DNA of 64,000 nucleotides from Halobacterium hubeiense (GTDB lineage Archaea > Halobacteriota > Halobacteria > Halobacteriales > Halobacteriaceae), in assembly GCF_001488575.1 (NCBI RefSeq), contig NZ_LN831302.1, forward strand, positions 868,001 through 932,000, given 5' to 3'. The translations under genes and the position numbers were made by a program. The notes below the pieces were generated by a model. It did not search any database. It was not told the DNA's origin and saw only the letters and a list, made by a program, of their open reading frames with translations. How positions within the stretch are numbered: the first letter of the stretch is position 1; every line of letters starts with the position of its first letter. Positions 1 to 64,000 of this stretch are shown here, in pieces.

Positions 1-217
1 CGTCCTCGACGAGCGTGTACTCCGCGACCGTCTCGTCGCGCCCGAGGGCGGCCTCGAACTCGTCGAGGTCGCCGTCCGACGCCCACACGAACAACACGGG
101 CTCGTCGGGGTCGGCGGCGACGGCCTGTTCGACGTCGAGACGGACGTCGCTCTCCTCCAGCGACGACATCAGCGGCAGTCCCGGGTGACGGAACGTGAAT
201 TCGGCGATGACCCCCAC
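1..217 (-). CDS. Bacterio-opsin-activator-like HTH regulator, N-terminal part (truncated by window edge)
   Basis: Only the first about 72 residues are in the window; the gene continues beyond base 1. The reading starts at a GTG (215-217) with GVIAEFTFRHPGLPL and continues through VLFVWASDGDLDEFEAAL and VAEYTLVED. This is the usual N-terminal sensing region of haloarchaeal regulators related to the bacterio-opsin activator Bat, which carry a C-terminal HTH_10 DNA-binding domain; that domain lies outside the window. An AT-rich box at 241-252 sits about 28 nt upstream of the GTG, supporting this start and a leaderless transcript. Family assignment rests on recognition of the N-terminal pattern only; the target genes cannot be guessed. 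Confidence 0.75.
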   Translation of the reverse strand, partial: MGVIAEFTFRHPGLPLMSSLEESDVRLDVEQAVAADPDEPVLFVWASDGDLDEFEAALGRDETVAEYTLVED

Positions 218-240
218 GTCCTCACCGAGAACCCGCTCAC

Positions 241-252
241 GGATATATCAAA
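241..252 (-). promoter_or_regulatory. TATA-like box of the HTH regulator
   Basis: On the minus strand the bases read TTTGATATATCC, centred about 28 nt before the GTG at 217. The rest of the gap 218-466 shows no convincing gene; a 63-codon open frame at 288-479 lacks conserved-looking content. Confidence 0.5.
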
Positions 253-466
253 CGGCTGTTATTATTCACGATAATTAGGGCGGCGGAGTGGACGGACGTT
301 GCAGAAACGGGCCACGGCCAGCCCGCGTGACTACGAACGTCGAATCGTGGGACTGCGACGGCCCTGAACCTCATCCCTTCCCAGTAATGGATTCAAGTAC
401 GGGTGGCGAGCACGACCTCTCTGGTCGCTGTCTCGTCGCCGCCCGTTCGGCGGAAGGCTTCAGTTC

Positions 467-913
467 GTGCGCCCCCTAGGTCGCGGCGTGCGTCGCATCG
501 CCCTCGCCGTCGTCGTCGGCGTCCTCGCGCAGGCCGCGCTCCTCGCTGTCGTCTCCGGGATGCCGCACCACCACCCGAGCACCGCGACCCTCGCGTTCCG
601 CGTGGTCACGGTCGGCGGCGTCGGCGGCTTCGTCGCGGCGACCGTCGCCGGGCGCGCGCCGTTCCGCACGGCCACCGCGACCGGCAGCCTCGCCGGCGCC
701 GGCGTCGGCGCGTCGTTCTGGTGGCTGTTGTTCTACGGCGACACCACCGGCGTCTTCCACCACCTGCACTACGCGCTCGCGACGACGACCGCGCTCGTAG
801 ACCCGCTCGTCGCCGCACCCCGGGTCCTCGCTGCGAGCGTCGCGCTCGCCGTCGCCGCCGCATTCGCCGCCGGCGGGCTCGTCGGCGGCTACGCGGCGGA
901 CCGCCGCCCGTAG
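467..913 (+). CDS. Small multi-pass membrane protein of unknown function
   Basis: Encodes 148 residues dominated by hydrophobic stretches: about four membrane segments (residues about 10-32, 42-60, 66-86 and 112-140) with short polar loops, including an HHH cluster near residue 33 and an HHLH cluster near residue 92. The C-terminus is short and charged. I do not recognise the family. The listed start is GTG 467; an in-frame GTG at 488, just before RRIALAVVVG, would remove seven residues and is equally plausible. The stop codon abuts the stop of the convergent gene at 914 with no spacer. Histidines in the membrane region could bind metal or haem, but that is speculation. Confidence 0.6.
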   Translation: MRPLGRGVRRIALAVVVGVLAQAALLAVVSGMPHHHPSTATLAFRVVTVGGVGGFVAATVAGRAPFRTATATGSLAGAGVGASFWWLLFYGDTTGVFHHLHYALATTTALVDPLVAAPRVLAASVALAVAAAFAAGGLVGGYAADRRP

Positions 914-1288
914 TCACGCCGTCGCCGCGCGCGACGCCACTAGTCCGCCCAGCCACGTGCCCACGAGTCCGACGACCGTGCCCGCTGGCTCGCCGGCGAC
1001 CGCGCGCACGCCGGTCGAAACGAGCAGGTAGCACGCGCCGACCGCGCCGCAGGCCGCCAGCGCCCACGCGACGCCCGCGAGCCGGCTGTCGAGGCGCTCG
1101 GTCCACGAGTCCGCGTAGACGTTCGGGACCGCGACGCCGGTGAGAATCACGAGCGCGAACGCGTCTCGCTCGCCCGGCACGTGCGAGAACAAAAGCGAGA
1201 CGGCGGCGAGCGCGACGGCGACCGACGCGGCCGTCACCGCGAACTCGACGCTGCCGAGCCACGACCGGAACCGCGCGAGCGCGTTCAT
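914..1288 (-). CDS. Small membrane protein, four predicted TM helices
   Basis: Encodes 124 residues starting MNALARFRSWLGSVEF, with hydrophobic segments near residues 16-34, 42-58, 68-88 and 98-116 and short loops. No motif identifies a family. The ATG at 1286-1288 is chosen because upstream in-frame sequence is polar, Ser-rich and shadow-like. It converges on the preceding membrane-protein gene with directly abutting stops and diverges from the amidohydrolase gene across about 100 bases. Confidence 0.6.
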   Translation of the reverse strand: MNALARFRSWLGSVEFAVTAASVAVALAAVSLLFSHVPGERDAFALVILTGVAVPNVYADSWTERLDSRLAGVAWALAACGAVGACYLLVSTGVRAVAGEPAGTVVGLVGTWLGGLVASRAATA

Positions 1289-1391
1289 ACCGTCCAGTTT
1301 CGCGCCGGCGGCTTCAACGTAGCGGCGAGTCGCGCGGCGCGCGGTGAGACCGCAACGCGTTAGGGGCGGAGGCGTCGTACGTGGTGACGGT

Positions 1392-2687
1392 ATGACGCTA
1401 CTGTCCGCCGACGCGGTCGTCTGCGACGCCGAGCGGGTCATCGAGGACGGCGCGGTCGTCGTCGCCGGCGACCGCATCGAAGCCGTCGGCGACCGCGGGG
1501 ACCTCGCGGACGCGTACCCGGACCACGAGCGCGTCGAGTGCGACGTGCTCGCGCCCGGGCTCGTCGGCGCGCACGTCCACTCCGTGCAGAGTCTCGGCCG
1601 CGGCATCGCCGACGACGAGGAGCTACTGGACTGGCTGTTCGACCACGTCCTCCCGATGGAGGCGTCGATGGGCGCCGACGAGATGCGCGCGGCCGCAGAC
1701 CTCGCGTACCTCGAACTCATCGAGTCGGGGACGACGACGGCCATCGACCACCTCTCGGTCGCGCACGCCGAGGAGGCGTTCGACGCCGCCGCCGACGCCG
1801 GCGTCCGCGCGCTGATGGGGAAGGTCCTGATGGACAAGGACTCCCCGGACGGCCTGCTCGAAGACACGGACGCCGCGCTCGCCGAGACGGAAGACCTCAT
1901 CCAGCGCTACGACGGCACCGACGGCGGCCGCATCCGGTACGCCGTCACGCCCAGATTCGCCGTCTCCTGCACCGAAGCGTGTCTGCGCGGCTGTCGTAAC
2001 CTCGCCGACGAGTACGGCGTGCGCATCCACACGCACGCCAGCGAGAACCGCGGCGAAATCGAGACCGTCGAGGACGAGACCGGGATGCGCAACGTCCACT
2101 GGCTCGATGAGGTCGGCCTCACGGGCGAGGACGTGGTGCTGGCCCACTGCGTGTGGACCGACGAGACCGAGCGCGAAGTGCTCGCCGAGACCGGGACGCA
2201 CGTCACGCACTGCCCGTCCTCGAACATGAAACTCGCGTCCGGCGTCGCGCCCGTCCGGGACTACCTCGACCGCGGCATCAACGTCGCGCTCGGCAACGAC
2301 GGCCCGCCGTGCAACAACACGCTGGACGCGTTCACGGAGATGCGGCAGGCCAGCCTCCTCGGGAAGGTCGAGGAGCTGGACCCGACCGCGATTCCCGCGC
2401 GCACCGTCTTCGAGATGGCGACCCGCAACGGCGCGGCGGCCGCGGGCTTCGACGACGTCGGGAAGCTCCGCGAGGGATGGAAGGCCGACGTGGTGGGGCT
2501 CACGACTGACAACGCGCGCTCGACGCCGATTCACGACCCCTACTCCCACCTCGCGTTCGCGGCGCACGGCGACGACGTGACGCTCACGGTGGTCGACGGC
2601 GAGATTCTGTACCGGGACGGCGAGCACGTCCGCATGGACGACGCCACCATTCGGGAGCGTGCCCGCGAGTTCGCCGAGGCGTACTGA
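1392..2687 (+). CDS. Amidohydrolase-family deaminase (MTA/SAH or 5'-deoxyadenosine deaminase type)
   Basis: Encodes 431 residues of the metal-dependent TIM-barrel amidohydrolase superfamily. Visible marks are the N-terminal composite sandwich, a metal site of the form GLVGAHVHS (HxH), IHTHASEN in the middle, VVLAHCVWTD, the THCPSSNMKLASG substrate loop and the metal aspartate in LGNDGPPCNN. The pattern SLGRGIADDEELLDWLFDHV is typical of the subfamily containing S-adenosylhomocysteine/methylthioadenosine deaminases and triazine hydrolases, so hydrolytic deamination of an adenosine derivative in nucleoside salvage is the best guess. ATG 1392 is preferred over an upstream in-frame start because the family begins MTLLSADAVV. 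The exact substrate is not determined by sequence. Confidence 0.85.
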   Translation: MTLLSADAVVCDAERVIEDGAVVVAGDRIEAVGDRGDLADAYPDHERVECDVLAPGLVGAHVHSVQSLGRGIADDEELLDWLFDHVLPMEASMGADEMRAAADLAYLELIESGTTTAIDHLSVAHAEEAFDAAADAGVRALMGKVLMDKDSPDGLLEDTDAALAETEDLIQRYDGTDGGRIRYAVTPRFAVSCTEACLRGCRNLADEYGVRIHTHASENRGEIETVEDETGMRNVHWLDEVGLTGEDVVLAHCVWTDETEREVLAETGTHVTHCPSSNMKLASGVAPVRDYLDRGINVALGNDGPPCNNTLDAFTEMRQASLLGKVEELDPTAIPARTVFEMATRNGAAAAGFDDVGKLREGWKADVVGLTTDNARSTPIHDPYSHLAFAAHGDDVTLTVVDGEILYRDGEHVRMDDATIRERAREFAEAY

Positions 2688-2900
2688 CTACTCGCCGGGC
2701 CGGGGGTCGATGTGGTGGGCGGCGTCCGGGGAGACGAGCCGCCCGGAAGGGAGTTCGACCCAGCCGTTCGGCAGCACTCGCGCGGGACCCTCGTGGAGCA
2801 CGACATCGCCGTCGCGGTCGCCGTAGACGACCGCGTCGTCGTACTCGCGCAGCGAGTCGTCGGGGAACTCGTCCCAGAGCGACGTGGTGGAGACGACCAT
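2688..2900 (-). CDS. Small conserved-looking haloarchaeal protein (70 aa)
   Basis: Encodes 70 residues (MVVSTTSLWDEFPDDSLREY...), acidic, with no membrane segment or cysteines. The composition and ending (LVSPDAAHHIDPRPGE) suggest a compact soluble protein; I do not recognise a family. Its stop abuts that of the amidohydrolase gene (TGA then CTA), a tight convergent pair, and it diverges from the gene at 2973 over 72 bases that must hold both promoters. Confidence 0.5.
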   Translation of the reverse strand: MVVSTTSLWDEFPDDSLREYDDAVVYGDRDGDVVLHEGPARVLPNGWVELPSGRLVSPDAAHHIDPRPGE

Positions 2901-2972
2901 GCGCGAGACGTCGGCCGCGTTCCACAAAAGCTTCGCCCACAGTTCTATTTGGTAGCCACCCGCACACTGGGT

Positions 2973-3386
2973 ATGGGCTACGCCGAGGAGATATGCGACA
3001 TCGTCGTCTCGCACGCCGGTCAGAAGGTGCGCTTTTTCGTCCGCATCGACCCCGACACCCGCGAGCAGGACGTCCTCCACGAGCGCGAGGACTTGGAGTG
3101 GACCGAGGCGGACGCCGACGCCGCCGACGACGAACTCCAGGAACTCGTCGCGAAGACCGCCTACGAGGCGCAGATGGGCGCCGAGAACGTCACCCAACTC
3201 GTGAAGGTCGCCGACGACATGGTGCTGTTCACGGGGTTCATCGAGGACGAGGTGGTCGTCGTCTCCTTCGAGCGCGGGATTCTCGGCGCGCTGCCGGCGA
3301 TGGTCGGGGAGTTCCGCGAGTACATGCTCGACCACGACGTGGAGTTCACGGCGCTGGCGGCGCCCGAGCAGTCCGCGGACGGCTGA
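2973..3386 (+). CDS. Conserved haloarchaeal hypothetical protein
   Basis: Encodes 137 acidic residues, MGYAEEICDIVVSHAGQKVRFF..., rich in predicted alpha/beta elements; LVKVADDMVLFTGFIEDEVVVVSFERG looks like alternating buried strands. No catalytic motif is evident. ATG 2973 is chosen because upstream sequence in this frame is atypical. The fold might resemble roadblock/profilin-like small domains, but this is only an impression. Confidence 0.6.
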   Translation: MGYAEEICDIVVSHAGQKVRFFVRIDPDTREQDVLHEREDLEWTEADADAADDELQELVAKTAYEAQMGAENVTQLVKVADDMVLFTGFIEDEVVVVSFERGILGALPAMVGEFREYMLDHDVEFTALAAPEQSADG

Positions 3387-3432
3387 GGGGGCACCACGCT
3401 TTTCGGGCCGGCGACCGCACCCCTAGACGTCG

Positions 3433-3561
3433 ATGACCGACAGCGAGCCTGTTCAGTGTCCGATTTGCGGCTGGACCGGGCACGCGCCTGACCTCGACGA
3501 GACGCCCTCGGGGTCGGCGTGCCCGACCTGCGGTGAGCCCGTCAGCGCGCCGTCGGCCTGA
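3433..3561 (+). CDS. Tiny zinc-ribbon protein (42 aa, two CPxCG motifs)
   Basis: A 42-residue frame (MTDSEPVQCPICGWTG...) with two cysteine pairs, CPICG near residues 9-13 and CPTCG near residues 30-34, forming a complete four-cysteine zinc ribbon. Haloarchaea encode many such small CPxCG zinc proteins. It follows the gene at 2973 by 46 nt on the same strand, and a T-run at 3585-3589 lies 24 nt after its stop. Confidence 0.7.
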   Translation: MTDSEPVQCPICGWTGHAPDLDETPSGSACPTCGEPVSAPSA

Positions 3562-3584
3562 CGGCCAGCCGCGACCTTCTCTCG

Positions 3585-3589
3585 TTTTT
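3585..3589 (+). terminator. T-run terminator after the zinc-ribbon gene
   Basis: Five consecutive T on the coding strand, 24 nt downstream of the zinc-ribbon stop, in an otherwise GC-rich gap. Archaeal termination often uses such oligo-T tracts without a hairpin. Confidence 0.4.
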
Positions 3590-3700
3590 CGCGTCGCTCG
3601 GCGTGGACTGCGGCGTCGCCGCGCCGACCTCGAACCAGAGTGACACGAGCGCGGGGCGGCGATAACAACGTTTTCAAGCGCACCGGTCGGAGGTGAGCGT

Positions 3701-4849
3701 ATGGACCGCGGTCTGGCGCCTTGGGTTGTCGGGTTGCTCGTCGTGGCGTCGGTCGCCGCGCCAGCGGCGGGAGCCGGTGCGCCGACCGGCCCGTTCGGCG
3801 TCGCACAGGAGGAGTTCGACCCGGACGACGTGACGCTGTCGGCGGCGATCGACGAGGACGGGAGCGCCGCGTGGTCGTTCAAGTACCGGATGGAACTGAC
3901 CACGGACAACGAGACGCAGGCCTTCGAGGAGCTACAGGCGGACATCGAGGCGAACCGCTCGGCGTACGTCGATCGGTTCCGCACGCGCATCGCATCGACG
4001 GTGACGTCCGCGGAGAACGCCACCGGCCGCAACATGAGCGTCGCGAACGTCTCCGTGCGGGCGTTCCAGCAGAGGAGCGCGGAGTTCGCCGACTCCTACA
4101 GCTTCGTCGAGTACACCTTCGAGTGGGATGGCTTCGCCGCGACCGACGGCGAGCGCGTCGTCGCCGGGGACGCGCTGGAGGGGTTCTACCTGAACAACGA
4201 GACCTCGATGCAGTTCTCGTGGCCGGACGGCTACGCGGCGACGGACGTCGACCCGGTCGCCGACGAGGAGACGGCGACGTCCGTGCGGTGGACCGGCCCA
4301 GCGGACTTCGGCACCGGCCAGCCGCGCCTTGTCCTCGAACCGGCGCCGACGACGACCGAGCCGAGCGAGCCCACCGAGACGACGACCGCGGCCGCGTCCA
4401 GCGGGGAGAGCGGCGTCGTGCTGCCGGCGCTCGTCGGCGCAGTCGTGGCAGTGTTCGTCGTCGGCGCGGCGGGCTGGCTCTACCTGCGCCGCGAGGACAA
4501 CGGCGGGGGCGGAGCCGCGGAGCCGACCGACGCCGGCGGCGGTGGCGGCGCCGGTGACGCCGCGACCGGCGTCGAGGAATCCGCCGGGGAGGCGGCCGCG
4601 ACCGCGGGCGCGGCGTCGGAGACCGAGCCCCCGGAGGAGCTGTTGAGCAACGAGGAGCGCGTCGAGCGGTTCCTCCGCGAGCAGGGCGGGCGCGCGAAAC
4701 AGCAGGACGTCGTGGAGGCGATGGGCTGGACGGAGGCCAAGACCAGCCAGGTCGTCAAGGAGATGCGCGAGAACGACGACCTGGAGTCGTTCCGCATCGG
4801 CCGCGAGAACGTCCTGAAGCTCCCGGACGCCGACGTGAGCGAGGAGTAG
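3701..4849 (+). CDS. Membrane-anchored winged-helix protein with secreted N-terminal domain
   Basis: Encodes 382 residues. Residues 1-25 form a Sec-type signal peptide (hydrophobic core VVGLLVVASVAAPAAG). Residues about 30-215 form an acidic, presumably extracellular domain with several N-x-S/T sites. A Thr/Ser/Glu-rich linker follows (about 210-235), then one TM helix (about 238-262, ending LYLRRED), a Gly/Ala-rich cytoplasmic linker (about 265-305) and a C-terminal winged helix (about 310-382; NEERVERFLREQGGRAKQQDVV, then MGWTEAKTSQVVKEM). The architecture resembles haloarchaeal one-pass sensors that could couple an outside signal to DNA binding. The ligand is unknown. No neighbouring target is obvious, though gdhA follows on the same strand after 113 nt. 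Confidence 0.75.
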   Translation: MDRGLAPWVVGLLVVASVAAPAAGAGAPTGPFGVAQEEFDPDDVTLSAAIDEDGSAAWSFKYRMELTTDNETQAFEELQADIEANRSAYVDRFRTRIASTVTSAENATGRNMSVANVSVRAFQQRSAEFADSYSFVEYTFEWDGFAATDGERVVAGDALEGFYLNNETSMQFSWPDGYAATDVDPVADEETATSVRWTGPADFGTGQPRLVLEPAPTTTEPSEPTETTTAAASSGESGVVLPALVGAVVAVFVVGAAGWLYLRREDNGGGGAAEPTDAGGGGGAGDAATGVEESAGEAAATAGAASETEPPEELLSNEERVERFLREQGGRAKQQDVVEAMGWTEAKTSQVVKEMRENDDLESFRIGRENVLKLPDADVSEE

Positions 4850-4933
4850 CGACCGGACGGCAGCGACGCTTTCTGGGCCAGTTTTCGCCGCTGCGGGCGA
4901 ACCAGTTCCACGGTGGCCGCAATGCGGCACCTC

Positions 4934-4942
4934 CTTATGCAA
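4934..4942 (+). promoter_or_regulatory. TATA-like box of gdhA
   Basis: CTTATGCAA centred about 26 nt upstream of ATG 4963. This fits a leaderless transcript starting at that ATG and argues against the in-frame ATG at 4942, which overlaps the box. Confidence 0.5.
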
Positions 4943-4962
4943 TGCGCAAATACTGCCGAGAC

Positions 4963-6216
4963 ATGACAGAGAGCGGCCCACTTGACAACATGCTCGCGCA
5001 GATGGAGCAGGCGCGGGAGTACGTGGACATCGACGACGGCATCTTCGAGCGGCTGAAGTACCCCGAGCGGACGCTGTCGGTGAGTCTCCCCGTGGAGATG
5101 GACGACGGCTCCGTGGAGGTGTTCGAGGCCTACCGCTGCCAGTTCGACGGCGCGCGCGGGCCGTTCAAGGGCGGCATCCGCTACCACCCGACTGTCTCCG
5201 AGGAGGAGGTCTCCGCGCTGGCGGGCTGGATGACGTGGAAGACCGCGCTCGTGGACCTGCCGTTCGGCGGCGCGAAGGGCGGCATCATCTGCGAGCCCAA
5301 GGACCTCTCCCAGTCCGAAATCGAGCAGCTTACCCGCCGCTACACGGAGGGCATCCGCCGCATCATCGGCCCGGACACGGACATTCCAGCGCCCGACGTG
5401 AACACGAATCCGCGCACGATGGCGTGGATCATGGACACGTACTCCGTCTACCAGGGGTACGCCGTCCCCGAGGTCGTCACGGGGAAGCCCCCCGAGGTCG
5501 GCGGGACCGCGGGCCGCGTGGAGGCGACCGGCCGCGGCGTCACCATCGTCACCGAGGAGACCTTCGAGTACCTCGGCACGGACGTCGAAGACGCCGACGT
5601 CGCCATCCAGGGGTTCGGGAACGTCGGCAGCGTCACGGCGCGCCTGCTCGACGAGCGCGGCGCGAACGTCGTCGCCGTCTCCGACGTGACGGGCGCGCTC
5701 TACGACCCCGACGGCCTCGACATCGACGACGTGGGGGCGTACGTCGCGAGCAACGACGGCCGCCTCGAAGGCTACCCGGAGGCCGACCGCATCTCCAACG
5801 ACGACCTCCTGACGCTGGACGTGGACGCGCTCATCCCCGCGGCCATCGAGGACGTCATCACGGTGGACGTCGCCGAGCGCCTCGAAGCGGACGTCGTCGT
5901 GGAGGCCGCGAACGGGCCGACGACGTTCGACGCCGCGAACGTCCTCACGGAGCGCGACGTCCCCGTCGTGCCGGACATCCTCGCGAACGCAGGCGGCGTC
6001 ATCGTCTCCTACCTCGAGTGGGTGCAGAACAGCCAGCAGTATTCGTGGGAGCTCGAGGAGGTCAACCGCGACCTCGAAGCGCGGCTGACGACGGCGTTCG
6101 ACGAGATGCTCGCGGCCTACGAGCAGAAGGACATTCCGGACCTGCGGACCGCGGCGTACACCATCGCGCTCGAACGCACCGCGGACGCCCACGAGTACCG
6201 CGGGCTGTTCCCGTAG
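4963..6216 (+). CDS. gdhA: Glutamate dehydrogenase (Glu/Leu/Phe/Val family)
   Basis: Encodes 417 residues, the usual size of hexameric GDH. It interconverts glutamate and 2-oxoglutarate plus ammonia in the cytoplasm, linking nitrogen assimilation to the TCA cycle. Recognisable elements are the substrate-binding region GPFKGGIRYHP, the catalytic lysine loop LPFGGAKGGI, PAPDVNTNPRTMAWIMDTY, and the Rossmann fingerprint VAIQGFGNVGS for NAD(P). The C-terminal VPDILANAGGVIVSYLEWVQN is diagnostic of the family. Cofactor preference (NAD or NADP) cannot be read off with confidence. Haloarchaea often carry several gdhA paralogues. Confidence 0.95.
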   Translation: MTESGPLDNMLAQMEQAREYVDIDDGIFERLKYPERTLSVSLPVEMDDGSVEVFEAYRCQFDGARGPFKGGIRYHPTVSEEEVSALAGWMTWKTALVDLPFGGAKGGIICEPKDLSQSEIEQLTRRYTEGIRRIIGPDTDIPAPDVNTNPRTMAWIMDTYSVYQGYAVPEVVTGKPPEVGGTAGRVEATGRGVTIVTEETFEYLGTDVEDADVAIQGFGNVGSVTARLLDERGANVVAVSDVTGALYDPDGLDIDDVGAYVASNDGRLEGYPEADRISNDDLLTLDVDALIPAAIEDVITVDVAERLEADVVVEAANGPTTFDAANVLTERDVPVVPDILANAGGVIVSYLEWVQNSQQYSWELEEVNRDLEARLTTAFDEMLAAYEQKDIPDLRTAAYTIALERTADAHEYRGLFP

Positions 6217-6225
6217 CGAGCGCGC

Positions 6226-6429
6226 TCAGTTGCGGCGCGTGAACTGCGCGAGCAGGAACGTGACGAGCACGAGCGCACCGAACCCGCCGACGGCGAACCA
6301 CAGCCCCGCGACCTGCGGCGTGTCCACCAGCTCGGGCGTGAACAGCCAGACGACGGTGGCGACGCCCGCGAACACCAGCGCGTACACGTACGCTCGAACG
6401 AGGTCGTAGGCGACGCTCACGCGGTCCAT
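6226..6429 (-). CDS. Two-TM small membrane protein
   Basis: Encodes 67 residues, MDRVSVAYDLVRAYVYALVF..., with two hydrophobic helices (about residues 9-31 and 39-61) and a basic tail FTRRN, suggesting both ends are cytoplasmic. ATG at 6427-6429 is preferred over a TTG three codons upstream. It converges on gdhA with a 9-nt gap. No family recognised. Confidence 0.6.
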   Translation of the reverse strand: MDRVSVAYDLVRAYVYALVFAGVATVVWLFTPELVDTPQVAGLWFAVGGFGALVLVTFLLAQFTRRN

Positions 6430-6507
6430 ACCCGTCAACTACTGTTGGGAAACTTAGGAGTTCGGATGCGGGTCACGCTTTAGCCGCGGGCAGGCCAACC
6501 CGGAGTC

Positions 6508-6621
6508 GTGAGTGCCAGCGACGCCGGGTCGTTCTACGACCGCCGGGCGCGAGCGGACGACTGCTTCTGCCGGGTCCTCCCGGGATTCGCGCGGCTGTTT
6601 GCCGGGGAACGCGCGCCGTGA
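6508..6621 (+). pseudogene. 37-codon remnant resembling the N-terminus of a SAM methyltransferase, with its own promoter
   Basis: A GTG-initiated 37-codon frame begins SASDAGSFYDRRARADD. The FYDRxAR...D pattern is how many haloarchaeal class I SAM methyltransferases begin, but the frame stops long before any GxGxG SAM-binding motif. A CTTTAG box at 6478-6483 lies about 27 nt upstream of the GTG, so a promoter seems intact. It could be a decayed methyltransferase or a short peptide gene; the stretch 6622-6692 contains only the promoter of the next gene. Confidence 0.3.
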
Positions 6622-6692
6622 AACCGCGCGGCGTCGCGGCGACGGCGCGAAAACTCGAAGCACTTTAACGCCAGCGCGGTGACGAGCGTAGT

Positions 6693-8066
6693 ATGACCGA
6701 CGTAGACGTGGCCATCGTGGGCGGCGGGCCGGCGGGCTCGGCTGCCGCGCGGGCGGCCGCCGAGCGGGGCGCGAACGCCGTCGTCTACGAGAAGGGCGTG
6801 CCGCGGGACGACCGCGACCGAATCGGCCCGGACTCGACGGACGCCGCCGGCTTCCTGGACTACTGGCTGGAGGTCGCGGACCTCGACTTCGCGGACATCC
6901 CCGAGGACGTCGTCGAGCAGGAGCTCGCGGACGCCGAGTTCATCGGCCCTGACGAGGAAGTCGTCGTGGACCGCACGGGCATCGACGCCGACTACGACGA
7001 GTTCGGGTTCACGTTCCACCGCGCGAAGTTCGACGACTGGCTGCGCGAGCGCGCCGAGGACGCGGGCGCCGACTACGTCGCCGGCACGAGCGTCAAGGCC
7101 GTGGACACGGACCTCTCCGGGGGCCACGAGCACACGCTGACGCTCGGCGACGGCGAGGAAGTCACCGCGGAGTACCTCGTGCTCGCCGACGGCCCGCAGC
7201 GACAGGTCACGATGCGCGTGCTCGACCCGCTGCTTCCCGACGGCAAGCGCGCCAGCGAGGTGCTCAGCCCGCCGTCGGCGAACCACATCGCCTACCAGGA
7301 GTACCGCCGGTTCCCCGAGGAGCTGTTCGACGAGGACACGCTGAAGTTCTGGTGGGGCTGGATGCCCGGCGAGACCGCCTACCCGTGGGTGTTCCCGAAC
7401 CGGGACGGCGTCGCGCGCGTCGGCCTCACGATGCCCATCGGCCTGGACATCGACGACTTCGACAAAAGCGAGTGGCGCCTGCTCCGCGAGGACGACGACC
7501 GCATCCCCTCCGGCGACGAGTACCTCCGGCGGCTCCTCGAGGAGCTGTACGGCGACGAGTACGACGTCGAGGAGGACTTCCCGCTCGTGGACGGCCACGG
7601 GAAGTCCAACAGCACGGAGACGTACGCCATCTCCTCGACGCGCCCCATCGAGTCCCCGACCGAGGCCGGCATCGCGGTCGTCGGCGGCGCGATGGGCGCG
7701 ACGTCGTCGTTCCACGAGGGCGGCGACCACGTCGCCCACCGCACTGGGAAGCTCGCCGGCAAGCTCGCCGCCGAAGGAAATCTCGGGGAGTACAACGCCG
7801 CGTGGCACGACGCCATCGGCGACGAGATTCGGCGGAACGTCGCGATGGCGGACGTCGTCGCGGAGTTCGGTCCGGCCGACTGGGACAAGACCATCCGCAT
7901 CACCCGACAGATGCTCGACTCCAGCGACAGCGGGACGATTATCTCGAAGTCGAACGCGCGCTCGGCGGCGGGCGGCCTCCGCCTGTACACGAAGTACAAG
8001 CGCGCGAAGTTCCGCTACCGGAAGCGCAAGTACGCCCAGATTCGGGAGTCGGACTACTCGCTGTAG
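6693..8066 (+). CDS. FAD-dependent oxidoreductase of the geranylgeranyl reductase family
   Basis: Encodes 457 residues. The N-terminus has the FAD dinucleotide fold DVAIVGGGPAGSAAARAA with an acidic residue ending the second strand (VVYEKG). The central region contains FHRAKFDDWL and LVLADGPQ; the substrate half includes WWGWMPGETAYPWVFPN, characteristic of geranylgeranyl reductase-like flavoproteins, and VVGGAMGATSSFHEGGDHV resembles their second FAD motif. Such enzymes saturate isoprenoid chains of archaeal lipids or quinones, or act as ETF-quinone oxidoreductase-like enzymes; the substrate here is not fixed by sequence. The C-terminus is basic (YKRAKFRYRKRKYAQ), perhaps membrane-associating. 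A TTTAA box at 6664-6668 places the start at ATG 6693. Confidence 0.8.
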   Translation: MTDVDVAIVGGGPAGSAAARAAAERGANAVVYEKGVPRDDRDRIGPDSTDAAGFLDYWLEVADLDFADIPEDVVEQELADAEFIGPDEEVVVDRTGIDADYDEFGFTFHRAKFDDWLRERAEDAGADYVAGTSVKAVDTDLSGGHEHTLTLGDGEEVTAEYLVLADGPQRQVTMRVLDPLLPDGKRASEVLSPPSANHIAYQEYRRFPEELFDEDTLKFWWGWMPGETAYPWVFPNRDGVARVGLTMPIGLDIDDFDKSEWRLLREDDDRIPSGDEYLRRLLEELYGDEYDVEEDFPLVDGHGKSNSTETYAISSTRPIESPTEAGIAVVGGAMGATSSFHEGGDHVAHRTGKLAGKLAAEGNLGEYNAAWHDAIGDEIRRNVAMADVVAEFGPADWDKTIRITRQMLDSSDSGTIISKSNARSAAGGLRLYTKYKRAKFRYRKRKYAQIRESDYSL

Positions 8067-8113
8067 CTCGCCGCGACCGCAACTGGTTCCCCGGGGGAAG
8101 CCGAACTCCGGGT

Positions 8114-8569
8114 ATGCTCTCGGAAGGCGAACCCGCGCCCGACTTCGAGTTGCCGAACCAGGACGGCGACACCGTGTCGCTGTCGGACTACGGCGGCCAG
8201 TACGTCGTCGTCTACTTCTACCCGCGCGCCGACACCCCGGGCTGCACCACCGAGGCGTGTAGCTTCCGGGACAACTGGGACGAGTACAGCGACCGCGGCG
8301 TCCCCGTGTTCGGCGTCAGCGACGACCCCGTCGAGGACCTCAAGGACTTCGCGGAGAAGTACGACCTCCCGTTCGACCTGCTCAGCGACGAGGACGGCTC
8401 CGTCTCGACCGCCTACGACTCCTACGGCGAGAAGAACGTCTTCGGCAACGAGGTCGAGGGCGTCTTCCGGAACACGTACGTCGTCGGGCCGGACGGCGAC
8501 GTCGTCGCGGCGTTCGAGGGCGTGGACCCCGACGAGCACGCCGAGGAAGTGCTCGAAGTCATCGACTAA
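8114..8569 (+). CDS. bcp: Peroxiredoxin, Bcp/PrxQ type
   Basis: Encodes 151 residues with a thioredoxin fold. It reduces hydrogen peroxide and organic peroxides using the peroxidatic cysteine in YPRADTPGCTTEAC; a second cysteine five residues later is the usual PrxQ resolving cysteine. N-terminal GEPAPDFELPNQDGDTVSL and FRNTYVVGPDGDV are standard. It follows the flavoprotein on the same strand. Its TAA overlaps the stop of the convergent tautomerase gene by three bases (CTAA at 8566-8569). Confidence 0.93.
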   Translation: MLSEGEPAPDFELPNQDGDTVSLSDYGGQYVVVYFYPRADTPGCTTEACSFRDNWDEYSDRGVPVFGVSDDPVEDLKDFAEKYDLPFDLLSDEDGSVSTAYDSYGEKNVFGNEVEGVFRNTYVVGPDGDVVAAFEGVDPDEHAEEVLEVID

Positions 8570-8928
8570 CCCCAGTCGCCGCCGACGCGCTCGACGCCCT
8601 GCATCTGCGCGCCGGCGTGCTCGGTGAACACGACTTTCAGATTCTGTTCGGGGACGTCGAAGCGCTCGGCGGCCTCGGCCATCACTGCGGTCGCGAACTC
8701 GCGTTTCGTCGCCTCGTCGCGGCCCGCGCGCACGTCCGCCGAGCAGAACACTTGCCGTCCGGCGACCGCGCGGCCCAGCGAGAGGTGGCAGTCGTCGCGC
8801 ACGACGACCGCGACGTACGACCGGTCCGCGTCCATCGTCTCGACGTACAGGTCGGTGACGGCGTCGGCGAACGCGTCGGCGTCCGCCTCCGAGACCGGGA
8901 AGTCGGCGTCGAACTGGAGCAGTGGCAC
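8566..8928 (-). CDS. Tautomerase-superfamily protein (4-oxalocrotonate tautomerase/MIF type)
   Basis: Encodes 120 residues. Translation from GTG at 8926-8928 gives MPLLQFDADFPVSEADADAF..., so after Met removal proline 1 would be the catalytic base typical of this superfamily. The strand-helix-strand pattern (YVAVVVRDDCHLSLG and NLKVVFTEH) fits a MIF-like double unit of about 115-120 residues. The substrate is unknown. Its stop overlaps that of bcp on the other strand. Confidence 0.7.
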   Translation of the reverse strand: MPLLQFDADFPVSEADADAFADAVTDLYVETMDADRSYVAVVVRDDCHLSLGRAVAGRQVFCSADVRAGRDEATKREFATAVMAEAAERFDVPEQNLKVVFTEHAGAQMQGVERVGGDWG

Positions 8929-9027
8929 GGCTCCGGCGACGGGCGCCGCCCACGAGTTCCTGTCGGTGCGCGGCGGGCGACTGCCACAAAGCACTTCGGC
9001 CGCGCGCAGTTCGCTTCCGAACGCACG

Positions 9028-9744
9028 ATGACTACTACAACCCGCTTTACTGCCCTTCTCGTCGCGCTCGCAGTCGTCGCTAGCGCGACCGTCGGCGTCG
9101 CCGCTGCGGCGTCCGACGGGTCGATTTCCGCCGACCCGGCGTTCCCCAGCGGCACGTCGACACACACCGTCACCGCGACCGCCGGCAACGACACCGCCGG
9201 TTCGTGGAACGGCTTCGCCGTCGACTACTCGAACTCCGGGGTCGACGCCAGCAACGTCAGTCAGGACGACGTCGTGACGATTGGCATCGACCGCGGCGAC
9301 GACGCCGCCGGCGACGCGGTAGACGTGAACGTCTCCGACGACCTCGACAGCGTCAGTGCGTCCAACGAGGGCCACCTGTTGACGCTCGGCCTCGGCGGCA
9401 GCTACGACCTCGACGCCGGCGACGAAGTGGTCGTCGTCTACGAGGACGCCTACCACCCGATGGTGCAGGGGAGCTGGGAGACGCCACTGGACGTCAATCC
9501 GCAGTCCAGCGGCGGCGAGACGACCGCGACGCTGACCATCGAGTCCGCCAGCACCAGCGACGACACGCCGACCACCGAGGGCGACGAGCAGACGTCCGAG
9601 TCCACGACTGACGACGCGACGACCGACGGAACGACGGCCGGCACGACCGACGACGGTAGCACGGGCGGGACCTCGTCCGGCTTCGGGCTCGCCGTCGCCG
9701 CCGTCGCGATCGTCGGAGCCGCCCTGCTCGCGTCCCGCGACTGA
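9028..9744 (+). CDS. Secreted, surface-anchored protein with CTERM-like C-terminus
   Basis: Encodes 238 residues: signal peptide (about 1-27, LLVALAVVASATVGVAAAA), a beta-rich acidic extracellular domain (about 30-180, several N-x-S/T sequons), a Thr/Ser/Asp-rich stalk (about 182-215) and a C-terminal hydrophobic helix preceded by SSGFG and ending ALLASRD. This resembles haloarchaeal PGF-CTERM tails processed by archaeosortase, but the tripeptide is SGF instead of PGF and the last residue is acidic, so it may be a plain TM anchor. No enzymatic motif is seen. Divergent from the tautomerase gene across 99 bases. Confidence 0.7.
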   Translation: MTTTTRFTALLVALAVVASATVGVAAAASDGSISADPAFPSGTSTHTVTATAGNDTAGSWNGFAVDYSNSGVDASNVSQDDVVTIGIDRGDDAAGDAVDVNVSDDLDSVSASNEGHLLTLGLGGSYDLDAGDEVVVVYEDAYHPMVQGSWETPLDVNPQSSGGETTATLTIESASTSDDTPTTEGDEQTSESTTDDATTDGTTAGTTDDGSTGGTSSGFGLAVAAVAIVGAALLASRD

Positions 9745-9749
9745 CTACC

Positions 9750-10403
9750 CTATCGTTTCACGCTGACCGAGATACCCTCGCCGAGCGGCACGAACGCCGT
9801 CTCGAAGCCGGGGTCGTCGCGGACGTGTGCGACGTACTCGGCGATAGCCTCGGTGTGGTCGTCCACGGGCTCCGCGCCGTCGAGCGCGGCCGTGACGTTC
9901 TCCGGTTCGACCGGCCCCGCCATCACGTTGTCCGCGACGACCACGCCGCCGTCGGCGAGCTTCTCGCGGGCGTCCTCGAACGCCTCGACGTACAGCGGCT
10001 TGTCGTGGTCCAACAGTACCACGTCGAAGGGGCCGTCGTAGTCCTCGAACGTCGCCATCGCGTCGCCGGCCTCGTAGTGGGCGGTCGCGCCGTCCTGCCG
10101 GTCGAGGAACTCGCGGGCGGTCGCGAGGTTCGACTCGTCGTAGTCCGTGAGCACGATGTCGCCGTCCGCGGGGAGCGCGGTGCGGAACCACGCCGCCGAG
10201 TAGCCGAAGCCCGACCCGAACTCGAAGACGCGCTCGGCGTCCGCGAGCGTCGCCGCCACGCGGAAGAACTGGCCGACGTCCGGCCCGACGATGGGGAACT
10301 CCTGCTCGCGGCCGTATTCGGTCATCTCTCGGAGTAGTTCGGGCGGTTCGGGGTTCGCGGCGTCGAGGAGGGCGTCGATGGTGTCGCTCAACACGCGGTT
10401 CAT
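9750..10403 (-). CDS. O-methyltransferase, caffeoyl-CoA OMT-like class I SAM methyltransferase
   Basis: Encodes 217 residues. The SAM-binding motif is VFEFGSGFGYSAAWF (about residues 61-75), followed by the acidic residue in IVLTDYDESN and the metal/catalytic region VVLLDHDKPLYVEAFE, with VVVADNVMAG after it. This is the layout of small metal-dependent O-methyltransferases acting on catechol-like or other hydroxylated substrates. The physiological substrate is unknown. ATG at 10401-10403 is used; a more upstream start would add only MGAAPDGAP. Confidence 0.85.
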   Translation of the reverse strand: MNRVLSDTIDALLDAANPEPPELLREMTEYGREQEFPIVGPDVGQFFRVAATLADAERVFEFGSGFGYSAAWFRTALPADGDIVLTDYDESNLATAREFLDRQDGATAHYEAGDAMATFEDYDGPFDVVLLDHDKPLYVEAFEDAREKLADGGVVVADNVMAGPVEPENVTAALDGAEPVDDHTEAIAEYVAHVRDDPGFETAFVPLGEGISVSVKR

Positions 10404-10443
10404 GGGTGCGCCGTCGGGGGCGGCGCCCATAGCCGTACCGGAG

Positions 10444-11391
10444 TCAGCGGTTCCGGCTGACGGGGAACTTCACGCGCTCGGGGTGCTCGTTGAACGCTTC
10501 GAGGACGCGCTCGTAGAGGTCGTTGCGGACGCGCTGGGCGCGCTTCGGGCTGACGAGGTAGCGCACGCGGAGTTCCACCCACGACTCGCCCTGCTTGACG
10601 TTCACGCTCGGGCGGTCCTGCACCTCCAGTTCGACGGGCGTCTCCGCGAGCTGGCGGCGGAAGCGCTCGACCTCGCGGGCCATCGTCTCGCCGAGGTACT
10701 CCTCGGTGGTCTCCTGGAGCAGGGTCTGCGCGAACTCCAAGTCCGTCTCGTAGGCGACCTGCACGGGGAGCTCGTTCCAGACGTACGGGAACTCCTCGCG
10801 GCTGAAGTTCACGACGTGGCTGGTCAGCACGACGCTGTTCGGCACCGTGATGTGCCGGCCGGATGGCTGATTGGTGGAAACGAGTTCGCCGTTGACCTCC
10901 CACAGCGTCGTCACGAGGTAGTCCACGTCGATGACGTCGCCCTTCGAGTCGTCGATGCGCACGCGGTCCCCGACCTGATACGGCTGCTTGGTCATCACGT
11001 ACACCCACCCGAGCAGGCTCAACAGCGGCTGCTGGAGCGCCAGCGACACCGCGACGCCCGCGACGCCCAGCGAGACGAGCGCGGGCACCCAGCGGTCCGT
11101 GGCGACGCCCAGCACCGCGATGGCGGCGACGACGAGGAACGCCAGCCGGAGCACGGACTGCGCGCGGTGGCGGCGGCGCTTGTCCATCGTCGCGGACAGC
11201 GCCAGCGACACCGCGACGTGGTAAGCAGCGCCGACGGCGAACGCGGTGCCGAACACGGCGAACGCGCGAGCGACGACGACCGCGAGGGGGTAGCCGCCGA
11301 CCGTCGCCGCGCCGACGAGTTCCGGCGTCGTCGCCGACAGCACGCCACACGCGAGCGCCGCGAGAACGAGGACCGTCGCGCGTCGAGTCAC
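10444..11391 (-). CDS. Small-conductance mechanosensitive channel (MscS family)
   Basis: Encodes 315 residues with three or four N-terminal TM helices (about 5-25, 32-60 and 80-130) and a soluble beta/alpha vestibule. The pore-lining helix region LVSLGVAGVAVSLALQQPL and following beta domain YQVGDRVRIDDSKGDVIDVDYLVTTLWE are classic MscS. It would open under membrane tension to release solutes during osmotic downshift, relevant for a halophile. Initiation is at GTG 11389-11391. About 40 nt separate it from the O-methyltransferase gene downstream on the same strand. Confidence 0.9.
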   Translation of the reverse strand: MTRRATVLVLAALACGVLSATTPELVGAATVGGYPLAVVVARAFAVFGTAFAVGAAYHVAVSLALSATMDKRRRHRAQSVLRLAFLVVAAIAVLGVATDRWVPALVSLGVAGVAVSLALQQPLLSLLGWVYVMTKQPYQVGDRVRIDDSKGDVIDVDYLVTTLWEVNGELVSTNQPSGRHITVPNSVVLTSHVVNFSREEFPYVWNELPVQVAYETDLEFAQTLLQETTEEYLGETMAREVERFRRQLAETPVELEVQDRPSVNVKQGESWVELRVRYLVSPKRAQRVRNDLYERVLEAFNEHPERVKFPVSRNR

Positions 11392-11431
11392 GGCGGACGG
11401 ACGGCCCGCCCGCTCAAAGAACTACCGTCCG

Positions 11432-12001
11432 CTACGCGTCGTGCCACTTGATGGAGCAACCCCGGGAGGGCCGCCACTCCTTCTCGACGGGGTCGCCCGC
11501 GAGGATGCTGTCGATGGCGTCGCGGACGTCGCCGCCCGGCCGCGTGGGCTCGTCGCTGGGGTTGAGCGCGTCGTCGAGGCGGCCGTTGTAGACGACCTCG
11601 AAGCCGTCGCCGGTGTTCCGCAGGAGGAACGGGTCCGGCGTGCAGACCGCGCCGTACGCGCGAGCGACGTCCTGCGATTCGTCGCGGAGGTAGGCGTCGT
11701 ACTGGATGGTTCCGTCCTCGACGAGTTCCTGCATGCGCTCGAAGGAGTCGTCGGGGTACTCCTCGGCGTCGTTGGGGTTGACGCCGACGACCGCGGCGTC
11801 GTCGTAGTCCGCCGCGACGTCGTTGAGCACGTCGAACTTCGCCTTCGCGTACGGACAGTGGTTGCACGTGAACACCAGCAGGACCGCCTCGTAGTCGGCG
11901 AAGTCGTCGAGGCCGTACGTCTCGCCGTCCGTCCCCTTCAACTGGAAGTCGGGCGCGGGGTCGCCGGCGTCCAGTTCCGTCTCGGATTCCATCTCGACCA
12001 T
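11432..12001 (-). CDS. Thioredoxin-fold (AhpC/TSA-like) redox protein with CxxC
   Basis: Encodes 189 residues with peroxiredoxin/thioredoxin-like start (LDAGDPAPDFQLKGTDGETYGL) and a redox motif FTCNHCPYAKA near residue 50, i.e. CxxC followed by Pro, as in the thioredoxin-family proteins with a CNHCPY signature. FLLRNTGDGFEVVYNGRLDD is the cis-Pro-region strand pair. The C-terminus RPSRGCSIKWHDA adds another Cys. Probable thiol-disulfide role in the cytosol; no signal peptide. Starts ATG 12001; ATG 11992 would also be possible. Confidence 0.8.
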   Translation of the reverse strand: MVEMESETELDAGDPAPDFQLKGTDGETYGLDDFADYEAVLLVFTCNHCPYAKAKFDVLNDVAADYDDAAVVGVNPNDAEEYPDDSFERMQELVEDGTIQYDAYLRDESQDVARAYGAVCTPDPFLLRNTGDGFEVVYNGRLDDALNPSDEPTRPGGDVRDAIDSILAGDPVEKEWRPSRGCSIKWHDA

Positions 12002-12050
12002 ACCCGAGAGCACGGCCGCGAGCGGCAAAGTAGCCGGGGTTGCGGCACCC

Positions 12051-12998
12051 TCACGCGGGCGCGTAGCCGTCCGGCGTTCTCTCGACGGCGCCCTCGCGGA
12101 CGAGGTGGTCGAGGTGGGCGTACGCCTCGCCGGGGCCGTGGAGGACGTGGATGCCCGACAGCGAGCCGAACAGCTCCGCGCTGACCTCCCACGCCGTCGC
12201 AGGCGCGAGGTCCGTGACGGCCCGCTCGACGCGCGCGGTGCGCTCCTCGTGGTGGGCGGCGATGTCGCGGGCGCGCTCGCTCGGCGCGAAAATCGGGCCG
12301 CGATGGCCGGGCCACGCGCGGTCCAGATTCAGGGACTGCACGCGCTCCAGGCTGTCGAGGTACCGGGCGAGCGGGCGCTCGACGCGGACGTCCGCGCCGC
12401 CGACGTTCGGCGTGTACTTCGGGAGAATCGCGTCCCCGACGAACGCCTCGCGGCGGCCCTCGCGCTCGACGGCGTACGCGACGAGGCCGGCGGCGTGCCC
12501 GGGGAGGTGGACGACTTCGGCCTCGAACGGGCCGAGCGCGACGGTGTCACCGTCCGAGACTTCCGTCACGTCCGCGGGCTCGCCGGCGAGGTCGCTGTGC
12601 TCGTCGTTGAACGCCAACAGCCCCTCGCGCTCCTTCTCGGGGAGGCCCCAGTCGTGGAGCGCGGCTTCCTGCGCGTCCCGGAGGTCCTCGCGGGCGCTCC
12701 CTCGCTGGGCGACGAGGTCCGCGTCGGCCTCGTGGACGAAGACGGCGGCGCCGCTCTCGTTCTGGACGGCGCCCGCGAGGCCGGCGTGGTCGTGGTGCCA
12801 GTGCGTGAGCAGTACGCGGTCCACGTCCGCGAACGCGACGCCGCGGGCGTCGAGGGCGGCCCGCAGTTCGGCTTCCACGTCGGGCGTCGCGACGCCCGTG
12901 TCCACGAGCGTCGTCGGCGCGGCCGCGTCGCCGTCCCCGAGGAGGTAGACGCTGTTGCGCCCCTCGAAGGCGGCGTTCGACAACTGGATGTGGTGCAC
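12051..12998 (-). CDS. MBL-fold metallo-hydrolase
   Basis: Encodes about 315 residues of the metallo-beta-lactamase fold with the metal motif LLTHWHHDHAGLAG (HxHxDH), a third His in VVHLPGHAAGLVAY, the Asp in AFVGDAILPKY and a final His in WPGHRGPIF. The C-terminal about 70 residues (LFGSLSGIHVLHGPGEAYAHLDHLVREG) form a winged-helix-like tail typical of the LACTB2-like/glyoxalase II-like subgroup. Likely hydrolyses a thioester or phosphoester. GTG 12998 gives MHHIQLSNAAFEG; a TTG at 13025 in frame would add nine residues. It lies 31 nt after the uracil-DNA glycosylase gene on the same strand. Confidence 0.85.
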   Translation of the reverse strand: MHHIQLSNAAFEGRNSVYLLGDGDAAAPTTLVDTGVATPDVEAELRAALDARGVAFADVDRVLLTHWHHDHAGLAGAVQNESGAAVFVHEADADLVAQRGSAREDLRDAQEAALHDWGLPEKEREGLLAFNDEHSDLAGEPADVTEVSDGDTVALGPFEAEVVHLPGHAAGLVAYAVEREGRREAFVGDAILPKYTPNVGGADVRVERPLARYLDSLERVQSLNLDRAWPGHRGPIFAPSERARDIAAHHEERTARVERAVTDLAPATAWEVSAELFGSLSGIHVLHGPGEAYAHLDHLVREGAVERTPDGYAPA

Positions 12999-13029
12999 GC
13001 TCCCGGCTACGCGACTGCCGGACAAAGAG

Positions 13030-13644
13030 CTACCTGACGCGGTACGGCTCGGGGCCGACGAGGAACCGCCCGAGGTCAGCCTCGCGCTCGTAGTCCGTCT
13101 CCCGGAGGTCGCGGAGCGCGTCCACGTACGCCGCTTCCTCGTCGTCGGTCCACTCGTCAGGGTCGAGTGCCGGCACGACCAGCCAGCCGCTCCCGTGGAG
13201 TTCCTCGCCGTGGACCTCCGCGAGGTCGACCTCGTCGGCGACGATGGCGGTGTACGTTTCGAGGACGTGGCGGGTCGCGCGCTCCCCCACGGGGAGCAGG
13301 ACGTGCGCGGTGATGGCGCGCAGCTCCGCGTCGAAGAACGGCTCCATCTCCGTGTAGTCGCGTTCCGTGGGTTCGCCGTCGGGGACGCAGGCGTGGAGGT
13401 ACGAGAGGAAGAGTTCGACCGGCTCGCCGTCGTCGAGCAGCCCCGCGGCCGTCAGCGCGCGGCGGAAGCGCTCGGCGCCGGGCGTTCCCGTGAACGGCAC
13501 GCCGGAGTCGGCGCCGCCGTGGACGCCCGGGTGGTCGCCGACGACGTGGAAGTCCGCGTTCGCGTCGCCGTACCCCGGGACGAACGACTCGCAGGGCGGC
13601 TGCATGCCGAACGGGTTGCTCGTGCGGTCCGTGACGTTCTGCAC
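13030..13644 (-). CDS. Uracil-DNA glycosylase superfamily protein
   Basis: Encodes 204 residues starting at GTG 13644. The stretch FHVVGDHPGVHGGADSGVPFTGT corresponds to UDG motif 1 (GxxPGxxE/D...G.PF.G) seen in family 4/5-type enzymes, followed by ELFLSYLHACVP (motif with the conserved Asn/His region replaced). The cysteines expected for an iron-sulfur family 4 UDG are not all visible, so this may be a divergent haloarchaeal subfamily. It would excise uracil or related bases from DNA. Its neighbour on the other side of a 110-base divergent gap is a photolyase, giving a small DNA-repair locus. Confidence 0.7.
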   Translation of the reverse strand: MQNVTDRTSNPFGMQPPCESFVPGYGDANADFHVVGDHPGVHGGADSGVPFTGTPGAERFRRALTAAGLLDDGEPVELFLSYLHACVPDGEPTERDYTEMEPFFDAELRAITAHVLLPVGERATRHVLETYTAIVADEVDLAEVHGEELHGSGWLVVPALDPDEWTDDEEAAYVDALRDLRETDYEREADLGRFLVGPEPYRVR

Positions 13645-13754
13645 GCCGCGCCGTAGGCGACACCCGGACTTAAGCGCCCCGAGACTGGCCGTCGTTGCCG
13701 GGCGCTGGCTGGCCCGCCCACAGACATTTGGCGGCCGCGGCCGACGCTCCCGCC

Positions 13755-15269
13755 ATGACTGCCGTCTGGGTGCTCGGCGACCAGCTCTCCCGGGAGCGCG
13801 GCCCGCTCGCGGACGACCCCGACCGGGTGCTGTTCGTGGAGGCCAGCGAGTTCGCGCGGCGGCGCCGCTACCACCCCCAGAAGCTCACGCTCGTGTTCGC
13901 CGCGATGCGCAACCTCGCCGACGACCTGCGCGCCGACGGCGTGGACGTCGTCTACGAGCGCGCGGACTCCTTCGCGGCGGGGCTGGACGCGTACTTCGAC
14001 GCCCACCCCGGCGACGAACTGGTGGTGCAGCGGCCCGCGACCCACGGCGCCGCCGACCGGCTCCGCGAACTCGTGACCGAACGGGGCGGGAGCCTGCGCG
14101 TCGTGGAGAACGAGCAGTTCCTCTGCTCGCCCGACGACTTCGACGAGTGGGCCGACGACCGCGACGGCGACGCCTACAGCCACGAGGCGTTCTACCGCTG
14201 GATGCGCCGCGAGACGGGCTACCTGCTGACCGACGGCGACCCCGAGGGCGGCGAGTGGAACTACGACGAGCAGAACCGCGAGACGCCACCTGACGACTAC
14301 GAGAGCGCGCCGCTCCCGGAGTTCGAGTACGGCGAGCGCGTTCCCGAGGTCCGGGAGTGGGTCGCCGCGGAGTTCGACACGTGGGGCGACCCCGACGGGT
14401 TCGGCTGGCCGGTCGCCCGCCAGCACGCCGAGCGCGCGCTCGACGACTTCCTCGACCACCGGCTCGCGGAGTTCGGCCCCTACGAGGACGCGATGCTCGC
14501 CGACGACTGGCACCTCGACCACAGCCTGCTGTCGGCCGCGCTGAACGTCGGCCTGCTCGGCCCGCGGGAGGTCGTGGAGGCCGCCATCTCGGCGTACCGC
14601 GAGCGAGAGGACATCCCGCTGCACTCCGTCGAAGGGTTCGTCCGCCAAGTCGTCGGCTGGCGGGAGTTCGTGCGCCACGTGTACCGCCGCGAGATGCCCG
14701 AACTCGCGGACGCGAACCAGCTCGACCAGACCCGGGAACTGCCGCCGCTGTACTGGGACCCCGACGCGACCGAGATGGCCTGCGTCGGGACCGCCGTGGG
14801 GCGCGTCCACGACCGCGGCTACACCCACCACATCGAGCGGCTGATGGTGCTGTCGAACTTCGCCCTGCTGTACGGGACTAGTCCACAGGCGCTCAACGAG
14901 TGGTTCTACGGCGGGTTCGTGGACGCCTTCCACTGGGTCGTCACGCCGAACGTCGTCGGCATGGGGTCGTTCGGCACCGCGGCGTTCACGACGAAGCCGT
15001 ACGCCGCGTCCGCGAACTACGTGGACCGCATGAGCGACTTCTGCGCGGGCTGTCGCTACGACCCCGACAGTACGACCGGCGCGGACGCCTGCCCGTTCAA
15101 CAGCCTCTACTGGGACTTCCTCGCCGCCCGCGAGGACGACCTCCGCGCGAACCACCGGATGGGCCTCGTCTACAGTCACCTCGACGACAAGCGCGACGCC
15201 GGCGACCTCGCGGCGATTCGCGAGCGCGCCGACGCGGTCCGCTCGCGTGCGGCGTCCGGCGACCTCTGA
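13755..15269 (+). CDS. FeS-type cryptochrome/(6-4) photolyase (FeS-BCP, PhrB-like)
   Basis: Encodes 504 residues, the length of the prokaryotic FeS-BCP/CryPro class. N-terminal AVWVLGDQLSRERGPL is the deoxyribodipyrimidine photolyase-related domain; the FAD-binding C-terminal half includes VVGWREFVRHVYRREMP, YTHHIERLMVLSNFALL and MGSFGTAAFTTKPYAASANY. Cysteines in EMACVG, SDFCAGCRYDP and GADACPF match the four [4Fe-4S] ligands of this class. The expected role is light-dependent repair of (6-4) photoproducts or blue-light sensing, useful under strong sunlight. ATG 13755 starts the conserved domain directly. Confidence 0.92.
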   Translation: MTAVWVLGDQLSRERGPLADDPDRVLFVEASEFARRRRYHPQKLTLVFAAMRNLADDLRADGVDVVYERADSFAAGLDAYFDAHPGDELVVQRPATHGAADRLRELVTERGGSLRVVENEQFLCSPDDFDEWADDRDGDAYSHEAFYRWMRRETGYLLTDGDPEGGEWNYDEQNRETPPDDYESAPLPEFEYGERVPEVREWVAAEFDTWGDPDGFGWPVARQHAERALDDFLDHRLAEFGPYEDAMLADDWHLDHSLLSAALNVGLLGPREVVEAAISAYREREDIPLHSVEGFVRQVVGWREFVRHVYRREMPELADANQLDQTRELPPLYWDPDATEMACVGTAVGRVHDRGYTHHIERLMVLSNFALLYGTSPQALNEWFYGGFVDAFHWVVTPNVVGMGSFGTAAFTTKPYAASANYVDRMSDFCAGCRYDPDSTTGADACPFNSLYWDFLAAREDDLRANHRMGLVYSHLDDKRDAGDLAAIRERADAVRSRAASGDL

Positions 15270-15319
15270 GCCGTCACCCGGCCACCGCGTTCATAGGCGG
15301 GGCGGCGCTCACGGCCACT

Positions 15320-15589
15320 ATGGCAGGCATCAACCCGAGCGCGCCGACGGACCCGCTCACCGACGTCCCCGAACGCGTCGAGGGCGCGCGACTCGTCGGC
15401 GTCGATGCGACGGGCACTCCCGTCTACTTCGACGAGGCGAACGAGCGGGCCTTCGAGGCCGTCGAGCGCGACGGCGAGTGGGTGGTCGGCGAGGAGCGCA
15501 CCCGCGGCGCGCTCGCGGACGTGGTCGACGACGTCGGCACGCTCACGGGCTGGCGGGGACTGTCGGCGTTCGGCCGCGGCGAGGAGTGA
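15320..15589 (+). CDS. Small conserved-looking haloarchaeal protein
   Basis: Encodes 89 residues (MAGINPSAPTDPLTDVPERV...), acidic, no TM or cysteines; a few beta strands are suggested by RLVGVDATGTPVYFDE and GEWVVGEERT. It follows the photolyase after 50 nt on the same strand and could be cotranscribed. Function unknown. Confidence 0.5.
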   Translation: MAGINPSAPTDPLTDVPERVEGARLVGVDATGTPVYFDEANERAFEAVERDGEWVVGEERTRGALADVVDDVGTLTGWRGLSAFGRGEE

Positions 15590-15621
15590 GCGGTCGTCGC
15601 GGCCCGCCGAGCGGATTACGA

Positions 15622-15655
15622 TTACGTAAGGGGCTATCGTTAGGTAGCCTTAACT
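15622..15655 (+). promoter_or_regulatory. Promoter of the HxlR-type regulator with two palindromes
   Basis: CCTTAACT (15648-15655) is centred about 27 nt before ATG 15679 and is the likely TATA box. Immediately upstream lie TTACGTAA (15622-15629, perfect palindrome) and an inverted repeat GGCTA-8 nt-TAGCC (15632-15649) that overlaps the BRE/TATA. Position suggests autoregulation or another repressor site. Confidence 0.45.
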
Positions 15656-15678
15656 GGCGGTCGGCCCTACCGAGGGAC

Positions 15679-16050
15679 ATGAGCGAAAGCGAGCAGTTGC
15701 CCGCGTGGTGTCCCGGCGACGGCTGGTGTTCGATTACCGCGACGGCGTCTCTCGTCGGGAAGAAGTGGCACCCGGTCATCATCCACCGGCTGCTCACGCG
15801 CGGCCCGCTCGGCTTCAACGCCCTCCAGGAGGAAGTCGACGGCATCTCCAGCAAGGTGCTCTCCGAGAGCCTCGACGACCTCGAAGAGAAGCAGGTCGTC
15901 TCCCGGACCATCGTCAGCGAGAAGCCGGTCCGCGTCGAGTACGCGCTCACCGAGCTGGGCGAGTCGCTGGAGCCGGTCGTGACCGCGCTCGAAGACTGGG
16001 GGAACGAACACCTCGAACCGGTCGAGGAAGAAGCGGCTTCGGTCGTCTGA
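15679..16050 (+). CDS. HxlR-family winged-helix transcriptional regulator
   Basis: Encodes 123 residues. Core pattern SLVGKKWHPVIIHRLLTRGPLGFNALQ then ISSKVLSESLDDLEEKQVVSR is the HxlR (DUF24) winged helix. Two cysteines near the N-terminus (WCPGDGWC, residues 11 and 17) could sense redox or metals, as in several HxlR proteins. DNA-binding dimer expected. The promoter carries palindromes overlapping the TATA box. Confidence 0.9.
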   Translation: MSESEQLPAWCPGDGWCSITATASLVGKKWHPVIIHRLLTRGPLGFNALQEEVDGISSKVLSESLDDLEEKQVVSRTIVSEKPVRVEYALTELGESLEPVVTALEDWGNEHLEPVEEEAASVV

Positions 16051-16112
16051 GTCAGCGACCGCGGAGAATTACGTGGTTGTGCGCGTACCGGGCGCGACGA
16101 CCGGCGGGACCG

Positions 16113-16400
16113 CTAGTCGAGGACGGCTTCGGCTTCCGGTTCGGCCGCTTCCTCGGCGTCCTCCTCGCTCTCGTCGAGGGAGAGCCGGTAGAGGTTCTGA
16201 CGGGCGTCCGGGATGTAGATGTCCTTCTCGACGACGTCGGCCTCCTGCAGTCGGTCGAGGGCGTCCCGCACCGTTCGCTGGGACAGCCGGGAGTTCTCGA
16301 CGATCTGCTTCTGCGTGAGGCCGCCGTTGTACTCCAGTACTTTCAGCACGAGCTTCGCACTCGGGGGCAGGTCCTGAACGAGTTCGTCGGTCGTCGTCAT
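16113..16400 (-). CDS. MarR/TrmB-like small winged-helix regulator
   Basis: Encodes 95 residues: a single winged helix (LPPSAKLVLKVLEYNGGLTQKQIVENSRLSQRTVRDALDRL in two pieces, about residues 11-52, with the wing IYIPDARQNLYRL) followed by a Glu-rich tail. It is a MarR/TrmB-type DNA-binding domain with no separate ligand domain. It lies head-away from the PadR gene upstream on the same strand (137 nt). Regulon unknown. Confidence 0.8.
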   Translation of the reverse strand: MTTTDELVQDLPPSAKLVLKVLEYNGGLTQKQIVENSRLSQRTVRDALDRLQEADVVEKDIYIPDARQNLYRLSLDESEEDAEEAAEPEAEAVLD

Positions 16401-16537
16401 CTAATCGTACTGTGGACCGCCACCCCCTTTAGCGCTCGGTAACGGAGGTGTGAGCCAGTTACCGCGAGGTAACCGCCCCCTCGAAACGCGCCGCCGGCGA
16501 CGGCGAAGGGCCGCGAAAATCCGAGGCGTGGAGCCGC

Positions 16538-16840
16538 CTAGACGGTGTCCGGTTCGACGTCTTCCGTGTACGTGCGCTTCCACGCGAGGACGTCCTCGAT
16601 GGCGTCGCGGCCCGCGTCCGTGATGCGGTAGTAGTTCGTCCGGGAGTCCCGTTCGCCCTTCTCGACGAGACCGCGCTCGGCCAGCGAGTCGAGGTTCTGG
16701 TAGACGCGGGCGTGCAACACCGCCGAGCCGTAGTACTCCTCCAGTTCCGACTGAATTTCCATGCCCTTCGGGTCGTCGAGCCCGCAGAGCACGCAGAGGA
16801 CGTCGCGCTGGAATCCCGTCGTCTCGTCTCGCTGTCCCAT
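16538..16840 (-). CDS. PadR-family transcriptional regulator
   Basis: Encodes 100 residues. FQRDVLCVLCGLDDPKGMEIQSELEEYYG and YQNLDSLAERGLVEKGERD...NYYRITDAGRDAI match the PadR winged helix, in the short form without the C-terminal dimerisation domain. A Cys pair (CVLC) near residue 16 could respond to metal or oxidant. It lies downstream of the copper chaperone/CopA gene run on the same strand, separated by a 55-nt gap that holds its own TATA box (TTATAATTT at 16861-16870). A role in copper response is suggested by position only. Confidence 0.85.
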   Translation of the reverse strand: MGQRDETTGFQRDVLCVLCGLDDPKGMEIQSELEEYYGSAVLHARVYQNLDSLAERGLVEKGERDSRTNYYRITDAGRDAIEDVLAWKRTYTEDVEPDTV

Positions 16841-16860
16841 GCGCGACCCAACTCCTCCTA

Positions 16861-16870
16861 AAATTATAAC
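16861..16870 (-). promoter_or_regulatory. TATA-like box of the PadR gene
   Basis: GTTATAATTT on the minus strand, centred about 26 nt upstream of ATG 16840; one of the most AT-rich spots in the window. Confidence 0.55.
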
Positions 16871-16895
16871 TATTTCGACGCTAACTTAACGCCGG

Positions 16896-17099
16896 TCAGT
16901 CCGCAATCTCCGCCTCGTAGCCCGCGAACTCCACGGATTCGAGGAGTGCTTCGGTGTCCGCGTCGCCCTCCACGGTCGCGACGCCGTCGGCCTCGTCGGC
17001 GTCGGCGTCCTCGACGCCGTCGACGCCTTCCAGCGCGTTCTCGACGATGTCCTCGCAGCCCTCACAGCCCATGCCTTCGACGGTGAGTGTCGTCGTCAT
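16896..17099 (-). CDS. Copper chaperone, single heavy-metal-associated domain (CopZ-like)
   Basis: Encodes 67 residues: one ferredoxin-like HMA domain with the metal motif GMGCEGCE (Cys 12 and 15), very acidic as expected for a haloarchaeon. It would bind Cu(I) in the cytosol and pass it to the P-type ATPase encoded just upstream on the same strand (80-nt gap). The MTxC position has Gly instead of Thr (MGC), a common variant. Confidence 0.88.
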   Translation of the reverse strand: MTTTLTVEGMGCEGCEDIVENALEGVDGVEDADADEADGVATVEGDADTEALLESVEFAGYEAEIAD

Positions 17100-17179
17100 G
17101 TCGTCGCTACGTACGCGGCCCGCCGGCTAGGGCTTTTCGGCTTCCGGCGAGGCCGCCGGGAGAATCGTGGCGGACTCCG

Positions 17180-19756
17180 TTACCGGCCGAACAGCCGGTA
17201 GTCCTCGTCGGGGGAGTACCTGCGGAACAGCAGGCTGTTCGTGAGCACGCTGACGCTGGAGACGGCCATCGCGGCGGCCGCCAGCACCGGCTGGAGCAGC
17301 CCGAGGGACGCCAGCGGAATCATCGCGGTGTTGTACCCCAGCGCCCAGAAGAGGTTCTGCTTGATCTTCGAGAGCGTCCCCTCGCTGACGCGGATGGCCT
17401 TCACGACGTCGTAGGGGTCGTCGCGCATCAGCGTGACGTCCGCGGCCTCGATGGCGACGTCCGTCCCGGAGCCGATGGCGACGCCGACGTACGCCGTCGC
17501 GAGCGCGGGCGCGTCGTTGACGCCGTCCCCGACCATCATCGCCTGCGTGCCGTCCGCCTGGATGTCCTCGACGGCGTCGGCCTTCTCGTCTGGGAGCACG
17601 CCCGCGCGGACGTTCTCGGGGTCCACGCCGACCTGCTCGGCGACGGCGCGCGCGGTGCGCTCGTTGTCGCCCGTGATGACGTGGACGTCCACGCCGCGCT
17701 CGCGGAGGTCGGCGACGGCGCGCGCGGAACTCTCCTTGACGGTGTCGGCGTCCGCGACGACGCCCGCGACGCGGCCGTCCACGGCGACCAGCATCGCGGT
17801 CTTCCCCTCGCGTTCGAGGCGCTCCATCTCGCTCTCGGCGGGCGCGACGTCCACGCCCGCGTCTTCGAGGAGCTTCCGGTTGCCGACCAGCACCTCGCGG
17901 CCGTCCACGGTCGCTTTCACGCCCTGTCCGGGGACGTTCTCGAACTCCTCGGCGTCGCCGACGTCGACGCCGCGCTCGCGTGCACCATCGACGATTGCCC
18001 GGCCAAGCGGGTGCTCGCTGCCGGACTCGGCGGCCGCGGCCATCCGCAGGACGAACGACTCGTCGACCTCGGGGGCCGCGAGCGCGCCGCCGTCCGGGGC
18101 CGCGCGCTCGTCGTCCACCACGACCACGTCAGTCAGCTCCATCTCGCCGGTCGTGAGCGTGCCCGTCTTGTCGAAGACGACCGTGTCCACGTCGCGGACG
18201 CGTTCGAGGACGTCGCCGCCCTTGAACAGGACGCCGTTCTGCGCGCCGATGCTGGTGCCCACCATCGTCGCCGCGGGCGTCGCCAGCCCGAGCGCGCAGG
18301 GACACGCGATGAGCACCGCGGACGCGAACACGACGACGCTGAACTCGAAGACGCCGACCGCCGCGGGGCCGCCGACCACGACGCCCCACAGCGGCAGCGC
18401 GCCGATGAAGTTCGCCAGCGCCTCGGGGAATGCGTACCAGACGACCGCCCAGAAGACGGCGTTGAGGATGACCGCGGGCACGAAGTACGCGGAGATGCGG
18501 TCGGCGACGTTCTGAATCTCGGGCTGGCGGGACTGGGCCTCCTTGACCGTCTGGACGATTTGCTGGATGGCGGTGTCCTCGCCGACCTTCGTCGCCTCCA
18601 CGACGAGCACGCCGTTCTCGTTGACCGTGGAGCCGACCACCTCGTCGCCGGGCTCCTTCGAGACCGGAACGGACTCCCCAGTGACCATCGACTCGTCGAC
18701 CGCGGACTCGCCCTCGACGACCACGCCGTCCGTGGGGATCTTCTCGCCGGGCCGCACCTTCATCCGGTCGCCGACTTCGACCTCGGAGAGCGGGATTTCC
18801 TCCTCGGTGCCGTCCTCGCGGACGACGGTCGCGGTGTCGGCCTCCATCTCCAGGAGCTTCCGGAGCGCGTCGCTGGCCTGGCTCTTCGAGCGCGCTTCGA
18901 GGTAGTTCCCGAGCGTGATGAACACGAGGATGAGCGCGGCCGTGTCGAAGTACAGCCCCGCCTCCGGGAGGATGCCGAGCAGCGCGACGACCGAGTAGAC
19001 GTACGCGGTCGTCGAGCCGAGCGCGATGAGCACGTCCATGTTCGCGGTCCGGTTCTTCACGAGCGCCTTGTAGGAGTTCTCCAAGAACTCGCGGCCGAGC
19101 ACGGCGTACACCGGCGTCGCGAGCAGGAACTCCACCCAGCCGAAGCGCGCGCCGAAGACGGTCTCCGGGAGGACGCCGCCCCCGAGGAGGTGGGTCTCCA
19201 CGACAAAGAACAACAGCGGCGCGGACAGCAACGCGCCGAACAGCGTGAGGTTCCGCTGGTGGCGGGTTTCGGCCTCGCGCGCCGCGTCCGCGGCGCTCCG
19301 ACTGTCCTCCGTGTCCTCACCGCCCTCGCCGCCGTCCTCGCGGACGGGCGAGTAGCCGGCGTCCTCGATGGCGTCGTAGACCGCCTCGAAGTCCACCTCG
19401 GCGGGGTTGTAGCGGACGCTCACCTCGTCGGTGGCGTAGTTCGCGTCCACCGAGACGACCCCCGGGACGTCGCCGACCGCGTCCTCGATGGTGGTCGCGC
19501 AGTTCGCACACGACATGTCCGTCACCGTCATCGTGCGGTCGTCGTCCACCGGGTCGTAGCCGGCGTCCTCGATGGCCGCGTAGATTTCCCCGAGCGACAC
19601 CACTTCCGGGTCGTACTCGACGGTCCCGCCGTCCGTGGCGAAGTTCACGTCGGCGTCGCGGACGCCGTCGAGGGCGGTAACCGCGTCCGCGACGGTGGAC
19701 GCGCAGTTCGCGCACGTCATCCCCGAGACGTCGACGTGGATTCGGCGCTCTGTCAT
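17180..19756 (-). CDS. copA: Copper-exporting P1B-type ATPase with two N-terminal HMA domains
   Basis: Encodes 858 residues. Two HMA domains carry MTCANC (Cys 15/18) and MSCANC (Cys 83/86); eight TM helices follow. The actuator domain has TGESVPV, the membrane Cu site CPC is at 485-487 ([12 protein letters not shown]), the phosphorylated Asp is about residue 529 in [10 protein letters not shown], the nucleotide-binding domain contains SEHPLG, and the hinge is [12 protein letters not shown]. It pumps Cu(I) (possibly Ag(I)) out of the cell at the expense of ATP. It heads a minus-strand run with the CopZ-like chaperone and a PadR regulator, and its start codon is flanked by a near-palindrome. 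Confidence 0.95.
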
Positions 19757-19757
19757 T

Positions 19758-19780
19758 ACGTGCTAGTACGTTCTAATGGT
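19758..19780 (-). promoter_or_regulatory. copA promoter with near-palindrome between TATA-like box and start
   Basis: ACGTGCTAGTACGT (19758-19771, 12 of 14 positions self-complementary) lies directly before the copA ATG (19754-19756), and an AT-rich box ACCATTAGAA (19771-19780) lies just beyond. A site over the transcription start would suit a repressor. A related CTACGTACG string lies just upstream of the CopZ-like gene (17107-17115). Confidence 0.35.
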
Positions 19781-19847
19781 TCAAGCGAGTTGCCCCTTCG
19801 AACGTTCGACAAGCGCGGCCCTGAACTTTCGATTCCGAAGCCGCCGG

Positions 19848-20186
19848 TCAGTGGGCGGGCGCGTAGCTCTCGGACACGACGTTCAACACGAACACGCCCG
19901 TCAACAGCAACGCGACGCCGAGGAGCGCGGCGGCGTCCACGCGCTCGTCGAAGAACACGGCGCCAGCGCCGACCGCACCGACGATGCCCACCGCCGACCA
20001 GGTCGCGTACACCAGCCCGACGGGCAGCGTCTCCAGCGTGCGCCCGAGGAAGTAGAACGAACACAGGTAGCCGACGACCACCGCGCCGGTCGCGGCGGGA
20101 TTCGAGAAGCCGTCGGAGAACTTCAGCGCGGTCGTCCCCGCGATTTCGGCGGCGATGGCCGACGCCAGGTAGACGTACGCGTTCAT
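19848..20186 (-). CDS. SMR-family small multidrug resistance transporter (EmrE-like)
   Basis: Encodes 112 residues with four TM helices. The essential membrane glutamate is in AAEIAGTTALKFSDGF (Glu 14), and the family signature YATWSAVGIVGAVGAG and FFDERVDAAALLGVALLLTGV are clear. SMR proteins exchange protons for cationic toxic compounds or guanidinium as antiparallel dimers. Located upstream of copA on the same strand, 91 nt away; perhaps part of a stress locus but probably separately transcribed. Confidence 0.92.
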   Translation of the reverse strand: MNAYVYLASAIAAEIAGTTALKFSDGFSNPAATGAVVVGYLCSFYFLGRTLETLPVGLVYATWSAVGIVGAVGAGAVFFDERVDAAALLGVALLLTGVFVLNVVSESYAPAH

Positions 20187-20253
20187 GCGTCGGCGGTCGC
20201 TCTAATCGAAGATAACGGTTCGCTCGGACTGCACGCCGCGAGAACGCGCGCGT

Positions 20254-20670
20254 TCAGAAGTGCAGTATCGTGAACGCGGCCGCGAGCCCGGCGAGCGCGA
20301 CGAGGTTCAGGCCGACGGACTGCTTGTGGTAGCGCGCGAACGCGTCCGAGCCGGCGGCCTCCATCTTCGGAATCAGCTGGTAACGCGCGTAGAGGTTCGC
20401 GAGGAACGCTGCCACGACGCCGACGTCCGCAATCAGCGGCGGTTCGCCGACGTCCGCCACGAGCGGGCCGACGGCCCACGCGACGAGCACGATTGCGCCC
20501 ATCCAGATGCCGAACGAGTAGTAGCGCGGGAAGACGACGTTGACCGCGTCGCCGGCGCGCTCCTCGCCGAGCTCGTCGAACAGCGCGGGCGCGGCGACGA
20601 ACGAGAAGAAGACGATGCTGCCGAGCCACATCCCGAGCGCGGCGTGCACGAACAGGGAGACGACGCTCAT
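20254..20670 (-). CDS. DUF4149/TMEM205-like membrane protein
   Basis: Encodes 138 residues with four TM helices (about 5-25, 50-70, 80-98 and 115-136). The pattern LGMWLGSIVFFSFVAAPALFDEL and RYYSFGIWMGAIVL matches the DUF4149 type of four-helix membrane protein, whose function is unknown. It is divergent from the K+ channel gene; the shared 70-base gap contains a TTTAAG box at 20709-20715 that could serve both directions. Confidence 0.75.
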   Translation of the reverse strand: MSVVSLFVHAALGMWLGSIVFFSFVAAPALFDELGEERAGDAVNVVFPRYYSFGIWMGAIVLVAWAVGPLVADVGEPPLIADVGVVAAFLANLYARYQLIPKMEAAGSDAFARYHKQSVGLNLVALAGLAAAFTILHF

Positions 20671-20708
20671 GTCCCAGTCCTCGGCGGCCACCCATCTCAA
20701 CGTTCGGG

Positions 20709-20715
20709 ATTTAAG
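20709..20715 (+). promoter_or_regulatory. TATA-like box of the K+ channel gene
   Basis: ATTTAAG centred about 28 nt upstream of ATG 20741, indicating a leaderless transcript. Its near-symmetric sequence may also drive the divergent DUF4149 gene. Confidence 0.5.
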
Positions 20716-20740
20716 TCTCGGGCGCGGGTACGACCGTGCA

Positions 20741-22381
20741 ATGTCGAGACAGGGGCGCCGCGTGCTCGCGTACGCCGGCCTCCTCGCGGCCGTCGCGGCG
20801 ACGTACACCGTCGCGTTCAAGCACGGGATGGCGTTCTTCGAGGGCGACGAGCTGACATACGTCGAGTCCCTCCAGTTCGTCGGGCAGACGTTCACCACCA
20901 CGGGGTACGGCGAGTACGCGCCGTGGACGTCGAACGTGATGCTGATTACGGTGGTCGTGATGCAGCTCAGCGGCGTCTTCCTCATCTTCCTGACGCTGCC
21001 GCTGTTCGTCGTGCCGTGGATAGAAGAACGGTTGGAGGTCGAGCCGCCCCGCAGCGTGGACCTCGAAGGCCACGTCGTCATCTGCGGGTTCGGCGCGCGC
21101 GACGAGACGCTCGCCGCGGAGCTGGACGCGCAGGGCGTCGAGTACGTCGTCCTCACCGACGACCGCGAGACCGCGCTGTCGCTGTACGAGGACGGCTGGC
21201 AGGCGGTCCACGGCGACCCCGAGACCGAGCGCGGCCTCGAACGCGTGAACGTCGCGGACGCCCGCACGGTCGTCCTCGACGAGAGCGACGAGCGCAACGC
21301 CACCATCGCGTTGACCGTCGGGGACCTCGCGCCCGACGTCCAGACGGTGTGTTTCGTGGAGGACCCGTCGCTGGCGGAGTACCTCCGGTACGCGGGCGCG
21401 GACCGCGTGCTCGGACCACGAGAGATTCTCGGCCGCAGCCTCGCGCGAAACGTCACGACCACTATCTCCTCCCGGCTCGGGGACGCCGTCGAAATCGGCG
21501 AGGACTTCGAAATCGTGGAGATGCCAGTCCAGTACGGCAGCGACCTCGACGGCGCGACGCTGGGCGACACCGACCTCCTCGAACCCGGCGGCGTGAACGC
21601 GGTCGGCGCGTGGTTCGCCGGCGAGTTCGTCGGCTCCCCGGACCCCGACCGGGAACTCACGCGCAACACCGTGTTGCTGGTCGCGGGCCGCGAGGACGAA
21701 CTCGAAGCCTTCGAGGGGCGGACGCTCGCGCCCGACGAGCGGGGCGGCGAGCACGTCGTCGTCGCGGGGTACGGCGAGGTCGGCTCGACCGTCCGCGAGG
21801 TGCTCGACGAGGAGGACATCGACACGACGGTCGTGGACGTCGAGGACCGCCCCGGCGTGGACGTCGTCGGGGACGCCACCGAGGGCGGGACGCTCCGGAG
21901 CGCGGGCATCGAGGACGCGACCGCGCTCGTGCTCGCGCTCGGCGACGACACCTCGACGGTGTTCGCCACGCTCGTCGCGCGCGAGGCCAGCGAGCGCGTG
22001 GAGATTCTCTGCCGCGCGAACGACACCGAGAGCGCCCGCAAACTGTACGCGGCGGGCGCCGACTACGTGCTGTCGCTGGCGACCGTCGCCGGCCGGATGC
22101 TCGCCCAGACCATCCTCGACGAGGACGTGATGGCCCTCGACAAGCAAATCGACGTCGTGCGCACCGAGGCACCCGCGCTCGTCGGGCAGACGCTCGCCGA
22201 AGCCGACGTCCGCGCCCGCACCGGCTGCACGGTGGTCGCCGTCCAGCGCGGCGGGGAGGTCGTCTCCCAGCCGGACGCGAGCTTCCGCGTCCGCGACGGG
22301 GACGCGCTGGTCGTGGTCGGCGCGGACGCCGACGTCGCGCAGTTCAACGAGCTGGCGGGCGTCCACGCGACGCCGCCGTAG
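20741..22381 (+). CDS. Potassium channel with two RCK/TrkA-N and TrkA-C domains
   Basis: Encodes 546 residues. Two N-terminal TM helices flank a pore loop with TFTTTGYGEYAP (selectivity filter TTGYG, about residues 50-60). Then come two Rossmann-type RCK domains: the first starts HVVICGFGARDETLA (about 108), the second HVVVAGYGEVGSTVRE (about 340), each with an acidic residue closing the second strand, so NAD(H) or nucleotide regulation is likely. A TrkA-C domain closes the protein (VGQTLAEADVRARTGCTVVAV). It would conduct K+, the main osmolyte of haloarchaea, under ligand control. Length fits MthK/Kch-like channels with a tandem RCK. Confidence 0.9.
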   Translation: MSRQGRRVLAYAGLLAAVAATYTVAFKHGMAFFEGDELTYVESLQFVGQTFTTTGYGEYAPWTSNVMLITVVVMQLSGVFLIFLTLPLFVVPWIEERLEVEPPRSVDLEGHVVICGFGARDETLAAELDAQGVEYVVLTDDRETALSLYEDGWQAVHGDPETERGLERVNVADARTVVLDESDERNATIALTVGDLAPDVQTVCFVEDPSLAEYLRYAGADRVLGPREILGRSLARNVTTTISSRLGDAVEIGEDFEIVEMPVQYGSDLDGATLGDTDLLEPGGVNAVGAWFAGEFVGSPDPDRELTRNTVLLVAGREDELEAFEGRTLAPDERGGEHVVVAGYGEVGSTVREVLDEEDIDTTVVDVEDRPGVDVVGDATEGGTLRSAGIEDATALVLALGDDTSTVFATLVAREASERVEILCRANDTESARKLYAAGADYVLSLATVAGRMLAQTILDEDVMALDKQIDVVRTEAPALVGQTLAEADVRARTGCTVVAVQRGGEVVSQPDASFRVRDGDALVVVGADADVAQFNELAGVHATPP

Positions 22382-22501
22382 CCGCGCCCGAAAACGGTGC
22401 GAGAACTGATACGTCACCGCGAGTCGCGCGGGCCGCCGCCACGGGCCGAGCGCCGTGTCGCGATTCTCGACCGCTGACAGCGGCACACGAGCCCCTATCC
22501 C

Positions 22502-22517
22502 GCACATACTTATGTGC
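22502..22517 (+). promoter_or_regulatory. Perfect inverted repeat overlapping a TATA-like sequence
   Basis: GCACATA-CT-TATGTGC has 7-nt arms that pair perfectly. The AT-rich centre looks like a TATA box for the RecA-fold ATPase gene, so the palindrome may be both promoter and operator. It overlaps the first possible start (GTG 22514), which favours a downstream start such as GTG 22553 or ATG 22577. Confidence 0.45.
22513..22514 (+). other. Start-site ambiguity marker for the RecA-fold ATPase
   Basis: The longest frame begins at GTG 22514, but a TATA-like palindrome overlaps it; in-frame alternatives are GTG 22553 and ATG 22577 (MTYNVDGVLPTG). No Shine-Dalgarno sequence helps decide. Confidence 0.2.
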
Positions 22518-23233
22518 CTCCGTCCAACTATCAGCAAGCGGAACAGGCCGAAGTGACGTCGGTTTCGCCCGTACAAATGACGTACAACGTCGACGGGGTG
22601 CTCCCCACCGGGCTGGTCTCGGGGTTCGACGACGGCACGAACCTCCTGTTGAGCGGCCCGGCGATGTCCGGCAAACGCGACCTCCTCCTGTCGCTGCTGG
22701 CGCGCGGTGAGGCCGACGGCGACGGCGCCGTCATCGTGACCGCCCGCGACCCGGCCGAGGAGGTGGCCGCGGAGTACGCCGACGCGGTCGCCGCGGAGCC
22801 GCGGTTCCTCCGCATCATCGACTGCGTCAGCGCGCAGAGCGGCAGCGCTACGAACGGCGACAACACCCACTACGTCTCCTCGCCCGGCGACCTCACGGGG
22901 ATGGGCATCGAGTTCTCGGAGGTCGCGCGCGCCGCCGGCGACGCCGGCGTCGACCGGCTCCGCGTCGGATTCGACTCGCTGTCCCCGCTGTTGATGTACG
23001 TGGACCTCCAGCGGCTCTTCCGGTTCCTCCACGTGTTTACCAGTCAGATACAGTCGCAGGGCTGGCTGGGCGTGTTCTCCGTGGACCCGGAGAGCCACGA
23101 CGAGCAGACCATCAACACCATCAGCCAGCTGTTCGACGGCGTCGTGGACGTCCGGCTGACCGACGCCGGCGACCGCGAAGTCCGCGTGCGCGGCGTCTCC
23201 GAAGGGCCGACCGAGTGGACGGTCGTGGAGTGA
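22514..23233 (+). CDS. RecA-fold (RAD55/KaiC-like) ATPase with atypical Walker A
   Basis: Encodes up to 239 residues. LLLSGPAMSGKRDLLLSLLARG is a Walker A-like P-loop in which the Ser/Thr after GK is Arg (GPAMSGKR). A buried strand RLRVGFDSLSPLLMYVD resembles the Walker B region, and the end TEWTVVE is typical of this RAD55-like haloarchaeal group. Such proteins are often found near sensors or regulators and their role is undefined. Loss of the P-loop hydroxyl suggests weak or no ATP hydrolysis, although haloarchaeal relatives may share the variant. The start is uncertain: GTG 22514 is the longest, GTG 22553 or ATG 22577 are alternatives. Confidence 0.75.
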   Translation: MPPSNYQQAEQAEVTSVSPVQMTYNVDGVLPTGLVSGFDDGTNLLLSGPAMSGKRDLLLSLLARGEADGDGAVIVTARDPAEEVAAEYADAVAAEPRFLRIIDCVSAQSGSATNGDNTHYVSSPGDLTGMGIEFSEVARAAGDAGVDRLRVGFDSLSPLLMYVDLQRLFRFLHVFTSQIQSQGWLGVFSVDPESHDEQTINTISQLFDGVVDVRLTDAGDREVRVRGVSEGPTEWTVVE

Positions 23234-23234
23234 C

Positions 23235-23651
23235 CTACGACTCCCGCTCGTGACGCGCCGCGGCGACGTCCGCGACTTGCTCCCGCTGAGGGCTGTACGC
23301 GAGGTGTGCGGGACAGTCGCAGTCCGACGCGCCCAGCCCCGATAGCGGCGTTCCAGCGTCGTTGAGCGCCCGCGCCGTCTCGCACTCGATGTCGTCGTTC
23401 TCGGTGACGTAGACAGCGACGACTCGGCTGTCGGGGTGGCCCAGCAGGTAGTCGACGTGCCAGTGGCGGGCGTCGGACTCCCCGCGCGCGAGCCGCCGGT
23501 GGCGCTCGACGCGCTTCAGGCCGCCAGCGCCGAACGCCGATCCCGTGTACGCGTACCAGCCTTCGTCGAGGTCGTACTCGCCGCGCGCGCCGAACTCGAC
23601 GGTCGCCGGCTCGGGCAGTTCGACGAGCAGCGTGTACGTGCCCGGCTCCAT
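23235..23651 (-). CDS. DUF123-type GIY-YIG nuclease family protein
   Basis: Encodes 138 residues. GTYTLLVELPEP, GWYAYTGSAFGAGGLKRVERHRR and HWHVDYLLGHPDSRVVAVYV are the DUF123 hallmark, a GIY-YIG-like fold seen in archaea alone or fused to endonuclease III. Here the GIY...YIG pair appears as TYTLLV...WYAYTGSA. Cysteines near the end (CDCPAHL) may bind metal. Function likely nucleic-acid related. Convergent with the ATPase gene (one base between stops) and directly downstream of the aldo/keto reductase gene with one base between. Confidence 0.85.
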   Translation of the reverse strand: MEPGTYTLLVELPEPATVEFGARGEYDLDEGWYAYTGSAFGAGGLKRVERHRRLARGESDARHWHVDYLLGHPDSRVVAVYVTENDDIECETARALNDAGTPLSGLGASDCDCPAHLAYSPQREQVADVAAARHERES

Positions 23652-23652
23652 C

Positions 23653-24630
23653 TCACTCGTGGCCCGAGACCGGCACCGGCTCGTAGGGCGCTTCGAGGTA
23701 GTCGATGTCCGAGTCCGAGAGGTCGATGTCGAGCGCTTCGACGGCGTCTTCGAGGTGTTCGATGCTCGTCGTGCCGACGATGGGAGCGTCCACGCGGTCC
23801 TTGTGGAACAGCCACGCGAGTGCGATTTGCGCCATCTTCACGTCCTTCTCGTCGGCGAGCTCCTGCACGCGCTCGTTGACCGCCGGGCCGCCGCCCTCCC
23901 GGTAGGGGTGCTCGTAGAGGCGCTTCTCGCTGGCGCCGCGCTCGGTCGCCTTCACGTCCTCGTGGGGGCGCGTGAGGTAGCCCCGCGCCATCGGCGACCA
24001 CGGCATCACGCCGACGCCCTCCTTCTCGCAGAGCGGCAGCATCTCGCGCTCCTCCTCGCGGTAGACGAGATTGTAGTGGTTCTGCATCGTCGCGAACCGC
24101 TCGTAGCCCTCGCGGTCGCTGGCGTGCAGCGCCTCCGCGAACTGGTGGGCCCACATCGAGGACGCGCCGACGTACCGCGTCTGCCCGCGGCGCACGGCGT
24201 CCGTGAGCGCCGCCAGCGTCTCGTCGATTGGCGTGTCGTAGTCCCAGCGGTGAATCTGGTAGAGGTCCACCGTCTCCATCCCCAGCCTGTCCAGCGAGTT
24301 CTCCAACTCCTGTTCGATTGCCTTCCGGGAGAGCCCGCCCGAGTTCGGGTTGTCCTCGTCCATCTGGAAGTACCCCTTCGTCGCGACGACGTGCTCGTCG
24401 CGGTCGTACTCGGCGAGCACGTTCCCGAGCACGCGCTCGCTCTCGCCCTCGGAGTACATGTTCGCGGTGTCGAAGAAGTTCACGCCCAGCTCGATGGCGC
24501 GCTCGATGACGGGCCGCGCGTCTTCTTCGTCTAACACCCACGGCCGCCACTCCGAGGAGCCGAAGCTCATGCAGCCCAGACAGATTCGGGAGACCTCCAT
24601 CCCGGTGTCCCCGAGCGTCGTGTACTCCAT
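23653..24630 (-). CDS. Aldo/keto reductase
   Basis: Encodes 325 residues, a complete (beta/alpha)8 AKR. The catalytic tetrad is visible: Asp and Tyr in FFDTANMYSEGESE, Lys in VVATKGYF and His in LYQIHRWDYD; the NADPH site includes APIVGTTSIEHLEDAVEAL. It reduces aldehydes or ketones with NADPH; the subgroup (plant-type/YajO-like) does not fix the substrate. ATG 24628-24630 begins the conserved MEYTTLGDTGMEVS. Confidence 0.93.
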   Translation of the reverse strand: MEYTTLGDTGMEVSRICLGCMSFGSSEWRPWVLDEEDARPVIERAIELGVNFFDTANMYSEGESERVLGNVLAEYDRDEHVVATKGYFQMDEDNPNSGGLSRKAIEQELENSLDRLGMETVDLYQIHRWDYDTPIDETLAALTDAVRRGQTRYVGASSMWAHQFAEALHASDREGYERFATMQNHYNLVYREEEREMLPLCEKEGVGVMPWSPMARGYLTRPHEDVKATERGASEKRLYEHPYREGGGPAVNERVQELADEKDVKMAQIALAWLFHKDRVDAPIVGTTSIEHLEDAVEALDIDLSDSDIDYLEAPYEPVPVSGHE

Positions 24631-24704
24631 GCGGGAACCGTCGGCCGCGTGGCTCAAAGGCGTTCGCCCGCCGGAAATCACCGGGGACCACTCCGAACGC
24701 CGAC

Positions 24705-25472
24705 CTATCCGCGCAGCAGATCGGCGTCCGCGCGAATCTCCTCGTAGACTCCCTCGGCCCACTCGACGGCCCGTGGCTCGTCGTTCCGGACGACGCCGGC
24801 GATGCCGTGGTCGTCGAACACGAGCGCGCAGACGACCGTCCGTGCGGGCTGTTCGGCGAGCACGAGCCCGTAGTCGAGCACCGTGGACGCCTCCCGGAGC
24901 GTCAGCCGCCCGGTCGCCAGCGCCTCCTCGACCACGTCGGCGTGCGAGGAGACGAGTTCCGCCAGCGCCGCCGGGGCGACCGTGAGGTCCACGGGCGTCT
25001 CCGCTTCGACGATGCGGTCGCGGAACCGCACGACGTTCCCGTCGAGGACCGCGGGCGCGAACCCCCGAACCGCGGTCGCGTCCTCGAGGACCGACTGGTA
25101 CGCGACGTAGGGTCGCTGGGGCGCGACCGGGTCCGACAGCACGACGTCCGCGCCGCGCAACAGCGCGCCGTCCAACCGCGCGTCCGCCGGCAGCACGTCC
25201 AGCAGTTCACTCGCGGCGTCGAGGGCGTCCAGCGTCGCCGCGAACTCCTCGTACGCGTCGAGCGCGAGCCGGCCGCGCAGCGTCAGGGAGACGCCCCCGT
25301 CGCGCTCGACGAATCCGTCGCCCTCCAGCGTGCGGACCGCGCGGTCGACGGTCGAGCGGGACGCCGACAGCGCCCCCACGAGGTCGGGCTTGGACTGCGC
25401 GCCGTCTCGAAGCGAGCGCAGTAGCTCCGCGCGCCGCGCGAGCACCGCCACCGAGTCGTCGGCCGGCGTCAT
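24705..25472 (-). CDS. Winged-helix regulator with FilR1-type (DUF1724-like) sensor domain
   Basis: Encodes 255 residues. An N-terminal winged helix (about 8-75; RRAELLRSLRDGAQSKPDLV then SASRSTVDRAVRTLEGDGFV) is followed by a helical linker and a C-terminal alpha/beta domain (about 100-250) with VVCALVFDDHGIAGVVRND, the arrangement seen in abundant haloarchaeal regulators related to FilR1. The ligand is unknown. It probably autoregulates: a CCTAC-5 nt-GTAGG inverted repeat lies just upstream. Confidence 0.85.
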   Translation of the reverse strand: MTPADDSVAVLARRAELLRSLRDGAQSKPDLVGALSASRSTVDRAVRTLEGDGFVERDGGVSLTLRGRLALDAYEEFAATLDALDAASELLDVLPADARLDGALLRGADVVLSDPVAPQRPYVAYQSVLEDATAVRGFAPAVLDGNVVRFRDRIVEAETPVDLTVAPAALAELVSSHADVVEEALATGRLTLREASTVLDYGLVLAEQPARTVVCALVFDDHGIAGVVRNDEPRAVEWAEGVYEEIRADADLLRG

Positions 25473-25493
25473 CGTAGCACCGAATTAGTTCCT

Positions 25494-25518
25494 CCTACCA
25501 GTCGTAGGTACATAAATG
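25494..25518 (-). promoter_or_regulatory. Promoter and putative operator of the FilR1-like regulator
   Basis: On the minus strand a TATA-like CATTTATGTACC (around 25507-25518) is followed by the inverted repeat CCTAC-CAGTC-GTAGG (25494-25508), which would cover the transcription start. The distance to ATG 25472 leaves a short leader of roughly 10-15 nt. Confidence 0.4.
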
Positions 25519-25644
25519 GCCGTCAGAGTTAACACGCAATCCCCGACTGGCGGTGACGTGTGCAAACGGTAAGGTGAAGGGGACCGCCTATCGACAGTCT
25601 AGTGCTGGTGTACGAACACCGGCTGTGCCTCTGACATGCTCCAC

Positions 25645-25667
25645 GCCGCCGGCCCCTCGCCGGCGGC
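25645..25667 (-). terminator. GC-rich perfect hairpin in the gap downstream of the fba-fbp-SRAP run
   Basis: GCCGCCGGC-CCCTC-GCCGGCGGC forms a perfect 9-bp stem with a 5-nt loop, 64 nt beyond the SRAP stop. There is no T-run after it, so terminator function is uncertain; it could also act in mRNA stability. The remaining gap 25519-25730 shows no gene. Confidence 0.35.
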
Positions 25668-25730
25668 TATCGGAGCGCCGACACCACACCGCCCAGCGGC
25701 TGTCCTGCGGTAGAGACCTTCGTCGCCCAG

Positions 25731-26420
25731 TTACGCGACCGGCTCGACGAGCTCCGGGCGGTCGTTCGCCGGATTGTTCACTGCTTCCGACACCGGCCAC
25801 GCCTCGAAGTCCACGCCGCTCGGTTCGAGGAGGTCGCGGGGGTCCTCGGCGGACAGCCACCGCTCGCCCGCCTCGGGATCGAGGACGACCGCCATCCGGT
25901 GGTGGTAGTCCTCGAGGAAGTCGTTGGGCTCGGTCGTGACGACGGTGAACGACTGCACCGGCTCGGCCTCCCGACTGGGGCCGCCGCCCGCGAACTCCCC
26001 GAGCCCGGTCTGCTTCTGCTCGGGCGTCCACGTCTCCCAGAGGCCCGCCAGCAGGAGCGGCTTCCCGTCCGTCCGGGAGACGAAGTACGGCTGCTTACCG
26101 TCGTCGGTCTCGGTCCACTCGTAGAAGCCGTCTGCGGGGACGAGACACCGCCGCTGCTCGTACACCTCCGCGAACAGCCGGTTCTCGGTCAGCGACTCGG
26201 CGCGAGCGTTGATTGGGTCGGGGCCGTCCTTCGGGCCCTCCGACCACGACGGCACCAGCCCCCAGCGCGCCGTCGAGAACTCGGTCGAATTCTCGTCCAG
26301 AATCACGGGCAACTCCTCGGATGGCGCGGCGTTGTACGTCGCCTCGTAGCTGGCGTCGTCCAAGTCGAACTCCGCGGCGAGCTCGTCGGGGTCGCTGAAC
26401 AGCGCGTACCGGCCACACAT
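25731..26420 (-). CDS. SRAP-domain protein (YedK/HMCES family)
   Basis: Encodes 229 residues. It begins MCGRYALF, so removal of Met exposes the catalytic Cys 2 that forms a thiazolidine crosslink with abasic sites in single-stranded DNA. Other family residues are the Asn in YNAAPSEELPV, ARWGLVPSW, INARAESL (Arg/Glu), FYEWTE and the active His in DYHHRMAVVL. It protects abasic sites during replication. It follows the fructose bisphosphatase gene by 29 nt on the same strand, an unusual partner for gluconeogenic genes. Confidence 0.93.
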   Translation of the reverse strand: MCGRYALFSDPDELAAEFDLDDASYEATYNAAPSEELPVILDENSTEFSTARWGLVPSWSEGPKDGPDPINARAESLTENRLFAEVYEQRRCLVPADGFYEWTETDDGKQPYFVSRTDGKPLLLAGLWETWTPEQKQTGLGEFAGGGPSREAEPVQSFTVVTTEPNDFLEDYHHRMAVVLDPEAGERWLSAEDPRDLLEPSGVDFEAWPVSEAVNNPANDRPELVEPVA

Positions 26421-26449
26421 ACCCGAGCGGAAGTGCCGGACGGTAAAAG

Positions 26450-27295
26450 TCAGTCCGGTAGCGCGGCCTCGAGGTCGTCGAGGACCGACTGGTTCCCGAC
26501 GAACGTCGGCACGCGCTCGTGGAGGCTGTCCGGTTCGACGTCGAGCAGCGACTGCGAGCCGTCGCTGGACGCGCCGCCGGCCTGTTCGACGACGAACGCG
26601 ATGGGCATCGACTCGAAGTGCGCGCGGAGCTTCCCCTCGGGGCGGGACTGCAGGCCCGGATACCCGAAGACGCCGCCGTACGTCAGCACCTGGTTCACGT
26701 CCGCAATCATCGCGCCGCCGTACCGGAGCTTCAGATCGTCCTCGACGTCGCGGACGAACCCCTCGAAGTCCGCGGTCCAGTCCGGCACGCGCCCGCCGAA
26801 CCCGTAGACCACCGGGTCCGCGGGGAGTTCGACGGGACCGAGGTTCGTGCGCCCGTCTTCGCCCACGAGGTATTCGGTCACGTCGTCGTCGCGGGCGACG
26901 ACCATCGTCGTCGTCGGGCCGTACAGCACGAACCCCGCGGCGACGAGGCTCCGCCCGGAGGAGGGCAGTTGCTCGTCGTAGACGCCGACGACCGTGCCGC
27001 AGGGGTTGTTCGACTTGACGTTCGAGGAACCGTCCAGCGGGTCCACGGCGACCGCGTAGCCGTCGTCGGCGTCCCCGACGACGTCGAGGTCGTCGCGCTC
27101 CTCGCTGGCGTACCAGTTCACGCCGTCGAGGTCCGCGAACTGCTCGAACAGCAGGTCGTCGGCCCACACGTCCGCCTCCAACTGGACGTCCCCGGAGACG
27201 TTCTCCGTGGCCGCCTTCGCGCGGCGCTTCGGGAGCCCGTCCCGAATCTCGGGCGCGGCGTCGGCGACGACGTCGAAAACTGCCTCGACCACCAT
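26450..27295 (-). CDS. fbp: Fructose-1,6-bisphosphatase, class I type
   Basis: Encodes 281 residues. Metal and phosphate sites are visible as WYASEERDDL (Glu pair), AVDPLDGSSNVKSNNPCGTVVGVY (DPLDGSS signature of the FBPase/IMPase fold) and LRYGGAMIADVNQVLTYGGVF. It removes the C1 phosphate of fructose 1,6-bisphosphate in gluconeogenesis. Its ATG overlaps the aldolase TGA by one base (TGATG at 27293-27297), indicating translational coupling and coregulation of the two gluconeogenic steps. Confidence 0.93.
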   Translation of the reverse strand: MVVEAVFDVVADAAPEIRDGLPKRRAKAATENVSGDVQLEADVWADDLLFEQFADLDGVNWYASEERDDLDVVGDADDGYAVAVDPLDGSSNVKSNNPCGTVVGVYDEQLPSSGRSLVAAGFVLYGPTTTMVVARDDDVTEYLVGEDGRTNLGPVELPADPVVYGFGGRVPDWTADFEGFVRDVEDDLKLRYGGAMIADVNQVLTYGGVFGYPGLQSRPEGKLRAHFESMPIAFVVEQAGGASSDGSQSLLDVEPDSLHERVPTFVGNQSVLDDLEAALPD

Positions 27296-28086
27296 CAGAT
27301 GCGGTCCAGCGCCTCGTCGACGCTCGTCTCCTCGTAGATGACCGCTTCGAGCGCATCGAGGAACGGCTCGGGCTCCTCGCGCTGCCAGACGTTGCGCCCG
27401 ACCGCCAGCCCCTTCGCGCCCGCGTCCACGGCGCCCTTCACGCTCTCGAGGAAGTCGCGGTCGCTGGTCTTCGACCCGCCGGACATCACGACGTCCGTCG
27501 GCCCCGCCATGTCCACGGCGAACGACATCGCCTCCGTGCTACCGGGGTACTTCACCTTCGCGACGTCCGCGCCGAGTTCCAGCGCCTGCCGCGCCGCGTA
27601 CGCGATGGTCTCCGGCGACGTGTCGTCCTTGAGGCCCTGCCCGCGCGGGTACGACCACATCACGACCGGGAGGTCGTAGTCCCGGGCGGCCTCCTGCGCC
27701 CGCCGGAACTCCTCTGCCATCTCTATCTCGTGGTTCGAACCGCCGTACAGCGTGAACCCGATGGCGTCCGCGCCGAGCTCCGCCGCGTAGTCGACCGACC
27801 AGTTCACCGCCGAGTCCGGCTCGCCCATCCAGAGGTTCGACGTGCCGTTGAGCTTCGCGAGCAGGTTCACGTCGTCCTCGTAGGAGGGGTAGTACGCCTC
27901 CGCGATGCCCTTCTGGACGGCCATCGCCGACACCGCGTCGTGGGTGGCGATGTCCCAGACGTTCCCGGGGTCCATCGTCTCGGGCACTTCCCTGAAGTCC
28001 ACCGGGCCGTGTTCGAGCCCGTGGTCGTACGCGAGAATCAGTACCTTCCCGTCGCGCGAGATCGGAGAGTCCTCGAAGGGACGCAT
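27295..28086 (-). CDS. Fructose-bisphosphate aldolase, archaeal class I (DhnA type)
   Basis: Encodes 263 residues. LAYDHGLEHGP, TLYGGSNHEIEM, MWSYPRGQG, ADVAKVKYPGS (Schiff-base lysine in KVKYPG) and VVMSGGSKTSDRDFL with GLAVGRNVWQ are typical of the archaeal class I/DhnA family, which uses a Schiff base and no metal. It condenses dihydroxyacetone phosphate and glyceraldehyde 3-phosphate. ATG 28086 is preferred over GTG 28089 because a TATA-like box is about 27 nt upstream. First gene of a run with fbp and SRAP. The family also includes 2-amino-3,7-dideoxy-hept-6-ulosonate synthase, so that role is a minor alternative. Confidence 0.88.
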   Translation of the reverse strand: MRPFEDSPISRDGKVLILAYDHGLEHGPVDFREVPETMDPGNVWDIATHDAVSAMAVQKGIAEAYYPSYEDDVNLLAKLNGTSNLWMGEPDSAVNWSVDYAAELGADAIGFTLYGGSNHEIEMAEEFRRAQEAARDYDLPVVMWSYPRGQGLKDDTSPETIAYAARQALELGADVAKVKYPGSTEAMSFAVDMAGPTDVVMSGGSKTSDRDFLESVKGAVDAGAKGLAVGRNVWQREEPEPFLDALEAVIYEETSVDEALDRI

Positions 28087-28108
28087 CACGTGAACGTGCG
28101 GCGAGGAC

Positions 28109-28117
28109 GTATAAGTG
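28109..28117 (-). promoter_or_regulatory. TATA-like box of the aldolase-fbp run
   Basis: ACTTATACG on the minus strand, centred about 27 nt upstream of ATG 28086. Confidence 0.5.
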
Positions 28118-28180
28118 TCTAACTGTCCGCGAGCCGGTCCGAGGCGCCGAAATTCCGTATTTTTACTGCGCTCCGAGTAA

Positions 28181-28861
28181 CTACTGCTCGTGGTCGACGG
28201 CGGCCCGCTTCCACGCCGCGACCGCCTCCTCGGAGACGCCCAGCGAGTCCGCGACGTGCTCGACGTGCGCGGTTGCGAGGCTCCGAACGGAGGTCACGCC
28301 CGCGCGAGCCAGCAACCTCGCGTCCGCCTCGTCCACGCCCTCGACTGCGGTGACGGGCGTCGGCGTCGACTGCTCGCGCCACTCTCGCTCGTCGCGCTCG
28401 GGCGACGCCTCGCCGTCGTCGCCGTTCGGCCACGACCGATCGCGCCACGCAGCCTCCTCCTCGGTTTCGTCGATGCCGGTCTCCGCGCCGTCGCTCGGAG
28501 TAACGGGTTGCTCTCGCCACGCCGACTCCTCGGCGGTCGCGTCCCCGCTGCCGTCGGCGGACGCCTCATCGTCGCCGTAGCTCGCGGCGACCCACTCGCG
28601 CTCCTCGTCGTGGAGGCCACGCACTTGCTCGGCGCGCTGGTCGAGGTCCTGTCCGCCCTCGAACGACCACTGGAGGGAGTGCTCGCGGCGGATGCGCGCG
28701 GCGACCCCGGGGTTGACGCCGACCTCGACGAGTTCCGCGTGCGAGACCGCCTTCGATTCGAGGTCGCGGGCGTCCACGCCGGCGTCGATGAGGACGTCCG
28801 CGGTCGCTGGCCCGACGCAGCTCAACGACAGCAACGCGTCCCGCGTGTCCTCGTCTGCCAC
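28181..28861 (-). CDS. Helix-hairpin-helix protein with two terminal HhH domains and acidic linker
   Basis: Encodes 226 residues from GTG 28861. The N-terminal part (about 8-60) has LSLSCVGPATADVLIDAGVDARDLE, an HhH pattern (cVGPATA), and the C-terminal part (about 170-226) has AVEGVDEADARLLARAGVTSVRSLATA, a second HhH. Between them is a low-complexity acidic linker with three near-repeats ending (A/E)WR(D/E)(Q/R). HhH motifs bind DNA non-specifically; no nuclease motif is present. The start is chosen by the conserved-looking ADEDTRDALLS; upstream sequence reads as shadow. Confidence 0.65.
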   Translation of the reverse strand: MADEDTRDALLSLSCVGPATADVLIDAGVDARDLESKAVSHAELVEVGVNPGVAARIRREHSLQWSFEGGQDLDQRAEQVRGLHDEEREWVAASYGDDEASADGSGDATAEESAWREQPVTPSDGAETGIDETEEEAAWRDRSWPNGDDGEASPERDEREWREQSTPTPVTAVEGVDEADARLLARAGVTSVRSLATAHVEHVADSLGVSEEAVAAWKRAAVDHEQ

Positions 28862-28945
28862 AGTTGCTGGGACGAAGCCCCCGAAGGTGCTTGAGTGTTT
28901 CCACGTTCCGGCACGCTTAGGTGAGCGCCAGCCGGAGTCGCGACT

Positions 28946-29815
28946 ATGCGAGACCTCCAAGACATCGAGACGGTCGGCGTCGTCGGCGCCGGCACGATGG
29001 GCGCCGGCATCGCGCAGGTCGCCGCGACCGCCGGCTACGACGTCGTGATGCGGGACATCGAGGCGGAGTTCGTCGAGCAGGGCTTCGACCGCATCGAGGA
29101 CTCCCTCGACCGCCTCGCAGAGAAGGGCGAGGTCGATGCAGACGAGCGCGACGACGTCCTCGACCGCATCACGGGGACGACCGACCTCGGAGACTTCTCG
29201 GACTCGGACCTCGTCGTGGAGGCGGCCGTCGAGAACATGGACATCAAGCGCGACATCTTCTCGGAGCTGGACGACGAGGTCCCCGACGACGTGCCGCTCG
29301 CGACGAACACCTCCACGCTCTCGATTACGACCATCGCCGCCGCGACCGACCGCGAGGAGCGTATCGTCGGCCTCCACTTCATGAACCCCGTGCCCGTGAT
29401 GAAGGGCGTGGAGGTCGTCGTCGGCGAGAAGACCAGCGAGGCGGTGGTCGACCTCGCCCACGACTTCGCGGAAGCGCTCGGCAAGGAGACGTGGGAGTCC
29501 GACGACAAGCCCGGGTTCGTGACGAACCGCATTCTGATGCCGTGGATCAACGAGGGCATCCGCGCGTTCGACGAGGGCGTCGCCACGAAGGAGGACATCG
29601 ACAAGGGGATGAAACTCGGCACGAACGTCCCGATGGGTCCTCTCGAACTCGCCGACCACATCGGCCTCGACATCTGCTTGGACGCCAGCGAGACGCTCCA
29701 CGAGGAGCTCGGCGACCGCTACAAGCCCGCGTACCTCCTCAAGCGCAAGGTCGACGCCGGTGACCTCGGCAAGAAGACCGGGAAGGGGTTCTACGAGTAC
29801 GACGACGAGTCGTAA
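28946..29815 (+). CDS. 3-hydroxyacyl-CoA dehydrogenase
   Basis: Encodes 289 residues. N-terminal Rossmann domain VGVVGAGTMGAGIAQVAATAGYDVVMRDIE binds NAD; the catalytic His/Glu region is GLHFMNPVPVMKGVEVV; the C-terminal dimer domain has DKPGFVTNRILMPWINEGIRAFDEGVATKEDIDKGMKLG and GPLELADHIGLD. It oxidises 3-hydroxyacyl-CoA (for example 3-hydroxybutyryl-CoA) in fatty-acid oxidation or related routes. No enoyl-CoA hydratase neighbour is present. Divergent from the HhH gene over 84 bases. Confidence 0.94.
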   Translation: MRDLQDIETVGVVGAGTMGAGIAQVAATAGYDVVMRDIEAEFVEQGFDRIEDSLDRLAEKGEVDADERDDVLDRITGTTDLGDFSDSDLVVEAAVENMDIKRDIFSELDDEVPDDVPLATNTSTLSITTIAAATDREERIVGLHFMNPVPVMKGVEVVVGEKTSEAVVDLAHDFAEALGKETWESDDKPGFVTNRILMPWINEGIRAFDEGVATKEDIDKGMKLGTNVPMGPLELADHIGLDICLDASETLHEELGDRYKPAYLLKRKVDAGDLGKKTGKGFYEYDDES

Positions 29816-30060
29816 GCGGACGAGTTGTTACTGGGGCTTGCAGGCGGCGAACTCTTCCGGCGTGCGCTGCCGCCGTTCCGCGTCCGAGCACACCGGCTGG
29901 CTGTCAGGTCACGCGCCGGGGTGGTCCCGGCTTCCTACTTGAACCTACGTAGCCGACGAGCCAGTATCCGCGAGCCGAGCGGTCCGAAGGACCCGAGGCG
30001 AGCGGTTCACCGCGCGAACGAAGTGAGCGCGGGCCGACGAGCGACCGTAGGGAGCGAGGA
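29816..30060. repeat. Gene-free stretch with small hairpins between hydroxyacyl-CoA dehydrogenase and dnaJ
   Basis: No credible gene. Two perfect stems stand out: GGTCC-GAA-GGACC (29981-29993) and CCGCGC-11 nt-GCGCGG (30010-30032), whose loop GAACGAAGTGA is the reverse complement of the TCACTTCGTTC-type loop also seen downstream of dnaK. The stretch looks like decayed palindromic material. Confidence 0.5.
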
Positions 30061-30063
30061 GTG

Positions 30064-30122
30064 CTTTTTCCGCAAGTTTTTGCAAGCGACGGCGCGCGTA
30101 GCGCGCCGAGCGCTGGAAAAAG
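30064..30122. terminator. Bidirectional terminator-like structure between convergent genes
   Basis: CTTTTTCC (30064-30071) and GGAAAAAG (30115-30122) are perfectly complementary and enclose a GGCGCGC-GTA-GCGCGCC hairpin (30091-30107). T-runs occur on both strands (30065-30069 and 30077-30081 on plus; complement of 30117-30121 on minus, 6 nt after the dnaJ stop). It is placed to end both convergent transcripts. Confidence 0.6.
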
Positions 30123-30127
30123 TGCGT

Positions 30128-31267
30128 TTAGAAGCTACTCTTCAGTTTCTCGAAGAAGCCCTGTTCGACGTCGATTTCTTCGCCGCCGGCTTCCGCGAAC
30201 TGCTCTAAGGCTTCGCGCTGTTCGTCGTTGAGGGATTCCGGCGTGACGACTTGGACAGTGACGTAGAGGTCGCCGCTGCCGCGGCCGCGCAGGCGGGGCA
30301 TCCCCTTGCCTTTGAGGCGGAAGGTTTCGCCGCTCTGGGTGCCGGCTTCGAGGTCGAACGTGGCGCCGCCGTCGAGCGTGGGGACTTCGATTTCGTCGCC
30401 GAAGACGGCTTGGGGGAACGAGACGGCGTGGCGGTGGTGGAGGTCGTTGCCGTCGCGTTCGAAGTCCGGGTGGTCTTCGACGTCGACTTCGACGAGCAGG
30501 TCGCCGTTGCGCGCGCCGCGGTCGCCGGGCGCGCCTTCGCCGTCCATGCGGAGCGTCTGTCCGGAGCGGATGCCTGCCGGCACGTCGACCGTGAGCGTCG
30601 CCTGTTCGCGAACCTGGCCCTGTCCGCTGCAGGTCGAACACGTCTCGGAGGCGAGTTCGCCGTCGCCACCGCAGCGCGAACACTCCTGGGTCTGCTGGAC
30701 GCGACCCAGCGGCGTCTGCCGGACCTGCGTCACCTGCCCTTGGCCGTCGCACTGTGGGCACGTCCGCACGTCGGCGTCGTCGGGGTAGCCCGCGCCGTCA
30801 CAGTCGGGACAGGCTTCGGGCCGCCGGACGGTGACCTGCTTCTGGACGCCCTCGTAGGCTTCTTCGAGCGTGATAGTGAGTCGGGTGCGGAGGTCGCGGC
30901 CGGGCTGGGGGCCGCCCTGCTGGCCGCGCCCGCCACCGCCGAAGAACTGGTCGAAGATGTCGCCCATGCCGCCGGCGCCACCGCCGCCAGCGCCGCCGAA
31001 CGGGCCGCCGCCCGCGCCGCCACCGGCGCCGCCGCGCTTCTCGGCCTCCGTGAAGCGTTCGTGGCCGAGCTGGTCGTAGCGCTGGCGCTTCTCCTCGTCG
31101 GTGAGGACGTCCTTGGCGGTCTGTATCTTGTTGAACTTCTCTTCGGCGTCGGGGTCGTCGTTGACGTCCGGGTGGTACTCCGAGACCTTCTCGCGGTACG
31201 CCCGCTTGATTTCCTCCTCGGAGGCGTCCCGGGAGACGCCGAGAGCTTCGTAGAAGTCCTCGCTCAT
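30128..31267 (-). CDS. dnaJ: Chaperone DnaJ (Hsp40)
   Basis: Encodes 379 residues. J domain residues about 1-65 with the HPD tripeptide (YHPDVNDD); a Gly/Phe-rich segment (about 75-125) ; a zinc-binding region with four CxxCxGxG repeats ([36 protein letters not shown]; about 150-210); and the C-terminal substrate-binding beta domains ([22 protein letters not shown]). It stimulates DnaK ATPase and delivers substrates. The start is ATG 31267 ([10 protein letters not shown]); an upstream in-frame start would add ten untypical residues. Separated from dnaK by the DUF2298 gene. Confidence 0.97.
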
Positions 31268-31366
31268 CAGTTGTGCGTACGTATCCGGTTGAGACACTTG
31301 AAACGCGCGCTTGTCGGCGTTGGGCGCTGCGACGCCGCCGAATCCGCCGGTTCCCCCGCCCTCGTG

Positions 31367-33751
31367 CTATTCGGTCCGGTCGGTGAGTTCGTCGTGGTGG
31401 ACCTCGTAGACGGTGACCGCGTCGTTCCGGTAGACCGCCTCGATGCCGGGGTCGTCGCCCAGCGAGGCGAGGTCGTACTCTTCGCGTTCGAGCGGCCCGA
31501 CCCAGACGTACTGGACGTCGTACTTGTCGAGGAGGACGGCCCGCGAGCGCGCGTCCGTCGTCTCGTAGAGGATGCCGACGTCGTCGACGCGCTGGTAGTA
31601 GGGGTCGTCGCCGCGGTAGCCGGTCTCGTGGAACCAGCCCGCCACCGTCGGGAGGCCGGTGAGCGTGGAGACGGGGTTCTGCCAGCCGCGACTCAACCCG
31701 GGCTTCTCGACGAACGTCGGCGTCCCGGTCTCGCGTTCCATCCACAGCACCGACTGCGTGGCGCTCACCTCGTCCTCGAACCACTCCATCGCGGCGACCT
31801 CCTGCGGGTGTGCGTCGCGGTGGTCGGCGTAGCCGTTCAGCGACGGCTCCTCGCCGTCTTGATACGGGCCAACGACGTCCGTCGCGACGACCAGCGGCGC
31901 GAACAGCGCCGACGAGACGAGCACGACCGCGAGCACGACCGAGACGGCGGTCGTGGCGGTCGCCGCGCCGGACTGTCGAACCTCGTCCAAGGAGGGTGCG
32001 GCGGCCCGAACGTCACCCACGAGAATCGCGGCGACGGGGCCGGCGGCGAGCCCGCAGAACACCCACCCCTGGATGGCGACTTTCAGCGTCGTGTTCCAGC
32101 GCGCGAGCTCGAAGGGGTGGACCTTGGCGTGGACGAGTTCCATCGCGAGCACGAGGCCGACGCCGCCCACGACCAGCATCGCCTCGAAGCCCGCCGACTC
32201 CCGGAACCGCATCGCGAGCCACGCGCCCGCGACGACCGGCAGGAGCACGACGATGGCGCCGAGGTCCCCGACGAGCGCGCCGGCCGCGACCACGAGCGCA
32301 GTGACCACGAGCGCTTCCAGCACGTCCGTCGCCTCGCCGTCCTCGACGGCCCTGAACCGCGTGAACAGGTACGTCGCGAACAGCGCGAGCAGCGCGCCGT
32401 AGATGAGCAACACGCCGGCGGCCGTCGTGCGCGGCGGGAACAACCCGATGCCGTCGTTCGGCGGCACGCTCGCGAGCAAGAACGGCGACGCGAGCGCGTA
32501 CCCGACGACGCCGACGCCAACCGCGACGACCGCCGCGAGCACGGTCCGCCACGCCTCCGCGAGCACCAGCGAGCGTCGCGACTCGTCGCGGTCGGGCGCG
32601 ACAGCCTTGAGCCGTTCCCCGACGCTGCCCGGGACGAGCGTCGCGGGGTGCGGGCCGGCGTAGACGACCGCCAGCCACGCCATCCCAACGGCGCTCGGTA
32701 GCGACCACGTGTTCGTCACGCCGAAGTAGCCCGCGACCGCGCCGAGCCCGCCGAACAGCAGGCCGGCGCGGCGCTTCCGCGCTGTCGCCGGCGCCTGCAC
32801 GTACGCGTACGCCAGCGCCGCGGACAGCACGAGGAAGCCGGTCGTCACGGTGTGGCCGTGCATGTCGGCCTTCACGAACGAGTACAGCGGGAACTCCTGG
32901 AGCGTGCCCTCGACGACGTAGCGGGTGTCCCACCAGCCCCACGAGGACAGCGACGACTGCTCGAACAGAATCTGGGGGTAGTCCGAGCGGTTCAGATTGA
33001 ACGCCGCCCGCCCCCACTTCACGGCGAGGTCGCGGGGGAGTTGGCCGAGTGCGAACCGCACGGCGGTGACGGCGTTCCCGGCGAACGCGACGAAGAATAC
33101 GCCGAGCGCGCCGCCGAGCCGCCGCGAGTAGCCGCGGTCCCGGGTAATCCACCCGCACAGCGAGTACGCGCCCACGACGAGCGTCCCGAAGTAGCCCGCG
33201 AGCGCGACGTTGTGGACGTACTCGACGCTCGTGTCCGTGAGGAACGCCGCGACCGCGTTGAACACGGGGAGCCCGTAGTAGTAGCGCACCGGCTTCCCCG
33301 CGTACCACATGTCCTCGGGCGGCAGCGCCTCCGCGCGCAGCACGGCGTTCAACAGCCCCGTGTGGAGGAACTTCTCGCCGCCCCACCCGCTCATCACGGG
33401 GTTCATCGACCGCAGCGCGAGCACGAACCCGAACCCGACCGCGAACACCGCGAACGCGCCCGCGACCCGGTTCCAGTCGTAGTCCGCGAGCCCGCGGCGC
33501 TGCGCGAGCCGGTGGCCCACCGCGCCGAGCGCGACCAGCGCCGCGACCGCCACCAGCGCCGTCCACGGCCCGAACCTGAACTGCCCGACGTAGAACGCGA
33601 CCATCGTCACCACCACGGTGGCAATCGGAATCGCAAACCCCGCGCCGTCGTCGGGCGCCGAGGGGAACAACAGCCGCGCTATCGGGAGCGCGGCGACGAG
33701 GAACGCGCCGTACAGCAGCAGCCAGCGGAGGACGACGGCGACGTCTGACAT
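31367..33751 (-). CDS. Large DUF2298 (Chlor_Arch_YYY) polytopic membrane protein
   Basis: Encodes 794 residues with about 14-16 TM helices over residues 1-630 and a soluble C-terminal domain (about 640-794). KPVRYYYGLPVFNAVAAFLT and FFVKADMHGHTVTTGF-like segments (here YSFVKADMHGHTVTTGFLV) plus NRSDYPQILFEQSSLSSWGWWDTRYV are signatures of this family, which looks like a GT-C-type membrane glycosyltransferase; the loop Asp/His residues would fit that. Function is unproven. Sits between dnaK and dnaJ on the same strand, 99 nt from dnaJ, and after a 330-nt gap full of hairpins from dnaK. Confidence 0.85.
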   Translation of the reverse strand: MSDVAVVLRWLLLYGAFLVAALPIARLLFPSAPDDGAGFAIPIATVVVTMVAFYVGQFRFGPWTALVAVAALVALGAVGHRLAQRRGLADYDWNRVAGAFAVFAVGFGFVLALRSMNPVMSGWGGEKFLHTGLLNAVLRAEALPPEDMWYAGKPVRYYYGLPVFNAVAAFLTDTSVEYVHNVALAGYFGTLVVGAYSLCGWITRDRGYSRRLGGALGVFFVAFAGNAVTAVRFALGQLPRDLAVKWGRAAFNLNRSDYPQILFEQSSLSSWGWWDTRYVVEGTLQEFPLYSFVKADMHGHTVTTGFLVLSAALAYAYVQAPATARKRRAGLLFGGLGAVAGYFGVTNTWSLPSAVGMAWLAVVYAGPHPATLVPGSVGERLKAVAPDRDESRRSLVLAEAWRTVLAAVVAVGVGVVGYALASPFLLASVPPNDGIGLFPPRTTAAGVLLIYGALLALFATYLFTRFRAVEDGEATDVLEALVVTALVVAAGALVGDLGAIVVLLPVVAGAWLAMRFRESAGFEAMLVVGGVGLVLAMELVHAKVHPFELARWNTTLKVAIQGWVFCGLAAGPVAAILVGDVRAAAPSLDEVRQSGAATATTAVSVVLAVVLVSSALFAPLVVATDVVGPYQDGEEPSLNGYADHRDAHPQEVAAMEWFEDEVSATQSVLWMERETGTPTFVEKPGLSRGWQNPVSTLTGLPTVAGWFHETGYRGDDPYYQRVDDVGILYETTDARSRAVLLDKYDVQYVWVGPLEREEYDLASLGDDPGIEAVYRNDAVTVYEVHHDELTDRTE

Positions 33752-33883
33752 ATCCAAGTGGCGGACCACGCCGCGCATAAACCTTCTGTCCTCGGGGCCT
33801 CAGCACGGCTCTCGAACGTGGAAGAACGGCAGCGAAAAGTTTCGTCCGGTGGGTCGCGGCGTCAGTTTCGGTCAGTCGTCCGC

Positions 33884-34061
33884 TTCGAAAACCTCGCTGC
33901 GCTCGGTTTTCGAAACACCGGGAGGCTCACTCCGTTCGCCTCCCGAGCGGAAGAGCACGCCTCGACTCGCGTTACTCGTCTGCGTCGTCCTCTTCGAATT
34001 CGAGACGTTCGCTGGCGCTCACGTCTCGAAACACCGGAAGACTCGCTACGCTCGTCTTCCG
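33884..34061 (-). repeat. Two tandem copies of a paired stem-loop downstream of dnaK
   Basis: Four perfect stems: 33884-33914 (10 bp, TTCGAAAACC arm), 33919-33945 (8 bp, CGGGAGGC arm), 33999-34030 (10 bp, TTCGAGACGT arm), 34035-34061 (8 bp, CGGAAGAC arm). Loops are TCGCTGCGCTC, TCACTCCGTTC, TCGCTGGCGCTC and TCGCTACGCTC. Each pair is joined by the spacer ACAC and the pair repeats with a 115-nt period. Between the pairs is a degenerate copy of the dnaK 3' end. The gap 33752-34085 contains no gene. Confidence 0.85.
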
Positions 34062-34085
34062 AGCCGAGGAAGACAGCGAGTCGCG

Positions 34086-35972
34086 TTACTCCTCGCTGTC
34101 TTCTTCGACGTCTTCGAAGTCGGCGTCCACGAACTCCTCGTCGTCGACGTCGGCGCCCGCGCCGGGGCCGGCGCCGCCCATGCCGCCCATGCCGGCACCG
34201 GCCGCGCCAGCGCCGCCCGCGCCAGCCTGGGCTTCCTGCTGGTAGGCCTGCTTGCCGATTTCCTGCAGGGTCTTGCTGAGGGACTCCGTGGCCTCTTCGA
34301 GGTCGTCGGGGTCCACGTCGTCCTCGTCGAGGAGGTTCTGCACGTTCTCGATTTCGTCGTTCACGTCGGCTTCGAGGTCCTCGTCGACGAGCTCCTCGTT
34401 CTCTTCGAGGAGGCTGTTCGCGCGCTGAATCGCGGTCTCGGCCTCGTTGCGGGCCTCGATGCGCTCGCGGCGCTGCTCGTCCTCCTCGGCGTGCTGTTCG
34501 GCTTCCTCCTGCATCTCCTCGATCTCCTCGTCGCTGAGGCCGACGCCGCCCTCGATGGTGATGGACTCGGCGTTGCCCGAGCCCTTGTCCTCGGCTTCGA
34601 CGTTCACGATGCCGTCGGCGTCGATCTCGAACGTGACCTCGATTTCGGGGGTGCCCGCGGGCGCCGGCGGGATGCCCGTGAGGTGGAAGTCACCGAGCAG
34701 TTCGTTCTCCTCGGCGATTTCGCGCTCGCCCTGGAAGACGCGAATCTGGACGCTCGTCTGGTTGTCCGCGGCGGTCGTGAACACCTTCGACGCCTCCGTC
34801 GGGATGGCGGTGTTCTTCTCGATGAGCCGCTCGAACAGCCCGCCCTTCACCTCGATGCCGAGCGAGAGGGGTGTGACGTCCACGAGCACGATGTCGTCGA
34901 CTTCGCCGGAGAGCACGCCGCCCTGGACGGCCGCGCCGAGCGCGACGGCTTCGTCGGGGTTGACGTTCTTCTTGGGCTCCTGGCCGACGAGGTCCTCGAC
35001 TTTCTCCTGGACCTGGGGCATCCGCGTGGAGCCGCCGACCAGGATCACTTCGTCGATGTCGCTCTTCGAGAGGCCGGCGTCTTCGAGCGCCTGCTCCGTC
35101 GGGCCGACCGTGCGCTCGATGAGGTCCTCGGTGAGGCTCTCGAACTTGGCGCGCGTGATGTCCTGTTCGAGGTGGACCGGACCGGAGTCGGTCGCGGTGA
35201 CGAACGGGAGGTTGACGGTCGTCTCCTTCCGGCTGGAGAGTTCGATTTTGGCTTCCTCGGCGGCGTCCTTGAGCCGCTGGAGGGCCTGCTCGTCGTCGCG
35301 CAGGTCGATGCCGTGCTCGTTCTCGAACTCGTCGGCGAGGTAGTCGATGATGGCCTGGTCCCAGTCGTCGCCGCCGAGGTCGTTGTCCCCGTTGGTCGCG
35401 ACGACCTCGTAGACGCCCGCGCCGAGGTCCAGAATGGAGACGTCGAAGGTGCCGCCGCCGAGGTCGTAGACGAGGACGGTCTGGTCCTGGTCCTCGTCGA
35501 GGCCGTACGCCATCGACGCGGCGGTCGGCTCGTTGACGATGCGTTCGACCTCGAAGCCCGCGATTTCGCCGGCGTCCTTCGTGGCCTGGCGCTGCTTGTC
35601 GTTGAAGTACGCGGGGACCGTGATGACCGCCTTCTCGACGTCGTGGCCGAGGTACTCCTCGGCGTCGTGCTTGATCTTCTGGAGAATCATCGCCGAGATC
35701 TGCTCCGGCGTATACTCCTCGCCGTCGAGTTCGACCGTGTAGTCCTCGCCCATGTGGCGCTTGATGGACGCGACCGTCTGGTCGGAGTTCTGGACGGCCT
35801 GATTCTTCGCGGGTTTGCCGATGAGGCGCTCGCCGTCGTCGAACGCGACCACCGACGGCGTCGTGCGGTCGCCCTCGCTGTTGACGATGATTTCGGGGTC
35901 TCCACCTTCCATCACCGCGAACGCGCTGTTCGTGGTGCCGAGGTCGATGCCCAAAATCTTCTCACTTGCCAT
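34086..35972 (-). CDS. dnaK: Chaperone DnaK (Hsp70)
   Basis: Encodes 628 residues. ATPase domain (about 1-365): [58 protein letters not shown] and [14 protein letters not shown]; linker [23 protein letters not shown] (about 370-392); substrate domain and helical lid to about 570; then a Gly/Ala/Met-rich linker ([17 protein letters not shown]) and an acidic tail [10 protein letters not shown]. It folds and protects proteins with ATP, partnering DnaJ and GrpE encoded nearby. The ATG at 35970-35972 starts the canonical [13 protein letters not shown] degenerate copy of its 3' end lies about 115 nt further downstream. Confidence 0.98.
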
Positions 35973-35997
35973 GTTACCCGTGTCTAAGCCGCGTTTT

Positions 35998-36008
35998 CCC
36001 TTTAAGCC
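35998..36008 (-). promoter_or_regulatory. TATA-like box of dnaK
   Basis: GGCTTAAAGGG on the minus strand, centred about 29 nt before the dnaK ATG. dnaK therefore has its own promoter besides any grpE read-through across the 168-nt gap; a second AT-rich box (TGATAAATC near 36093) lies further upstream. No bacterial CIRCE element is seen. Confidence 0.5.
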
Positions 36009-36140
36009 TTGCTAGTGCCACCGAGTGCCACGAACGAGCGGGTCGCTGCCGTCTTGCGGTTTCGGCGACTACCGGAAAAACGGGCCGGCGGATTTATCAC
36101 GAACCGGCGGGCTATCGGTTCGCCGTCGGTCGGAACCGAG

Positions 36141-36743
36141 CTACTCGTCGCCGGTGCCTTCGCTGACCGTGACCTGCGCGGGCCGGAGCACCTTCCCGCC
36201 CATCTCGTAGCCCGACCGGTAGACGTCCGCGACCGTGCCCTCGGGCTGGTCGCTGTCCACGCGCATCATCACTTCGTGGCGCTGCGCGTCCACTTCGGCG
36301 CCCTCCTCGGGCGCTATCTCGGAGACGCCCTCCGCGTCCAGCACGCGGTCGAACTCCTTGCGCGTGAGCTTCACGCCCTCGCGGAGGCTCTCCACGTCGC
36401 CGGACTCCTCCTCGAGCGCGCGACCGAGGTTGTCCCGGACGTCCAGCAGGCGCTCCACGAGGTCTTCCGTGGCGCGCTCCCTGATGTCCTCCTGGCGCTG
36501 CTTCGCGCGCTGCTTGTAGTTCTGGAAGTCCGCCTGCTTGGCCTGCAGTCGCTCCGTCAGGTCCTCGACTTCGTCCTCCGCCTCCGAGAGGTCGTCCTCC
36601 AGTTCCGCGACGCGGGCTTCGAGGTCCGCGACCTCGTCGCCGAGGTCCTCGTCGTGCTCGCGGACGCGCTCGGCCAGCGACTCCCCGCTGGCGTCCTCGG
36701 CGTCCGCGTCGGCGTCGGCGGCCTGCTCGGCGTCGTTGCTCAT
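36141..36743 (-). CDS. grpE: Nucleotide exchange factor GrpE
   Basis: Encodes 200 residues. An acidic disordered N-terminus (about 1-30) is followed by a long coiled coil (about 35-100; DLEARVAELEDDLSEAEDEVEDL) and the DnaK-contacting region (QADFQNYKQRAKQRQEDI, then VLDAEGVSEIAPEEGAEVDAQRHEVMMRV and VADVYRSGYEMGGKVLRPAQVTVS with the C-terminal beta domain). It releases ADP from DnaK. First gene of the minus-strand chaperone set. Confidence 0.95.
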   Translation of the reverse strand: MSNDAEQAADADADAEDASGESLAERVREHDEDLGDEVADLEARVAELEDDLSEAEDEVEDLTERLQAKQADFQNYKQRAKQRQEDIRERATEDLVERLLDVRDNLGRALEEESGDVESLREGVKLTRKEFDRVLDAEGVSEIAPEEGAEVDAQRHEVMMRVDSDQPEGTVADVYRSGYEMGGKVLRPAQVTVSEGTGDE

Positions 36744-36879
36744 GTGCGTGGGAAACGGATACTCGGGTTTACGGATTTCGGGACGCCGGCGCTGGCTACG
36801 ACATACAGAGCGTTCGACGAGCTGCTCGCTCTCTCCATCGACGTCCCTCCGGCAATCGGTGAGGGCGCTGGGTCGTCGC

Positions 36880-37236
36880 TTAGCTGTTGGCCATGCTCCG
36901 GCAGGATTCGGCGCACTTCTCGAGAACGTCGGCGCACTCCTGGCAGTGGTCGGCGTCGTGTTGCTCGCACTCCTCGGCGCACGCCTCGCAGGCGTCCGCG
37001 CAGACCGCCGCGAGGTCGCCGCTGTACTGCGAGTCGCGCGCCATGAAGCGGGCGTGCAGCGACGTGAGGTCGGCGACGTCCCGACAGAGGCGCGCGCACT
37101 CCTCCATCTCGGGGTCACCGAGGCACTCGTCGGCGCACCACTCGCAGATTTCGGCGGCTTCGTTACAGTTCTCGATGCACTCTCGTTGCTCGTCGTTCAG
37201 GCCGTCGATGTTCGAGACGGTCTCGGAAAGGGACAT
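36880..37236 (-). CDS. Cys-rich four-helix-bundle protein (copper-storage Csp-like)
   Basis: Encodes 118 residues with 14 cysteines in helical spacing (CIENCNEAAEICEWCADEC, CARLCRDVADL, CADACEACAEECEQH, HCQECADVLEKCAESC). This is the four-helix-bundle family whose characterised bacterial members (Csp) store Cu(I) inside the bundle. There is no signal peptide, so it would be cytosolic. It sits 136 nt downstream of grpE in the plus-coordinate sense but upstream in transcription, on the same strand. Copper storage is inferred from family; the copA locus is 17 kb away. Confidence 0.85.
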   Translation of the reverse strand: MSLSETVSNIDGLNDEQRECIENCNEAAEICEWCADECLGDPEMEECARLCRDVADLTSLHARFMARDSQYSGDLAAVCADACEACAEECEQHDADHCQECADVLEKCAESCRSMANS

Positions 37237-37513
37237 TCCGTCGTAGTGGACAGCCAGCAACCGTGTAAGCGACAGCCTTGCCCTCGAAAGGAACTAAACG
37301 CGGTCTAACTGCTACTGTCTATCCCGCACTCACAGAGATAGATTCCAGTGTCGGAGCAGCAAGTCCGTGGCGAGCTACGTACGCACGCCCGCTCACCGAT
37401 TCAGCCGTTGCACGTTCAGGCATCGTTCTGGATAGAGAGACCGCGCTAGCAACTGCTGGAAGCGCCTCCGGCGAGTCCGACGACTAATTAGCGTCCGCTC
37501 CCTACGTCCGCGC
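37237..37513. other. 277-base gap between the Csp-like gene and XPB
   Basis: Visibly less GC-rich than its surroundings. It holds AT-rich boxes for the two divergent genes (CTTACA near 37265 on minus; CTAATTAG at 37484-37491, about 26 nt before the XPB GTG) and an uncoupled TCTATC...GATAGA inverted pair. A 69-codon open frame at 37278-37487 has no recognisable content; this may be decayed coding sequence. Confidence 0.4.
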
Positions 37514-38872
37514 GTGACAGTCCGGCTGGGGTTCGAGGACGGCACGCTCCGCGTCGAGCACGACGGCGACGGCCCGCCCACGAACGGCGTCGCCAGCCTG
37601 CCCGGCGTCGAGTACGACGAGCGCACGGAGACGGGCCGAGCCCCCGCGATGGCGTACGCCGACCTCGTCGCGTACCTCGACGCGCGCGAAATCCCCTACG
37701 AGGACGACGCGCTCCACGCCGAATCGCTCGCCGTCGAATCGGCGTACGAACTCCGGGACTACCAGCAGGACGCCCTCGACGCGTGGACCGCCAACGACCG
37801 TCGCGGAGTACTCGAACTCCCCACCGGCTCCGGGAAGACGGTCATCGGCCTGAAGGCCATCGAGGCGGTCGGTCAGTCGGCGCTCGTCGTCGTGCCGACC
37901 ATCGACCTGCTGACCCAGTGGAAGCGCGAACTCGGCACCGAGTTCGACTGCGACATCGGTCAGTTGGGGGGCGGCGAGCAAGAAGTGGGGCCGATTACGG
38001 TCGCGACCTACGACTCGGCGTACCTCCGCGCGGACGACCTCGGCGACCGGTTCGGGCTCGTCGTCTTCGACGAGGCCCATCACCTCGGCGGCGAGGAGTT
38101 CCAGAACATCGCGCGCTTGCTCGCCGCGCCCGCCCGGCTCGGCCTCACCGCGACGTTCGAGCGCCCGGACAACGCCCACGAGGTCGTCGCGGAACTGGTG
38201 GGGGACGTCGTCTACCGGCTCTCCGCGGACGACCTCGCGGGCGACCACCTCGCCGAGTACGACGTCAAGCGCCTCGAAGTCCCGCTCACCGCCGACGAGC
38301 GCGAGCGCTACGAGGCCGCGCAGGGGACGTTCACGGACTACCTCCAGCAGTCGAACGTCCAACTGCGCTCGGGCAGCGACTACCAGGAGCTCGTGAAGCG
38401 CTCGGGCAACGACCCGCAGGCGCGGGAGGCGCTGCTCGCGAAACAGCGCGCGCGCCGCATCGTCCGCGAGAGCGACGCGAAAGTCCAACGCCTCGAAGGC
38501 ATTCTGGACCGGCATCGCCGCGACCGCGTCATCGTGTTCGCGGCGTCCACGGACCTCGTCTACCGGCTCTCCGAGAAATTCCTCCTGCCCGCCATCACGC
38601 ACGAGACGGGCGCCAGCGAGCGCCGCACGATTCTGGAGAAGTTCCGGAGCGGCGACTACTCGCGGGTCGTCACGGCGAACGTCTTGGACGAGGGCGTGGA
38701 CGTGCCGGACGCGAACGTCGCGGTGGTGTTCGCGGGCAGCGGCAGCGAGCGCGAGTTCACGCAGCGGCTCGGGCGCGTGCTCCGGCCGAAAGAAGACGGC
38801 GGGCGGGCGCTGCTGTACGAGCTCGTGAGCGCCGACACCGCGGAAGAGCGCGTCGCCGACCGCCGCCGCTAG
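37514..38872 (+). CDS. XPB/Rad25-type DNA helicase
   Basis: Encodes 452 residues from GTG 37514. The N-terminal damage-recognition-like domain (about 1-75) precedes helicase domain 1: YELRDYQQDALDAW, Walker A LPTGSGKTVIGLKA, and VVFDEAHHLGGEEF (DEAH). LGLTATFERPD is motif III, and domain 2 has RVVTANVLDEGVDVPDANVAVVFAGSGSEREFTQRLGRVLRP (motifs V-VI). Archaeal XPB is a 3'-5' helicase that works with the nuclease Bax1, encoded at 39287. The stop TAG overlaps the stop of the antisense lipoprotein gene (CTAG 38869-38872). Confidence 0.93.
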   Translation: MTVRLGFEDGTLRVEHDGDGPPTNGVASLPGVEYDERTETGRAPAMAYADLVAYLDAREIPYEDDALHAESLAVESAYELRDYQQDALDAWTANDRRGVLELPTGSGKTVIGLKAIEAVGQSALVVVPTIDLLTQWKRELGTEFDCDIGQLGGGEQEVGPITVATYDSAYLRADDLGDRFGLVVFDEAHHLGGEEFQNIARLLAAPARLGLTATFERPDNAHEVVAELVGDVVYRLSADDLAGDHLAEYDVKRLEVPLTADERERYEAAQGTFTDYLQQSNVQLRSGSDYQELVKRSGNDPQAREALLAKQRARRIVRESDAKVQRLEGILDRHRRDRVIVFAASTDLVYRLSEKFLLPAITHETGASERRTILEKFRSGDYSRVVTANVLDEGVDVPDANVAVVFAGSGSEREFTQRLGRVLRPKEDGGRALLYELVSADTAEERVADRRR

Positions 38873-39216
38873 TCCTCGACGATGTCGGTGTTCCAGCTGG
38901 CGTTCGTGACGTCGTCGTAGGCGACGTCGTACTCCACGCGGACGACGGTCGTCTCGTTCGGGCCGAGCGTGATCTCCCGGACGCGCGTGTAGGACTCGTC
39001 GTCGAACTCGGTGTTGACGTACAGCGTCCCCGACGCCTCGCGCCCGGAGGGATTGCTGACGGTGGCGACGACCACGGCGTTGCCGTTCTCGCCTTCCTCG
39101 TACGTGGACTCGGCGACCGTCAGGCCGGCCTCGTCGTTGCCGCTTCGCAGGCAGCCCGCGAGCGGGAGGGCGACGCTCGCGGCGGCCGTCCGTCGGAGCA
39201 GCGTCCGCCGGTTCAT
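38869..39216 (-). CDS. Tat-exported lipoprotein with FxLYD-like beta domain
   Basis: Encodes 115 residues. MNRRTLLRRTAAASVALPLAGC has a twin-arginine motif and the lipobox LAGC (Cys 22), the usual haloarchaeal Tat lipoprotein signal. The remainder is a beta-sandwich-like domain (VVVATVSNPSGREASGTLYVN, TTVVRVEYDVAY) resembling FxLYD/DUF3426-type extracellular domains. Function unknown. It lies antisense between XPB and Bax1, sharing a CTAG stop with XPB and a 70-base divergent promoter region with bax1. Confidence 0.8.
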   Translation of the reverse strand: MNRRTLLRRTAAASVALPLAGCLRSGNDEAGLTVAESTYEEGENGNAVVVATVSNPSGREASGTLYVNTEFDDESYTRVREITLGPNETTVVRVEYDVAYDDVTNASWNTDIVED

Positions 39217-39286
39217 ACGTCTCGGTCCGGGCGTACCGGCAAGAATCTTCTGTATCCTTTTGTGCGCGCGCCGCCAATCTCGGAGC

Positions 39287-40798
39287 GTGCTGACGAAGGA
39301 CCTCCTGCGCGTGTCCCGAGCGGGCGGCGGCTACCAGCCGCAGTTCGCGGCCGAGGGCGACGAGGCGCTCGCGGCGCGCGTGCTCGGCACGTTTCAGGGG
39401 CACGTCGGCGAAGAGCGCGCGGACCTCCGCGAGTCGCTGACGGAGTTAGAGCGGGAGGCCGAGGACTTCAAGCTCGTGCGCGGGCTCGCGCACCTCGTCG
39501 AGCGCGACGCGACGTTCGAGGTGCAGTCCGCAGTCGACCCCCGCTCCGCGCGCCGCGCGGCGTTCGCGGCCGCCGAGGACGTGGGCGTCGTCCACGCGGA
39601 CGAGCGGGAGGAGGCTCTCGCGGCGGCCGCCGAGGGGTTCCCCGGCGACGTGACGCCCGACGACCTCGCGGCCTCGCTGTACGCCGACCGCGAGACCCGC
39701 GAGGTCCTCACCGAGGTCGCCTCGCGCTGGACGCCCGCGTCGCTGGTCGCCCAGTACAATCTCTCCTTAGCGCAGACCGCGCTGTTCGACGCGACCGAGA
39801 TGCGCGTGCGCTCCTCGGACCCCCGCGGGCTCGTCTCCGCGGTGAAGCGCCTCGGCCTGCTGTACGAGGTGATTCCCGTCGAGGACGGCGAGGGCCGCGA
39901 GGTCGTGCTCACCGGCCCGGACGCGCTGTTCCAGCGCTCGCGGCGGTACGGCACGCGGTTCGCGCGCGTCCTCCGCACGGTCGCGAAGGGCGACGACTGG
40001 GAAGTCGAGGCCACCATCGACGACCGCGGGCGCGAGCGCCTGCTGGAACTCTCCGCGGGCGACTTCGACGTCCCGGACGCCGACCCCGTGACGGAGGTGG
40101 AGTACGACAGCGGCGTCGAGCGCGAGTTCGCCGCGCGCTTCCAGTCACTCGATTTGGACTGGGAGCTCGTCCGCGAGCCGGACGTGCTCGCGGCGGGCGA
40201 CCGCCTGATGGTGCCGGACTTCGCGTTCGACTACGCGTTCGGCGACGAGCGCGTCTACTTCGAGATTATGGGGTTCTGGACGCCCGAGTACGTCGAGAAG
40301 AAGCTCTCCCAACTGGACGCCACCGACGAGACGCTCCTCGTGGCCGTGGACGCGAGCCTCGGCGTCGGCGAGGACGTCCAGTCCCGCGACCACCGCGTCG
40401 TGGAGTACACGGGCTCCGTGCGCGTCAAAGACGTGGTGGACGCGCTCCGCGACCTCGAAGCCGACCTCGTCGCCGAGTCCGCCGCCGACCTCCCGGACGA
40501 ACTCGCGCCCGACGCGGACGCAGTCACGCTCGCGGACCTCGCGGCGTCACGCGGCGTCAGCGAGGACGCCATCGAGGACGTGGCCTTCCCCGAACACGAA
40601 CTCGTGGGACGCACGCTCGTCCGCCCCGACGTGCTGGACGACGTAGCCGCAGAACTGGAGGCAGGGATGTCGAAAGACGACGCCGAAGCGGTCGCCGAGA
40701 GCTACGGCATCGACGACGCGAGCGCGCTGTTCTCCCGGCTCGGCTACCGCGTCGAGTGGGAGGGACTGAGCGGCGGAACGCTACGCGAGAAAGACTAA
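39287..40798 (+). CDS. Bax1 (DUF790) nuclease, XPB partner
   Basis: Encodes 503 residues from GTG 39287 (LTKDLLRVSRAGGGYQPQFA). The N-terminal half contacts XPB; the C-terminal part has a restriction-like active site, LMVPDFAFDYAFGDERVYFEIMGFW in two pieces (Asp and Glu separated as in PD-(D/E)xK) followed by YVEKKLSQL. In archaea XPB and Bax1 form a helicase-nuclease acting in nucleotide excision repair. Here the pair is split by an antisense lipoprotein gene. The stop overlaps the stop of the convergent gene at 40795. Confidence 0.9.
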   Translation: MLTKDLLRVSRAGGGYQPQFAAEGDEALAARVLGTFQGHVGEERADLRESLTELEREAEDFKLVRGLAHLVERDATFEVQSAVDPRSARRAAFAAAEDVGVVHADEREEALAAAAEGFPGDVTPDDLAASLYADRETREVLTEVASRWTPASLVAQYNLSLAQTALFDATEMRVRSSDPRGLVSAVKRLGLLYEVIPVEDGEGREVVLTGPDALFQRSRRYGTRFARVLRTVAKGDDWEVEATIDDRGRERLLELSAGDFDVPDADPVTEVEYDSGVEREFAARFQSLDLDWELVREPDVLAAGDRLMVPDFAFDYAFGDERVYFEIMGFWTPEYVEKKLSQLDATDETLLVAVDASLGVGEDVQSRDHRVVEYTGSVRVKDVVDALRDLEADLVAESAADLPDELAPDADAVTLADLAASRGVSEDAIEDVAFPEHELVGRTLVRPDVLDDVAAELEAGMSKDDAEAVAESYGIDDASALFSRLGYRVEWEGLSGGTLREKD

Positions 40799-41349
40799 AC
40801 GTCCCGGCGGCGGCCCTTCGGCACCATCGACTTGAGGTCGCCGTACGTGTAGAGGCCGACGCCGATGGGTTCGACGCCGCCCGCGAGGTCGTGGGCGACG
40901 ACGAGGTAGCCCCAGTCGCCGTCCCACTCGATTTCCTGCTCCTCGCCGGCGAGGAAGCGCTTGGCCTCCGGCTCGTCGAGCACGATGACGTTCTGCTCGG
41001 CGTCGCGGCCGAACCGCTGGACGGCGTCCGTGGTGGGCTTCCAGTGCTCCTGTCGCGTGCGCAGGATTTTCAGGCCGAGCGCCTCGACGGGCACCGGCTC
41101 CCCGGGGTCGTAGGGGAGCGCCCAGACCTTCCCCTTGCCCTTCTCCCAGAACGTGTACTCGTCGAAGGTGTCCTCGGGGACGGCGAACCGGTCCACCCAC
41201 CAGTCCACGACGGCCCCGCGAGTCGGCCGACCTTTGACCGTCCGGTCGGCGTCCGTCTGGGGGAGGCGGTCGAACTGGCCGCTCCTGTTCCGGCGGAAGT
41301 GGTCGATGCCGCCGTCGCTCTCGTCGGAACCGTGGTCGTCGTCAGTCAC
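40795..41349 (-). CDS. NSUN-associated PUA-like protein (NOL1/NOP2/fmu partner)
   Basis: Encodes 184 residues. The N-terminus is acidic and disordered (DDDHGSDESDGG); the C-terminal half (IPVEALGLKILRTRQ-like PVEALGLKILRTRQEHWKPTTDAV and LVVAHDLAGGVEPIGVGLYTYGDLKSMVP) has the look of a PUA domain such as follows RsmF/NSUN methyltransferases. Its GTG overlaps the stop of the NSUN gene by four bases (41346-41349), so it is translationally coupled and probably supplies the RNA-binding half in trans. It corresponds to the group annotated as ribosome biogenesis protein, NOL1/NOP2/fmu family. Confidence 0.7.
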   Translation of the reverse strand: MTDDDHGSDESDGGIDHFRRNRSGQFDRLPQTDADRTVKGRPTRGAVVDWWVDRFAVPEDTFDEYTFWEKGKGKVWALPYDPGEPVPVEALGLKILRTRQEHWKPTTDAVQRFGRDAEQNVIVLDEPEAKRFLAGEEQEIEWDGDWGYLVVAHDLAGGVEPIGVGLYTYGDLKSMVPKGRRRDV

Positions 41350-42257
41350 GCCGTCACCTCCAGTTTCGCGGCGAAGAACCCGCCCGTGTCGTTCTGGTGG
41401 GGGTAGTAGCGGCGCGTCTTCGTCAGCGAGTCGTCGTACGTCTCGTCGTTCCACGCCGTGATTCCGGGCGAGGATTCGAGGCCGGTGTCGAACTCCACGA
41501 GCCGACAGTCGCCGTCGGAGAGGGCGCTGTCGACGACGGCCTCGTTCTCCTCGGGGGCGAACGTGCACGTGGAGTACACCACGGTCCCGCCCTCGCGAGT
41601 GAGTTCGATGGCGCGTTCGAGGATGTCCGACTGGAGCGCCGCGAGGTTCCGGCTCGCGCTCGCTCCTGCGCCGTCGAGGGCGTCGGCGTTCTTGCGGATG
41701 GTGCCCTCGCAGGTGCAGGGCGCGTCGACGAGCGCGCGGTCGAAAGCGTCCACGTCCGGAAACGGGTCGAGTGTCGCGCGGCGCGCGTCCGTGTTCGTCA
41801 CCGCGGCGCTCGTGACGCCGAGGCGGTCGCAGTTCCCGCGCAGCGCGGAGAGGCGGCCGAGGTTGTCGTCGTTCGCGACGACCAGCCCCTCGTCGTTCAT
41901 CTCCGCCGCGAGCTGGGTGGTCTTCCCGCCGGGCGCGGCACACGAGTCCCAGACGACCTCCCCCGGTTGCGGGTCCAGAATAGCGGGCGGCACGGCCGAC
42001 ACTTCCTCCTGGCCGTGAATCCAGCCGTGGACGTAGGGCCACGTGTTCCCCGGCTTGCCGGTGGCGACGCCCAGCACGTCGCTGTTCCAGTCGCGGCCGT
42101 AGACGTCGATGCCCTCGGCTTCGAGGGCCTCGACCGCGCGGTCCCGGGTCGCCTTGATAGAGTTGACCCGGACCGTCGTTGGGAGGTGGCGTTCGCAGGC
42201 GTCGAGGAACGCCTCGAAGTCGTCGATTATCGGCTCGTATCGCGAGAGCGCGTCCAT
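41346..42257 (-). CDS. RsmB/NOP2 (NSUN) family RNA m5C methyltransferase
   Basis: Encodes 303 residues. The N-terminal RNA-recognition extension is TTVRVNSIKATRDRAVEALE; the SAM site is DSCAAPGGKTTQLAAEM, with VVANDDNLGRLSALRGNC; the two catalytic cysteines are in DAPCTCEGTIRKN and YSTCTFAPEENEAVVD (motifs IV and VI). It makes 5-methylcytosine in rRNA or tRNA. It lacks an own PUA domain; the overlapping downstream gene may provide one. Confidence 0.93.
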   Translation of the reverse strand: MDALSRYEPIIDDFEAFLDACERHLPTTVRVNSIKATRDRAVEALEAEGIDVYGRDWNSDVLGVATGKPGNTWPYVHGWIHGQEEVSAVPPAILDPQPGEVVWDSCAAPGGKTTQLAAEMNDEGLVVANDDNLGRLSALRGNCDRLGVTSAAVTNTDARRATLDPFPDVDAFDRALVDAPCTCEGTIRKNADALDGAGASASRNLAALQSDILERAIELTREGGTVVYSTCTFAPEENEAVVDSALSDGDCRLVEFDTGLESSPGITAWNDETYDDSLTKTRRYYPHQNDTGGFFAAKLEVTA

Positions 42258-42328
42258 TACCCCGTCGTACGGCGGAGGGGCGCTTGTGGGTTACGTTCGC
42301 CGCTGCTCCGACCCGGGCCGCCCCCGAG

Positions 42329-42333
42329 TTTAA
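42329..42333 (+). promoter_or_regulatory. TATA-like box of the PAC2 gene
   Basis: TTTAA within GAGTTTAAGCC, about 28 nt before ATG 42359; fits a leaderless transcript. Confidence 0.5.
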
Positions 42334-42358
42334 GCCGTCTCCGGGAGACGGGCCAGCC

Positions 42359-43105
42359 ATGGCGAGCATTCGCACCAAAACCGAGCTCGACCTCGACAGT
42401 CCGACGCTCGTCGAGGGACTGCCGGGCGTCGGCCTCGTCGGCAAAATCGCCACCGACCACCTCGTCGACGCCTTCGAGATGGAGTACGTCGCGAGCGTGG
42501 ACTGTCAGAACATCCCCCGCGTCTCCGTCTACGAGGCGGACGCCCGCGACGTCCTCCCGCCCGTCCGGCTGTACGCCGACGAGCAGCGGGACCTGCTCGC
42601 GCTCCAGTCGGACGTGCCGCTGGCCCGCGACACCGGCGGCGAGTTCGCGGACTGCGTCACCGAGTGGGTCGCGGACAACGACGCCACGCCGCTGTACCTC
42701 AGCGGCCTCCCGATGCAGAACCTCGACCGCTCGACCGCCCCCGAGGTGTTCGGCATCGCCAGTGGCGACGCCGCGGCCCGCCTCGACGCCCACGATATCG
42801 ACACGCCGCCCGAGCGCGGCCTCGTCAGCGGTCCGACGGGCGCGCTCATCAACCGGGCGGCCGAGAGCGGCACCGACGCCGTCGGCCTCGTCGTGGAGTC
42901 CGACCCGCAGTTCCCCGACCCCGCGGCCGCGAAGCAGCTCATCGACGACGCCATCGAGCCGCTGGCCGGCGTCGACGTCCCCACGGAGAAGCTCGTCGAG
43001 GAAGCCGAGGAGATTCGCGAGCAGAAGAAGCGCCTCGCCCAGCGCATGCAGGAAGCCGAAGAGAACGAGTCCACGCAGGCGCGCCCGATGCGGATGTTCC
43101 AGTAG
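42359..43105 (+). CDS. PAC2-family proteasome assembly chaperone-like protein
   Basis: Encodes 248 residues. The PAC2 pattern LVEGLPGVGLVGKIATDHLV, with PTGALINRAAESGTDAVGLVVES later, is unmistakable, and the C-terminus ends in a charged helix (EEAEEIREQKKRLAQRM). Relatives help assemble 20S proteasomes or act as general adaptors; archaeal copies carry an HbYX-like or other C-terminus, and this one ends MRMFQ, so the classical proteasome-docking motif is absent. Divergent from the NSUN gene. Confidence 0.9.
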   Translation: MASIRTKTELDLDSPTLVEGLPGVGLVGKIATDHLVDAFEMEYVASVDCQNIPRVSVYEADARDVLPPVRLYADEQRDLLALQSDVPLARDTGGEFADCVTEWVADNDATPLYLSGLPMQNLDRSTAPEVFGIASGDAAARLDAHDIDTPPERGLVSGPTGALINRAAESGTDAVGLVVESDPQFPDPAAAKQLIDDAIEPLAGVDVPTEKLVEEAEEIREQKKRLAQRMQEAEENESTQARPMRMFQ

Positions 43106-43172
43106 TTTCCGCGGGCCGACACGTAGCGGCACCCTCAAGGCGCGCGCGACCGTCTAGGCGATAACGCTGCAG

Positions 43173-45467
43173 ATGGACTCCGACGACACACTCGCCGTGC
43201 TCTTCGTCGACGACGACGCCGCCCGCGCCGCCGACGCCGCCGCACGCCTCGAAGCCGCCGACTCGCGAATAGCCACGCGCACCGCGACCGCGGGCGGCGA
43301 CGCGCTCGCGGTCGTCGACGCCGGCGTCGACTGCGTCGTCAGCCGGTGGGCGATGGCGGGCGTCGACGGCGTCGAGTTCCTCGAAGCCGTCCGCGCCAGC
43401 CACCCCGACCTCCCGTTCGTCCTGTTCGCCGCCGACGCCGACGAGAGCGTCGCCAGCGACGCGGTCGCCGCCGGCGTCACCGAGTACGTCACCGACGGCC
43501 GCGACGCCGACCGGTTCGCGGACCTCGCGCGTCGCGTCCGCATCGCCGTCGAGCGCGCCGACGCCACCCGCGACGAGCGCGCTGACCGCGAACGCGTCCG
43601 CTGCGCCCTCGACGGCGCGCCCGACCCGATTCTGGTCGCCGCCGACGGCGCGTTCACGTACGCGAACGCCGCGGCCGCCGACCGCCTCGACGCCGCCGAC
43701 GCCGACTCGCTGGTCGGCACTGCCGTCGCGGCAGTCGAGGAACTCGACGACGCCACGACGTCCGCGTTCGACGCCGCCAGCGACCTCGACTCCGCGTGGC
43801 GGACTCTCCACACGCTCACCGGGGAGGCGTTCTCCGCCACGGTCACCACGCGCGTCATTCCGTGGGGGGACCGCACGGGCGTCGTCGCCATCGTCCGCGA
43901 CGCCGTCGGTGACGACACCCGCGAGCACACGCAAGCCCGGTACCGGGCGACGTTCGAGGGCGCGATGGACGCGATGGTCGTCGCGGACGACGACGGCCGC
44001 TACATCGACGCCAACGAGAGCGCCTGCGAGCTGTTCGGACTCTCGCGGGCCGAACTGCTCGGCCGCCGCGTCGCCGAGTTCGCGCCCGACGACTACGACT
44101 TCGACGACGCGTGGGCGGACTTCGAGACGAACGCCACCGACTCCGGGTCGTTTCCGCTCGTCCGCCCCGACGGCGAGCGCCGCCTCGTCGAGTACGCCGC
44201 CACCGCGAACGTCGTGCCCGGCGAACACCTCTCCGTGCTCCGGGACGTCACCGAGCGCACCCGCCTCCAGGAAGCGCTCCAGTCCGAACAGGCGGCGCTC
44301 CGCGAGATGTACCGCATCACCGCGGACCGCGAGGCCGACTTCGAGACGAAGCTCCGCGACCTCCTCGACCTCGGGTGCGACATCCTCGACGTCCCCCACG
44401 GCTTCCTCACCGAAATCGAGGACGGCACACAGCGCGTCGTCGAAGCGCGCGGCGACCACCCGCTGCTCCAGCCCGGCGACACTTGCCCGCTCTCGGACGC
44501 CTACTGCCGGAAGACTATCACCGAGGACGAACTGGTCACCGTCCAGAACGCGGTCGCGGAGGGGTGGAGCGACGACCCCGCCTTCGAGCGCTTCGGCCTC
44601 GGCTGTTACGCCGGCGCCCAGGTCGTCGTCGACGGCGAGACCTACGGCACGTTCTGCTTCGCGGACACCGACGCCCGCGAGGAGCCGTTCTCGGAGACCG
44701 AGCGCACGTTCGTCGAACTGATGGCGCGGTGGGCGAGCTACGAGATCGAACAGCGCCGCGCGACCGAGCGCCTCCGCCGGCAGAACGACCGACTGGAGGA
44801 GTTCGCGTCGATGGTCAGCCACGACCTCCGCAGCCCGCTGAACGTCGCGCGCGGCTTCCTCGACCTCGCCCGCGAGGACGGCGACCCCGAGCACTTCGAC
44901 CGCGCCAGCGACGCCCTCGACCGCATGGAGCGCATCGTCAGCGACGTCCTCTACCTCGCCCGCGAAGGCGAGGAAATCGGGGACGCCGAACCGGTCGCCC
45001 TCGGCGACGCAGTCGCTCGCTCGTGGGCGGCGGTCGCCGGCGACGACACCGCCGCCAGCCTCGCGGTCGCGGACGACCTCGGGGACGTCGTCGCCGACGA
45101 CGACCGCCTCTGCCAGCTCCTGGAGAACCTCTTCCGGAATGCTGTGGAACACGGTTCCACGGACCCTGCCTCGCAGGCTCGGCAGGATGCTGTGGAACAC
45201 GTCGGCCCCGACGTCACCGTCCGCGTCGTCCCGACTGAGGACGGCTTCGCGGTCGAGGACGACGGCCCCGGCCTCCCGTCGGGCGACCACAGCGACCTCT
45301 TCGAGCGCGGCGTCACCACCGAGGACGACGGCACCGGCTTCGGGCTCTACATCGTCCGCAAAATCGCGTCCGCCCACGGCTGGACCGTCGAAGCCACCGA
45401 CAGCGAGAGCGGGGGCGCGCGCTTCGAGTTTTCCGGCGTCGAACGCGGCGCGACCGCCACGCGGTAG
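43173..45467 (+). CDS. Multi-domain sensor histidine kinase (pseudo-REC, PAS, PAS, GAF, HisKA, HATPase)
   Basis: Encodes 764 residues. Residues about 8-125 look like a receiver domain (VLFVDDDAARAA), but the phosphoacceptor position reads VVSRWAMAG instead of VVSDYDMPG, and the conserved Thr and Lys are also missing, so it is probably a pseudo-receiver. A PAS-like region (about 145-245), a second PAS (about 255-370; RYIDANESACELFGLSRAELLG), GAF (about 390-525; FGLGCYAGAQVVVDGETYGTFCF), HisKA with His 550 (MVSHDLRSPLNVARGF) and HATPase (NLFRNAVEHG near 656, DDGPGLP, GTGFGLYIVRKIA) follow. No TM helix, so it senses intracellular signals. A 48-nt direct repeat expands the N-box region. No cognate response regulator is adjacent. 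Confidence 0.9.
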   Translation: MDSDDTLAVLFVDDDAARAADAAARLEAADSRIATRTATAGGDALAVVDAGVDCVVSRWAMAGVDGVEFLEAVRASHPDLPFVLFAADADESVASDAVAAGVTEYVTDGRDADRFADLARRVRIAVERADATRDERADRERVRCALDGAPDPILVAADGAFTYANAAAADRLDAADADSLVGTAVAAVEELDDATTSAFDAASDLDSAWRTLHTLTGEAFSATVTTRVIPWGDRTGVVAIVRDAVGDDTREHTQARYRATFEGAMDAMVVADDDGRYIDANESACELFGLSRAELLGRRVAEFAPDDYDFDDAWADFETNATDSGSFPLVRPDGERRLVEYAATANVVPGEHLSVLRDVTERTRLQEALQSEQAALREMYRITADREADFETKLRDLLDLGCDILDVPHGFLTEIEDGTQRVVEARGDHPLLQPGDTCPLSDAYCRKTITEDELVTVQNAVAEGWSDDPAFERFGLGCYAGAQVVVDGETYGTFCFADTDAREEPFSETERTFVELMARWASYEIEQRRATERLRRQNDRLEEFASMVSHDLRSPLNVARGFLDLAREDGDPEHFDRASDALDRMERIVSDVLYLAREGEEIGDAEPVALGDAVARSWAAVAGDDTAASLAVADDLGDVVADDDRLCQLLENLFRNAVEHGSTDPASQARQDAVEHVGPDVTVRVVPTEDGFAVEDDGPGLPSGDHSDLFERGVTTEDDGTGFGLYIVRKIASAHGWTVEATDSESGGARFEFSGVERGATATR
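45139..45201 (+). repeat. In-frame 48-nt direct repeat with two hairpins inside the kinase gene
   Basis: ATGCTGTGGAACACG occurs at 45139-45153 and 45187-45201. Between them are perfect stems GTGGAAC-ACG-GTTCCAC (45144-45160) and CCTGCC-TCGCAGGCTC-GGCAGG (45165-45186). The repeat adds 16 residues, giving NAVEHG followed again by DAVEHV. Confidence 0.85.
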
Positions 45468-45483
45468 CGTCGCTGTCGGTCAC

Positions 45484-45488
45484 TTTTT
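45484..45488 (+). terminator. T-run terminator after the histidine kinase
   Basis: Five T on the coding strand about 16 nt after the kinase stop. Confidence 0.4.
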
Positions 45489-45680
45489 CGACAGAAATGC
45501 ACCGACCGGGAGTGAGCAGTCCGGAGGACTGCGAACGCCGAAAGACGCTCTTGCGTCTTTCGGGATTTGAACCGTTGTGAGACGTTCCTGCTCGCTTTGC
45601 TGCGCGGGCTGCGACTCACAGGGTTCAGAATCCCTGTGTATTTCGTCTCGCTTCGCTCGACAGAAATGCACCGACCGGGA
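45488..45680 (-). repeat. Degenerate duplicate of the tRNA-Gly 3' end with hairpin insertion
   Basis: TCGACAGAAATGCACCGACCGGGA (24 nt in total; the first bases TCGACAGAAATGCACCGACC) occurs at 45488-45511 and again at 45657-45680, the second covering the true tRNA 3' end and trailer. In the outer copy a 49-nt segment (45512-45560) interrupts the T-stem, flanked by the 5-nt duplication CGGGA (45507-45511 and 45561-45565), after which T-arm sequence CGGGATTTGAACC resumes (45561-45573). Hairpins inside: GCAGTCC-GGA-GGACTGC (45516-45532) and an 11-bp stem 45538-45563. Confidence 0.8.
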
Positions 45681-45738
45681 TTTGAACCCGGGCCATGAGC
45701 TTGGAAGGCTCAGGTCCTAGCCACTAGACCATCGGTGC
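45668..45738 (-). tRNA. tRNA-Gly (anticodon TCC)
   Basis: A 71-nt cloverleaf on the minus strand. Acceptor strands GCACCGA (from 45738 inward) and TCGGTGC pair fully; the anticodon stem TGAGC/GCTCA encloses the loop CTTCCAA, so the anticodon is TCC (reads GGA, and GGG by wobble). The T-arm CCGGG-TTCAAAT-CCCGG is perfect. No intron and no encoded CCA (ATT follows). Partial copies of both ends flank the gene. Confidence 0.95.
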
Positions 45739-45798
45739 GCTGCGCTTCGCTTGCGCACCGTGGCTCGCAAAACCTTCGGTTTTGCTCACCATCGGTGC
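45728..45798. repeat. Inverted and direct partial copies of the tRNA-Gly 5' end
   Basis: ACCATCGGTGC (tRNA 5' end, plus-strand view) is at 45728-45738 and again, direct, at 45788-45798. Between them is GGTGCGC-12 nt-GCGCACC (45734-45759; loop TGCGCTTCGCTT) and GCAAAACC-TTC-GGTTTTGC (45767-45785), whose arm GGTTTTGC falls at the expected TATA position for the tRNA promoter. Confidence 0.75.
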
Positions 45799-45832
45799 TC
45801 ACGTGCCAGTTTCCCCCGGTCGCTTAAGGGCG

Positions 45833-46459
45833 TTACTCTTCGCCGTGGACGACGGCGTAGCAGTTCCCGCTGGCGGTGAACGTCTCTCCGACGGCGAGCG
45901 CGCTCGCTCGGAGGTCCGCGCGGAACTCGTCGGGGTCGTAGACGTGGTAGAACCGGGGGACCGTCTCGCCGCCGGGGAGCGTCCAGTCCACGGTCGTGTC
46001 GAAGCCCTCGGTCCGGTCGAACTTGTCGTGAGTGGTGCTCCACGCGCTCACGAGGGCGTCCCCGTCCACGGTGAGCACGCGCGCGAGTTCGTCGAGGCTG
46101 GCGACGCGCGCGTCCCGGTCGGGGAGGTGGTGGATGGTCGCGACGTACACCGCGAGGTCCGCGACATTTGCGGCGAGCGGGAGGCGCTCGGCGTCGCCGG
46201 CGACGAGGGCCGCGTCGAAGCCGCGGTCGGTGGCGCGGTCGCGGGCTTCACGGAGGAGGCCGCGGCTGGCGTCCACGCCGATTGCGCGGTCGGCGTTCGC
46301 GGCGAGCAGTTCGGTGTGGCGGCCGTTCCCGCAGCCGACGTCGACGGCGACGGCGCCGGTGCGGTCCGCGAGGAACTCCTCGATTTCCGGCCACGGGTAC
46401 TCGCGGGTCTTCGAGAAGTGCTCGGCGATGCGGTCGTACGTGTAGTGGACGTCAGTCAC
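45833..46459 (-). CDS. Class I SAM-dependent methyltransferase (Trm9/UbiE-like)
   Basis: Encodes 208 residues from GTG 46459. HYTYDRIAEHFSKTREYPWPEIEEFL precedes the SAM motif VAVDVGCGNGRHTELLA; VIGVDASRGLL-like RAIGVDASRGLLREAR, ADLAVYVATIHHLP and GDALVSAWS follow. The HFSKTR...PW start and IHHLP resemble the tRNA wobble-uridine methyltransferase Trm9/ALKBH8 group, so a tRNA substrate is plausible though unproven. It begins 5 nt after the stop of the TadC-like gene on the same strand, so may be cotranscribed with the pilus genes. It ends about 95 nt from the tRNA-Gly 5' end. Confidence 0.8.
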   Translation of the reverse strand: MTDVHYTYDRIAEHFSKTREYPWPEIEEFLADRTGAVAVDVGCGNGRHTELLAANADRAIGVDASRGLLREARDRATDRGFDAALVAGDAERLPLAANVADLAVYVATIHHLPDRDARVASLDELARVLTVDGDALVSAWSTTHDKFDRTEGFDTTVDWTLPGGETVPRFYHVYDPDEFRADLRASALAVGETFTASGNCYAVVHGEE

Positions 46460-46464
46460 GAGAG

Positions 46465-48570
46465 TCACCCGAGGACGAGGAACGTGCCGTACGCGATGGC
46501 GAGCATCAGCGTGGCGTGTTTCGCGCCGGCTTTCACGCTCCCCTGTCCCATCTGTCCGGCGACCAGCCCCGAGCAGACCGCCTGCACGAGGCCCGTGTGG
46601 AAGAACACCAGACTGTACGAGTCCTTCGTCGCCTGCGTGAGGTTGGCGGTCCGCGAGAACGCGCCCGAACTCCCGCCCGCGGGGAGCTGGCCGGCCGGCG
46701 CCGTCGTCTCCACGACGGGGATGTTCGGGATGAAGATGACGTCGAGCGCGACGATGATGGCGAGGAACACGAAGAAGGCGATGTAGATGACGACGAGGTA
46801 CGTCAGCAGTTCGCTGCGGCGGTCGCGTTCGAGGCGCCGCGTCGCCTTCGCCTCGTTGGCGGCGATGCGCAACACGGGGCCGAGGTCGCCGCTGGCCCGC
46901 ATCGCGTTCGTCGTCAGCGTCACGACCCGGGAGATGGCGGGCGTGGCGGTGCGGTCGCGGAACCGGCCGAGCGCGTGCTCGATGCGCGCGCCCCACTGCA
47001 CGTCCGCCCACGTGCGTTCCAGTTCCGTGGTGAGCGCGCCGAGGTCGCTGCCGACGACGCGCCCGAAGCTCTGGACGACCGGCATCCCCGCCTCGTTCGT
47101 GGACGCGAACCGGTCGAGGAAGTCCGGCACGCCCGCCTCGATGGCTTTCACGCGGCGCCGGTGGAGCTCGTACGCGACCGTGAACGTCCCGAGCACGAAC
47201 AGCGTCGCGTGCACGAGCGGGTCGTCGTACGCGGTGAGGTCGGTGACGCCCGCCGACGCGAGCGGCCACCACTGGACGAGCAGGTAGAGCGCGGCGAGCG
47301 GCACGGTCGCGTACAGCAGCACCGTCGGGGACTCGCGCACGACCGACACGGGGTTGCGCAGCCGGTAGAGTATCGGCCGCAGCGCCTCGTAGGTGGCGAG
47401 GCGCTCGCGGTTCTGTTCGGTGGCCGCACCGGCCGTCTGGCCGCCGTCCGCGCGCGCCGCTCGCTGGGGGATGGACTGGAAGCGCGTCCCCGCCTCCGAG
47501 CCCTCGTCGCCGGTGACCTCGCCGCCGGTCGCGGTCCCCGTGATGCTGTCGAGGTAGACGACGAACCCTACGGTCGCCATCGGAATCAGCAGGTACGCGG
47601 TGAACTGCAGGAACGTCAGCGTGTCCGCGAGCGTGAGCCCGACGACGACGAGGATGGTGATGAGGAACAGCGGCCCGGCGACCAGCAGCGTGACGTACGC
47701 CTCCGCGAGCGTCGCGAGCAGTTCGAGGAACTGCTCCTGCTGGGCTTCGGCTTCCTCGGCGTAGTAGTCGTACTGGCGCTTCAGGAACCCCGGGAGGTCG
47801 CGGCCGCTCTGGAGGACGCTCGTGAGGTTCTCCGAGAACTCCGCGAGCTCCTCGCTGGGCGTGCGCTGGCCGAGCCGGCCGAGCGCGCGGAGGATGTCGG
47901 CGCCGTACATGTCCACGTCCTTGACGGCGACCGCCATCTCCTCGGCGCTCTCCCCGTAGACCTCGCGGTTGCGCGAGAGAATCCGCAGCACCTCGGGGAG
48001 CGCCATTCCGCTGCGGGAGAGCGCGTACAGGAACGCGACTGTGCGCTCCATCGACGCGTCGATGCGGCGCTCGCGCTCGCCCGCCCGGTAGCTCGGCATC
48101 GTCCACCGGGACTGGTAGGCGGCGTACGCCGCGAGCACGCCCAGCGTCGCGCCCGACGCGAGGAAGAGCGCGAACAGTTCGCCGCCGGAGAAGCCGCTGA
48201 CACTCTCCACGAACAGCCCCTGTACGGCCGCGGGGAACTGCGACTGGAGGCTCTCGGACGCGCTCCCGAGGAACACGAGCACGCTCGCGACGAGGTAGAC
48301 GCCGAGGATGCTGCCCGCGAGCGCGCCGACGGTCGCGTAGAGGAACGTCCGCGAGGCGTACACGCGGTACGTCTGCGGGACGTGGGCGCCCTGTAGCGCG
48401 GCGACCTGTCCGGGGTTGGCGTCTCGGCGCCGCCGCGCGAACCCGCCGAACGCCGCCAGCGACAGCCGGGAGACGAGCCGGTCTATCGGGGCGAACACCG
48501 GCGCCGCCGCGAGCGCGAACAGGACCGCCAGCACCGCGACCAGCGGCGCGAAGACCAGCGGCGACGCCAT
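46465..48570 (-). CDS. Type II/IV pilus assembly membrane protein (TadC/PilC-like)
   Basis: Encodes 701 residues with two tandem T2SF/TadC-type units: helices near 10-25, 75-100, 118-150, a cytosolic helical domain with FLYALSRSGMALPEVLRILSRNREVYG, helices near 295-345, then a second copy with FLDRFASTNEAGMPVVQSFGRVVG and three final helices (to 701). This duplicated form is normal for archaeal pilus/archaellum platform proteins. It anchors the assembly ATPase encoded immediately upstream; ATG 48570 is one base after the ATPase stop. No pilin genes lie next to it. Confidence 0.92.
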   Translation of the reverse strand: MASPLVFAPLVAVLAVLFALAAAPVFAPIDRLVSRLSLAAFGGFARRRRDANPGQVAALQGAHVPQTYRVYASRTFLYATVGALAGSILGVYLVASVLVFLGSASESLQSQFPAAVQGLFVESVSGFSGGELFALFLASGATLGVLAAYAAYQSRWTMPSYRAGERERRIDASMERTVAFLYALSRSGMALPEVLRILSRNREVYGESAEEMAVAVKDVDMYGADILRALGRLGQRTPSEELAEFSENLTSVLQSGRDLPGFLKRQYDYYAEEAEAQQEQFLELLATLAEAYVTLLVAGPLFLITILVVVGLTLADTLTFLQFTAYLLIPMATVGFVVYLDSITGTATGGEVTGDEGSEAGTRFQSIPQRAARADGGQTAGAATEQNRERLATYEALRPILYRLRNPVSVVRESPTVLLYATVPLAALYLLVQWWPLASAGVTDLTAYDDPLVHATLFVLGTFTVAYELHRRRVKAIEAGVPDFLDRFASTNEAGMPVVQSFGRVVGSDLGALTTELERTWADVQWGARIEHALGRFRDRTATPAISRVVTLTTNAMRASGDLGPVLRIAANEAKATRRLERDRRSELLTYLVVIYIAFFVFLAIIVALDVIFIPNIPVVETTAPAGQLPAGGSSGAFSRTANLTQATKDSYSLVFFHTGLVQAVCSGLVAGQMGQGSVKAGAKHATLMLAIAYGTFLVLG

Positions 48571-48571
48571 G

Positions 48572-50221
48572 CTACTCGCCGACACCCGGCGCGTTCACGA
48601 CGACGTCCTCCTCGAGCTCCGAGCGCACGCGCTCGACGACCCGTTCGGGGTTCGCGTAGTACTCGTTGACGACGGCCGTGAACTGGCGGTAGTCGGTGAC
48701 GTCCTTCTGCGTGAGGTACTGGAGGACGCGCTTGCGGTTCCGCAGCTCGCGCAACAGCTCGCCCCGCGACCAGCCGCGCTCGTCGCGAATCTCGTCGAGG
48801 ACGACCGAGTCCCGCTGCTCGAAGTCGTCGTTGCCGGGGTTCCACTCGAACGCCGTCGAGTAGTCGAGGTCGCCGGTGCGCTGGTCGATGCCCTCGATTT
48901 CCGCGATGACGCGGTTCCGGCGGACGCGCTCGCCGCCGACGTGCGTGAGCGTCTGCACGCAGAGCACGTCGAGGCTCTGAATCATCGCCCGCGGGACGTT
49001 GATGGGCTCGTTCTCTAGCCGATTGATGACCGTCTGCACGCTGTCGGCGTGCATCGTCGAGTACGTCGTGTGGCCGGTGTTCATCGCCTGGAACAGCGTC
49101 ATCGCCTCGTCGCCGCGCACCTCGCCGACGATGATGTATTCGGGGCGGTGCCGGAGCGCCGACCGGAGCAGGTCGTACATCGTGATGTCCTCGCCTTCAC
49201 CGATTGACTCCCGCGTGACCGACGACAGCCAGTTCTCGTGGAACAGCGTCAGCTCGCGGGTGTCCTCGATGGTGAGCACTTTCGAGCGCGGCGGCACGAA
49301 CATCGAGATGGCGTTCATCGACGTGGTCTTCCCGGACGCGGTGCCGCCCGCGAACAGCAGGCTCTTGTTGGACTCGATGGCGAGCCAGAGGTACGCCATC
49401 TGGTCGAGGTCGAACGTGTTGTAGTCCACGAGCGTCGCGGGCGTGAACGGGTCCTCGCTGTACTTCCGAATCGTGAACGCCGACCCGCGGGGCGTGACCT
49501 CCTCGCCGAGCGCGAGCTCCGCGCGGGAGCCGTCCGGGAGCGTCGTCTCCGTCACGGGGTCGCCGATGGAGATGTGGCGGCCGGACTGCTGGGCGAGCCG
49601 CACCACGAAGCCGTCCAGTTCCTCCTGCTCGTAGGAGACGTTCGTCTCGACGTCCGTGTACTGGTCGTGGTAGACGAACAGCGGCACCTCGTAGCCGTCA
49701 CAGGAGATGTCCTCGATGTGGGGGTCACGCATCACCGGGTCGAGCTTCTCGAACCCCTCGAAGGTGCGGTGGAGGTAGTAGAACAGCCGGTAGAAGGCGT
49801 TCGGGTCCACGTCGATGCCGTACTCCTCGATGAGCCGCTTCATCTGCCGCTTCAGCACGGCCTCGGGGTCGTCGGGCTCGTACTCGGCGTCGTAGATGAG
49901 CGCGTCCCGGATGTCGTCGTACAGCGTCTCCAGCAGGTCCCGCTCGAAGTCGTCGAGCCCGGGTTCGACGACGTGGTAGCGGTACTCGTCGTTGTCGGCG
50001 TCGTGGCCGACGTAGACGAACGCGTAGGGCGCGTGCACCCAGTAGCGGTCGACCTCCTCGTAGCCGTCGAGGCCATCGAACTCCACGAGCGGCCCGTGGG
50101 CGGCGGGGTCGTACTCGACGAGTTCGACCGTGGAGCCGCGGACGACGTCGACGACGCGCTCGGCGCGCTCTCGGAGAGTCTCGAACTGTCGTTCGAAGTC
50201 CGCGAGGAAGTCGGCGGGCAT
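48572..50221 (-). CDS. Type II/IV secretion system ATPase (TadA/PilB/VirB11-like)
   Basis: Encodes 549 residues. N-terminal domain of about 160 residues, then the ATPase core: DPHIEDISCDGYEVPLFVYH, GSAFTIRKYSEDPFTP, Walker A LLFAGGTASGKTTSMNAIS, Asp box VLTIEDTRELTL, Walker B RPEYIIVGEVRGDEAMTLF and the His box MNTGHTTYSTMHADS. A hexameric motor for adhesion pili or a related surface filament. With the TadC-like gene it forms a two-gene core operon. Confidence 0.95.
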   Translation of the reverse strand: MPADFLADFERQFETLRERAERVVDVVRGSTVELVEYDPAAHGPLVEFDGLDGYEEVDRYWVHAPYAFVYVGHDADNDEYRYHVVEPGLDDFERDLLETLYDDIRDALIYDAEYEPDDPEAVLKRQMKRLIEEYGIDVDPNAFYRLFYYLHRTFEGFEKLDPVMRDPHIEDISCDGYEVPLFVYHDQYTDVETNVSYEQEELDGFVVRLAQQSGRHISIGDPVTETTLPDGSRAELALGEEVTPRGSAFTIRKYSEDPFTPATLVDYNTFDLDQMAYLWLAIESNKSLLFAGGTASGKTTSMNAISMFVPPRSKVLTIEDTRELTLFHENWLSSVTRESIGEGEDITMYDLLRSALRHRPEYIIVGEVRGDEAMTLFQAMNTGHTTYSTMHADSVQTVINRLENEPINVPRAMIQSLDVLCVQTLTHVGGERVRRNRVIAEIEGIDQRTGDLDYSTAFEWNPGNDDFEQRDSVVLDEIRDERGWSRGELLRELRNRKRVLQYLTQKDVTDYRQFTAVVNEYYANPERVVERVRSELEEDVVVNAPGVGE

Positions 50222-50253
50222 CGATTACTACCTCCACGTTCGCCCGCGTCACC

Positions 50254-51210
50254 TTAAAGGCTGGCTGCCGAGTCGTCGCCGGGTTCCACGACGGCGTTCG
50301 CGAGGCGCTCGCCGGCCGCGACGCGGCGGACGTTCTCCCGGACGAGCGCGGCCATCCGCTCGGCGTAGTCGCGGGTCGCCGCGGCAGCGTGCGGCGTCAC
50401 CACCACTTCGTCCAGCTCCCAGAGTGGCGAGTCCTCAGGCAGTGGCTCGGCCTCGAAGACGTCCAGCGCCGCGCCCGTGAGTTCGTCGCCCTCTAACGCG
50501 TCCACGAGCGCGTCCTGCTCGACGACGGGGCCACGCGCGACGTTCACCAGCACCGCGTCGTCGCGCATCGCGTCGAGTTCGGCGTCGCCAATCATCCCCG
50601 CTGTGTCGTCGGTCAGCGGCACCGCGAGCGCGACGAACTTCGCATCCGCGATGGCCTCGTGGAGGTCCGCACGCGGGTAGACGGTATCAACGTGGTCGAC
50701 GGGCGTCGGCGTGCGCTTGACGCCGACGACGTCCATCCCGAGCGCGTCCGCTCGCGCCGCGATGCCCTGCCCGAGCGTCCCGAGGCCGACGACACACAGC
50801 GAGGAGCCGTCGAGCGTGAACGGGTCCTGCCACGCCGGCCACGCCCACTCCGTTCGCTCCTGCTTGCTGCGGTACTCGTGGAGCCGGCGCGCGAACGACA
50901 GCATGTAGCCGGCGACCGTCTCGCCGACGCTGTCGCCGTGCGTGCCCGTGCTGTTCGTCAGGCGGACGCCAGCGGCTTCGAGGTCCTCGAACGGGAACCG
51001 GTCCACGCCGGACTGCACGGAGTGAATCCACTCCAGACCGCTGTCGAGAAAGGCGTCGTCGTACGCGAACGTCACGAGCGCGTCCACGCCGTCGAGGTCG
51101 TCGGACGTGACCACGGTCACTTCGGGGTCGACGTCGTCGAGCTCGTCGACCAGCACTGTCGGCGGGAACAGCGTCTCCACGGACGCGTGAATCCCGATGC
51201 GCGTTACCAT
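50254..51210 (-). CDS. D-2-hydroxyacid dehydrogenase
   Basis: Encodes 318 residues. NAD-binding LCVVGLGTLGQGIAARADALGMDVVGV (GxGxxG); the catalytic Arg in LVNVARGPVVEQDALVDAL, the Glu in ALDVFEAEPLPEDSPLW and the His in VVTPHAAAAT are all present. It interconverts D-2-hydroxyacids and 2-ketoacids; haloarchaeal relatives (for example from Haloferax) act on such substrates. ATG at 51208-51210. Lies 30 nt from the pilus ATPase gene start on the same strand, perhaps by chance. Confidence 0.92.
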   Translation of the reverse strand: MVTRIGIHASVETLFPPTVLVDELDDVDPEVTVVTSDDLDGVDALVTFAYDDAFLDSGLEWIHSVQSGVDRFPFEDLEAAGVRLTNSTGTHGDSVGETVAGYMLSFARRLHEYRSKQERTEWAWPAWQDPFTLDGSSLCVVGLGTLGQGIAARADALGMDVVGVKRTPTPVDHVDTVYPRADLHEAIADAKFVALAVPLTDDTAGMIGDAELDAMRDDAVLVNVARGPVVEQDALVDALEGDELTGAALDVFEAEPLPEDSPLWELDEVVVTPHAAAATRDYAERMAALVRENVRRVAAGERLANAVVEPGDDSAASL

Positions 51211-51258
51211 ACGCGGGGGTTGCCGGGCCGCCCTCTACAGTGTGTCGGTGCCGGCGGC

Positions 51259-51489
51259 TCACCGCGTCGCGACGTAGGAGACGGTGAAGATGAGGACGGC
51301 CGCGGTCGCCACGTTCACGAGCGTGAACGCCGCCGCGCCGATGAACTCCAGGCCACCGACGACGACGAGCGCGAACAGCGTCGACAGCACCGCATTGATT
51401 CCCTGCGCGACCCACGGGCTCCCCTCCGAGCGCGCCGCGGCCTCGCCGAACCCCGCCTCCTCGCCCGCGCCGCGTTCGTCTTCGCTCAT
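51259..51489 (-). CDS. Small two-TM membrane protein
   Basis: Encodes 76 residues: an acidic N-terminus (about 1-25) and two TM helices (about 28-48 and 51-73) with a short turn. No family recognised. It lies 48 nt upstream of the dehydrogenase gene on the same strand. Confidence 0.55.
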   Translation of the reverse strand: MSEDERGAGEEAGFGEAAARSEGSPWVAQGINAVLSTLFALVVVGGLEFIGAAAFTLVNVATAAVLIFTVSYVATR

Positions 51490-51570
51490 ACGTCGAAGCC
51501 CGGGAGTCCTGCACTTAGCTCTTGGCCGACGAGACCCGGGAACTAAGGCAGTCGAATGCTATCCACACGC

Positions 51571-51804
51571 ATGGGCATCGTCAACAGGGTTTCGGCCGCG
51601 CTGTCGGGGAGCGCGGAGATGGACGACGTGGACGTCGACGCCTCGCGGGGCGCGTACTGGTGCGACGACTGCAACGTGTGCGTGCGGGACGTGACTGTCG
51701 ACGAGGAGGGACTGGACCGCGACGAGGCGGGCACGCCGCTGTGCCCGGACTGCGGCGACCCGATGCGCTTCGAGCGCTCCTACGAGGACGGCTGCGCCTG
51801 CTGA
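51571..51804 (+). CDS. Small zinc-ribbon protein (77 aa)
   Basis: Encodes 77 residues, MGIVNRVSAALSGSAEMDDV..., with WCDDCNVCVRD and LCPDCGDPMRFERS giving a four-cysteine zinc ribbon, plus a terminal CAC. CTAAGG at 51543-51548 lies about 26 nt before ATG 51571, favouring it over ATG 51556. Convergent with the CobW-type GTPase gene, the stops abutting (TGA-CTA). A functional link to metal supply is only positional. Confidence 0.65.
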   Translation: MGIVNRVSAALSGSAEMDDVDVDASRGAYWCDDCNVCVRDVTVDEEGLDRDEAGTPLCPDCGDPMRFERSYEDGCAC

Positions 51805-53028
51805 CTACCGGGTCGCGGGCTCGGGCTCGCGCAACACGACTTCCGCCTCGTTCTCCGTGGCGAACGGCCCGTTCGGGAGCGCCGCCACGTTCTCCCACTC
51901 CTCGTCAGTGACGAGTGCGTCGTCGAGCCGCTCTCGGAGCGCCGCTTCATCGACGTCCGTGCCGATGACGACGAACTCCGTGCGGCGGTCGCCGTGCTCG
52001 TCGTCCCACTCCAGGTTCGGACGGTTCGACCGGTAGAGGTCCTGCTCGACCTCCGGGAGCGACGCGATCCACGGGCCGCGCGCGGTCACGCGCACCGACG
52101 GCCCCGCCTGCCCGACGGTCTGCCTGAGATCGTTGCCCGCGACCCACAGCGTCCCCTTCGAGCGTACCACGCCCTCGGGGAGCGTTCGCAGCACCTCGGC
52201 GACCCGCTCGGGGTGGAACGGCCGCCGCGCCCGGTACGTGAACGACGAGACGCCGTACACCTCGTCGGGATGGCGGTGGCCGTGGTCGTCCTCGCCGTGG
52301 TCGTGGCCCTCGTCGTCCGATTCGAGCGCGCGCTTCCAGCCGGGGAGGTCGCCGACCTCGCTCTCGTCGAAGCGCTCGACGTCCAGTAGCCACGACGGCT
52401 CTACCTCGGAGAACGACGTGCGGACGGTGTCCGCCTCGGGCTGGAGTGCCGCCACCAGTGCCTCGGCCTCGTCGAGTTCGGCGTCCGTGCAGAGGTCCGC
52501 CTTGTTCAGTACGACCGCGTTCGACACCTCGATTTGCTCCACGAGCAGGTCCGACAGCGGGCGGCCGTCCTCGTCAGTGCCGACGCGCTCGGGCGTGCCA
52601 TCGCCGCCGAACGTGTCCACGAGTAGCCGGCTGTCCACGACCGTCACGAGCCCGTTCACGCGGTACTTCGCGGCCACGCGGGACTCGGTGGTGAACAGCC
52701 GCGCGACGGGCGCGGGCTCCGAGATTCCCGAGGACTCCACGACGAGGTGGTCGAAGTCGCGGTCCTGCGCGAGCCGCACCACCGCGGTTTCGAGGTCGTC
52801 CTGGAGCTCACAGCAGATACAGCCGTTCGACAGCTCCGCGACGCCCTCGGCGACGTCCAGCTCCGACCCCTCCGCCACGAGGTCGGCGTCGATGTTCACG
52901 TCGCCCATGTCGTTGACGAGGACGGCGACGTCGCGGTCGCCCGAGTTGGCGAGCAAGTGATTCAGCAGCGTCGTCTTCCCGGCGCCGAGACTCCCCGACA
53001 GTACCGTCACCGGAATCCGTTCGCCCAT
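51805..53028 (-). CDS. CobW/YjiA-type (COG0523) metallochaperone GTPase
   Basis: Encodes 407 residues. Walker A VTVLSGSLGAGKTTLLNHLL; the metal-binding loop GCICCEL (CxCC) near residue 71; Walker B/G3 HLVVESSGISEP; NKAD (VVLNKADLCTD) for guanine. A His/Asp-rich run (GHDHGEDDHGHRHPDE, about residues 250-265) is likely a Zn(II) or other metal buffer. The C-terminal CobW_C domain begins FTYRARRPFHPERV. It probably delivers Zn or cobalt using GTP. Confidence 0.92.
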   Translation of the reverse strand: MGERIPVTVLSGSLGAGKTTLLNHLLANSGDRDVAVLVNDMGDVNIDADLVAEGSELDVAEGVAELSNGCICCELQDDLETAVVRLAQDRDFDHLVVESSGISEPAPVARLFTTESRVAAKYRVNGLVTVVDSRLLVDTFGGDGTPERVGTDEDGRPLSDLLVEQIEVSNAVVLNKADLCTDAELDEAEALVAALQPEADTVRTSFSEVEPSWLLDVERFDESEVGDLPGWKRALESDDEGHDHGEDDHGHRHPDEVYGVSSFTYRARRPFHPERVAEVLRTLPEGVVRSKGTLWVAGNDLRQTVGQAGPSVRVTARGPWIASLPEVEQDLYRSNRPNLEWDDEHGDRRTEFVVIGTDVDEAALRERLDDALVTDEEWENVAALPNGPFATENEAEVVLREPEPATR

Positions 53029-53133
53029 GCGTGTGAGTACGTGGCAGTCGCCTTGAACCTCGTGCTTCTCGGGGACGCTGGCGGGCGCGCGACCGCGACA
53101 GCTTTTACCGCGAGAAGCCGTACCACCGACACG

Positions 53134-53430
53134 ATGAACGTCGCCGAGCGAATCGCGGCCTACCGGGAGGCCGTCGAGGAGTGGCTGCGCGGCCTCTACC
53201 ACGGCATGGTAAGCCACCCGGCCTACGAGAAAATCGAGAAGGAGGCCGAGGACATCGAGGACGCGTTCCTGCTGGCCTGTTTCCCGGACGCCTTCGGCAT
53301 TCCCTCGCCGGTCTCGTACTACACCGCCGAGATTCTGCCGTACATCGAGGACGAGTTCGAGGCGTGGGAGCGACGCCTCTGGGACCGCGAGACGATGCTC
53401 GAACGCAAGGGCCAACAGTACCACTTCTGA
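53134..53430 (+). CDS. Conserved-looking protein at the head of the ArsA/Get3 operon
   Basis: Encodes 98 residues, mostly helical and acidic, with a hydrophobic centre (EDAFLLACFPDAFGIPSPVSYYTAEILPYI, i.e. FPDAFGIPSP then YYTAEILPY) that could contact membrane or a hydrophobic partner. No TM helix of full length. The stop overlaps the ATG of a 24-codon frame (TGATG), which in turn overlaps the ArsA GTG; TTTTA at 53103-53107 is about 28 nt upstream of ATG 53134. Function unknown; linkage to the Get3-like ATPase suggests a client or cofactor role. Confidence 0.75.
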   Translation: MNVAERIAAYREAVEEWLRGLYHGMVSHPAYEKIEKEAEDIEDAFLLACFPDAFGIPSPVSYYTAEILPYIEDEFEAWERRLWDRETMLERKGQQYHF

Positions 53431-53504
53431 TGACCGCGACACCAACACGCCGACCGCTCGCATCGCGACCGACCGACAGCCCGACCGCGGAGGCACACCT
53501 GTGA
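53430..53504 (+). CDS. 24-codon micro-ORF coupled to both neighbours
   Basis: ATG 53430 overlaps the preceding TGA (TGATG), and its TGA overlaps the ArsA GTG (GTGA at 53501-53504). Product MTATPTRRPLASRPTDSPTAEAHL is basic/Thr-Pro-rich, unlike the acidic proteome. It may serve to hand ribosomes from one gene to the next rather than make a functional peptide, or be chance. Confidence 0.35.
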   Translation: MTATPTRRPLASRPTDSPTAEAHL

Positions 53505-54475
53505 AGCCGTTCGTGTTCTTCGGCGGGAAGGGCGGCGTCGGCAAGACGACCGTCTCGTGTGCGTACGCCCGGAAGTGCGCCGACGCCGGCGTCGAGACGC
53601 TCGTCGTCTCCACGGACCCCGCCCACTCCGTCTCGGACGTCTTCGACCAGCAGTTCGGGGACAGCCCGGAGCCCGTCGAGGGTATCGACGGGCTGTCGGC
53701 GCTCGAAATCGACCCCGACGAGGAGGTCACCGCGCACCTCGACGACATCCGCAACCGGCTCTCCGACCAGGTGTCGGCGTCGATGGTCAACGAGATCAAC
53801 AAGCAACTGGAGATGGCCCACCAGACGCCGGGCGCCTACGAGTCCGCGCTGTTCGACCGATTCGTCGAGGTGATGCGCAACAGCGACCCCTACGACCGCG
53901 TCGTCTTCGACACCGCCCCCACCGGCTCGACGCTACGACTGCTCGGCCTGCCGGAGTTCCTCGAATCGTGGGTCGAGCGCCTGATGCACAAGCGCCGGCA
54001 GAGCATCGACCTCTTCGAGAAGGCCGCGGTCGGCAACAACGAGCCCCGGCGCGTGATGGACGGCGACCCCGTGCTCGCGCGACTGCAGGAGCGCAAGGAG
54101 TTCTTCGAGTTCGCGGGCGGCGCGCTCCGCGAGGACGCCGCGTTCTTCCTCGTGTTGAACCCCGACCAGCTCTCCGTCAACGAGACCGAGCGCGCCATCG
54201 CGGACATGGCCGACGAGGACCTCGAAGTCCGCGGGCTCGTCGCGAACAAGCTCACGCCGTCCCCGGACGACGACGAGAACGGCCGCGGCGCGCGCTACCT
54301 CCGGGACCGCGTGGAAACCGAGAACGAGCGGCTCGCGACCGTCCGGGAGTCACTGGACGCGCCGCTGGTCGCCGAAATCGAGTCCCGCACCCGCGAGGTG
54401 AAAGGTGACCTGCTGGCGGAGGTCGCCGGCGAACTCGACGTCGAGGTCGCCGCCGAAGACCCGGCGTTCGTCTGA
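53501..54475 (+). CDS. ArsA/Get3-type ATPase
   Basis: Encodes 324 residues from GTG 53501. The deviant Walker A FFGGKGGVGKTTVSCA (KGGVGKT), switch I STDPAHSVSDVFDQQFG, switch II VVFDTAPTGSTLRLLGLPE and the A-loop-like region NKLTPSP are Get3/TRC40 features; the helical hydrophobic-groove segment is about residues 130-190. Archaeal homologues may target tail-anchored membrane proteins; arsenite pumping is less likely with no ArsB nearby. It is a single-domain copy, as in Get3. Confidence 0.92.
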   Translation: MKPFVFFGGKGGVGKTTVSCAYARKCADAGVETLVVSTDPAHSVSDVFDQQFGDSPEPVEGIDGLSALEIDPDEEVTAHLDDIRNRLSDQVSASMVNEINKQLEMAHQTPGAYESALFDRFVEVMRNSDPYDRVVFDTAPTGSTLRLLGLPEFLESWVERLMHKRRQSIDLFEKAAVGNNEPRRVMDGDPVLARLQERKEFFEFAGGALREDAAFFLVLNPDQLSVNETERAIADMADEDLEVRGLVANKLTPSPDDDENGRGARYLRDRVETENERLATVRESLDAPLVAEIESRTREVKGDLLAEVAGELDVEVAAEDPAFV

Positions 54476-54537
54476 GGCGGGGGTCGCGCCGTCGAGCGAT
54501 TATTTCGACGCCGGGGACACTCATTAAGAGGCGAACG

Positions 54538-54543
54538 TTTAAG
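54538..54543 (+). promoter_or_regulatory. TATA-like box of cstA
   Basis: TTTAAG about 42 nt before ATG 54583, implying a leader of about 15 nt; the codon context is ACAAATGACACAGG. Confidence 0.4.
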
Positions 54544-54582
54544 TGGGAGTTCGGTAATCAGTGTCACGAAGGTACGTTACAA

Positions 54583-56442
54583 ATGACACAGGTAATATGG
54601 ATTGTGGCGGCGGTCCTCGTCACGTTCTCACTGGGGTACGTGGGGTACTCGAAGTACCTCTCCCGGTTCGTCGACATCGACGACTCGCGTGACACGCCCG
54701 CCCACAAGTACGAAGACGGACAGGAGTACGTCCCGGCGAAGAAACCAGTGCTGCTCGGCCACCACTTCTCCAGCATCGCGGGCGGCGCGCCCATCGTCGG
54801 CCCCATCACGGCCGGCGCCATCTGGGGATGGGCGCCTGCGCTCGCGTGGGTCGCCATCGGCAACCCGCTGATGGGCGCCGTCCACGACTTCATCTCGCTG
54901 TCCGGCTCGATGCGACACGAGGGGAAGTCAATCGGCTACATCATCGGCGAGTACGTCGGTGAGCGCGGGAAGAATATGCTGCTGTGGTTCGCGTTCCTCA
55001 CCATCATCCTCGTGGTCGCGGTGTTCGCGCTCGTCGTGGGCATCGTGTTGAACGCGTACCCGTCGGCGGCCACCGCGAGCTTCGTGTACATCGCGCTCGC
55101 CGTGGTGTTCGGCGTCTACCTCTACCAGCTCGACGGCCCGTTCATCCCCGGCACCATCGTGTTCGTCGCCGGCGTGTTCGCGGGCGTCTGGCTCGGCATC
55201 CAGTACCCGTTCGCGTTCTTCGAACTCGCCGGCGAGGCCGCACACCCCGCGGGCACGTTCATCCTCTTCGACGGCACGGGCTCGTGGGTACCCGGCGCCG
55301 GCGCGCTCGGCGGTAACACCGCCGCGTGGGTGCCCGTGATTCTGGTGTACGCCGCGGCCGCCAGCGCCCTCCCGGTGTGGGTGCTGCTCCAGCCGCGCGA
55401 CTATCTCTCGTCGTTCCTGCTGTACGCGGGCGTCGGCGGCGCGCTCGTCGCCATCGTCGTCGGGACGTTCCTCGGCACGTCCAGCGAGCCGCTGGTCATC
55501 GCCGACAGCATCCAGCCGTTCACCGGCTTCCTCGGCGTCGAGGGACGGGCGCCGTACCCGCTGTTCCCGATGCTGTTCGTGACAATCGCGTGCGGGACCA
55601 TCAGCGGCTTCCACTCGCTGGTGTCCTCCGGGACGACCGCCAAACAGCTCAACAAGGAGAGCGACGCCCGCCTCATCGGCTACGGCGGCATGCTCGGCGA
55701 GGGCCTGCTCGCCGCGGTCGCGCTGTCCACGCTCGCCATCGCCGGCCTCGGCTCGACGGTCATCGAGCAGGGCGGCGGCATCGGCGGCGCGCTCCCGAAC
55801 TTCGCGGCGGGCGGCGGCGTCATCCTCACGAGCCTCGGCATCCCCGCCAGCTACGGCGGCCCGTTCATGGCGCTCGTGCTCGTGAGTTTCCTGCTCACGT
55901 CCACCGACACGGCCGCGCGCCTCGGCCGCTACATGATGGAGGAAATCGTCGGCACGCAGGGCAGCGGCACCGACACCGGCTTCTCGGGCGGCGTCGGTTC
56001 GTTCGCCCGCGGGCGGTACACGAACCCCGCCGTCCAGTGTCTCGTCGCGTACGTGCTCATCATCTCCGGCGAGTGGTCGACGCTGTGGGCGCTGTTCGGC
56101 AGCGCCAACCAGCTGCTCGCCGCGCTCGCGCTGCTGACCGGCACCGTCTGGCTCGCCAACTGGGACGAGACCAAACAGCTCGTCTCCACGGGCGTCCCGA
56201 TGGCCGTCATGGTCGTCATCACGGTGCTCGCGCTGGGGTTCCTCGCCGGCTACCAGTGGCTGTACGTCGGCCTGATTCAGGGCACCGCCGGCGGCATCGG
56301 CGGACAGATTTCGATGGCCGTCCGCATCGTGCTCGCCGTCGTGCTCGTCTACCTCGCGCTGTCGCTGGTGCGCATCGGCTACGGCAACATCAGTGACGTC
56401 CGCGGCGGCCGCGAACCCGCCGCCGAACCGAGCGACGACTGA
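54583..56442 (+). CDS. cstA: Carbon starvation protein CstA (peptide/pyruvate transporter family)
   Basis: Encodes 619 residues with about 14-16 TM helices. Hallmarks are SIAGGAPIVGPITAGAIWGWAPALAWVAIGNPLMGAVHDFISL (in two parts near residues 65-105), ACGTISGFHSLVSSGTTAKQL, and LLTSTDTAARLGRYMMEE. CstA takes up peptides or pyruvate during carbon limitation. The gene follows arsA by 107 nt with its own promoter. Confidence 0.95.
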   Translation: MTQVIWIVAAVLVTFSLGYVGYSKYLSRFVDIDDSRDTPAHKYEDGQEYVPAKKPVLLGHHFSSIAGGAPIVGPITAGAIWGWAPALAWVAIGNPLMGAVHDFISLSGSMRHEGKSIGYIIGEYVGERGKNMLLWFAFLTIILVVAVFALVVGIVLNAYPSAATASFVYIALAVVFGVYLYQLDGPFIPGTIVFVAGVFAGVWLGIQYPFAFFELAGEAAHPAGTFILFDGTGSWVPGAGALGGNTAAWVPVILVYAAAASALPVWVLLQPRDYLSSFLLYAGVGGALVAIVVGTFLGTSSEPLVIADSIQPFTGFLGVEGRAPYPLFPMLFVTIACGTISGFHSLVSSGTTAKQLNKESDARLIGYGGMLGEGLLAAVALSTLAIAGLGSTVIEQGGGIGGALPNFAAGGGVILTSLGIPASYGGPFMALVLVSFLLTSTDTAARLGRYMMEEIVGTQGSGTDTGFSGGVGSFARGRYTNPAVQCLVAYVLIISGEWSTLWALFGSANQLLAALALLTGTVWLANWDETKQLVSTGVPMAVMVVITVLALGFLAGYQWLYVGLIQGTAGGIGGQISMAVRIVLAVVLVYLALSLVRIGYGNISDVRGGREPAAEPSDD

Positions 56443-56509
56443 CCGCTCCACGGTCCCCTCTACCTGTCCCTCCCTCGAAACCGCGTGGCCGTAGCGCCGC
56501 GGCCGCCGG

Positions 56510-57124
56510 CTACGTCCAGAAGCGCTTCGCGAACCGCGAGAGGAACCCCTCGGACTCGCGCTCGACGTCGCCCCAGAGCGCGAACGCGTCCGCGACGTCC
56601 GCCTTCTCGCTGGCGACCGCCGCCTCGTCGTCGGGCGCGACGACGGCGAGGTTCACCTCGTAGTGGCCGTAGTAGCCGTACTTCAACAGCGTGCGGTCGC
56701 GGAAGCCGTCCACGAACGACGCCACCGCGTCGGGGAGTTCGTCGGCGACGAGGACGAACGTGAACTTCGTCTCGTAGTGCTCCTCGTCGGCCTTCACCCA
56801 GTCGTCGGCGAGGTCGTGGCCGAGTTCGACCAGCGATTCGAGGTCCGCGACCGTCGGCCGGCCGGCTCGGCGCGCGAAGACGTGCTCTTCGGTCTCGTGG
56901 TCGGCGTAGCTCAGCGCCGGGTGGAAGAACTGCTTCTGGTTGAGCACGCGGAACTCCCCGTACAGGTCGAAGGTCTCGCCGCGGACGTCGTAGTCGCGTT
57001 CGAGGTCGTAGCTGTACATCAGCCGGTCGCTGACGCGGTCGAAGTACTCGTCGTCCCACGTCGGCACCGCCTCCCGGATTTCGGCGGGGAGGTCGGCGGG
57101 CTCCCGGCCGTCGGCTTCAGTCAT
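56510..57124 (-). CDS. Conserved-looking haloarchaeal protein of unknown function
   Basis: Encodes 204 residues, acidic, no TM. TWDDEYFDRVSDRLMYSYDLERDYDV and KFTFVLVADELPDAVASFVDGFRDRTLLKYGYYGHYEVNLAVVA suggest an alpha/beta protein with a repeated Tyr-rich motif. I do not recognise it. Its ATG lies 8 bases inside the end of the cupin gene, so the two are coupled. Confidence 0.6.
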   Translation of the reverse strand: MTEADGREPADLPAEIREAVPTWDDEYFDRVSDRLMYSYDLERDYDVRGETFDLYGEFRVLNQKQFFHPALSYADHETEEHVFARRAGRPTVADLESLVELGHDLADDWVKADEEHYETKFTFVLVADELPDAVASFVDGFRDRTLLKYGYYGHYEVNLAVVAPDDEAAVASEKADVADAFALWGDVERESEGFLSRFAKRFWT

Positions 57125-57500
57125 CTTCGCCGGGGTCGTACGCGACCGCGTCGTCGGGCGCCGGCGGCGCGCCGACCGCCAGCAGTTCGACGCGCTCGTC
57201 GGCGTCCTCGGGGTTGTGCGCGCGCTGGGGGCTCTCCGGGTCCACGGTGAAGAGGTGTCCCTCCGGTACCTCGTAGGTCCGCTCGGGCGTCTCCACGAAC
57301 AGCGTCCCCGAGAGCACGAAGAAGGCCTCCTCCTGCTGTTCGTGGTAGTGGTACGCCAGCGGCACCTGCTCGCCCGGTTCCGCGCGGAACAGGTTCACCG
57401 CCATCTCGTCGAGGTCGCCGGCCTCGGTCAGCGAGCGGTACTCGCACGGCCGCCCGTCCGGCACTTCGACGTCGTCGGGGTCGACGATTCGGTAGCCCAT
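57117..57500 (-). CDS. Cupin-domain protein
   Basis: Encodes 127 residues, a single beta-barrel cupin. Metal motif 1 is YHYHEQQEEAFFVLSG (His/His/Glu, as G(X)5HXH(X)3,4E) and motif 2 is PESPQRAHNP. It begins at ATG 57500 (MGYRIVDPDDVEVP); a TTTTAA box is about 25 nt upstream. The substrate is unknown. It overlaps the next gene by 8 nt. Confidence 0.85.
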   Translation of the reverse strand: MGYRIVDPDDVEVPDGRPCEYRSLTEAGDLDEMAVNLFRAEPGEQVPLAYHYHEQQEEAFFVLSGTLFVETPERTYEVPEGHLFTVDPESPQRAHNPEDADERVELLAVGAPPAPDDAVAYDPGEDD

Positions 57501-57520
57501 GCCTGTAGATACCACACGCG

Positions 57521-57530
57521 GGTTAAAAGC
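57521..57530 (-). promoter_or_regulatory. TATA-like box of the cupin gene
   Basis: GCTTTTAACC on the minus strand, about 25 nt before ATG 57500. Confidence 0.5.
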
Positions 57531-57547
57531 CCGTCGCGTCGCCGCGG

Positions 57548-58027
57548 TCACCCCTCTAGCGGGCGCTCGTCGCCGGTGACGCTGTCCACGAGGACGTCGC
57601 CGTCCTCGCGGTCGGCAATCCAGAACAGCTTGTGCGCGGCGACCGATTCCGCGAGGTCGATGTCGGGCGCGCCGCCCAGCGACCGCGACCGCAGCGTCCA
57701 CTCGAAGACCGCGTCACGGGCCATCTCGCGGGCCTGCTCGCGGGAGACCTCCGCGGGGAGCACGAGCACGTCCTCGACGGTCCGCTGTTCCGTCTCGGGG
57801 TGTTCGTCGGCGCGCAACGCGAGCCGCCGCGACCGGTCGAGGCTGACGACGTACTCGGTCTCGCGGTCGTCGAGGAACCGCCGCGGAATCGTCGCGGTCG
57901 CCCGGTAGACGAGGTACGGGTACGCGACCGCGCCCACGCGGCCCGCCGACTCGACGGACTCGCGCTCGATTGCGGGCTCGACCACGTCGAGGGTCGCGCG
58001 CTCGCGGACGCGGTCGTCGCCGGTCAT
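57548..58027 (-). CDS. Conserved-looking protein cotranscribed with the SSS symporter
   Basis: Encodes 159 residues, acidic, with paired strands (LVYRATATIPRRFLDDRETEYVVSLDRSRRLALRAD) and no TM helix. It begins one base after the symporter stop, so the operon is accessory peptide-symporter-this protein. Its constant neighbourhood suggests a cytoplasmic regulatory or binding role for the transporter, but nothing in the sequence proves it. Confidence 0.6.
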   Translation of the reverse strand: MTGDDRVRERATLDVVEPAIERESVESAGRVGAVAYPYLVYRATATIPRRFLDDRETEYVVSLDRSRRLALRADEHPETEQRTVEDVLVLPAEVSREQAREMARDAVFEWTLRSRSLGGAPDIDLAESVAAHKLFWIADREDGDVLVDSVTGDERPLEG

Positions 58028-58028
58028 C

Positions 58029-59681
58029 TCACTGTTCGTCCCAGTAGTCGCTGTCCGCGACGTGCCCGCGGACGTTGTCCAGCTCCGTGACCGCCTTCGG
58101 CTCGGGCGTCCCGCCGTCGGTCGCGTAGTCGTCCTCGACGACCGCGGACAGCGGCTGGCGCATCACGTCGAAGTCCTCCGCGAGGGCCTCGCGGTCCGGC
58201 GGCGTCGTCGCCAGCGACACCACCACGAGCACGAGCGCGGACAGCACGAACGCCGGGAACAGCCCGTACACCGTGAGCAGTCCCGACAGCGCGGTGTGGA
58301 GGCCCTCGATGGTGGCTTCGCCGAGGATGGTCGTCCACTGCGTCCACAGAATCATCGTCGTCGTGCCCGTCACCATGCTCGCGACCGCGCCCGCGACGGT
58401 GACGCGCTTCCACCACAGCGCCGCGATGAGCAGCGGGCCGAGGCTCGCGCCGAGGCCACCCCACGCGTAGTCGAGGACGAGCGTGTAGATTGGCGTCTCG
58501 CGGGCGACGTACGCGAACCCGATGGACGCGAACCCGATTGCGAGGGTGACGTACCGCGAGTACCGCACGAGCTGCTCCTCCGTGGCCTGCTCGTTGAGGA
58601 AGCCGTGGTAGACGTCTTCGACGACGGCGCTGGTCGCGACCAAAAGCTGGGAGTCCGCGCTCGACATCATCGCCGCGAGCGCGGCCGCGAGCACGACGCC
58701 GGCGAGCGCGCCCGGCAGCAGTTCCAGCGTCACCATCGGCATCGCGTTGTCCGTGTTCGCGAGGTCGCCGAACTGCACGAGCGCGTAGAGGCCGACGAGC
58801 GCGGCGCCGACGTACGCCACGAACATGAACAGCTGGGCGACGACCGCCGCCGTGCGGACGTTCTCCACGCGGTCGATGCCCATGAACCGCACCATGATGT
58901 GGGGGTTGCCGGGGACGCCGAGCCCGATGGCGGCGTACGAGATGATGCCGAACAGCGCCGCCCAGCCGGTCGCGCCGCCGGTGACGCTCGTGAGCGAGGC
59001 GCCGTTGTCCATCGCCGCGAGGTCGCCGAACGGCAGTCCCCACGTCGCGTACGCGATAATCGGGAGGACGGCGAACGCCGCGAGGATGATGGCGCCCTGG
59101 AAGTAGTCCGACCACGCCACCGCGAAGTAGCCGCCGAGCATCGTGTACCCGACGACGATGACGCCGCCGGCGACGATGCCGACCCACATCTCGATGCCCG
59201 TCAGCACGCGCAGCAGCGTGCCCGCGGCGACGATTTGCGCGCCGACGTACCCGCCCTCGAAGACGATGAGCACTATCGAGGAGACGGCCTTCACGAGCCC
59301 GGTGTCGTCACGGAGCCGCGTCGCGAAGAACGTCGGCAGCGTCACCGCGCGCACGATTTCCGAGTACTTGCGGAGGCGCTTGGCGATGCCCGCCCACGCC
59401 AGCAGGTCCGCGGGAATCATCCCGAGGCCGTTGTAGAACGCCATGACCCCCGAGGAGTAGGCGTCCGCGGGCACGCCCAGCGTCAGCCAGCCGCTCATCT
59501 CGGAGGCGCGCTCGCTGAACCCCGTGACGACGGGGCCGATTTCCCGGCCGCCGACCACGTAGTCGCCGACGGTGTCCATGAACTTGCTCGCCCACACGCC
59601 GATGCCCACGAGGACGACGAGGTAGGCGGCGAACGTCCCGAGCACCCACGCGCCCGCGCCGCCTGCGATGGCTTCAGCCAC
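58029..59681 (-). CDS. Sodium:solute symporter (PutP-like, SSS family)
   Basis: Encodes 550 residues from GTG 59681, about 13 TM helices. VVGGREIGPVVTGFSERASEMSGWLTLGVPADAYSSG (in two parts) is the TM1-2 region of Na+/proline and pantothenate-type symporters; AALAAMMSSADSQLLVATSAVVEDVY is the TM8 sodium-site segment with SSADS. It imports proline or another solute with Na+. Exact substrate unknown. The GTG lies inside the small upstream gene (8-nt overlap). Confidence 0.92.
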   Translation of the reverse strand: MAEAIAGGAGAWVLGTFAAYLVVLVGIGVWASKFMDTVGDYVVGGREIGPVVTGFSERASEMSGWLTLGVPADAYSSGVMAFYNGLGMIPADLLAWAGIAKRLRKYSEIVRAVTLPTFFATRLRDDTGLVKAVSSIVLIVFEGGYVGAQIVAAGTLLRVLTGIEMWVGIVAGGVIVVGYTMLGGYFAVAWSDYFQGAIILAAFAVLPIIAYATWGLPFGDLAAMDNGASLTSVTGGATGWAALFGIISYAAIGLGVPGNPHIMVRFMGIDRVENVRTAAVVAQLFMFVAYVGAALVGLYALVQFGDLANTDNAMPMVTLELLPGALAGVVLAAALAAMMSSADSQLLVATSAVVEDVYHGFLNEQATEEQLVRYSRYVTLAIGFASIGFAYVARETPIYTLVLDYAWGGLGASLGPLLIAALWWKRVTVAGAVASMVTGTTTMILWTQWTTILGEATIEGLHTALSGLLTVYGLFPAFVLSALVLVVVSLATTPPDREALAEDFDVMRQPLSAVVEDDYATDGGTPEPKAVTELDNVRGHVADSDYWDEQ

Positions 59682-59817
59682 GGTTCACCTCCCGGTCGTG
59701 TTCCTCGCGCAGCCGCCGCTCGCGGCGCCCCTCCCAGACGTAGTAGACCGCCAGCGCGAGGAGGTAGACGACGAACGGGACGACCAGCGCGAGCCAGTCG
59801 AGCGTCGATACCGCCAT
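59674..59817 (-). CDS. Symporter small accessory protein (47 aa, single TM)
   Basis: Encodes 47 residues: MAVSTLDWLALVVPFVVYLL... with one TM helix (about 8-28) and a basic/acidic tail RRERRLREEHDREVNRG. Such tiny proteins are found directly upstream of SSS symporters and here overlap the symporter start by 8 nt, giving tight coupling. Probably a subunit or assembly factor of the transporter. Confidence 0.75.
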   Translation of the reverse strand: MAVSTLDWLALVVPFVVYLLALAVYYVWEGRRERRLREEHDREVNRG

Positions 59818-59905
59818 GGTACGTTTCGGGCACGGCCCGCGGGCAATATGAACGTTCGGGGCTCGCGACGGCAGAACTATGTTCGTTCGCGTGTGAGTTG
59901 TACGC

Positions 59906-60127
59906 ATGGTAGAGGAGCAGTCGACGGAGGCCTGCGGCCGCTGTTCGATGACGACCGTGGTGGACGCGGTCGACGCGAACAGCGACGACGGGCTCCGGGA
60001 CCCGTTCGGCGACGACCGCATCGAGGTCGAGGAGTCAGCCGTGCGGCGCGTCTCCCCGGTCGCGTGGCTGCAGACGGCGACCGCGCGCCTGAACGCCGCC
60101 GTCCAGCGGCTCGCGTACGGCCAGTGA
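59906..60127 (+). CDS. Small hypothetical protein with a CxxC pair
   Basis: Encodes 73 residues, MVEEQSTEACGRCSMTTVVDAVDAN..., with CGRC at 10-13 and an amphipathic C-terminal helix (VAWLQTATARLNAAVQRLAYG). No second cysteine pair, so a zinc ribbon would need dimerisation. Divergent from the symporter operon. Function unknown. Confidence 0.55.
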   Translation: MVEEQSTEACGRCSMTTVVDAVDANSDDGLRDPFGDDRIEVEESAVRRVSPVAWLQTATARLNAAVQRLAYGQ

Positions 60128-60186
60128 CCGACACCCAGATGGGGCGTTACGTTCATTTCCCCGTCCGCCCTATCCACCCGTAGGGA

Positions 60187-60657
60187 ATGCGCCGGGATTA
60201 CTTCGAACTGGACGTCGAGCACGTCGACTGGGTCGACGAGGACGGTGACCCCGAGAAGCCGAACGTCACCATCGAGTTCACGGGCGCGGCCGCGGAGCTC
60301 GAAGACCGACTCACGGACCGGGACGGCGACCGCCTCGACGCCGAGGAGACCGACGCCACGTTCCGACTGACCGACGACGTCGACGACCCGGACGCCGGCG
60401 GCGTCGTCGCCGTCACGAACCGCATCACCGGGGAGTTCGTCCTCGAACTGAACCAGGACGCCGACGACGTCCTGCAGTTCGTGCGGGCGGCGCGCCGGTA
60501 CGGCGAGGCGACCGGCGACGACGGCCAGTACCGCGTCGAGATTCGCGTCGACGGCGAACAGCTGGTCGTCTACGAGAAGTCCACGTTCCTCGTCTACAGC
60601 GAGGACGGCGACCTCCTCCGCAGCCACAGCCTCATCCCGAGCGGCATCGAACTCTGA
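60187..60657 (+). CDS. Conserved-looking haloarchaeal protein
   Basis: Encodes 156 very acidic residues, beta-rich (NVTIEFTGAAAELEDRLTDRDGDRL, GVVAVTNRITGEFVLELN, QYRVEIRVDGEQLVVYEKSTFLVYSEDGDLL). No TM, Cys or catalytic motif. It begins MRRDYFELDVEHVDW. I do not recognise the function. The gene lies alone, with 59- and 57-base gaps on either side. Confidence 0.65.
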   Translation: MRRDYFELDVEHVDWVDEDGDPEKPNVTIEFTGAAAELEDRLTDRDGDRLDAEETDATFRLTDDVDDPDAGGVVAVTNRITGEFVLELNQDADDVLQFVRAARRYGEATGDDGQYRVEIRVDGEQLVVYEKSTFLVYSEDGDLLRSHSLIPSGIEL

Positions 60658-60684
60658 TTCTGCGCTCGCCCGGGAACAGCGGAA

Positions 60685-60690
60685 CCTAAG
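60685..60690 (+). promoter_or_regulatory. TATA-like box of the phosphohexomutase gene
   Basis: CCTAAG about 27 nt before ATG 60715; supports a leaderless start. Confidence 0.45.
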
Positions 60691-60714
60691 TGAACGCGGG
60701 CGCTCCCCCCGCGT

Positions 60715-62073
60715 ATGGACCTCTTCGGCACGGCAGGGATTCGAGGGAGCGCGGTCGCCGACGTGACCCCGGAGCTGGCGGTCGCGGTCGGCGCCGCGGC
60801 CGGCGCGGACGCCCGCGGCGACGACAAGGCGTTCGTGGTCGCGCGAGACGGCCGCGAGACGGGGCCGGCGCTCGCGGCGGCGATGAGCGCGGGCCTCCAG
60901 GCCGGCGGGATGCGCGTGCTGGACGCGGGCGTGTTGCCGACGCCGGCGCTGGCGTACGCCTCGCAGGGCCGCCGCGGCGTCCAATTGACCGCGAGCCACA
61001 ACCCCCCGGAGGACAACGGCATCAAGCTGTTCGTGGACGGCTCCGAGTACGACCGCGAGCGCGAGCTCGCCATCGAGGACCGCGTGGACAGCGACCCCGA
61101 GTACGCGTCGTGGGCGGACTGGGGCGAGACCGAATCCATCGAGGTGCTCCCGGACTACCGGGAGGCGGTCGCCGAGTACGCCCGCGAGCACGGCGCGCCC
61201 CTCGACGGCCTCACCGTCGCCGTGGACTGCGGGAACGGCGTCGCGGGGCTGGCGACGCCGCAGGTGCTGCGGGAACTCGGCGCGCACGTCGTCACGCTGA
61301 ACGCGAACGTGGACGGCCACTTCCCCGGTCGCCCGAGCAAGCCGACGCCGGAGACCATCGGCGACCTGATGAACTTCGTCGCGGACGGCGACGCCGCGTT
61401 CGGCATCGCGCACGACGGCGACGCCGACCGCATCGTCGTCGTGGACGGCGACGGCGAGGTCGTCCACGAGGACACGGTACTCGCGATTCTCGCAGAGCAC
61501 TACACCCGGGACAGCGACGCCGCCGACCCGGTGGTCGTGACGACGCCGAACGCCTCCGCGCGCATCGACGAGCGCGTCGGCGAGGCGGGCGGGCGGGTCG
61601 AACGGGTTCGCCTCGGCGCGCTCCACGAGGGCATCGCGGCGGCCCGCGAGGACGGCGGCGACGTCGTGTTCGCCGCGGAGCCGTGGAAGCACGTCCACGC
61701 CGCGTTCGGCGGCTGGATCGACGGCGTGGCGTCGGCGGCCGTCCTCTCGCGGCTGGTCGCGGACGCCGGCGGCCTCGCGGCGCTGCGCGAGCCCGTGACG
61801 GAGCGCCCGTACCGGAAGGTCAGTGTCGAGTGCCCAGACGCCGCCAAGGAGGCGGTGATGGCGCGACTCGCCGAGGACTTACCCGCCGAGTTCCCGGACG
61901 CCGACGTGGACACCGAGTACGGCGTCCGGCTGGAGTTCCCGGACGCCTCGTGGACGCTCGTGCGACCCAGCGGCACCGAGCCCTACGTCCGCGTGTACGC
62001 CGAGGCCGACGACGTCGACGACCTCGTGGAGTCGGTCGCGGGCGTCGTCGAAGACGCCGTCGCTGAGGCCTGA
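60715..62073 (+). CDS. Phosphoglucosamine/phosphomannose mutase
   Basis: Encodes 452 residues, alpha-D-phosphohexomutase family. MDLFGTAGIRG start; active-site phosphoserine loop LTASHNPPEDNGIKLF; metal loop GIAHDGDADRIVVVD; sugar loop EPWKHVHA; and phosphate loop LVRPSGTEPYVRVY. All four signatures are intact. It would make glucosamine 1-phosphate or mannose 1-phosphate for nucleotide sugars used in glycoprotein synthesis. Which sugar is preferred cannot be read from sequence. Confidence 0.93.
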   Translation: MDLFGTAGIRGSAVADVTPELAVAVGAAAGADARGDDKAFVVARDGRETGPALAAAMSAGLQAGGMRVLDAGVLPTPALAYASQGRRGVQLTASHNPPEDNGIKLFVDGSEYDRERELAIEDRVDSDPEYASWADWGETESIEVLPDYREAVAEYAREHGAPLDGLTVAVDCGNGVAGLATPQVLRELGAHVVTLNANVDGHFPGRPSKPTPETIGDLMNFVADGDAAFGIAHDGDADRIVVVDGDGEVVHEDTVLAILAEHYTRDSDAADPVVVTTPNASARIDERVGEAGGRVERVRLGALHEGIAAAREDGGDVVFAAEPWKHVHAAFGGWIDGVASAAVLSRLVADAGGLAALREPVTERPYRKVSVECPDAAKEAVMARLAEDLPAEFPDADVDTEYGVRLEFPDASWTLVRPSGTEPYVRVYAEADDVDDLVESVAGVVEDAVAEA

Positions 62074-62113
62074 CAATGCGCCCACGTTTTGCCGCTATCC
62101 CCCACAAACGACG

Positions 62114-62121
62114 GCTTTATC
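62114..62121 (+). promoter_or_regulatory. TATA-like box of the BMP lipoprotein gene
   Basis: CTTTATCA about 33 nt before ATG 62151, allowing a short leader. An ATG at 62131 is in a different frame. Confidence 0.4.
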
Positions 62122-62150
62122 ACCGTACGAATGTCTCCTTTGACGCAAGT

Positions 62151-63293
62151 ATGTCCAACTTCGACAGGCGGGAGTTCATCAAGGCGACGGCGGGCGCTGG
62201 CGCAATCGGTCTCTCGGGACTGGCGGGCTGTACGGGCGGTCCCTCCGGCGGCGACGAGACGGAGACGACCACCGAAGGGTCCAGCGGCACGACCGAGGAC
62301 TCCAAGGGGACGACCACGGGGTCGGACACGACGCACGTCGGGATGGTGTACGCGACCGGCGGCCTCGGCGACGGGTCGTTCAACGACCAGGCGCAGTCCG
62401 GCATCCAGCAGGCCCGGGAGGACTTCGACCTCGAGTTCAGCGAGTCCCAGCCGGGCGCTGTCTCCGAGTTCGGGAACTACCAGCAGCAGTACGCGGGCTC
62501 CTCGAATCCCGACTACGACCTCGTCTCCTGCATCGGCTACCTCCACGCCGACTCGCTGTCGGAGACCGCCGCGAACTACCCCGAGCAGGACTTCCAGATC
62601 GTCGACGAAACCGTCGACGCGGACAACGTCGGCAGCTACGTGTTCCGCGAGCACGAGGGCTCGTACCTCGTCGGCGTGCTCGCCGCCCACCTCACGTCGA
62701 TGAGCTTCAGCGCTGGCGCCGGCTCCACGAAGCCCGACTCCACGAACGTCGGCTTCGTCGGCGGCCGCGAGAGCGCGCTCATCCAGAAGTTCGAGGCCGG
62801 GTTCACCGCGGGCGTCAAGGCGACCAACGACGACATCGACGTGCAGACGTCGTACATCGGCAGCTTCAACGACACGACGGCCGGGCAGGAAGCCGCGCTC
62901 TCGATGTACAACTCCGGCAGCGACATCGTCTTCCACGCCGCCGGCAACACCGGCACCGGCGTCTTCCAGGCCGCACAGGACAAGGGCCGCTTCGCAATCG
63001 GCGTCGACCGCGACCAGTCCGTCACGAAGAGCAGCTACGCGGACGTCATCCTCGCGAGCATGGTCAAGCGCGTGGACACCGCCGTCTACAACGCCGCGGA
63101 AGCGAAGGTCAACGGCAACTTCGAGACCGGCACGACGACGACGCTCGGCCTGCAGGACGACGGCGTCGCCTGCGTCTACGGCGACCAGCTCGAATCCGAG
63201 ATTCCCGAGGACGTCAGGACCGCCGTCAGCGACGCCCGCCAGTCGATTATCGACGGCGACACCTCCGTCCCGCAGAACCCCTCCGACGCCTGA
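62151..63293 (+). CDS. BMP-family ABC transporter substrate-binding lipoprotein
   Basis: Encodes 380 residues. MSNFDRREFIKATAGAGAIGLSGLAGC is read as a Tat signal (DRREFIK) with lipobox LAGC (Cys about 27), then a Thr/Gly/Ser-rich spacer and the PBP domain (from about residue 60): VGMVYATGGLGDGSFNDQAQSG, GYLHADSLSE, VGFVGGRESALIQKFEAGFTAGVKA and VFHAAGNTGTGVFQAA. The Bmp/Med/PnrA family binds purine nucleosides or similar ligands outside the cell and passes them to the ABC permease. Followed by the ATPase gene. Confidence 0.92.
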   Translation: MSNFDRREFIKATAGAGAIGLSGLAGCTGGPSGGDETETTTEGSSGTTEDSKGTTTGSDTTHVGMVYATGGLGDGSFNDQAQSGIQQAREDFDLEFSESQPGAVSEFGNYQQQYAGSSNPDYDLVSCIGYLHADSLSETAANYPEQDFQIVDETVDADNVGSYVFREHEGSYLVGVLAAHLTSMSFSAGAGSTKPDSTNVGFVGGRESALIQKFEAGFTAGVKATNDDIDVQTSYIGSFNDTTAGQEAALSMYNSGSDIVFHAAGNTGTGVFQAAQDKGRFAIGVDRDQSVTKSSYADVILASMVKRVDTAVYNAAEAKVNGNFETGTTTTLGLQDDGVACVYGDQLESEIPEDVRTAVSDARQSIIDGDTSVPQNPSDA

Positions 63294-63326
63294 CCGCGGC
63301 GCCACCCCCAAATATATTCTGCACGA

Positions 63327-64000
63327 ATGACACAAACGGATACGGCTGTCCGACTCGAAGACATCACGAAACGCTTCCCGGGCGTCGTCGCGAACGACAA
63401 TGTCGACCTGCACGTCGAGCGCGGGTCAGTCCACGCCCTGCTCGGCGAGAACGGTGCGGGGAAGACGACCCTGATGAACGTCCTCTACGGGCTCTACCAG
63501 CCGAACTCCGGGCGCGTCGTCGTCGACGGCGAGCCCCGGGAGTTCGACTCCCCGCGGGACGCCATCGACGCCGGCATCGGGATGATTCACCAGCACTTCA
63601 TGCTCGTGGACACCATGACGGTCGCCGAGAACATCGCGCTCGGCAACGAGCCCCGCAAGTGGGGCGGGCTCGCCGTCGACCGCGAGGCCGCGCGCCGCGA
63701 AGTCGTCGAGCTCAGCGAGCGCTACGGGTTCGACGTCGACCCCGACCAGACCATCGCCGACGTCAGCGTCGGCGTCCAGCAGCGCGTCGAGATTCTGAAG
63801 GCGCTGTACCGCGGCGCGGACGTGCTCATCCTCGACGAGCCGACCGCCGTGCTCACGCCACAGGAGGTCGAGGACCTCTTCGGCGTCCTCGACGAGCTCA
63901 CCGACCAGGGGAAGACGGTCATCTTCATCACGCACAAGCTCGGCGAAGCGATGCACGCCGCCGACGACGTCACCGTCCTCCGGGACGGGGAGAACGTCGG
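63327..64000 (+). CDS. ABC transporter ATP-binding protein of a BMP-type nucleoside transporter (3' end cut off)
   Basis: About 224 residues are in the window. RLEDITKRFPGVVANDNVDL opens the first nucleotide-binding domain; Walker A LLGENGAGKTTLMNVL, Q-loop MIHQHFML, signature VSVGVQQRVEI, Walker B VLILDEPTAVLTP and the H-loop ITHK are all seen. Family members (YufO/RbsA-like) have two tandem ABC domains of about 500 residues, so the second half is beyond base 64000. It follows the lipoprotein gene by 33 nt. An AATATATT box at 63311-63318 lies only about 12 nt before ATG 63327. Confidence 0.92.
   Translation, partial: MTQTDTAVRLEDITKRFPGVVANDNVDLHVERGSVHALLGENGAGKTTLMNVLYGLYQPNSGRVVVDGEPREFDSPRDAIDAGIGMIHQHFMLVDTMTVAENIALGNEPRKWGGLAVDREAARREVVELSERYGFDVDPDQTIADVSVGVQQRVEILKALYRGADVLILDEPTAVLTPQEVEDLFGVLDELTDQGKTVIFITHKLGEAMHAADDVTVLRDGENV

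What the first reader, a model, noticed from the sequence alone, without database searches (positions are those of the whole stretch)
45488..45680. Partial tRNA-Gly 3' duplicate interrupted by a 49-nt hairpin insertion with 5-nt flanking repeats
A 24-nt direct repeat of the tRNA-Gly 3' end plus trailer lies 169 nt away from the real one. In the outer copy the T-stem is split by 49 nt consisting of two perfect hairpins (7-bp and 11-bp stems), bounded by CGGGA on both sides, as a target-site duplication would be. Direct copies of tRNA 3' ends are classical attachment-site scars, but only about 150 nt lies between the copies and no integrase is present, so this may be the scar of an excised element or the product of slippage plus a palindromic insertion.
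Basis: partly seen in the sequence, partly recalled or inferred. Interest (0 to 1): 0.6.

Follow-up and report, generated by a model that had tools for sequence, protein, structure and literature searches.

The report
Haloarchaeal tRNA-end hairpin insertion units
The odd duplicated tRNA end is one copy of a large, apparently undescribed family of about 100-150-base hairpin units in salt-loving archaea; they sit mostly just downstream of tRNA genes, carry a forward and a backward copy of the local tRNA end around a conserved hairpin, and show signs of being mobile.

Summary
It is not a one-off scar. A covariance model of H2 plus arms finds 1-30 such units in each of 13 congeners and none in the roughly 124 sampled genomes outside the order. 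Most units follow tRNAs, of about 25 isoacceptors. The stems covary, and the arms match the local tRNA. Units differ in presence between congeners, form tandem arrays, and occur at two non-tRNA sites. One of those, purS/purQ, gives a clean empty/occupied comparison: an 83-bp insertion with a 5-bp direct repeat. Most likely these are non-autonomous elements moved as folded single-stranded DNA hairpins that pair with their target. The enzyme is unidentified; integron-attC-like and IS200/IS605-like mechanisms both fit, and neither membership is established.

The parts
45667..45738 (-). tRNA-Gly(TCC); its T-loop-to-3'-end stretch is the target sequence X
   Evidence: ARAGORN; Rfam RF00005, 67.8 bits
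45657..45680 (-). Inner copy of the 24-nt direct repeat: tRNA 3' end plus trailer TTTCTGTCGA
45645..45661 (-). H1: small hairpin GTC-GA-GCGAAGC-GA-GAC between the tRNA end and the inverted copy
   Evidence: sequence; DNA fold
45621..45634 (-). X': inverted T-arm copy (GGGATTCTGAACCC on the tRNA strand)
   Evidence: sequence; model alignment; family-wide match to the local tRNA
45576..45620 (-). H2: conserved hairpin with core AGTCGCAGC-[stem-loop]-AACGTCT
   Evidence: pattern at 45580-45615; covariance model hit 45552-45643, 74.1 bits; covariation
45561..45573 (-). Direct T-arm copy X (GGTTCAAATCCCG), truncated at the T-stem in this genome
   Evidence: 13-nt repeat of 45676-45688; uninterrupted in G009, G006, G001
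45512..45560 (.).
   Evidence: sequence; variants in G011, G002 and at tRNA-Gly(CCC), and class B alone in G007 and G012
45488..45511 (-). Outer copy of tRNA 3' end plus trailer; read as the right end of the class B unit
   Evidence: the same right end CTCCCGGTCGGTGCA in G007 and G012
45753..45798 (-). Upstream counterpart: direct copy of the tRNA 5' end (45787-45798), hairpin GTGAGCAAAACC-GAA-GGTTTTGCGAG, inverted copy (45753-45763)
   Evidence: sequence; same layout with changed stems in relatives

Best explanation
The feature is one member of a haloarchaeal family of short (roughly 80-150 bp) non-coding, non-autonomous insertion units. Each carries a small left hairpin (H1) and a right hairpin (H2) with a conserved core. 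An inverted target copy X' stands just 5' of H2 and a direct copy X just 3' of it, so in single-stranded DNA X' pairs with X and the folded hairpin presents a duplex half-site that looks like the target (T-loop plus T-stem 3' strand). I propose that a recombinase or transposase recognises the folded single strand, breaks it at the GT.. start of X and joins it to a like target, mainly the T-loop GTTC of a tRNA. The tRNA 3' end is thereby re-supplied and the old end displaced outwards. Repeated events make tandem arrays, and fusion with a second hairpin class gives the form in this window. Shown: architecture, covariation, local arm matching, presence/absence differences and one clean insertion. 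Inferred: movement as single-stranded DNA, and the enzyme.
For: Same X-H1-X'-H2-X layout at many tRNAs of this genome and in 13 of 13 congeners. Covariation: 126 double-change cells vs 42 +- 5.5 shuffled, 0/500; sliding controls fall from 87% to 28-47% paired. X starts at GTTC in 39/40. X' matches the local tRNA over T-loop and T-stem, 18.5 vs 13.8, sd 0.43, 0 of 20,000 permutations. Clean 83-bp gain with direct repeat AGTCA at purS/purQ in 4 congeners against 9 empty ones, with TGAC/GTCA in the same register around H2 as GAAC/GTTC. Unit at a T-loop-like GTTCGAC at a protein-gene 3' end; three congeners reading CTTCGAC there are empty. Presence/absence at the orthologous tRNA-Gly. Tandem arrays at about 101-156 nt.
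Against: No enzyme linked: Y1 transposase and tyrosine-recombinase loci of this genome carry no matching hairpin. No excised circle or recent jump seen; all polymorphism is between species. Only one clean empty/occupied pair. Many arms match a local tRNA, so either each unit lineage is target-specific or arms are copied from the target, which a simple insertion does not explain. Covariation could partly come from templated correction of palindromes.
Confidence: 0.5

Rival explanations
1. Replication fold-back (template switching at palindromes, as in inverted triplications) made X-hairpin-X'-hairpin-X from local sequence; no mobile element is needed.
For: Direct-inverted-direct layout with hairpin junctions, arms copied from the local target, tandem copies, class B and C units of the same layout, and core-less variants at tRNA-Leu(TAG), Met and Asn.
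Against: Empty purS/purQ sites contain neither hairpin, so hairpins were imported. Near-invariant core AGTCGCAGC/CCGTCT at unrelated loci and genera. Exact T-loop boundary, GTTC 39/40.
Confidence: 0.2
2. Attachment-site scars of conventional tRNA-targeting integrative elements (SNJ2-type or other integrases) whose bodies were lost.
For: Direct repeats from the T-loop to the tRNA 3' end are typical of such attachment sites; haloarchaea have many integrases and islands at tRNAs (PMC8371274).
Against: Islands of 2-60 kb at tRNA-Val(CAC) in congeners have attachment repeats without the hairpin and sit between the tRNA and an older unit. Units are always about the same small size with a conserved hairpin. 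No unit at integrase loci. No structured match in viral contigs, phages or plasmids.
Confidence: 0.12
3. A structured RNA transcribed with the tRNA, for instance a 3' processing or termination element or a tRNA decoy.
For: Strong covarying hairpin with fixed orientation, mostly immediately downstream of tRNAs.
Against: Only about 14 of 42 surveyed tRNAs of this genome have it; orthologous copies absent in congeners; also at protein genes; no Rfam family. G.U pairs only 5 of 435 in helices 2-3 and loops largely GNA, which suits DNA, though weakly.
Confidence: 0.1

Closest known systems
Integron attC sites (folded single-strand recombination sites)
   Same: Hairpin with AAC/GTT-type feet, R-like arm, unpaired asymmetric spacer, L-like arm with mismatched or extra bases, variable terminal stem; tandem arrays at a platform (features from PMC2727003).
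   Different: No integron integrase (0 of 146 genomes over the TIGR02249 cut-off), no ORF in the units, platform is a tRNA T-loop, arm of about 11-13 nt copies the local target.
IS200/IS605 ends, IS608, and PATEs of Haloquadratum
   Same: Guide 5' of the hairpin foot pairs with a cleavage/target site (PMC5934647); non-autonomous elements with subterminal palindromes are known in haloarchaea (PMC3119063).
   Different: Pairing is up to 11-13 bp instead of 4; no shared ends with the four Y1 transposase loci of this genome; strong tRNA preference; X on both sides.
REP elements (GTAG or CGTC superfamilies) moved by RAYTs
   Same: Short tagged palindromes spread over a genome; the H2 foot contains CGTC.
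   Different: REPs are 20-40 bp with an unpaired tag (PMC3733652); here CGTC lies inside the stem region, the units are longer, tRNA-directed and carry target copies; that paper reports no haloarchaeal family in the passages read.
Small mobile repeats (SMR) of Haloquadratum
   Same: 80-110 bp, non-coding, mobilisation unknown, tend to insert in palindromes (PMC3119063).
   Different: SMRs have terminal inverted repeats, no target duplication and mostly >95% identity within a type; here the arms are target copies and only a short core is conserved.

Membership tests
integron attC / integron | AAC...GTT feet, unpaired central spacer, unpaired stem bases, variable terminal structure | tested here: met
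   GTTC 39/40, GAAC 24/40; fold and covariation; attC features from PMC2727003. Met as a structural resemblance only.
integron attC / integron | IntI-type integrase in the genome | tested here: not met
   TIGR02249: 0 of 146 genomes of the order over cut-off; weak hits are general tyrosine recombinases
integron attC / integron | recombination of the folded bottom strand | not testable with these tools
   needs an assay
IS200/IS605-type element (PATE) | guide 5' of hairpin complementary to cleavage site 3' of it, and to the target | tested here: met
   TGAC/GTCA at purS/purQ, GAAC/GTTC in tRNA units
IS200/IS605-type element (PATE) | ends shared with an autonomous TnpA element | tested here: not met
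   no model hit at the four Y1_Tnp loci of this genome; other genomes not tested
IS200/IS605-type element (PATE) | no target duplication | tested here: inconclusive
   5-bp direct repeat at purS/purQ may be a duplication or equal left and right cleavage sites
classical MITE | terminal inverted repeats plus fixed-length target duplication | tested here: not met
   the 78-bp purS/purQ element has no terminal inverted repeats by inspection (ends CGCGAGCC and CTTTCGGA); target duplication seen at one site only
integrase attachment-site scar | element body or integrase between the repeats, or hairpin at the ends of such elements | tested here: not met
REP | 20-40 bp palindrome with unpaired terminal GTAG or CGTC tag | tested here: not met
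   91-position conserved unit with CGTC in the paired region (definition from PMC3733652)
known structured RNA (Rfam 15) | match to a curated family | tested here: not met
   only tRNA found at gathering threshold

The most novel reading that the evidence does not exclude
Haloarchaea have a gene-less, integron-like or DNA-guided system in which short single-stranded hairpins carrying an 11-13-nt copy of a tRNA T-arm insert at T-loops, using chromosomal tRNAs as platforms for tandem arrays, with an enzyme not yet linked to it.
Probability: 0.3. Interest if true: 0.85.

Novelty: new variant of a known kind. Interest (0 to 1): 0.64.

Why it matters
It turns an isolated oddity into an order-wide element family with a testable structure. 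If it moves as folded single-stranded DNA, it would add an archaeal system to the few known ones (integron cassettes, CTX-type phages, IS200/IS605) and would show how target-matching arms arise. In any case it explains many 'partial tRNA' repeats in haloarchaeal genomes and warns against reading them as prophage scars.

Tried and rejected
Rfam scan of the locus: only the tRNA. Viral contigs: one hit without the fold and none with a stricter pattern; phages none, plasmids only short weak matches. Integrase-scar reading: islands at tRNA-Val(CAC) proved to be separate from the units. Common ends with Y1-transposase or tyrosine-recombinase loci: none. Integron integrase: none over cut-off. An early impression that nearly every tRNA has a unit was wrong; about one third do. 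G.U scarcity as proof of a DNA-level fold: suggestive only, since tRNA acceptor stems also have few. The first site list was biased by the GCGAAGCGAG loop in the search pattern, so the loop-free pattern was used for loop statistics; even there the loop finder was crude. The 1-4 exact-core counts per genome stand against a reversed-pattern control that is often 0-1 but not always, so those counts alone are weak; the covariance-model counts are the ones relied on.

Full report
Observation. The window lies in genome G000 at C1:868001-932000. That it is haloarchaeal rests on the named haloarchaeal records that share the element and on the relatives sampled.

What was missed. On the tRNA strand, after the trailer comes a small hairpin H1 (45661-45645), an inverted T-arm copy X' (GGGATTCTGAACCC, 45634-45621), a hairpin H2 with core AGTCGCAGC...CGTCT (45620-45576), and then the direct T-arm copy X (GGTTCAAATCCCG, 45573-45561). 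Only then do the 49 nt and the outer tRNA-3'-end copy follow. The tRNA 5' end has a similar direct-hairpin-inverted arrangement upstream (45798-45753).

Family. The same architecture stands behind tRNA-Gly(CCC), Ser(GGA), Ser(CGA) (two in tandem), Val(GAC), His, Leu(TAG), Val(CAC), Arg(GCG), Val(TAC), Met, Asn and others of this genome. Of 127 core sites, 55 lie within 600 nt downstream of a tRNA on the same strand, over about 25 isoacceptors. A covariance model from 40 copies finds 1-30 units in each of 13 congeners. In a phylum sample of 148 genomes, 22 have hits, all of the window's order (stricter filters there). Of 27 top hits fetched, 26 have a tRNA within 600 nt. In this genome about 14 of 42 surveyed tRNAs have a clear direct copy, so the unit is common but not universal.

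Structure. Pair counts: 87% of cells paired against 75% shuffled; 126 double-change cells against 42 +- 5.5; pairs 26-66 and 27-65 vary through four pair types without a single broken pair. Sliding controls drop to 28-47% paired. Apical loops are often GNA (51 of 102 distinct sequences by a crude rule), a loop type known from very stable DNA mini-hairpins (own knowledge; GCGAAGC mini-hairpins appear in the DNA aptamer literature). G.U pairs are rare (5 of 435). This leans towards a DNA-level fold but does not prove it.

Arms copy the local target. X begins at the T-loop GTTC in 39 of 40 and matches its own tRNA best in all 41 units tested. X' matches its own tRNA T-loop and T-stem far better than permuted tRNAs (18.5 vs 13.8, sd 0.43, 0 of 20,000) but hardly beyond (acceptor part P = 0.02). 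X' is therefore an arm of about 11-13 nt.

Mobility. At the orthologous tRNA-Gly(TCC), with synteny given by the upstream methyltransferase gene, congeners G011, G009, G006, G001 and G002 have the unit while G003, G008 and G010 do not; G007 and G012 have only a second hairpin unit ('class B': spacer with an inverted acceptor copy, hairpin GTTCGCA...TGCTCAC, then CTCCCGGTCGGTGCA). At purS/purQ (gene names from reading the frames, not from an annotation) nine congeners read GAC-AGTCA-TTC and four, including this genome, read AGTCA-78 bp-AGTCA with the H2 core: a clean 83-bp gain with a 5-bp direct repeat. The inverted TGAC stands 2 nt before the H2 stem and GTCA 3 nt after it, the same register as GAAC/GTTC in the tRNA units. 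A third site is the 3' end of a protein gene at GTTCGAC, where the direct copy restores the gene end; three congeners whose gene reads CTTCGAC are empty there, although a fourth empty one reads GTTCGAC and G002 reads CTTCGAC with a remnant. Tandem arrays with about 101-156-nt spacing are frequent, and one relative has at least three identical units (L196).

The 49 nt. But it contains the class B hairpin, and class B ends in its own CTCCCGGTCGGTGCA. The simplest reading is a class A unit joined to a class B unit, with the class A copy truncated at TCCCG; the flanking CGGGA pair is then the two T-stem copies and not a target duplication. The segment between (the AAAGACGC hairpin) differs in G011 and G002 and at tRNA-Gly(CCC), so it has been remodelled. 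This step is inferred; a true small insertion at that spot is not excluded.

Mechanism. Shown: architecture, covariation, local arm matching, polymorphism and one clean insertion. Inferred: the folded single strand is the substrate. Two known chemistries fit. Integron attC recombination uses hairpins with AAC/GTT feet, an unpaired central spacer, extrahelical bases and a variable terminal structure (PMC2727003). IS608 uses a guide 5' of the hairpin that pairs with the cleavage and target site and can be re-targeted (PMC5934647). Neither cognate enzyme was linked to the units, so no membership is claimed. A pure replication fold-back model explains the direct-inverted-direct layout and the core-less variants but not the imported, near-invariant H2 core and the exact T-loop boundary.

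Literature. In the open-access library searched I found no description of these units. The nearest haloarchaeal entries are PATEs and SMRs of Haloquadratum (PMC3119063). Most subscription papers are not held, so novelty is provisional.

Noticed in passing
G000 C1:2057399-2057489 (L254): A unit of the family sits between two genes that read as purS and purQ and are close-packed in nine congeners; the 83-bp gain separates them in this genome, G003, G007 and G002.
   Followed up: yes
L021, L024-L026, L033, L041, L053, L062, L067 and others (Halorubrum): A high-copy, longer composite repeat (..GCGAGCGGGAGCACGGAA-core-TTCCGG..GGGACTCAAAGGGGCAG..) carries the same H2 core away from tRNAs; it may be a separate expansion.
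   Followed up: partly
tRNA-Val(CAC) loci of G010, G005, G012 (L284-L297): Islands of about 2, 6 and 60 kb lie between the tRNA and its conserved flank or an older hairpin unit; at least the first two end in a long copy of the tRNA 3' part. Gene content was not examined.
   Followed up: partly
L170 (G009), downstream of tRNA-Gly(TCC): A longer duplicate including the anticodon arm (CTGAGCCTTCCAAGCTCATGG) lies downstream, so larger parts of the tRNA are sometimes copied.
   Followed up: no
window 46947-47042 (+): ARAGORN calls a tRNA-Ile(GAT) here, antisense to a long ORF (46465-48585 -), but the Rfam tRNA model finds nothing there; probably a false call.
   Followed up: partly
G000 C1:2159505-2159637 (L145), tRNA-Ser(GGA): The H2 stem-loop is itself interrupted by two further hairpins, as if one palindrome had inserted into another.
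   Followed up: no
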